IMG/VR virus record: IMGVR_UViG_3300045256_000030 | Location: 1-22,275 of that record | Origin: a virus | Length of the DNA: 22,275 bases | Direction: 5' to 3' (one strand) | In this document: positions 1 to 22,275 of the stretch, piece by piece | Layout of the letters: each line of letters starts with the position of its first letter | How positions within the stretch are numbered: position 1 is the stretch's first letter | Notes under the pieces: model-generated | Told to the model about the DNA's origin: nothing | The model's database searches: none | What the model saw: only the letters and a program-made list of their open reading frames with translations | Made by a program: the position numbers and the translations under genes

Positions 1-54
1 CGCACCGACAAGCATCCGACCGAGCCGAAGTTGCTTTTCGAACTTAGACGCTAA
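1..54 (+). CDS. C-terminal end of an unknown gene (partial)
   Basis: The first 17 codons of the window form an open frame ending in TAA. It is cut by the window edge, so the start is not visible. The visible tail is charged and ends in Leu-Arg-Arg. It precedes the 51-aa gene by 13 bp in the same direction, which fits a compact phage operon. Nothing identifies the product, and chance openness over so short a stretch cannot be excluded. Confidence 0.3.
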   Translation, partial: RTDKHPTEPKLLFELRR

Positions 55-67
55 TGGGAAATCAGCG

Positions 68-223
68 ATGACACACAGAAGCGCCGTGGAATTTTGGGCT
101 GACTGGATTGTCGATGCGGTGGCTGCCGCTACGCAGGACCGTCGCTTTCTTCGCGGCGATGAACATGTCCCTGATCCCACCGAAGAGCAGATAGCTTCCG
201 GAACTGACGAAAACCGCCGTTAA
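68..223 (+). CDS. Small hypothetical protein, 51 aa
   Basis: An ATG preceded by a GGGAAA purine stretch opens a 51-codon frame ending 14 bp before the DUF5131 gene. The product is acidic in its C-terminal half, with an amphipathic N-terminal segment (AVEFWADWIVDAVAAA), and has no signal peptide or known motif. Its position in a tight plus-strand series upstream of xis and int suggests an early accessory phage protein. Function is unknown. Support is spacing, frame and plausible composition only. Confidence 0.42.
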   Translation: MTHRSAVEFWADWIVDAVAAATQDRRFLRGDEHVPDPTEEQIASGTDENRR

Positions 224-237
224 GGCAGAAGACCCCC

Positions 238-957
238 ATGGCAGAAAACAGCAAAATCGAATGGACGCACCACACCTTCAACCCGTGGGTCGGGTGCGCG
301 AAGGTCAGCCCGGCGTGCGACCGTTGTTACGCTGAGGGCTGGGCCAAACGGTCTGGTCTGGTGGAGTGGGGGCCACACGCGGAACGCAGGCGGACATCGG
401 CGGAAAACTGGAAGAAGCCGCACGCGTGGAATCGCGCGGCGGCGAAGGCCGGAACCCGCGCCCGCGTGTTTTGTGCGTCCTTGGCTGACTGGCTGGACAA
501 TCAGGTCGATATGGACTGGCGCGACGATCTGGCAAACCTGATCGAAGCGACACCTCAACTCGACTGGCTCCTGCTCACGAAGCGCATCGGCAATTGGGAC
601 AAGTACGCCCCTTGGCCCGATGACGACGTGCCGGGCAACGTATGGCTCGGAATCACCTGCGGTTCTCAGGAAGAATACGACCGCGACTGGCCAAAGCTGC
701 TGGCGGTCCAGAACAGCAACGTGAAGTTCATCAGCTATGAGCCGGCAATAGGACCGTTGCGTATCCAGTCCGGCCCAACGCCGGACTGGATCATCTGCGG
801 CGGCGAGAGCGGCCATGGCGCGCGCCTGATGGACCCACAATGGGCGCGGGACCTTCGTGACGACTGCAAGGACGAAGGCATCGCATTCTTTATGAAGCAG
901 ATGACCGGAAAGAAGCCGATTCCCGACGATCTGCTGATCCGGCAGTTTCCGCGCTAA
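238..957 (+). CDS. Phage Gp37/Gp68 family protein (DUF5131), radical-SAM-like
   Basis: The 239-aa product has the hallmark start of the phage Gp37/Gp68 (DUF5131) family: SKIEWTHHTFNPWVGC followed by three cysteines (C20, C27, C30), then CYAE. The later block FISYEPAIGPL and the glycine-rich WIICGGESGHGAR also match the family. The spaced cysteines resemble the iron-sulfur cysteine motif of spore photoproduct lyase/radical SAM enzymes, but the first gap is six residues rather than three, so cluster chemistry is an inference. The family is common in phages and prophages and has no settled substrate. Length is normal and the frame intact. It lies just upstream of the excisionase-integrase pair. 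Confidence 0.85.
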   Translation: MAENSKIEWTHHTFNPWVGCAKVSPACDRCYAEGWAKRSGLVEWGPHAERRRTSAENWKKPHAWNRAAAKAGTRARVFCASLADWLDNQVDMDWRDDLANLIEATPQLDWLLLTKRIGNWDKYAPWPDDDVPGNVWLGITCGSQEEYDRDWPKLLAVQNSNVKFISYEPAIGPLRIQSGPTPDWIICGGESGHGARLMDPQWARDLRDDCKDEGIAFFMKQMTGKKPIPDDLLIRQFPR

Positions 958-973
958 TTCCCCAAGAGCACCT

Positions 974-1252
974 ATGACTGACACACCGACCATGACCCGC
1001 AAGACTGAGCGCCGGCACCGCGCAAAGGCGGGCATGGGCGTCTATGTCACCGATCAGGAATTGATCGAGTACCTGGGCCTGCCTGCCGACATTGCGCGCC
1101 GGGCGATCCAGCACCTTGACCATAATCCACGGCTAGGTTTCCCCCGGAAACAGCCTTTTTGGGGGGATAGGCGCTACCTGCCAGCTATCCAGAAATGGCT
1201 TGACGCGCACAATGGGCTTAAAATCGACGACCCAAAACGGAGATCGTCATGA
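974..1252 (+). CDS. Putative excisionase-like winged-helix DNA-binding protein
   Basis: This 92-aa basic protein contains a likely helix-turn-helix (VTDQELIEYLGLPADIARRAI, about residues 24-44) followed by a short wing and a helix ending WLDAHNG. The pattern recalls AlpA/excisionase-type proteins that bind att DNA and steer the integrase toward excision. Its TGA overlaps the integrase ATG (ATGA), so translation is probably coupled, which is the classic xis-int arrangement. The start has a weak AAGAG purine stretch upstream. A second ATG seven codons in is an alternative start. The excisionase role is inferred from position and fold; a transcription regulator is also possible. Confidence 0.62.
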   Translation: MTDTPTMTRKTERRHRAKAGMGVYVTDQELIEYLGLPADIARRAIQHLDHNPRLGFPRKQPFWGDRRYLPAIQKWLDAHNGLKIDDPKRRSS

Positions 1253-2484
1253 ACCGCAAGCCACCCAAGATTACGAACGCGCCGGGCATCAATTGGATGC
1301 CGCGCAAAGACGGGCAATGGAAGGCGCTATGGCGAGCGCGGGCCGATCTGGTAGAGCGCGGCTACCGTCCAAAGTCTGTCGGCATCTGGATCGGCACACC
1401 GGACGAATTGGACGAGCCAAACATCCTATGGATACAGCAACGCGCCAACGATCTGCAAAATGACATGCTGGTGTGGGGCCGCGGTGGACTGCCGACGATC
1501 GCCGGCACGTTTGATGGATCGCTGGATTCGCTGGCGATGGCCTACCGGATGGACCCGGATTCGCCCTACCACAAAAAGCGGTATGTCACCCGCAAGTTTT
1601 ACGACCGCCTGATCGGAGTCCTGTCGGACCGTCACGGCTCGGAAATGATTGAGGACATCAAAGGCCGCACCGTCCTGCGCTGGCATGAAGAATGGTCAGC
1701 CGGCGGGCGTGTCGCGATGGGTCATGCACTCGTCGGGATGCTGCGCACTCTCGTCAATTTCGGCGTTACGATCCTTGAAAGCGAGGAATGTGAACGCTTG
1801 GCGCTGGTCTTGTCCAAGCAACGCTTTGCGATGGCGAAGCCGCGAAGCGAGGCGCTGACGGCGGACATGGCGAACGCGATCCGCGCGAAGGCGCACGAGA
1901 CGGGGCGGCCGTCGATTGCTCTTGCTCAAGCTCTGCAATTCGAGCTGATGCTGCGCCAGAAGGACGTAATCGGGGAATGGGTGCCGATTGCCGAGCCCGG
2001 CGTGTCCGACGTTACAAACGATGTCGGCTCGAAATGGCTGCGCGGGCTGCGCTGGGAGGAGATCGACCAGAATCTGGTGTTGCGCCACGTCACCAGCAAA
2101 CGCGGCAAGCCGATTGAGGTCTGCCTACGCGACGCACCGATGGTGATGGAGGAGCTGACAAAGCAATTCCCGAACGGCCTGCCCGCGTCGGGCCCGGTGA
2201 TCCTCTATGAAAAAACCGGCAAGCCGTGGAACCAGACCTATTTTAGGCAAGCATGGCGTGACATCGCCAACGAGTGCGGCGTTCCCAAGACGGTGCGGAA
2301 TATGGACTCGCGCGCCGGAGCAATTACTGAGGCGACCGATGCCGGGGCCGATCTTGAGCATGTCCGGCACGCGGCGACGCATAGCGACATCGGCATGACG
2401 CAGCGGTACTCCCGAGGCGATGCCGGGAAGACCGCAAACGTGATGCGGCTGCGGTCAGAATATCGGAACAGGAAGCGAACCTGA
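1249..2484 (+). CDS. int: Phage integrase, tyrosine recombinase
   Basis: A 411-aa site-specific recombinase. The C-terminal catalytic domain (about residues 195-400) shows Arg I at R236 (FELMLRQKDVIGEW), a beta-hairpin Lys near K284 (TSKRGKP), R355 in MDSRAGAITEA, H378 in ATHSDIGMTQRY and the nucleophile Y387. The usual first histidine of the HxxR box is replaced by Met (M352), a variant seen in alphaproteobacterial phage integrases. The N-terminal 190 residues would hold the arm- and core-binding domains. It would cut and rejoin attP/attB to insert or excise the phage genome. It is intact and coupled to the excisionase-like gene by an ATGA overlap. Confidence 0.95.
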   Translation: MNRKPPKITNAPGINWMPRKDGQWKALWRARADLVERGYRPKSVGIWIGTPDELDEPNILWIQQRANDLQNDMLVWGRGGLPTIAGTFDGSLDSLAMAYRMDPDSPYHKKRYVTRKFYDRLIGVLSDRHGSEMIEDIKGRTVLRWHEEWSAGGRVAMGHALVGMLRTLVNFGVTILESEECERLALVLSKQRFAMAKPRSEALTADMANAIRAKAHETGRPSIALAQALQFELMLRQKDVIGEWVPIAEPGVSDVTNDVGSKWLRGLRWEEIDQNLVLRHVTSKRGKPIEVCLRDAPMVMEELTKQFPNGLPASGPVILYEKTGKPWNQTYFRQAWRDIANECGVPKTVRNMDSRAGAITEATDAGADLEHVRHAATHSDIGMTQRYSRGDAGKTANVMRLRSEYRNRKRT

Positions 2485-2510
2485 GACGCAAGAACGTAGT
2501 GCGAAACTGA

Positions 2511-2617
2511 TGATACACTGGCTTACACTTTGGCCTTGATCCATCTGCGGAATTTCCGACCAAGCGTTAATAATTGGTTAAAAAGTAATCCAATCGGATC
2601 AAAGGCTCAGTGTATCA
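2511..2617. repeat. Inverted repeat in the int-downstream non-coding region
   Basis: The 163 bp between int and the methyltransferase gene contain no convincing gene. They hold a perfect 10-bp inverted repeat, TGATACACTG at 2511-2520 and CAGTGTATCA at 2608-2617, separated by 87 bp. A nested pair CCTTGATCC / GGATCAAAGG (about 2534-2542 and 2596-2605) adds imperfect symmetry, and ACACT recurs at 2515 and 2525. The stretch is AT-rich (TTAATAATTGGTTAAAAAG). Such spaced repeats next to an integrase could be arm-type or excisionase sites of an att region. A regulatory role for the downstream gene is the alternative. Confidence 0.5.
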
Positions 2618-2647
2618 ACCGGCGCTAAGGAACGGAAAGGAAACAGA

Positions 2648-3184
2648 ATGATTGCGGGCGGGCCTGCGCAAGAGGGATATGGAGCGATGAGCGGCGACCT
2701 TAACAGGGCATGGCCCTATCAGCGCGGCTATGCCGCCATCGGGCTCTGGCGTCCAAAGGACAAGGCCAACATCGGCGGTGTGATCCGCGCCGCGTGGTGC
2801 CATGGAGCGTCCATGGTGGCGGTCGGCCTTCCGCGCGGGAACGCAAACGAAGGCATCCGTCACAGTGCCAACACGCCGTCGGCATGGAAACACATTCCGG
2901 TCATCACTGGCAACGACCTGCACCCTCTGATTCCGTTCGATTGCGTGCCAGTAGCGGTTGACCTTGTACCGAACGCCTGCCCGCTGCCAAGTTACCAGCA
3001 CCCGCAGCGCGCATTTTACGTGTTTGGTCCCGAGGACGGGACGCTCAGTGAGGCCGTTCTTGATTGGTGCCGAGACCGTGTGTCGGTGCCGACGCGAACC
3101 TGCATGAATTTGGCCGCGACCGTGAACGTCGTGCTCTACGACCGAATCGCGAAGGCGATGCGATCGGCCCGCAAGGCGGCCTGA
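2648..3184 (+). CDS. SPOUT-class (SpoU/TrmH family) RNA 2'-O-methyltransferase
   Basis: The 178-aa product carries all three SpoU/TrmH motifs in order: motif 1 NIGGVIRAA (N41, R47), motif 2 FGPEDGTLSEAV (127-138) and motif 3 MNLAATVNVVLYDR (N154). These build the deep trefoil knot that binds S-adenosylmethionine and dimerises; enzymes of this family methylate ribose 2'-OH in tRNA or rRNA. It has a catalytic domain only, about the size of TrmL, with no extra RNA-binding domain. The start at 2648 has AAAGGAAA upstream; ATG 2687 (MSGDLNRAW), behind GGAG, is an alternative. A host-like RNA-modifying gene beside an integrase is probably cargo. The RNA target is unknown. Confidence 0.87.
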   Translation: MIAGGPAQEGYGAMSGDLNRAWPYQRGYAAIGLWRPKDKANIGGVIRAAWCHGASMVAVGLPRGNANEGIRHSANTPSAWKHIPVITGNDLHPLIPFDCVPVAVDLVPNACPLPSYQHPQRAFYVFGPEDGTLSEAVLDWCRDRVSVPTRTCMNLAATVNVVLYDRIAKAMRSARKAA

Positions 3185-3227
3185 CCGCAATGCCGCCGCG
3201 AACTATGTTGATAGGACGGCAACGCAC

Positions 3228-3953
3228 ATGACCAAGCCAACCCGTAAGAGTCAGTCGGCAAAGGCTGCCCGCGCGGAAGAAAAGAGAATGGCGAAGATTG
3301 AGGCCGAACGTACGGTCCGCGCTGAGCGCGTCGCCAAGGTCTGGCGCAACGATCTGTCGCACAAGGACTGGCTACTCGACGGCCGACCAGTGCGCGGGAC
3401 GTTCCTGCTGGAAAAGTTCAATAATCTTGACTGGGACAAAGCCTGGGTAGACCTTGGGCCGTCGATCGCTGGGAATCTTGGTCCGTACTGGCATGTTCCG
3501 ATGAAAGAGGGGCATGGCGACACCACGCACCGCCTGTACCCGAAGGTGCTGCAATCGAAATGGGCGATGCTGATCCTGCACGCCTGCAATGAAGTGAAAC
3601 GCGCCGCGCGCTCACCGCAAAAGAGCGTGCGGCAAAATCTCGGGTCGATATGTCCGCCCTCAGCACCTACGGGTCCGAGCGGTTCGAGGCGCGCGATGTC
3701 TCGTGAGCGTGGACGGCGTCGAAGTCCGATGGATTATCCAGTGACCGGCCGCCAATTCGCTTCCATCCGCAAGCGCCTCGGCCTCAGTCTCTACGACTGG
3801 GGCCGTGCGCTCGGCTACGCCGGCAACCGCAACACGATCCAAGTCGCCATACACCGCTACGAGACCGGCGAGCGCGACATCCCGCCGTGGATTGGCAGAC
3901 TAGCCAGCATGTTCGACCTGCACGGGGTGCCGCCTGAGTTCATCGAATGCTAA
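3228..3953 (+). CDS. Unknown basic protein running into an HTH domain (241-codon frame, possibly two genes)
   Basis: Residues 1-125 form a charged N-terminus rich in Lys, Arg and Ala, followed by a globular stretch (DWLLDGRPVRGTFLLEKF, GPYWHVPMKEGHGD). I do not recognise its family. Residues 126-160 are proline/arginine-rich and look unlike a folded protein, while the -1 frame there gives a more natural sequence ending at 3706. From about residue 168 the frame encodes an XRE-like HTH. The likely explanation is two genes, the first shifted by one base, with the HTH gene starting at 3696 or 3729. A genuine 241-aa fusion cannot be excluded. It follows the methyltransferase by 43 bp in the same direction. 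Confidence 0.55.
   Translation: MTKPTRKSQSAKAARAEEKRMAKIEAERTVRAERVAKVWRNDLSHKDWLLDGRPVRGTFLLEKFNNLDWDKAWVDLGPSIAGNLGPYWHVPMKEGHGDTTHRLYPKVLQSKWAMLILHACNEVKRAARSPQKSVRQNLGSICPPSAPTGPSGSRRAMSRERGRRRSPMDYPVTGRQFASIRKRLGLSLYDWGRALGYAGNRNTIQVAIHRYETGERDIPPWIGRLASMFDLHGVPPEFIEC
3696..3953 (+). CDS. XRE-like HTH DNA-binding protein (alternative separate gene)
   Basis: Starting at ATG 3696 (or ATG 3729, MDYPVTGRQF) this is an 85-aa or 74-aa protein. It has a five-helix XRE/lambda-repressor-type fold: FASIRKRLGLSLYDWGRALGY, then TIQVAIHRYETGERDIP as turn and recognition helix, then WIGRLASMFDLHG. Such proteins bind operator DNA as dimers. The start at 3696 overlaps the stop of the -1 frame at 3704-3706, a normal phage gene overlap and the reason to suspect a separate gene. 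It is the last plus-strand gene before the convergent terminator. It could regulate the accessory genes upstream or act as an Aca-type autorepressor; the sequence shows no operator to decide. Confidence 0.5.
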   Translation: MSRERGRRRSPMDYPVTGRQFASIRKRLGLSLYDWGRALGYAGNRNTIQVAIHRYETGERDIPPWIGRLASMFDLHGVPPEFIEC

Positions 3954-3961
3954 GCGCAAAT

Positions 3962-3994
3962 AAAAAAGCCCGGCGCACCGTGAGGTGGCCGGGC
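3962..3994 (-). terminator. Rho-independent terminator of the lysis operon
   Basis: Read on the minus strand, GCCCGGC pairs with GCCGGGC (3988-3994 and 3968-3974), with an inner CACC/GGTG extension, one bulged base and a GTGA-type loop. It is followed by a run of six T (3962-3967). It lies 29 bp past the last minus-strand lysis gene and just beyond the stop of the convergent plus-strand HTH gene. Confidence 0.85.
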
Positions 3995-4022
3995 CAGTCT
4001 GATACGCCACGCGGGAGAAAGG

Positions 4023-4484
4023 CTATCGCGGCAACGGATTAAGCTGCCCACGCAAATAGTCGAGTTGTGATTTTGTTTCTCGTATCTGATCCCACATGCG
4101 CCGGTCGCGATCATTCAATTCCGCCAGCGCCCGAAGCCTATCGTCCTTGGCCTCGCGGATATAGCCGCGCAATGTCTCCTGATCTCCACGGATCGGCAGG
4201 AGCGCCATTGTGCCCAAGCCGCCGACCAGGGTTAAGATGAACATCAGGAACCCGATGGCCGGGGCCAGCATCCATTTGCGATCATCCTTCGCATCGATCT
4301 TGGAACTGATCCGATCAAGAGCGGCTGACACTTCTTGCCGCAGGCTGGCGATGCTTTGATCGACTCGGACGCCAAGCGCGTTGACGTTAGTGCCAAGCGC
4401 CTGAACATCGCTTTCAAGGCCAAGAACCTTCTGGTTCAGGGCGGCGATATTCGTTCCGCGCGAGCCATTGGTATCCTCGCTCAT
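4023..4484 (-). CDS. Coiled-coil membrane protein, lysis-associated
   Basis: This 153-aa protein has an N-terminal coiled coil (about 12-65, repeating LNQKVLGLESDVQALGTNV-type heptads). One long hydrophobic segment follows (about 71-96, WMLAPAIGFLMFILTLVGGLG), then a second charged coiled coil (about 101-148, YIREAKDDRLRALAELNDR). ATG 4484 was chosen over the upstream in-frame TTG because AGGGGA lies 11 bp before it. It directly follows the Rz1-like gene and is the last gene before the terminator. One membrane helix plus coiled coil is typical of phage spanin-type or holin-antagonist proteins, so a role in envelope disruption is inferred. The exact family is not recognised. Confidence 0.65.
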   Translation of the reverse strand: MSEDTNGSRGTNIAALNQKVLGLESDVQALGTNVNALGVRVDQSIASLRQEVSAALDRISSKIDAKDDRKWMLAPAIGFLMFILTLVGGLGTMALLPIRGDQETLRGYIREAKDDRLRALAELNDRDRRMWDQIRETKSQLDYLRGQLNPLPR

Positions 4485-4489
4485 CGGCG

Positions 4490-4702
4490 TCAATTCCCCT
4501 TGCAGGTTGCGCTATAAGCCGCGGCGAGCCGGTTCATGTAGCGGGCTGATTCCGGCGTGTCCTGGCGCGATGGACGAAGCACCCCGCCAGCCTGCCGCAC
4601 CACCTCACAAAACGGGGCCTTGCCGGTCGGGGCCGGCTGAACCGGCTGTGTGCAGGTCAGATAGGCGATGCCGAGCGCGAAGCCGATGCAGGTTGAGATC
4701 AT
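4490..4702 (-). CDS. Rz1-like exported Cys protein (outer spanin candidate)
   Basis: The 70-aa product begins MISTCIGFALGIAYLTC, a short export signal with a cysteine at 17, then a proline-rich linker (TQPVQPAPTG). It ends with an FCEVVRQ...SRQDTPESARYMNRLAAAYSATC domain. The FC...S..DT.E...N....C pattern recurs in small lysis proteins next to phage holin/endolysin genes. The -3 position before C17 is Tyr, so the lipobox is imperfect and lipidation is uncertain. ATG 4702 is preferred over TTG 4723 because AGGAA precedes it. The next gene starts five bases after its stop, so the two are probably expressed as a pair acting on the outer envelope. Confidence 0.62.
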   Translation of the reverse strand: MISTCIGFALGIAYLTCTQPVQPAPTGKAPFCEVVRQAGGVLRPSRQDTPESARYMNRLAAAYSATCKGN

Positions 4703-4731
4703 AGGACGCCGTTCCTGTAACAATTCGTGAC

Positions 4732-4761
4732 TTGATTTGTCCGATAAAGTCGGACTACTTT
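4732..4761 (+). promoter_or_regulatory. Promoter with palindromic operator in the spacer
   Basis: A sigma-70-like promoter, TTGATT (4732-4737), 18-bp spacer, TACTTT (4756-4761), lies 51 bp before the 140-aa gene. The spacer contains a perfect inverted repeat GTCCGA-N5-TCGGAC (4739-4755) ending exactly at the -10 box. A dimeric HTH protein bound there would block RNA polymerase. The obvious candidate is the HTH product of 5238-5603, by autorepression. The palindrome is seen directly; promoter activity and the binding partner are inferred. Confidence 0.55.
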
Positions 4762-4812
4762 CTCACATGAAGCGACGGGATGGCCCGACGCAGAAGCTCA
4801 CAGGGGCAGAAC

Positions 4813-5235
4813 ATGACCGCTTACACCCTCAATTTCTGGTCCAAAAATTGCGGCGCCACGCAAATCCGCCGGGTCTATGTCAACGCTGCCGACCGGTCCT
4901 CTCTCGGATACTTTGAGGAACGGATCGGATTGTCCGGCCGCGGCGAGAGCTATTATGATCAGCACCGGCTCGCGAAGGGCGACGCGACGGCTGAGACAGG
5001 CCGCACCTATGCCTGCACGGTTCCGGCTGAGGCCGCAGCGGCGATCTATGCCGCCCCGTCCATCGCCGCTCATATCGCAGCCGCGAAGTCCGATGACGAT
5101 TTTTCCAAATTCGACGCCCTCGTCCATCACGCGCGCGGCGTTGACATTATGCCGTATCACCCGGCGAAGTCCGCTGCAGGCCGCGCCGAGCGGAAGGCGA
5201 TCAAGGAACGTCAATCGTTCATGATTGAACTGTGA
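4813..5235 (+). CDS. Unknown protein, first gene of an acr-aca-like pair
   Basis: A 140-aa protein starting MTAYTLNFWSKNCGATQ. ATG 4813 was chosen because AGGGG sits seven bases upstream; an earlier in-frame ATG at 4780 has no such site. No known motif, signal peptide or membrane segment is visible. The N-terminal half looks like a beta-rich fold and the C-terminal half is alanine-rich helix (VPAEAAAAIYAAPSIAAHIAAAK). It runs opposite to the lysis genes on either side, has its own promoter with an operator-like palindrome, and is followed three bases later by an HTH gene. That layout matches anti-CRISPR loci, but the protein itself gives no functional clue. Confidence 0.7.
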   Translation: MTAYTLNFWSKNCGATQIRRVYVNAADRSSLGYFEERIGLSGRGESYYDQHRLAKGDATAETGRTYACTVPAEAAAAIYAAPSIAAHIAAAKSDDDFSKFDALVHHARGVDIMPYHPAKSAAGRAERKAIKERQSFMIEL

Positions 5236-5237
5236 CG

Positions 5238-5603
5238 ATGACCATCATATCCCTTATGATTGAACGCTGCGGCCTCTCTCAGTCTGAGGCCGCAGACTTC
5301 TTGAAGATCAGCCCGTCATATATCGACAAGATGTGCCGGGGCGTCCGGTCCACGCCGGACGGCATCATCGCCGAATTGTGCGATCTCTACGCGCGGATCG
5401 ACGCGACGGCCGCCGGAATTATGCGGTCGGTATCCGCCCTGGCACAAAAGGGCGTTGAGCCCGAGGACCGCATTGTCTGTACGATGACGGACGCTCAGGC
5501 CCGCGAGCGGGGATGGCCGTGCGCGTCGGCAGCCAATGCGGCCGTAGCAATCGCTATCGCGCTCTGCGAACACGATTTTATCGTCGAGCCCCTCGACGGC
5601 TAA
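5238..5603 (+). CDS. HTH regulator, Aca-like by context
   Basis: The 121-aa product opens with an HTH: MIERCGLSQSEAADFLKISPSYIDKMCRG (about residues 7-35) has helix, helix, turn and recognition helix. A helical middle (ELCDLYARIDATAAGIMRSVSALAQ) and a C-terminal domain probably serve dimerisation. ATG 5238 is three bases past the upstream stop; GTG 5232 would overlap that stop and is an alternative. It is the likely autorepressor of the two-gene operon through the GTCCGA-N5-TCGGAC site. Size, position as second gene and N-terminal HTH resemble anti-CRISPR-associated (Aca) proteins. I cannot assign it to a named Aca family. Its end overlaps the convergent 65-aa gene by four bases. Confidence 0.75.
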   Translation: MTIISLMIERCGLSQSEAADFLKISPSYIDKMCRGVRSTPDGIIAELCDLYARIDATAAGIMRSVSALAQKGVEPEDRIVCTMTDAQARERGWPCASAANAAVAIAIALCEHDFIVEPLDG

Positions 5604-5797
5604 TCCCGATACTCGATGTCCGCCTCGTCCATTGCGGCCTGCGTGCGCTTCAAGGCATCGTCCTCAAGCTTGCGCCCCGCATTGATCGCAGCATCGGCCC
5701 CGGCCTGCCGGTCATCCGCAGATCGCTTCCATGAGAAGAAATCGCGGATGAGGCCGACGAAGGTGGTGATAGCCGATAGGATCGCGGTCCAGCTCAT
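5600..5797 (-). CDS. Small membrane/coiled-coil protein (inner spanin candidate)
   Basis: Starting at ATG 5797, which overlaps the holin stop (ATGA), this is a 65-aa protein. It has an N-terminal hydrophobic segment (about 3-22, WTAILSAITTFVGLIRDFF) and a highly charged helical tail (KRSADDRQAGADAAINAGRKLEDDALKRTQAAMDEADIEYRD). The tail is a probable coiled coil. A single N-terminal anchor plus coiled coil resembles an Rz-type inner spanin, though it is much shorter than usual. It is coupled to the holin candidate and follows the lipoprotein. The role is inferred from topology and neighbourhood. Confidence 0.6.
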   Translation of the reverse strand: MSWTAILSAITTFVGLIRDFFSWKRSADDRQAGADAAINAGRKLEDDALKRTQAAMDEADIEYRD

Positions 5798-5958
5798 GCG
5801 GACTTGCGCTGCTGGTAGAGCCACCAGCCGAAGGTGGCGAGCGCGACGATGCCGCTGATGGCAGCCTGCGTCATTTCACCATCGGCAACGCTCTTGCCGA
5901 GCCACATCCCGGCGCCATTGTAGAGAAGGATTCGCAGAACCTGTTCCCATGTACCCAT
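5794..5958 (-). CDS. Small holin-like membrane protein, 54 aa
   Basis: ATG 5958 opens a 54-aa protein beginning MGTWEQVLRILLYNGAGMW with a second hydrophobic stretch AAISGIVALATFGWWLY and a basic end QQRKSA. The pattern of an N-terminal amphipathic RILLY segment, a short linker and one C-terminal membrane helix ending in W-W-Y and positive charges matches small Pam3-gp28-like phage holins. It would form the membrane lesion that times lysis. It lies in the lysis cassette downstream of the endolysin, with an ATGA overlap to the following gene. It is short enough to be missed by gene callers. Holin function is inferred. Confidence 0.62.
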   Translation of the reverse strand: MGTWEQVLRILLYNGAGMWLGKSVADGEMTQAAISGIVALATFGWWLYQQRKSA

Positions 5959-6001
5959 AGTATGGCCTTTCATTGTGATGCCGGATTCCGTCCGGCGCGG
6001 A

Positions 6002-6115
6002 TTACTTCTTCGGACACAGGACGTGCGCCGATTGCTTGCAGGCCAGTAGCCGTGACTGGACGCAGGCCGCCAGAGCGAAGCCGATCAGGATCAGTACGAC
6101 AGCGGTGCGGATCAT
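6002..6115 (-). CDS. Tiny lipoprotein, 37 aa (outer spanin candidate)
   Basis: ATG 6115 lies three bases after the alpha/beta hydrolase stop and opens 37 codons. The product is MIRTAVVLILIGFALAAC plus a 19-residue tail ending CPKK. Residues 1-18 are a textbook lipoprotein signal peptide with lipobox LAAC (C18). The mature peptide is only 20 residues and has two more cysteines. Tiny lipoproteins in phage lysis cassettes are often Rz1-like outer spanins that fuse inner and outer membranes with an inner-membrane partner; here the partner could be the 65-aa protein two genes on. It lacks the proline richness of Rz1, so an entry-exclusion or unknown role remains possible. Confidence 0.6.
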   Translation of the reverse strand: MIRTAVVLILIGFALAACVQSRLLACKQSAHVLCPKK

Positions 6116-6118
6116 GGC

Positions 6119-6634
6119 CTATAACTTCGCCACCTCTGCGATCACGCGATTATGCACAACCGGCGCGTCGTCAAGCCACGTATGCCCGCCGTCCATTAGA
6201 AGGTCGGTTATGCGCGGCGTTCCTGTCGGCTTAAGCTGCCCTCGTCCGATCGCGCCCTGCGCCTGCCGGATACCGATTGCGCGCTGAATATTTCCTGGCA
6301 CGGTCAGATCGTATTGTGCAGCCGGGTCAATTGCGATCAGGAGCGCGATCCTGATGTTTGGAATAAGACGCGCTGCCATTAGTAACACGTTCGCGCCGAA
6401 CGAATGCCCAACAAGTACGACGGTCTGGCCGTTGTCCCGGAGCCGCTTGATTTCATCTGCGATGACTTGCTTGTTCGCGAACCACGCGAGAAAGAAAAAC
6501 GAGTGGTTCCAGACCTGCGTGTTGTAGCCGAGGCTGCTTAGCTTACCCGCAAGCGTGTCCATGCCGCGCGAATAAATCATCCCAAGCAGACCGCGAACGA
6601 GGATGACAGTGATTTGCTTTGCCGGTGTAGTCAT
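6119..6634 (-). CDS. Alpha/beta hydrolase (esterase/lipase-like) in the lysis cassette
   Basis: ATG 6634 overlaps the endolysin stop (ATGA), giving a 171-aa protein that starts MTTPAKQITVILVRGLLG; the longer open frame upstream is endolysin sequence in another frame. The nucleophile elbow GHSFGAN places Ser at 78. AIDPAAQ (D103) and GGHTWLDD (H151) supply the rest of a serine-hydrolase triad. The strand-turn VILVRGLLG would form the oxyanion region. No signal peptide is visible. It may cleave a lipid or ester in the envelope, by analogy to LysB esterases of mycobacteriophages, but that analogy is positional only. It is small for the fold, with little room for a lid domain. Confidence 0.78.
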   Translation of the reverse strand: MTTPAKQITVILVRGLLGMIYSRGMDTLAGKLSSLGYNTQVWNHSFFFLAWFANKQVIADEIKRLRDNGQTVVLVGHSFGANVLLMAARLIPNIRIALLIAIDPAAQYDLTVPGNIQRAIGIRQAQGAIGRGQLKPTGTPRITDLLMDGGHTWLDDAPVVHNRVIAEVAKL

Positions 6635-7152
6635 GAGCGCGCCGCCCACTTGATTGCCGTTGCCCTGACATCCGCAATGCGGCGCCCCCATCCCTTGCCG
6701 AACACAGGCCACGTATTCAGCGATTGGACGAAGGCAAGGCGGGCATCGCATAGTTGCGCGGCGACGTTCTCAGGCTTGCGGGCGCGGACGGCCTTGAGCG
6801 TGGCCGGACCGATCTTGCCGTCCTGCACTGCGCCGACGATCCGCTGCAGATATTTGGCCGCGCGGGACGGCCCGGAGTTCACAGCAAAGTCGAACACAGC
6901 ATAATCGACGCCGGACGGAAGCTCGGCACCGAGCACGGCGTCCCAGTAGTGCCGCCGATAAACCACTGCGATCTGCGCATCGGTGATCCGGCGCAGGTCC
7001 GCCTTGGTCGCATCAGGCTTCACAAAGCGGCGGAAGTTTGCGAGCGTGACGCCCTTCATGGTCGCGCCGCCAGGGTCGGACGGATGATCGGACCACCCGC
7101 CCTCGTGCTTCAAAACGAGTTTTAGCGCAGCGTCGAAATTCTCCGATGCCAT
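6631..7152 (-). CDS. Endolysin, glycoside hydrolase family 108
   Basis: The 173-aa protein begins with FDAALKLVLKHEGGWSDHPSDPGGATMKGVT, the GH108 (ZliS-like) signature. The catalytic glutamate is E17 in HEGGW and is followed by the DPGG..KG loop. The C-terminal half (AAKYLQRIVGAVQDGKIGPATL) is the peptidoglycan-binding domain 3 typical of the family. It would hydrolyse the glycan strands of peptidoglycan at lysis. There is no N-terminal signal or SAR segment, so export should depend on the holin. GGAGG sits six bases before the ATG, the best ribosome site in the cassette. The next gene overlaps its stop by ATGA. Confidence 0.93.
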   Translation of the reverse strand: MASENFDAALKLVLKHEGGWSDHPSDPGGATMKGVTLANFRRFVKPDATKADLRRITDAQIAVVYRRHYWDAVLGAELPSGVDYAVFDFAVNSGPSRAAKYLQRIVGAVQDGKIGPATLKAVRARKPENVAAQLCDARLAFVQSLNTWPVFGKGWGRRIADVRATAIKWAARS

Positions 7153-7176
7153 ACAGACCTCCGATGTCAGGAACGA

Positions 7177-7596
7177 TTAAGACCCGGCCGGAACCGGAAA
7201 GACGCATCGCGTGTTCGCGTTGGGGTGCGTCACCCACTGGCCGTCAATGAGATCGCAAGTGCAGCGCCATGTCTGGCCGTCCTGAGACCATCCGGTGCGG
7301 GGGAGCACCTGCCCCGTGGTGACAACGCGAACCTGATTGTTCGGCAACTGGATCAGCGCGCCTTCATGCACCTTGCGGCAGCAATTGTTGGTCCGGCAGC
7401 ACGCCTGCGGAATCCATCGCTGAATGTCGATTGCCTCTTGCGGCGTTGGCTCGACCAGTTCTTCCGCCCGCGCCGCATGGATCAGCAGCACAAGCGCGAG
7501 AATCGCAACCCATAACCAGCGCAACGTGAAGGCGAACAGCGCGAGGATATGCAGCGCCACGAACAGCATGGCGAATGCGCGGGTGGGGCCGGTCAT
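7177..7596 (-). CDS. Cysteine-rich exported/membrane protein of unknown function
   Basis: The 139-aa protein has hydrophobic stretches at about 7-24 and 27-43 ending HAARAEE, which could be a long signal peptide with Ala-Arg-Ala cleavage or two membrane helices. The mature part has seven cysteines (66, 67, 72, 73, 112, 114, 131) in the pattern ACCRTNNCCRKV, WRCTCD and TRCVFP. This resembles a small domain of unknown function found in Rhizobiales proteins. The start overlaps the previous stop (ATGA). A metal-binding or disulfide-bonded envelope role is a guess. Its place just before the endolysin gene suggests expression at lysis. Confidence 0.65.
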   Translation of the reverse strand: MTGPTRAFAMLFVALHILALFAFTLRWLWVAILALVLLIHAARAEELVEPTPQEAIDIQRWIPQACCRTNNCCRKVHEGALIQLPNNQVRVVTTGQVLPRTGWSQDGQTWRCTCDLIDGQWVTHPNANTRCVFPVPAGS

Positions 7597-7817
7597 GCCG
7601 GATCACCTGCCGGTTCGCATTTCCACGCGACTGATACCTTGTCCGACCAATCCAACTTAGCAACACCGCGTGCATAATCAGCAAGCCGGTCTTTCATGAC
7701 GGCGCCGAAGGCTTGGCACATGGCATCATCCTTGAACGCCGTTGTCTCGCCAATCGTGATGACCTGCGGTCCGGCTTGGGCATGAACGAAGGCGATGAAC
7801 CACAGCATCTTTATCAT
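7593..7817 (-). CDS. Small secreted hypothetical protein, 74 aa
   Basis: The product starts with an export signal (MIKMLWFIAFVHAQA) and has a 59-residue mature part with two cysteines (C34, C67) that could form a disulfide. The order AFKDDAMCQAFGAVMKDRLADYARG...VAWKCEP recalls small periplasmic proteins with a variable helix between paired cysteines. It overlaps both neighbours by ATGA junctions (7814-7817 and 7593-7596). Function is unknown. It is read with the HNH gene upstream and the Cys-rich gene downstream. Confidence 0.6.
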   Translation of the reverse strand: MIKMLWFIAFVHAQAGPQVITIGETTAFKDDAMCQAFGAVMKDRLADYARGVAKLDWSDKVSVAWKCEPAGDPA

Positions 7818-8332
7818 CCGGCCCTCGCAAATTCACCGAACCGACGAGTGGCCTCGCGCACATAGGCTGCATGTGCCTCTTGCGCAGTGTCGTATCGACC
7901 AATAACGATGTTCTGATAGTTGACCTTGATCCTTGCCTCAAACCGCAGGCCAAACTGTCGGACGCCCTTTACGCCAAGTCGGTTCGTCTTGTTGATTCGA
8001 CGGTTACGATTTTGATCATGGCGATCTGCTACCCGCAGATTCGAAATCGAGTTGTTGGCCGGATGGCCATCAATGTGATCAATCTCGCGCTCTGGCCATT
8101 CGCCATGCACATAGAGCCATGCCAAGCGGTGAGCCTTATAAAGGCGGCAATCGACATTGATGCAAATATAACCGTGCTTGTCAGGCGTACCAGCAATTGT
8201 CCCGGCAATAGCTTTGCCGCCACGGTTGACGCGCCAAGTAAATTGGCCTGTTTCTTCACAATAATGAAGGAGCGTTCGCAACCGTTCAGCACTTGGAGTT
8301 TGCTTTGTATGGGTGCCGCGCTTGATCTTCAT
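7814..8332 (-). CDS. HNH endonuclease with AP2 domain (free-standing homing type)
   Basis: ATG 8332 overlaps the stop of the M15 gene (ATGA) and was preferred over GTG 8341. The 172-aa product has an N-terminal beta region, the HNH motif EIDHIDGHPANNSISNLR (D85, H86, N94, N98), then an AP2-type DNA-binding domain (about 118-165: GVKGVRQFGLRFEARI, then IGRYDTAQEAHAAYV). Proteins of this layout nick DNA and spread by homing between phages. It interrupts the lysis gene series yet is coupled on both sides by four-base overlaps, so it disrupts neither reading frame. It is probably selfish cargo; a packaging-linked HNH role is less likely because no terminase is nearby. Confidence 0.92.
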   Translation of the reverse strand: MKIKRGTHTKQTPSAERLRTLLHYCEETGQFTWRVNRGGKAIAGTIAGTPDKHGYICINVDCRLYKAHRLAWLYVHGEWPEREIDHIDGHPANNSISNLRVADRHDQNRNRRINKTNRLGVKGVRQFGLRFEARIKVNYQNIVIGRYDTAQEAHAAYVREATRRFGEFARAG

Positions 8333-8784
8333 CGTCGCCACATCTTTCTGGCCGATACGCTTCGGCCATATCCGTTGGCATTGAAGGCCGCCCCTCTCTG
8401 TCCTGTATTAAAGTGAATGTGTTGATGCGTTGAGTACGTCATCACGAACACGCCCTGCGAGCGCAGGAAGGCAATCGCCTCGCCCTTGCGGCGGGTGTTG
8501 AAATCGACGGCACGGCCGATGGCGTGCTTGCTCTGGCGATTGGTGCCTGCGATGCGCGCCCCCGGCCGGCAGGTCGAGACGATCTGCACCGCGCCAACGC
8601 GAGCCTCCAGACGGTTCAGCACCGCGCGGGTGTCGCCCGTCAGGCAGGACCGGGAGGTGGACGCCTTGGCATAACCGCCGAGCGTGCCGTGCTGTGCCGC
8701 GGCGTTCCACGGCCCCTGAAAGAAGGCAAAAGCGGGAGAGGCAACGCTGGCGAGCACCAGCGCAGCCGCGATCAATCGCAGCAT
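8329..8784 (-). CDS. Secreted M15-family peptidase (D-Ala-D-Ala/L-Ala-D-Glu type)
   Basis: The 151-aa protein has a clear Sec signal peptide (1-20, cleavage after PAFA). The zinc motif S-K-H-A-I-G-R-A-V-D (S85, H87, D94) and a downstream HQHIHFN (H122/H124) supply the metal ligands. STCRPGARIAG before the first motif fits the M15_3/peptidase M15A fold. It would cut peptide stems or cross-bridges in the periplasm. It is the first gene of the lysis operon, with AGG upstream of its ATG. With a GH108 endolysin four genes on, the phage has two murein enzymes, one exported by Sec. Cell-wall trimming during infection or superinfection control are alternatives to lysis. Confidence 0.85.
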   Translation of the reverse strand: MLRLIAAALVLASVASPAFAFFQGPWNAAAQHGTLGGYAKASTSRSCLTGDTRAVLNRLEARVGAVQIVSTCRPGARIAGTNRQSKHAIGRAVDFNTRRKGEAIAFLRSQGVFVMTYSTHQHIHFNTGQRGAAFNANGYGRSVSARKMWRR

Positions 8785-8827
8785 GTCGGGACCTATGGGT
8801 TGTTGATAAAGGCGGAAGCGGACGGTC

Positions 8828-8857
8828 TTGCCCGCTGTAGTTGTTTTGGACTATTTT
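8828..8857 (+). promoter_or_regulatory. Possible promoter of the plus-strand glycosyltransferase
   Basis: The 79 bp between the divergent M15 and glycosyltransferase genes contain TTGCCC (8828-8833) and TATTTT (8852-8857) with an 18-bp spacer, ending six bases before the plus-strand ATG. The fit is moderate, and transcription would begin very close to or past the ATG. It is recorded because both genes need a promoter here. Confidence 0.22.
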
Positions 8858-8863
8858 CCGCGA

Positions 8864-9691
8864 ATGAACACGACGTCAGATTTCCGAGCCAGAGCTGATA
8901 CCGTCGCTTACATTTCGTTCGCGTCTCCGATGTTCTCGCAGTCAGCCGCCAGGTTGCGACGGTCTGCCCAAAAATTTGGGTATCAAGTTGATATCTATTC
9001 TCCAACGTCACCCCCGGTTTTGCAGGCCTACCGGGAAAATCAGCACGTCTGCAATGACCCATCATCACGAGGGGCAGGCCTTTGGGTGTGGAAGCCCTAC
9101 ATCATACTCGATGCATTGCGGTCGGGCGCTGAAACGGTGCTCTATACCGACGTAGCAGTAACAGTCATAAGCGATCCGGCCAGACTGTTGGCTGTGACAG
9201 AAGCTCGCGACGTTTCGCTCTTTCAAAACCGGCTGCCAGACCCTCAGTCAAAATGGTGCAAGCGGGATGCGTTCGTACTTTTGAACGCCGACAATCCAGA
9301 AGAATGGAATCGTCCTCAGCTGGATGCGGCCTTTATCGTCTGCCGGAACACGCCAAGGGCTATCGCTTTTTTGAATCTCTGGCGCGACGCGATGAAAGAC
9401 CCGCGCGTAGTGACGGACATTCCAAATACCTGCGGAAAGTCGAATCTGGACGGTTTTGTGAGACACCTCAACGATCAGAGTGTACTAACAATTCTTGCCG
9501 CCAAAGCTGGAATCCAACCTCTCCCTAGCCCATCGCTCTCAAATACGATCGATGCCCCCTACCCACAAATTTGGCACCACCATAAGCGGCGCAACACGCA
9601 TCCATTGCGACAATTATGGTGGTGGGCAACAGGGATGTATGACGGTCGCTGGCGCGTGCCGCACAAAGCTCATCCAAAGTTTTGGTATTAA
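8864..9691 (+). CDS. Glycosyltransferase-like protein (moron)
   Basis: The 275-aa product (ATG 8864; an in-frame TTG at 8828 is a weaker start) contains GAGLWVWKPYIILDALRSGAETVLYTDVAV, close to the G.WWKPY.....VLY.D block of GT-A fold nucleotide-sugar transferases; the YTDVAV aspartate would be the metal or donor site. LDAAFIVCRNTPRAIAFLNLWRD continues the fold. The C-terminus is basic and tryptophan-rich (HHHKRRNTHPLRQLWWW) and may sit at the membrane surface. It runs against the late genes, so it is probably expressed independently, for instance in the lysogen to alter surface polysaccharide and block rival phages. Donor and acceptor are unknown, and the serotype-conversion role is inferred. 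Confidence 0.72.
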   Translation: MNTTSDFRARADTVAYISFASPMFSQSAARLRRSAQKFGYQVDIYSPTSPPVLQAYRENQHVCNDPSSRGAGLWVWKPYIILDALRSGAETVLYTDVAVTVISDPARLLAVTEARDVSLFQNRLPDPQSKWCKRDAFVLLNADNPEEWNRPQLDAAFIVCRNTPRAIAFLNLWRDAMKDPRVVTDIPNTCGKSNLDGFVRHLNDQSVLTILAAKAGIQPLPSPSLSNTIDAPYPQIWHHHKRRNTHPLRQLWWWATGMYDGRWRVPHKAHPKFWY

Positions 9692-9750
9692 GGGCACCAT
9701 GAAAGCCGATTGCGAATTACGATACAGGCCACTCGACCGCAGGCAATTTC

Positions 9751-10515
9751 CTACCTCAACGAGACGCAGATAAAGGTTTTACTAGAGCCAGTGTCGCCTG
9801 CCACGGATACGGCAAGTGAACCGCCGGTCACGATGTCAGCAGACGCACTCGACATCCACCCAAAACCACTGCTGTAAGTCGCGTCAGACCGTTCCGTCAG
9901 GCCGGTCCATGTGCAGGACGCGCCGCCATCCGACGACATACCCGCAATAACGACGCCGCCGTTGTTTGTAGTCGATGTGATTGATGGATTGTTCGACGTT
10001 GATTTATCAGTGTCCACGGCAGTCATGCTTTGCAAGCCGTTGACGGAAAACACCGCAATCGAGCACCGCTCCATTGATTGCCCGAGACCAACAGCAATTG
10101 TGCCCGAGCCGCCCGGCGAAGGATTGGCGATGATAAACATCGCGGAGCCGGAATTTGTAGACGCCTGACTATCCAACAACGTCGCTGAGTTACCGCCAAC
10201 GGTACAGGTCCAACCGGAAGGCGTGCCGCCGCCGTTACGTCTAGTGTAGACGTAAATGACAATATGGCTGCCACTGCCATACGACTGCGAAGTAAAACTG
10301 TGAGACGTGACGTTGATCCCGTTAGCCGAGCCGGTCGCGGCAATGAAAGATTGCGTTGCAGTAGTCGAAAGCCGCGCCCCAAAGCCTGTCAATCCCGTGG
10401 CAACGAACATCCCCGGCGCGACAAAGCGCGGATCGCCCGGACGGATGATATCCGCAGGCTTCGGCAGGATCAGTGCGGGCTTCGCAAGCTTTGGGGGTGG
10501 GCCGAAATCAATCAT
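9751..10515 (-). CDS. Tail-associated beta-sandwich protein (WTGLTE paralogue 1)
   Basis: This 254-aa, Ser/Thr/Gly-rich protein has a proline-rich N-terminus (FGPPPKLAKPALILPKP) and then alternating short beta strands: SHIVIYVYTRR, WTCTVGGNSATLL, GTIAVGL, CSIAVFSVNGLQ, GVVIAGMSSDGG, then CTWTGLTERSD. The order and the WTGLTE signature recur in the 210-aa protein at 18229-18861, so the two are homologous. It is the last gene of the tail-fibre operon and its ATG overlaps the previous stop (ATGA). Position and composition suggest a receptor- or glycan-binding decoration at the tail tip. No enzyme motif is visible. Confidence 0.65.
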   Translation of the reverse strand: MIDFGPPPKLAKPALILPKPADIIRPGDPRFVAPGMFVATGLTGFGARLSTTATQSFIAATGSANGINVTSHSFTSQSYGSGSHIVIYVYTRRNGGGTPSGWTCTVGGNSATLLDSQASTNSGSAMFIIANPSPGGSGTIAVGLGQSMERCSIAVFSVNGLQSMTAVDTDKSTSNNPSITSTTNNGGVVIAGMSSDGGASCTWTGLTERSDATYSSGFGWMSSASADIVTGGSLAVSVAGDTGSSKTFICVSLR

Positions 10516-11090
10516 TGCGGCAACGTCCAGTCGATAGCGTCATAGGCAGCTTGTGCATCCGCCAGCGTTTCAGCAGAAGCAATTGCGGCCTTCCCTCCCA
10601 ATCGCACCGTCTCGATTTTGGCAGCGATCGCGGCCCACGCATCCTCTGTCGCACGCACAAGCGCCGCGACTTCTGCAATGTCCTTCCCCTCAATGCCGAC
10701 AGATGCCGACAGGATCGGGTAGTTCGCGGGATCAGGATTTGCGTCGCTCAGGATCGCGCGGGCTTCGACCGCCTTGCGCTGATAAACCATGGCCTGCCCT
10801 TGCCCGGCCGTGATGTATTGCAGTCGTAGGCTTTCCGCTTTCGCATCCACCTGACCGCGCAGCATCGACTTGTAGCTTTCGAGAGATGGCGGAACGTAGA
10901 CCTGCACTACTCGTCCCGTCTGAGCATCATAAGCGGGCGCCGACAACGTGTCGGCGTCCGTCTCCCTCTTGCCGTCTGTCTCTACCGCTATCCAACGAAA
11001 TCCGGGCTTCACGGATGCAGTCTTAGGATCGACATTGCTTGCGACCCGTACAATTTGATCGTCCGGGCTAACAAGGGCGTATTGCGTCAT
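10512..11090 (-). CDS. Tail fibre assembly-like protein (DUF4376-like)
   Basis: The 192-aa protein opens with MTQYALVSPDDQIVRVASNVDPKT, the short beta domain seen at the start of phage tail fibre assembly chaperones. It continues with a long helical region (LESYKSMLRGQVDAKAESLRLQYITAGQGQA, then DIAEVAALVRATEDAWAAIAAKIETVRLGGKAAIASAETLADAQAAYDAIDW). This bipartite layout matches DUF4376-type proteins encoded next to fibres. A chaperone or minor fibre role is inferred. It follows the 436-aa fibre gene by eight bases and overlaps the next by ATGA. AGG lies upstream of its ATG. Confidence 0.62.
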   Translation of the reverse strand: MTQYALVSPDDQIVRVASNVDPKTASVKPGFRWIAVETDGKRETDADTLSAPAYDAQTGRVVQVYVPPSLESYKSMLRGQVDAKAESLRLQYITAGQGQAMVYQRKAVEARAILSDANPDPANYPILSASVGIEGKDIAEVAALVRATEDAWAAIAAKIETVRLGGKAAIASAETLADAQAAYDAIDWTLPQ

Positions 11091-11098
11091 GGCGGTGC

Positions 11099-12409
11099 CT
11101 ATGCGTCGTTTGCGGCGTTAATTGTGATAAACAGCGTCATGCCGAGAAATACGGCATCGCCCGACATATTGTCGTTTGCGACATCGCGAGAGACTTCAAA
11201 AATCACCGTGTCGCCTTCGGCCGGGGTGTTGCCGATAGTGATTGCACTGGAAACAGAAGTCTTGTGCATATCGTTCTGGGCGAGCCATGTGTCGTCAAGA
11301 TTGACAGCCGTTCCGAACACTCCGTTGATCGCGTCATCGTCCCCAACAGCGCGACCCGCCACAGTCCACCGAACGGTCTGTGTTGACGATCCCCCGGTGT
11401 TGGTCCAGTCAATTTGGGCCGTGACCGTGCCTTCGTTCCACGACTTCGGCATTCGAATGGGGATCGAATGGATGTATTCCTGTGATGTCGTGTCAAAGCC
11501 AAACCCCGCAAGCGTCACGTCATTTGCACCGGAGTCGTAGGTGATGGCTTCCGCGCCGTTTGTGGCGCGCGACTTGAACGCAGAGGCCGGTATCCAGATT
11601 GTGTGTAGGCCCTGAGCAACGCCGTTTGCTGTGGTCAGGGTATTGGCATCGTAAGCCTGCACCGTGACGCCGATGTCCGAAGGCGCAAGATAATCAGTCC
11701 CAGCAACGGCCGCTGCAATTACGCCTGAGGATGCTTTCAATACGCCGGTTGTCGTGGCGCGCTTGATCGTCTTGCCACCCGTGCCGGAAAACAGAACAAT
11801 TTCGTTGTCAACAGAAATTGCGCTCCCGTGACTAACGTCGCCGGTTCCGGTACCATCAGCGCCTTTCAAATTGACGCCAGTATCGACCCAAACGCCGCTT
11901 TGAAGCTGGTAAAGATCGTTCGTCCCGCTGTCCGCGTCAATCCATAGCGACCCTTCAAGGTAGCTGGTCGCGGGGGCATCGTTTTGCACAAATAAAGATG
12001 GGCTGTCCCCTGCATCGCCTTTCAAATTAGTGCCAGTGTCGCCCCACGATCCGCTTGTAAGCTGGTAAAGATCAAGGTCAGCGCTATCGGCATCAATCCA
12101 GAGCGATCCTTCCGGTTTGTCATTCGCTGGCGATGAATTTTGAACAAAGATAAGTGAACCAGCATCTCCCGTCGGCCCCTCTGGAAGATTGTCAATGAGC
12201 GCCTGCACAGAAAGCCGCGTGTAGACGCCCGTGTTCGGGTTGAGCGTCCAAAGCTGCCGCGCTTCCGGCTCCGGGATGGTCGTCTCAAGCGACAGGTCAG
12301 TCCATTCAGGCGAGAACGTCCATACGCCGCTTTCCTTCTCAACCTTCAAGCCGCCAGTCGCGGAAAGCGATGCAGGCAACTTGGTTACGGTTCTCGCTCT
12401 AACTCTCAT
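11099..12409 (-). CDS. Tail fibre/tail tip protein with tandem repeats
   Basis: The 436-aa product has an N-terminal anchor region (1-75), short collagen-like turns (GPTGDAG, GDAGDSP, GADGTGTG) and two 44-residue repeats with a 52-residue period (88-131 and 140-183). Each repeat has the form FVQN..PA...EGSLWIDADS..DLYQL.SG.W.DTG.NLKG. A trimer-like linker (TTTGVLKASSGVIAAAVAGTDYLAP) leads to a C-terminal jelly-roll-like domain (about 250-436) ending GDAVFLGMTLFITINAA. This is a typical phage receptor-binding or fibre architecture. Its ATG overlaps the previous stop (ATGA). Host specificity probably lies in the C-terminal half. Confidence 0.75.
   Translation of the reverse strand: MRVRARTVTKLPASLSATGGLKVEKESGVWTFSPEWTDLSLETTIPEPEARQLWTLNPNTGVYTRLSVQALIDNLPEGPTGDAGSLIFVQNSSPANDKPEGSLWIDADSADLDLYQLTSGSWGDTGTNLKGDAGDSPSLFVQNDAPATSYLEGSLWIDADSGTNDLYQLQSGVWVDTGVNLKGADGTGTGDVSHGSAISVDNEIVLFSGTGGKTIKRATTTGVLKASSGVIAAAVAGTDYLAPSDIGVTVQAYDANTLTTANGVAQGLHTIWIPASAFKSRATNGAEAITYDSGANDVTLAGFGFDTTSQEYIHSIPIRMPKSWNEGTVTAQIDWTNTGGSSTQTVRWTVAGRAVGDDDAINGVFGTAVNLDDTWLAQNDMHKTSVSSAITIGNTPAEGDTVIFEVSRDVANDNMSGDAVFLGMTLFITINAANDA
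11861..12148 (-). repeat. Tandem 52-codon repeat inside the fibre gene
   Basis: Two copies (12017-12148 and 11861-11992) encode FVQN...NLKG units that are identical at most core positions, including EGSLWIDADS, DLYQL and DTG. The DNA is less conserved than the protein at third positions, which points to an old duplication under selection rather than a recent one. Confidence 0.8.
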
Positions 12410-12750
12410 AGCGCGTCAGGTCCGGTGACAGGAAGGGTTGCGTTGATGATTTGGGCGGTCTCGCCGTCTTTCGTCAGCGTGCCGAATACCTGGTATGTTC
12501 CGGCGCGAAGCGTGCGCATCTGGTCTACCGTGAAAGTGACGGTGATAATGCCCGTCTGAGTCGTCTCGATGCCGTTGCCGAGCGTTGCAGTCAGCAAGGC
12601 AGAGCAATATCCACAGCGTTCCAGAATAGAGACTGAGATTGCTTCGACATCCGAAACGTCGATCAATTCATCCGTTTCATCGTCGATAAGCTCAATGATG
12701 AGCTCGAATGTTTCCAGTCGTGAGACTGATGTGAGGGTGCCTGTAATCAT
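12406..12750 (-). CDS. Small tail-associated beta-sandwich protein
   Basis: The 114-aa acidic protein is built of beta strands (FELIIELIDDETDELIDVSDVEAISVSIL, GIITVTFTVDQMRTL, GTYQVFGTLTKDGETAQIINATLPV), consistent with an immunoglobulin-like or BppU-like N-terminal module that joins fibre parts. There are two cysteines four residues apart (CGYC). It lies between the collar-type fibre and the repeat-bearing fibre and overlaps the latter by ATGA. An accessory structural role is inferred; no specific family is recognised. Confidence 0.65.
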   Translation of the reverse strand: MITGTLTSVSRLETFELIIELIDDETDELIDVSDVEAISVSILERCGYCSALLTATLGNGIETTQTGIITVTFTVDQMRTLRAGTYQVFGTLTKDGETAQIINATLPVTGPDAL

Positions 12751-12759
12751 GAGCGCCCT

Positions 12760-13722
12760 CTAAAGCTTTATATACCAGGTGCCGAGCATGGCTGGCGGCA
12801 TGTTGTTATGGGCGGCTCCGCCACCAAATTGTGGTATCTGAATCGACCCGCCACTTCTTGTTGCAGCTGTTGTGTTATATGTTAATGGATAGTTCGCGCT
12901 TTCTGAACCGCTACTAAGTGAAGTTTGCTTTCCTGAAGATGACGCTCTGTTATAGTTATAATCCGGCCACGTAACCTGTGGTGTTAGCGTTATCGCCGGA
13001 AGTTGCGCCTCAGTCAGCGTATGAAGCGCAGCACCAAGAGTTGCCCCAGGTGTCGTTGCATCGCCCTGCGCAAAAGTAACGCCAGAGAATCCGTTCGCAG
13101 CGCTGTTACCCATGGTATCGAGACCGAACGGGCCACGATTGCGCATGTCCAAAACAGTGATCGGCTTGCCGGCAGTAAAGTCAGATGCAGCACTCGAACC
13201 ACGGCCGCCAATCACAGGGCAAATCGCGTCAGAGAAGCCTTGATAAAAGAAAGTATAGAGTGCTTCCGTATCTGCATTTGCGCGTTCGGTTGCACCCGAC
13301 AATGCCGAACCAATCGTTCGGCCGTTCATCCGCACAAAGCCAGCCAGCGTGCCGGACTGCGGAAGCCATAAAGGATAACCCGTCTTGAATAGCGCGTTTG
13401 GATCGACCGGGGTCTCCGAACCCCCACCGCCTCCAGACGGGCCAATCACCGGAAGCGTAATCAGGTCGGACAGTGCCGTGCCGTCTGCGGCCGTGATCCG
13501 CATCCGGTAAAATTCAACAGCCTCGTCAATGTAGATAGCCGGAAATACCCCAAAATCGTCGGTTTCTACGGGGTTTGGGTGCGGCGTGCCGAGGCCGTAG
13601 TCCTGATAAACGGTTATTGGCGTCAGGGTATCCGCAGCGTAGAATAGCGCGCGTGCGCCCACATATGGCCTGCCGTTGACGCCAATGCGTTGCTGTAGGG
13701 AAATGGGGGCGAGTCCAGCCAT
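12760..13722 (-). CDS. Tail fibre protein with collar-like C-terminus
   Basis: ATG 13722 was chosen because GAGAGG lies six bases upstream; a longer in-frame extension passes back through the terminator hairpin and is unlikely. The 320-aa protein has an N-terminal beta domain (GLAPISLQQRIGVNGRPYVGARALFY), a poly-Gly hinge (GPSGGGGGSE) at about residue 95, and a C-terminal region LWLPQSGTLAGFVRMNGRTIG...ITVLDMRNRGPFGLD...NNMPPAMLGTWYIKL. The DMR.R..FG.D and NMPP....WYIKL blocks are the phage tail-collar/short-fibre signature. It is probably the adhesin-bearing short tail fibre, and the first gene after the minus-strand terminator. Confidence 0.82.
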   Translation of the reverse strand: MAGLAPISLQQRIGVNGRPYVGARALFYAADTLTPITVYQDYGLGTPHPNPVETDDFGVFPAIYIDEAVEFYRMRITAADGTALSDLITLPVIGPSGGGGGSETPVDPNALFKTGYPLWLPQSGTLAGFVRMNGRTIGSALSGATERANADTEALYTFFYQGFSDAICPVIGGRGSSAASDFTAGKPITVLDMRNRGPFGLDTMGNSAANGFSGVTFAQGDATTPGATLGAALHTLTEAQLPAITLTPQVTWPDYNYNRASSSGKQTSLSSGSESANYPLTYNTTAATRSGGSIQIPQFGGGAAHNNMPPAMLGTWYIKL

Positions 13723-13734
13723 ATGCGGCCTCTC

Positions 13735-13769
13735 AAAAGAAAAGGCCGCCCCTGGGGAGGACGGCCTTT
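13735..13769 (-). terminator. Rho-independent terminator between ejection and fibre genes
   Basis: On the minus strand AAAGGCCG (13769-13762) pairs with CGGCCTTT (13748-13741), with further possible TCC/GGG pairs inside, followed by TTTTCTTTT (13743-13735). It would separate the ejection-protein operon from the fibre operon. The same bases on the plus strand hold the ribosome site of the lipoprotein gene. Confidence 0.72.
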
Positions 13770-14007
13770 GAAGCAACTTGGGTTAGTCTTGTTTACTGCG
13801 GTTTATCTCTGCGCCTGCGCGGCAGACCGCACGCAATTAACGGCGGCTGACAGCAACAGATGCGAGTCATACGGCTTTAAGCCGGGGACAGATTCCTTTG
13901 CTCAGTGCATGATGCAGGCAGATATTCAGCGGCGTGACCATCAGGAACAACGCCGCCGCGATATCATAAATTCAGTGCCAGATGTTCCCTTGAGATCGCC
14001 CCGATAA
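13768..14007 (+). CDS. Small lipoprotein on the opposite strand, 79 aa
   Basis: TTG 13768 is favoured as start. GGGGAGGA (13754-13761) lies six bases before it and the protein then begins MKQLGLVLFTAVYLCAC, a good lipoprotein signal with lipobox LCAC. The in-frame ATG at 13723 would add 15 charged residues before the signal. The mature part contains CESYGFKPGTDSFAQCMMQADIQRR, a C..YGF.PGT..FA.CM motif common in small Rhizobiales envelope proteins of unknown role. It is antisense to the late genes, so a lysogenic-expression or superinfection-exclusion role is possible but unproven. TTGACG at 13676 could serve as a -35, but no good -10 follows. Confidence 0.62.
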   Translation: MKQLGLVLFTAVYLCACAADRTQLTAADSNRCESYGFKPGTDSFAQCMMQADIQRRDHQEQRRRDIINSVPDVPLRSPR

Positions 14008-14071
14008 TGCGGGCAGTGTTGTGAATAAGCCGCTGATGCCGGATCATCCGGTCGAGATGAGTTTCAGACAT
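13964..14071 (-). CDS. Possible micro-ORF, 35 aa
   Basis: An ATG at 14071 opens 35 minus-strand codons reading MSETHLDRMIRHQRLIHNTARII and on to LALNL. The sequence is protein-like, amphipathic and basic, but no ribosome site precedes it and it overlaps the lipoprotein gene on the other strand by 44 bp. The surrounding 14008-14128 stretch otherwise holds only a CCGGATCATCCGG palindrome (14039-14051) and T-rich tracts. Confidence 0.2.
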   Translation of the reverse strand: MSETHLDRMIRHQRLIHNTARIIGAISREHLALNL

Positions 14072-14128
14072 TAGGAGACGGCCTTTTTGATCCTGATTTT
14101 TTTGTCGATCTGCTTTGCTATCGAACCG

Positions 14129-16558
14129 TTATCGGCTGGATGGCTGCTCGCTATCTGCTCTTACCGGGTTTTGTATTTGCATCATCGAGCCCTGCTGCGA
14201 AGCGGCCCCCGAAAGTCTGGCGTCGAAATCCCGGAAGGCTCGCAAGAGATTCTTGTTCCGGGAGACCGCGCTTATTCCCTTCGCGAGTACGTCTGGATCG
14301 CTAGAGGTCAGCATCCGGGCGACCTCACGGGCGACGCGCTGATCGACATAACGCCGCCCAGCGATAGCAGCAGCAAGCCCCAGCTGCGTTGGATCGGCAT
14401 TGACAAGACCTGAACCGCCAACTCCACCGGCAAGTCCAAGTTCAACCCATTGCCGTACTGTCGTAGAATTGCCGAGCGCAGTGCGCAGCTTGTCCATTGA
14501 CTGTTCTACAGCCACAAACGACTCAATCTGCCTATAGCCATTTTCGCCAAGAACCATTTTGAGCTTTGTGCGGGCGTTCTCCGATTGGCCAATCTTGCTC
14601 ATGACATTCACGCGGTCGCGCGTGTTGCCTATGTCGTCAATTAGCTTACTCGCAAACCCGATCTTGAACATCTCGCGCTCAGTCGGAGACATTTTCGACA
14701 GCGCCTTGGCCGCATCTCCGAGCGCCATGTTCTGGTTTACGAAATTCTGCCCCGCCGTTATTGCATCGTCTGCATCAAAGAAATGCGCTGCGCCTGCCCG
14801 CGCTTTTTTATAGTCTGGCACAAGATCATCCAAATGAGCCTTGAGCGCGCCGTTCAACATTTTCGCTTCGGGCGTAGCAACCTTGTCGAGATTCTGTTTG
14901 ACCTTGTCCCAAAATTCCAGATTTGGAAGAACGCGGTTCCCGTTCTCGTCTGTCCTGAGTGAAAGCTGACCGGTTTTCTTGTCGATAACGAACGGGCTTT
15001 GAATCCGCTGATAGCCCTGCATCGTTCCGCGATTTGCTGCGGTGACGCTCGCTGCGCGAATTGCATCCTGAACGACAGGTGCCTGCGCGAGCTGCTCGAA
15101 ACCCTCATCCCACATGCCTTGCGCGTTCGGATGGCTATATGCCTTCGCATAGGCTTGCCTGTTCTCAATACGGGCGAGCCCCTTCAATGCGTCACGCAAT
15201 ACGGTCGTGTTGCCGCTTGTTCCCGCGATGTTTTGCAGAAACTGAATGGCCCTTTCGCCCTGCCCTTCAAAACGATCATTCGCGAACTTCTGAATTGTCT
15301 CGCGTGCCTCCGGTGAGACGTTCGACGCCCAGCGCGCCAACGCCCGCCCCGCTTCACCGCCGCGTTCTATGTTTGCGACCGGCTGGCCAGCCGCTTGCGC
15401 CGTTCTAAATTCGGCGAGCGTCAGCTCGGGCGTACCTTTCCCAAGATATTCCGCTGTAGTCCTAGCGCCTTGCGCCTCTGGCGAGACAGCCCCACGCAAC
15501 CTATTCGTTACAGGGCTAAGTGCGGCTCCAATACCTCGCCCAATGCCCTCAACAGCAGTGGCGGCTACCGGAACGGCACCGCCAACAATAGCGCCAATAC
15601 CGCCGCCGATAGCGGCCCTCTGCGCACGGTCCGCAATTCCTTCACCTTCACCAGCACCAGAACCTGCGCCGAAAGCGGAGCCGACCGCCGCGCCACGCGC
15701 AACCCGCATCGGGAGCGTTGCGGCTTGCATAAGCTGCCCACCTGGGAGCACAGCGGCCCCCGCTACATTACCGCCAATATAGGAATAGGGCCGTTGTTCC
15801 TGCGCTTGCCTGTTCGCCTCGCGTTCGGCTTCTACCTTAGCAGTGTATGCATCCTGCGCGCCTGTCCCGCCAGTCAGGTAATCGTAGCCCATGCGAGCAG
15901 CGCCGATGCCGGCCTGTATCGCACCGGGGATGCCGCCCATGTTGCCGGGGATACCGGACGCCGCGCGCAAGCCGGCAACTTCATCCCCCATGTTGAGCGA
16001 GACGCCCTGATTGACGCCCCGCATGATTGCTTCGACCATGCCAACCCGCGCTCTGGGCGGGCCCTGCATTTCAGGTTCGGCAGTATTTTGCTGCGGGATC
16101 AGATCATCAAAAGACAATTCCGTTGTCGGAGACGGTTTGCGCGCCTGCGAGCTTGCCTCGGTCAGACCGGCCGACTTTATGAATTTTTGAGAATAGTCCG
16201 AAACGGAAGTGCCGAGCACATCGCGCGCTTCTGGGTTGTTCATACCCTTCTCGCCTGCGAACCAAGCCCGCGCCGCGCCTTCAGGTCCATATTTTTGAAC
16301 GTATTGGCCAAAACGATGCTTAAACACCGCATCCTGGGCTTCTGGCGACGCCAAGAATTGCTCCGGCGTCAATTCCTGCCCGAGCGCCTCCTTGGTCCAA
16401 GGCCCAACATTTGACGGCATAACCTGATATTTGCCGAGCGCACGGCCGCGACCCGTCTCAGGGCCTATGGACTGGTAATTGCCACCGCTCTCAATCGAAC
16501 TGATGGCGTCACCATATCCTCTGGTCGTCTGCGCCTTTGGGATCAGATCGTCAAACAT
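14129..16558 (-). CDS. Ejection/internal virion protein with lytic transglycosylase N-terminus
   Basis: The protein of 809 aa starts at ATG 16558, sharing one base with the previous stop (TGATG). The N-terminus holds a lysozyme/SLT-like domain (about 15-110): ISSIESGGNYQSIG with catalytic Glu23, GRALGKYQVMPSNVGPW, and FGQYVQKYGPEGAARAWFAG. FDDLIP occurs at 2-7 and again at 150-155. A long Gly/Ala hydrophobic region (about 255-350) may insert in membrane, and the C-terminal half is helical. Proteins of this layout are ejected ahead of phage DNA, open peptidoglycan locally and help form the channel (compare T7 gp16 and P22 gp16). It is the last and largest of three probable ejection proteins. 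Confidence 0.85.
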   Translation of the reverse strand: MFDDLIPKAQTTRGYGDAISSIESGGNYQSIGPETGRGRALGKYQVMPSNVGPWTKEALGQELTPEQFLASPEAQDAVFKHRFGQYVQKYGPEGAARAWFAGEKGMNNPEARDVLGTSVSDYSQKFIKSAGLTEASSQARKPSPTTELSFDDLIPQQNTAEPEMQGPPRARVGMVEAIMRGVNQGVSLNMGDEVAGLRAASGIPGNMGGIPGAIQAGIGAARMGYDYLTGGTGAQDAYTAKVEAEREANRQAQEQRPYSYIGGNVAGAAVLPGGQLMQAATLPMRVARGAAVGSAFGAGSGAGEGEGIADRAQRAAIGGGIGAIVGGAVPVAATAVEGIGRGIGAALSPVTNRLRGAVSPEAQGARTTAEYLGKGTPELTLAEFRTAQAAGQPVANIERGGEAGRALARWASNVSPEARETIQKFANDRFEGQGERAIQFLQNIAGTSGNTTVLRDALKGLARIENRQAYAKAYSHPNAQGMWDEGFEQLAQAPVVQDAIRAASVTAANRGTMQGYQRIQSPFVIDKKTGQLSLRTDENGNRVLPNLEFWDKVKQNLDKVATPEAKMLNGALKAHLDDLVPDYKKARAGAAHFFDADDAITAGQNFVNQNMALGDAAKALSKMSPTEREMFKIGFASKLIDDIGNTRDRVNVMSKIGQSENARTKLKMVLGENGYRQIESFVAVEQSMDKLRTALGNSTTVRQWVELGLAGGVGGSGLVNADPTQLGLAAAIAGRRYVDQRVAREVARMLTSSDPDVLAKGISAVSRNKNLLRAFRDFDARLSGAASQQGSMMQIQNPVRADSEQPSSR

Positions 16559-17535
16559 CAAAGGCCGCTCGGATCAATGCCGTTCTGGATCAGGCGTTGC
16601 CTGACTGCATTAGGGTCAGCTCCTTTCGCGATAGCATCGCGCGCCATCGCAAGAGGATCGGCTTGTGGCTGCGCCGCATTACGTTGCGGCTGGCCACCCT
16701 GCGGCTGGAAATATGTCCCGCCGCGCAAATCCTGGATTCGTGCCTCGTTGATCTTCTGTTTGCGTTCACTGAGCGCAATCATGCGGTCAATAATCTTGCC
16801 GCGCGTCTCAGGCGTGGTGGATGGGTCAGCAAGCATCTCGATAAACTTGCGCAATTCAAAGTCAGTCGTCGCACCCTTGAGAGTGTTAGCCATGGCTTGA
16901 AGGGCTTCCGGCCCCATCGTCTTTTGCCACTCCTCAGTTGCGCGCGCCGTTTTTGGATCAGCGATGAAATCGGGGACCATCATGTCCGGCAGTTTCGTGC
17001 CGAGCCACGCCCGCGCTCCCGCTCCCGCTCCCTGAAACGTCTGACTATTCAATTCTTTTGCGCGCTTAAGGGCCTCGATAGTGCCCTGCAACTGAGGTTG
17101 AGCATCTTCAGCCTCAAAAATCGCCTTTTTGTCGGTCGCGCTAATCGGTGTATCAGTTTTGGGGAATAGTGCCTTGCGCCCTTCCGCGCTCTTGGGATCA
17201 ATCCCTGCCGCATTCAAAATCTGGAGCGGCGCAGGTGTCTCTTGTCGGGTTGCGTTTTGCTGGGCTACCTTTAGCATTCCACCTTGATATTCGCGATTCC
17301 AATCATCTTGAGCTTTGGCCCGCGCCAAGTTCGCAAGTGCAAGCCCCCCCTGCATGTCGCCACCTGAAATCAGCCCAAGAGACGCGAGACTCAGATCGGT
17401 ATTGCCGCTCCGCATTTGCGCAGAAAGATTGTTTCGGGCTTCCTGAATCTGCGCAGCCTGCCGCGCCTTGTCATAAACATCCGGCAACTGCCCCAGAGAA
17501 GCGAAGTCAAGCCGGGGGACTGAAAGCTCTGCCAT
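16558..17535 (-). CDS. Putative DNA ejection/internal virion protein
   Basis: A 325-aa, mostly helical protein with no signal peptide. Its N-terminus (FASLGQLPDVYDKARQAAQIQEARNN) and the long Gln/Ala helices are typical of podovirus internal virion proteins. The C-terminus is Gln-rich (FQPQGGQPQRNAAQPQ), then ends in a short helix pair DPLAMARDAIAKGADPNAVRQRLIQNGIDPSGL, a linear motif type repeated in other ejection proteins. It sits between the 225-aa and 809-aa proteins, the position of P22 gp20 in the gp7-gp20-gp16 series. The stop overlaps the next start by one base. The role is inferred from order and composition. Confidence 0.7.
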   Translation of the reverse strand: MAELSVPRLDFASLGQLPDVYDKARQAAQIQEARNNLSAQMRSGNTDLSLASLGLISGGDMQGGLALANLARAKAQDDWNREYQGGMLKVAQQNATRQETPAPLQILNAAGIDPKSAEGRKALFPKTDTPISATDKKAIFEAEDAQPQLQGTIEALKRAKELNSQTFQGAGAGARAWLGTKLPDMMVPDFIADPKTARATEEWQKTMGPEALQAMANTLKGATTDFELRKFIEMLADPSTTPETRGKIIDRMIALSERKQKINEARIQDLRGGTYFQPQGGQPQRNAAQPQADPLAMARDAIAKGADPNAVRQRLIQNGIDPSGL

Positions 17536-17538
17536 CGG

Positions 17539-18216
17539 TTATGCCCTCGCCGTCCCGGCCATCCGGCCCAGCAAACCAGTGCCAAGACTTGCAAGGCTCA
17601 ATCCAGCGCCCCACAAATTCGCACCGCCCTGCATCTGCGCATTCGCGGCCTGTGTCGCCTGATTGTTCGCGCCTGTGACGACGTTCTGGCCAAGATTGAC
17701 GCGCGCCTGTGCGTCGTTGCCGTACAGGCCAGCGCGCCCGGTCTCAACTCCGGCAATGCCGGAGGCTGCCGCCATGCCCGGATTGATCAGCCCGCCGAGC
17801 TTGTTCTGCCAGTCGCCATAAGCCTGGTTCGCATAGCCGGTTACGGTTTTCATCGTGTCGATGCTTGTATTGCCGGAACCAAGCAAGCCGCGCGACGCCG
17901 CACGGCGGTCCAGTGCATCGAGCGACTGGTTCACCATGAAGTCATAACCGGGATTGGTTTGAAACGCGCTCGCGGCGCGTGCATTGCCTTCCGACCCATT
18001 CACGCCAAGGCTATCAAGATAGAGATCGGTGCCGCCCGAGAACTTGTCCGCATAAGGCTGATAGGCAGCACGCGCCGCATCAAGTGAGGCAAGACCGCCT
18101 TTCAGACCTTTGTCCAGATAGCCCATGCCTTCTTGCTTGAAGGCATTAAGCCGCGCGGTGTTTTCCGCAGCGGCGCGTTTCGCGGCGTCGCCGGTGAATA
18201 CGTCGAAGATGCCCAT
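17539..18216 (-). CDS. DNA transfer/ejection protein (P22 gp7-like position)
   Basis: The 225-aa protein contains the block SAFQTNPGYDFMVNQSLDALDRRAASRGLLGSGNTSIDTMKTVTGYANQAYGDWQNKLGGLINPGMAAASG. This matches a widespread small phage DNA transfer protein seen beside larger ejection proteins. The end is Ala/Gly-rich and hydrophobic (LWGAGLSLASLGTGLLG), able to associate with membrane. AAGG lies upstream of ATG 18216. It precedes the 325-aa gene by three bases. It is probably packaged in the virion and injected with DNA. Confidence 0.75.
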   Translation of the reverse strand: MGIFDVFTGDAAKRAAAENTARLNAFKQEGMGYLDKGLKGGLASLDAARAAYQPYADKFSGGTDLYLDSLGVNGSEGNARAASAFQTNPGYDFMVNQSLDALDRRAASRGLLGSGNTSIDTMKTVTGYANQAYGDWQNKLGGLINPGMAAASGIAGVETGRAGLYGNDAQARVNLGQNVVTGANNQATQAANAQMQGGANLWGAGLSLASLGTGLLGRMAGTARA

Positions 18217-18228
18217 CGCAGGTTTACC

Positions 18229-18861
18229 TTAGTTGGGGGCCCAAAGAACAACTCGTCTCAGGCTCGAAAAATTTGCAGTTATTAACCTGCCGCTTTCGCC
18301 AAGTTCGCTTTCAAACGAAGCACCTGAACAAATCAATTGGTATGCATCCTCCGTAAGTCCGGTCCATGTTGGCGCGACGCCTTCCTGAATAGCGCCGATG
18401 GCAATTGATCCAATCGGAAAATTGTACGTCCCGAACCCGCCTTGCGTGAACGGTGTGTTGTTGCTCAGTCCATAGACGCTATAAACTAGAATGCCCTTGT
18501 TCACAAACGACGAAGCTCCGCTTTGGCTGTAGTTCGCCGTTACCGAAATCCCGCTCGTGCCCGTCGGGTAATGCGCAATGCCGATGGCGAGGCACCTGCC
18601 CACGAACCCATCAAGAACACTGGTTGAATAAACAATGTCGATAGTTGGCGACCCGGTCATAGAGAGACCGGTAAAATTTAATACATTCGCTGGCGTTGAA
18701 GCACTGTGCCCACCACAAACAATGACAACACGTCTTTCACCAGATTCTGTTCCGAGATTTACAGTTGCAGTAATTGACATCGCCGTATTGTTTGACGCAG
18801 CGCCACCAACATATGTCCGCGTTATTCGCCCGCCAAAGCCTCCGGGGACCAGGTTAAACAC
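18229..18861 (-). CDS. Tail-associated beta-sandwich protein (WTGLTE paralogue 2)
   Basis: Translation probably starts at GTG 18861, sharing one base with the upstream TAG (TAGTG). The 210-aa protein is Gly/Ser/Thr-rich with strands ERRVVIVCGG, LNFTGLSMTG, GISVTANYSQSG, KGILVYSVYGLS, GSIAIGAIQEG and then TWTGLTEDAYQ. The strand order and the WTGLTE signature match the protein at 9751-10515, so they are paralogues. It lies between the 172-aa tail protein and the ejection genes. A tail decoration or glycan-binding role is inferred. Confidence 0.65.
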   Translation of the reverse strand: MFNLVPGGFGGRITRTYVGGAASNNTAMSITATVNLGTESGERRVVIVCGGHSASTPANVLNFTGLSMTGSPTIDIVYSTSVLDGFVGRCLAIGIAHYPTGTSGISVTANYSQSGASSFVNKGILVYSVYGLSNNTPFTQGGFGTYNFPIGSIAIGAIQEGVAPTWTGLTEDAYQLICSGASFESELGESGRLITANFSSLRRVVLWAPN

Positions 18862-19379
18862 TACTGCCTCGGCTGAATGGCGTAATCGACACCAAACGAA
18901 CCAAAGAAATACAAAAACACCGAGAACTTGTTTGTGTTTATCGTATTGAGCGACCCACTCGGGTATTTCTTGGTCATGCCTGAAAACGAGATTGATCCGG
19001 CAGAAGACCCGTTTGTGATGTGCAACACCACCGTAGCGTATTTCGTCGTGCTAGCTGGTGCCAGAGTGAACGCGCCATTGCAGACCACGGTCTGATATTG
19101 CCCGTCTTTCGGATCAATCGTCAGCGTGCCACTTGACTTCGTGCCATGGTCGAACGGCGTGGTGTCAAATCCGGCTTCAAGCGTTTGCCGTGCGGCTTCC
19201 GTCAACACCCGGTTGCCGTTATCGTAGACCTCATTCGCATCAAGAATGCCGGTTGCAAATTCCTTTTGCGCTTCGTTGATGAAGCGTGACACAGACTTGC
19301 GAAACCGGAAATCCTGTTCGCTCGATTGTCCGACACGGTTGATCGTCCGCGCTTCTTGTGTGGACGGCGTGATCTTCAT
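18861..19379 (-). CDS. Tail protein downstream of gp10-like gene
   Basis: The 172-aa protein has a helical N-terminus (FRKSVSRFINEAQKEFATGILDANEVYDNGNRVLTEAARQTLE) followed by a beta domain (SGTLTIDPKDGQYQTVVCNGAFTLAPASTTKYATVVLHI). The beta part resembles short tail-knob or spike-base domains that carry repetitive T-L-x-L strands. Its ATG overlaps the gp10-like stop (ATGA), and the next gene starts at its own stop. The position suggests a tail needle, knob or adaptor protein; no catalytic motif is visible. Confidence 0.65.
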   Translation of the reverse strand: MKITPSTQEARTINRVGQSSEQDFRFRKSVSRFINEAQKEFATGILDANEVYDNGNRVLTEAARQTLEAGFDTTPFDHGTKSSGTLTIDPKDGQYQTVVCNGAFTLAPASTTKYATVVLHITNGSSAGSISFSGMTKKYPSGSLNTINTNKFSVFLYFFGSFGVDYAIQPRQ

Positions 19380-20794
19380 CGCGCCTTGGCCTCAGCCGAC
19401 ATATCACCAGCCATCAAGCCAAACGGCCTCGGATCAGACATTCTAACCTTATAGATGCGCCCCTGAGCGCCTGTCATACCCTGCCAATACGCCGTTATCC
19501 GAGATAGGAACTTGCCCGCCCTCCCTCTACGAACAAGGCGTGGCACGCTGAATGTGTTGCCCCCATCGTCGGAATATGAAATTTCAACCACAGGGTCAGT
19601 CTCGTTTGGGTCCGAGCCGTCAACTTTGCCGATGCCAGTCGAAAAATCGAAGTCAACCCGTGCGACACGCACGCGGTTTGGGAATTGATGTACTGGAGCC
19701 GACCATACTTCCGCAATCAAAGGGTCGCCGGCCTCGGTCTGTGCCGCAGTGGAAATCTCGTAAAGATTGCCGGACTGCGTGTCGCCGCAAATCCACTTGC
19801 CAAACGCATAGAACGGTTGCGTACCGCGCCAACGCGTCCCTAGATAGCTTTTGCGCTCGTTCCACTTTTGCGTATTGACATCAAACTCCCAGGTCCAATC
19901 CGCACAGGACAACACCCATTTCGGATGGCCGCCAGCGATATAGACCCCCGCCTCCAACGTGGACTTGTCGGCAACCGCTTCAATCAATCGATCCAAGTCG
20001 GGCGGCGAAATCTTCATTGGTGACAACTGGTCCAGCATGTGGACCGCGTTATCATCCCCGACCCATATCAGCGCCTTGCCGAATCCGTCCTCAAATCCTG
20101 CAATGGCGTGCGCTCCCGCTGCGCCACGTTGTATGACAGCCAGACGGTTTAGCGGAAAGCCGGTTTCGTTAACTTGGTCGTCGCTCCAGATTTCAATTGA
20201 GCTTGACCCGAACAACAACAGATTGCCATTCCACCCGACAGCACGGTAAAGCGCATCGGCCTTCGCCTCAGTTGTAATGAAATCCAACGATGAAAACGTC
20301 GTATCGTTGAGGCCAGATGCAAAACAGCGTCCATCGAGCGACGTGAGAAAGAAATACCCGCCGAGAAATGTCCCAGAATTAATTGCCGGAAGGTCTGGAT
20401 CGGCAAGATCGGTTACGCTGGAATTGGTAACGGTGTAGACGCCATTGGCAGAAACAACCAAAAGGTCCGCCGTTGGCCTTTTGTTGTTGCGCAGCCAGAA
20501 TACTTTATCGGTTCCATCCAGCGTGCCAACGGTCGTAACCGTCCCGCCATCCGCTGAAATTCTGACAACTGTATCTTCAAACGCCGCAAAGACCTGCGCG
20601 CCGACAAGGATAGCACCGCGAAACGTCGAAAGCTCAGTCGTAGCCCATTGTGTGAGGCCGGGACAGCGATGCCGTACAGCTTGCGCGCGGGCGCCTTCGC
20701 CCAACGGCTCTGCAAAGCAATTGATAAGCCTGCCCGCCCCCTCCGATGGATGCGACCCCGGAAAGGACGACAGCGGAAGCGGGATGGAAACCAT
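19376..20794 (-). CDS. P22 gp10-like packaged DNA stabilisation protein (tail hub)
   Basis: The 472-aa protein matches the P22 gp10 type in length (P22 gp10 is also 472 aa) and in its opening PLPLSSFPGSHPSEGAGRLINCFAEPL. It continues with repeated beta-propeller-like strands such as FRGAILVGAQVFAAFEDTVVRI and FLGGYFFLTSLDGR, and with LLLFGSSSIEIWSD and GFGKALIWVGDDNAVHML. In P22, gp10 forms a hexameric ring below the portal and gp4, sealing packaged DNA and carrying the tail. The ATG immediately follows the previous stop (TAGATG), so translation is probably re-initiated. The C-terminal domain (PVVEISYSDDGGNTFSVPRLVRRGRAG) is also typical. Confidence 0.88.
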   Translation of the reverse strand: MVSIPLPLSSFPGSHPSEGAGRLINCFAEPLGEGARAQAVRHRCPGLTQWATTELSTFRGAILVGAQVFAAFEDTVVRISADGGTVTTVGTLDGTDKVFWLRNNKRPTADLLVVSANGVYTVTNSSVTDLADPDLPAINSGTFLGGYFFLTSLDGRCFASGLNDTTFSSLDFITTEAKADALYRAVGWNGNLLLFGSSSIEIWSDDQVNETGFPLNRLAVIQRGAAGAHAIAGFEDGFGKALIWVGDDNAVHMLDQLSPMKISPPDLDRLIEAVADKSTLEAGVYIAGGHPKWVLSCADWTWEFDVNTQKWNERKSYLGTRWRGTQPFYAFGKWICGDTQSGNLYEISTAAQTEAGDPLIAEVWSAPVHQFPNRVRVARVDFDFSTGIGKVDGSDPNETDPVVEISYSDDGGNTFSVPRLVRRGRAGKFLSRITAYWQGMTGAQGRIYKVRMSDPRPFGLMAGDMSAEAKAR

Positions 20795-21133
20795 CTAGAA
20801 ATAGCTTGCGCAGGCTGGTTCGTAAGTGGGCGGGGCAGCCGTCAGCTTGCGCAGCAACGCCTCATCCATGCGTCGTGCGTCGTCATTGACTGGCGTTCCG
20901 AAACGCGGCCCAGCGACGTTCGCCAACAACCGCGCCAAAGGCAGAAACCACGCGTCCGGTATGTCGTCTTGGTCCGTCACTTCACAGACCTCATCCAACG
21001 CCAATTGCTCAAGCAGCGGATTAAGGTATGTCTGCATGACCGCAGAATCTTCGGCGGAAGGCGTGTCATACGGCCCGGAGCCGGTCAGCATCGCCCACGC
21101 CTCGTTCTTCAATTCCTGCGCTGTCTTGGCCAT
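20795..21133 (-). CDS. Head-tail adaptor candidate (gp4 position)
   Basis: ATG 21133 (MAKTAQELKNEAWAML) was chosen; an upstream ATG at 21181 gives an N-terminus reading through the glycosyltransferase gene. The 112-aa helical protein contains DTPSAEDSAVMQTYLNPLLEQLALDEVCEV and DIPDAWFLPLARLLANVAGPRFG. It stands immediately before the gp10-like gene, where P22 places the gp4 tail accessory factor between portal and gp10. It is shorter than P22 gp4 and I see no diagnostic motif. The first 68 bases overlap the glycosyltransferase 3' end in another frame. Confidence 0.6.
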   Translation of the reverse strand: MAKTAQELKNEAWAMLTGSGPYDTPSAEDSAVMQTYLNPLLEQLALDEVCEVTDQDDIPDAWFLPLARLLANVAGPRFGTPVNDDARRMDEALLRKLTAAPPTYEPACASYF

Positions 21134-21758
21134 TCTTGAACCTGTCGTAAAAATCGAAGGTATAGACCAGCGAGCCGACATGGCCGCACTGATTAGACAG
21201 ATCGTGATCGATCCAGATTTTCTCGCCAGCGCCCATCAGCTTCCGGCAGAAATACATATCTTCCCCAGAATAGAACTGGCCGGCTTCATTCCACCGAACC
21301 TCAAAGTGAGGCTTCGGCACCTTCCGAACGGCGTCCAGATCAAGAAGAAACATCGCAAGGCCCACTGTGCCGACCTCGGCTAGACCCGTCTTGCCTTTCG
21401 ATTCGACCCACGCGCCTTCGACCGTCTTTGCGGTGTAGTGCAAGAAGTCTGGATTCTTGCGCAGCGAATTGACTCCAACACAACGCTTACCATGCGATGC
21501 CAGCCTATTCGCAAGATACGGCGGGAACACCATATCGTCGTCAAGCCATAGCATATGCGAGAACTGTTCTCGCCTGCACTCGTCGAGCATTTCCTGCCGC
21601 GCCACCGATAGCAGCGAGCAATTCTTGGCCACTTTCAGGTCAAGACGTTCCGCAATCGGATTAAGCGCAATGTATGTGCACATATGCGCAAGGCACCGCG
21701 AAAAGTCCGGGACATGATCCCGGTTTGAAATTACACAAATCGCGAGAGACTTGAGCAT
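21066..21758 (-). CDS. GT-A fold glycosyltransferase, phage-encoded
   Basis: The 230-aa protein starts LAICVISNRDHVPDFSRCLAHM, as in family 2-type transferases. It has the metal-binding D-D-D motif in MLWLDDDMVFPPYL (D73-D75), then GVNSLRKNPDFLHYTAK and a late ...FYSGEDMYFCRKLMGAGEKIWIDHDLSNQCGHVGS block. The ED dyad there (GEDMYF) fits the catalytic base. It would transfer a sugar from a nucleotide donor. Lying between capsid and tail-hub genes, it may glycosylate a virion protein or surface polysaccharide; both are inferences. GGGG precedes the ATG. Its start is 13 bases beyond a strong terminator, so expression may be reduced or independent. Confidence 0.82.
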   Translation of the reverse strand: MLKSLAICVISNRDHVPDFSRCLAHMCTYIALNPIAERLDLKVAKNCSLLSVARQEMLDECRREQFSHMLWLDDDMVFPPYLANRLASHGKRCVGVNSLRKNPDFLHYTAKTVEGAWVESKGKTGLAEVGTVGLAMFLLDLDAVRKVPKPHFEVRWNEAGQFYSGEDMYFCRKLMGAGEKIWIDHDLSNQCGHVGSLVYTFDFYDRFKNGQDSAGIEERGVGDADRLRAV

Positions 21759-21770
21759 TCATGCCCCAAA

Positions 21771-21801
21771 GAAAAAAGGCGGGCAGCCGAAGCCGCCCGC
21801 C
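21771..21801 (-). terminator. Rho-independent terminator downstream of the capsid gene
   Basis: On the minus strand GGCGGGC (21801-21795) pairs with GCCCGCC (21784-21778). The inside of the hairpin is a C(TTCG)G tetraloop closed by further pairs, and a run of six T follows (21777-21772). This is among the strongest hairpins in the window and should limit read-through from the capsid gene into the glycosyltransferase. Confidence 0.88.
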
Positions 21802-21808
21802 TTGGTTA

Positions 21809-21871
21809 CTAGTCGTCGCCAAGCCAGGCGAAGAACACCGAGATCGTCCGGCGAGGAGGAAACTCAGCCAT
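21809..21871 (-). CDS. Micro-ORF of 20 codons after the capsid gene
   Basis: ATG 21871 opens MAEFPPRRTISVFFAWLGDD and stops seven bases before the terminator. A very strong ribosome site (GGGAGGG, about eight bases upstream) precedes it. The spot between capsid stop and terminator has no other use. The peptide has a basic-proline start and a short hydrophobic core. It is too short to assign. Confidence 0.4.
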   Translation of the reverse strand: MAEFPPRRTISVFFAWLGDD

Positions 21872-21888
21872 TGTGCTGCCCTCCCTGC

Positions 21889-22275
21889 TTATGCATCAGC
21901 CGGAGCAGAGAAGAACCCGGTAACGATGCCCCACTGCACGAGGTCCGATGACTTCTTGAAGAACGTCTTGGCCACGCCGTAGCACATTTTGATACCAGCG
22001 CCCTTGATAAACTGATAATCAGTCTGATCGCGGAACGTTGGCGTCGGCATTTTTGCCCACGGCATTGCAAGAGCGTTCTGACCGCACAGAAACACAGGCG
22101 CTACGCGGCCGGAACTATCGCCGCCGGTCTTTAAGTTGCCAGTGATCGACGCGGTCCACACATCATCAACAAACAGGTCGATCTCGGGGACTTCGCGGAC
22201 AATAACGCCATCCCACATCAGATCACCATCTTGGAAGATGATGTTATCTTCCGAACGCGGGCGCGCATTGGTGTT
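21889..22275 (-). CDS. Major capsid protein, C-terminal part (N4 gp56/DUF4043-like)
   Basis: The reading frame enters from the right edge with no stop, so the 5' end lies outside the window; 128 codons are visible. The segment RSEDNIIFQDGDLMWDGVIVREVPEIDLF and the ending GAGIKMCYGVAKTFFKKSSDLVQWGIVTGFFSAP fit the C-terminal part of N4-gp56/DUF4043-type major capsid proteins: a D.GL.W.GV..... block, then late strands ending in a G..TGF-like motif. Upstream of the tail genes, this is where a head gene belongs. The family choice is a recognition call on a fragment; a P22 gp5-type coat cannot be fully excluded. Confidence 0.66.
   Translation of the reverse strand, partial: NTNARPRSEDNIIFQDGDLMWDGVIVREVPEIDLFVDDVWTASITGNLKTGGDSSGRVAPVFLCGQNALAMPWAKMPTPTFRDQTDYQFIKGAGIKMCYGVAKTFFKKSSDLVQWGIVTGFFSAPADA

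Follow-up and report, generated by a model that had tools for sequence, protein, structure and literature searches.

The stretch of DNA considered here, referred to as the window, corresponds to a virus record in IMG/VR (IMGVR_UViG_3300045256_000030; 22,275 bases) that carries an operon of two small genes on its plus strand. The first gene (4813–5235, with the ATG at 4813 and the stop at 5235) encodes an orphan protein of 140 amino acids, below called the cargo, while the second (5238–5603, with the ATG at 5238 and the stop at 5603) encodes a helix-turn-helix (HTH) regulator of 121 amino acids; two bases separate the stop of the former from the ATG of the latter. The flanking genes are all found on the minus strand, i.e., on one side an ORF (5600–5824), a Pam3 gp28-family holin (5797–5973), an alpha/beta hydrolase (6122–6751) and a GH108 endolysin (6634–7152), and on the other two small ORFs (4490–4723 and 4023–4493), as described in the first-pass annotation, which had placed a plus-strand two-gene operon within a minus-strand lysis region. 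A second contig of the same phage, IMGVR_UViG_3300045107_000045 (25,247 bases), overlaps the window and harbors an identical operon. Next to the lysis region is an HNH_3 endonuclease gene (7814–8341, minus strand), and genes for a DUF5131 protein (238–957), a SpoU-type RNA methylase (2648–3184) and a protein with a C-terminal HTH (3228–3953), all on the plus strand, are located near the integrase gene (1249–2484).

Upstream of the cargo gene, on the same strand, a -35 element, TTGATT (4732–4737), and a putative -10 element, TACTTT (4756–4761), assigned from the sequence as a consensus match, enclose the palindrome GTCCGA-TAAAG-TCGGAC (4739–4755); the perfect GTCCGA-N5-TCGGAC repeat noted earlier between the two elements is indeed present. 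About five perfect 6-N5-6 palindromes are expected by chance in 22 kb (22275/4096), so that the palindrome by itself proves little. It is accepted as real because it recurs in related loci, where the same geometry was compared in 31 leaders and at least five of the six operator pairs are found in 29 of these, as compared to 2.5 (maximum 8) in shuffled leaders. Counted over all pairs, 173 of 186 are formed, while exchange of the halves between loci yields 144.8 ± 3.6. At each locus the order upstream of the first cargo gene is -35 element, short gap, 6-N5-6 palindrome and -10 element, and almost all relatives have a TTGAC-type -35 element in the corresponding position. The most common half-sites are ATACAC and GTACAC, while that of the window is GTCCGA and that of one relative (locus L024) is GTGTGA. 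An inverted repeat over the -35/-10 region, a hallmark of the Aca class, is thus part of this promoter.

In the 121-residue protein, the HTH domain exceeds the Pfam thresholds of both HTH_31 and HTH_3. A tblastn search yielded one relative in an annotated phage, Bradyrhizobium phage ppBeUSDA76-1, and from this phage the search led to Roseomonas MAGs and Shinella, then to genomes of the same order, class and family, and to 26 viral contigs. The HTH family is found in about 35 phage or prophage loci and is recognized by a C-terminal motif, DDHEA..GWPC..A..LG, usually followed by VPRG.T.ATAAAAD. In about 30 loci other than that of the window, the regulator recurs together with the palindrome and a leader hairpin (see below), and the named hosts are all alphaproteobacteria. 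A first scan of genome contigs gave no match, and L009, a candidate from an initial scan of viral sequences that used an alignment of two sequences, was a false relative.

An AF2 model of the HTH protein (12 sequences aligned) has a pLDDT of 91. When compared to the PDB using Foldseek, the model matches SO3848 (2ox6) first, followed by Aca2 (7b5j, 7vjq, 7vjo and 7ezy), with alignments that span 117–129 columns for the 121-residue query and TM values of about 0.6–0.84. The full-length alignment thus covers both the N-terminal HTH and the C-terminal dimerization domain that define the Aca2 fold. At the sequence level the similarity is marginal: the top PDB match of the family profile is Aca2 with an E value of 0.01, and three of eight family members match Pfam Aca2_YdiL (PF08965) weakly (best E 0.0012). 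Because the window protein itself gives no match to PF08965 at E values up to 1, it is classified as Aca2-like on the basis of its fold and operon organization rather than as a family member by sequence. In addition to the typical members, one contig (G360:C145:6933-8458) contains two operons in tandem, L033 and L024, each with a palindrome promoter, cargo and an HTH paralogue, and in the first of them the HTH is extended by a fused C-terminal domain of 100 residues. More distant HTH relatives of about 109–130 residues with the motif SNFSDMM..VGLS..EAA (L025–L030) are found in several Rhizobiales genomes.

A link between the regulator and the palindrome is seen at residue 37 of the HTH protein, i.e., the position that follows G-R (or G-V, G-K) in the recognition helix, which is Arg in the window protein. 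Whether or not this residue is Arg predicts the first base of the half-sites in 31 of 31 loci: both half-sites start with G in all 12 loci with Arg and in none of the 19 loci with Asn or Ala (Fisher p = 7e-9, where related loci are counted as independent). On the best tree, built without these columns, residue 37 changed at least seven times, and the three independent contrasts that fall on well-supported branches all go in the predicted direction, a number too small for significance alone. Furthermore, the HTH proteins of the window and of L024 both carry an unusual RGVR, and their half-sites end in GA rather than AC. Among the computational results, the covariation at residue 37 argues most strongly that the HTH protein reads the predicted operator palindrome.

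Between the promoter and the ATG, the leader contains two stem-loops, a feature absent from the first-pass annotation. The first, SL1 (4772–4791, plus strand), reads GCG-A-CGGG-AUGG-CCCG-A-CGC and ends 21 nt ahead of the start codon. About 30 leaders have a covarying hairpin in this position, with an AUUGG- or AUGG-type loop closed by G-C pairs and a 3' end that is positioned about 20–30 nt ahead of the ATG; examples are GCG-A-CGAG-AUCG-CUCG-A-CGC in L024 and AGGCUGG-AUUGG-CCAGCCU in L058. The arms of SL1 are paired at 228 of 256 positions, as compared to 172 ± 5 (maximum 192 in 2000 trials) when the 3' arms are swapped among loci; choosing the limits to give the best hairpin for every leader inflates the count, related loci are counted as independent, and the arm-swap control corrects the pairing only in part. 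The second stem-loop, SL2 (GCUC-ACAG-GGGC, 4796–4807, plus strand), lies over the Shine-Dalgarno site, and a stem of this type with at least 4 bp spans that site in 24 of the 32 leaders, as compared to 5.6 ± 2.0 for shuffled tails. Aca2 reportedly blocks translation through leader hairpins.

Because a MAFFT alignment of all leaders placed tetra- and pentaloops out of register, a covariance model was derived from five leaders with tetraloops, and the counts over the full set of leaders were subsequently made in Python. In the five-sequence alignment, the palindrome and hairpin together scored better than every slide and nearly every shuffle. The model matches ahead of the operon in six held-out prophage loci (L012, L014, L016, L035, L036 and L038; the weakest, at an E value of 0.04, is L036) as well as in the majority of the 26 viral loci, which had been retrieved by protein alone, nearly all with E < 0.001. 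In a search of 397 whole genomes, strong matches were confined to four, all of which harbor the HTH protein; three of these contributed to the model, while the fourth (Shinella) did not. Weaker matches in two other genomes, G377 and G185, were found on checking to be due to chance. A scan of all viral contigs for the exact SL1 motif identified two contigs, both with the HTH downstream, and no RNA family in Rfam matched the leader hairpin.

The HTH gene is the last gene in nearly every relative, where it overlaps or abuts a short gene upstream; a last position behind small phage-operon genes is typical of the Aca class, and here a few loci are cut at contig ends and one, L021, is equivocal. In contrast to the regulator, the cargo genes vary. 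The first-pass annotation found no recognizable family for the 140-residue protein, and it remains an orphan in all libraries and genomes searched: only chance-level matches were obtained in Pfam, PHROGs, NCBIfam, PADLOC, the PDB, phages, viral contigs and 397 genomes from the order that includes Shinella, i.e., no convincing homologue was seen beyond the same phage. A structure prediction had also been proposed at that stage; the single-sequence AF2 model has a pLDDT of 36 and offers no usable structure. An all-against-all comparison of 35 cargo proteins showed relatedness only within a cluster of four and within a single pair, which leaves about 30 families. When 34 of them, i.e., all except a 246-residue protein of L072, were scanned against the libraries, there was one strong PHROG match, to a family without annotated function; Pfam, NCBIfam and PADLOC gave no convincing family. 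Neither the 140-residue protein nor any other cargo matched a known Acr family in the libraries scanned, and comparison of the cargos to these general family libraries revealed no known acr gene beside any HTH relative.

The closest known parallel is the acrIF8-aca2 operon of Pectobacterium phage ZF40, which, like that of the window, consists of a small ORF followed by an HTH gene encoding a two-domain fold, with an inverted repeat over the promoter and a second repeat with an ATTGG loop downstream. The ZF40 region contains GTTCGC-AATT-GCGAAC and then GATTCGAG-ATTGG-CTCGAATC (PMC9410881), and the loop of this second repeat is the most common SL1 loop in the window HTH family. The two systems differ in the operator, which is of the GTTCGC-N4 type in ZF40 and of the RTACAC-N5 type in the window family (GTCCGA in the window), and in that the two ZF40 repeats are alike, whereas the operator halves and hairpin stems of the window family are unrelated. 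They also differ in that the sequence similarity of the regulators is marginal, and the named hosts of the window family are alphaproteobacteria. SO3848, the best full-chain structural match, is likewise encoded by a second gene behind another ORF with an inverted repeat in the promoter, and together with YdiL it is the only DALI match that covers both Aca2 domains (PMC8434428). However, SO3848 has extra C-terminal helices, both SO3848 and YdiL are described outside prophages, SO3848 adjoining an SMI1/KNR4-like gene, and no conserved leader hairpin is reported for them in that study (PMC8434428). In the acrIC7-acrIC6-aca10 operon, an HTH dimer of Aca10 binds a palindrome over the -35 and -10 elements (PMC9410881), as proposed here, but that palindrome is 21 bp long with a 1-bp spacer and the binding site is different. 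The Bradyrhizobium phage protein WAX24372.1 belongs to the same HTH family (about 36% identity) and is also encoded by the second gene, behind a 98-residue ORF and adjoining lysis genes on the opposite strand, while the 98-residue cargo is unrelated to the 140-residue protein. More generally, no more than 3% of Aca2-like proteins have a known acr gene as a neighbor (PMC9410906).

The earlier proposal that the HTH protein is an Aca-like autorepressor is strongly supported by the Aca2 fold, the promoter operator, the covariation of operator and protein, and the last position in operons with variable cargo. The most probable reading, to which we assign a probability of about three in four, is that an Aca2-like protein regulates its own operon on the DNA, and probably also on the mRNA, behind a hypervariable and probably anti-defense cargo. 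For this cassette we infer repression, RNA binding and an anti-defense role along the following lines. Early in infection the unrepressed promoter (4732–4761) would drive a burst of cargo protein; dimers of the HTH protein made from the second gene would then bind the 17-bp palindrome and switch off transcription, and would probably also bind the hairpins in their own mRNA leader (4772–4807) and block translation. The cargo would be a fast-changing accessory protein that is needed early and is harmful or wasteful later, most likely an inhibitor of a host defense (CRISPR-Cas or another). That the cargo is probably counter-defense follows from the association of a single regulator with numerous small orphan partners that are unrelated to each other, an association that is the signature of acr-aca loci.

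Two alternatives concern the nature of the cargo. The regulation could be Aca2-like while the cargo serves lysogenic conversion, superinfection exclusion or host takeover and is kept low in the lysogen. The moron-like position of the cassette in the lysis region and the lack of known Acr families among the cargos are consistent with such a role, as is the fact that Aca2-like regulators occur in many contexts, exemplified by SO3848 (PMC8434428); yet a turnover of about 30 families among 35 proteins behind one regulator is typical of counter-defense loci, and we consider this explanation unlikely. The operon could also encode a toxin followed by an autoregulating HTH antitoxin, given two small abutting genes with the HTH second, a palindromic promoter and partial structural matches of the HTH to the NatR antitoxin (Foldseek). 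These NatRT matches are limited to 74 columns, as compared to the entire chain for Aca2; none of the cargos scanned against the libraries, including that of the window operon, matches a toxin family; and some 30 unrelated partners for one regulator family, up to four in a row (L072), are unlike a toxin-antitoxin system, which makes this possibility very improbable.

A third alternative applies to the leader, where the hairpins might act without the HTH protein, e.g., as an RNase or ribosome-access element, with the HTH bound to the DNA operator only. Even though SL2 could mask the Shine-Dalgarno site unaided, SL1 is inherited with the HTH family in nearly all loci, strong genome matches of the covariance model are seen only where the HTH is present, the SL1 loop matches that of the acrIF8-aca2 leader, and Aca2 is described in the title of Birkholz et al. 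(2024, Nature 631:670, via PMC12456014) as an RNA- and DNA-binding HTH protein. A purely HTH-independent role of the hairpins is therefore a rather improbable explanation.

The presumably autoregulated, probably anti-defense cassette may belong to a wider system. Tentatively, and with odds that we place slightly below even, a previously undescribed clade of Aca2-fold regulators in alphaproteobacterial phages would run a hypervariable slot via the operator and the SL1 mRNA hairpin with its AUUGG loop, the approximately 30 orphan cargo families, including the 140-residue protein, would mostly be new inhibitors of CRISPR or other defenses, and the leader could be used to find more of them. In the full-text literature searched, mostly outside subscription papers, neither the HTH clade nor its leader was found to be described, and we saw no report of an Aca2-type system in these hosts or of an aca marker of this Aca2-like type for Rhizobiales or Roseomonas-like hosts. 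The lack of a common sequence makes anti-defense genes difficult to find; here, about 30 orphan families, unrelated to each other and carried by phages of Rhizobiales and Roseomonas-like hosts, are marked by a regulator and leader with recognizable sequences, which would offer a handle for finding new phage counter-defense genes. The Aca2-type leader hairpin is also extended to a distant clade in which the hairpin stem and DNA operator are no longer alike, so that the question of how one HTH protein could read both becomes testable, and the rule that connects residue 37 to base 1 offers a direct and cheap test of operator recognition.

Some of the individual cargo genes have features of their own. 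In L072 (reverse complement 4640-6780), the leader is followed by about four cargo genes, including that of the 246-residue protein, and then the HTH gene. One cargo family with a DG..Y/W-E-I/W-R motif, for which no relative was found in the PDB, is common to L016, L038, L045 and L056. A well-conserved Roseomonas cargo protein (GFWGTM...WMGWRI..RTS...GIPAGLPYLTGF) is encoded in the L011:5635-5997 region. Acidithiobacillus phage AcaML1 was considered as a further member locus and rejected, as its gene cluster does not end in an HTH of the window family; its gp28 (L073:2501-2866) is 55% identical to the Roseomonas GFWGTM protein and is located in a cluster of small genes between DNA methylases and the terminase.
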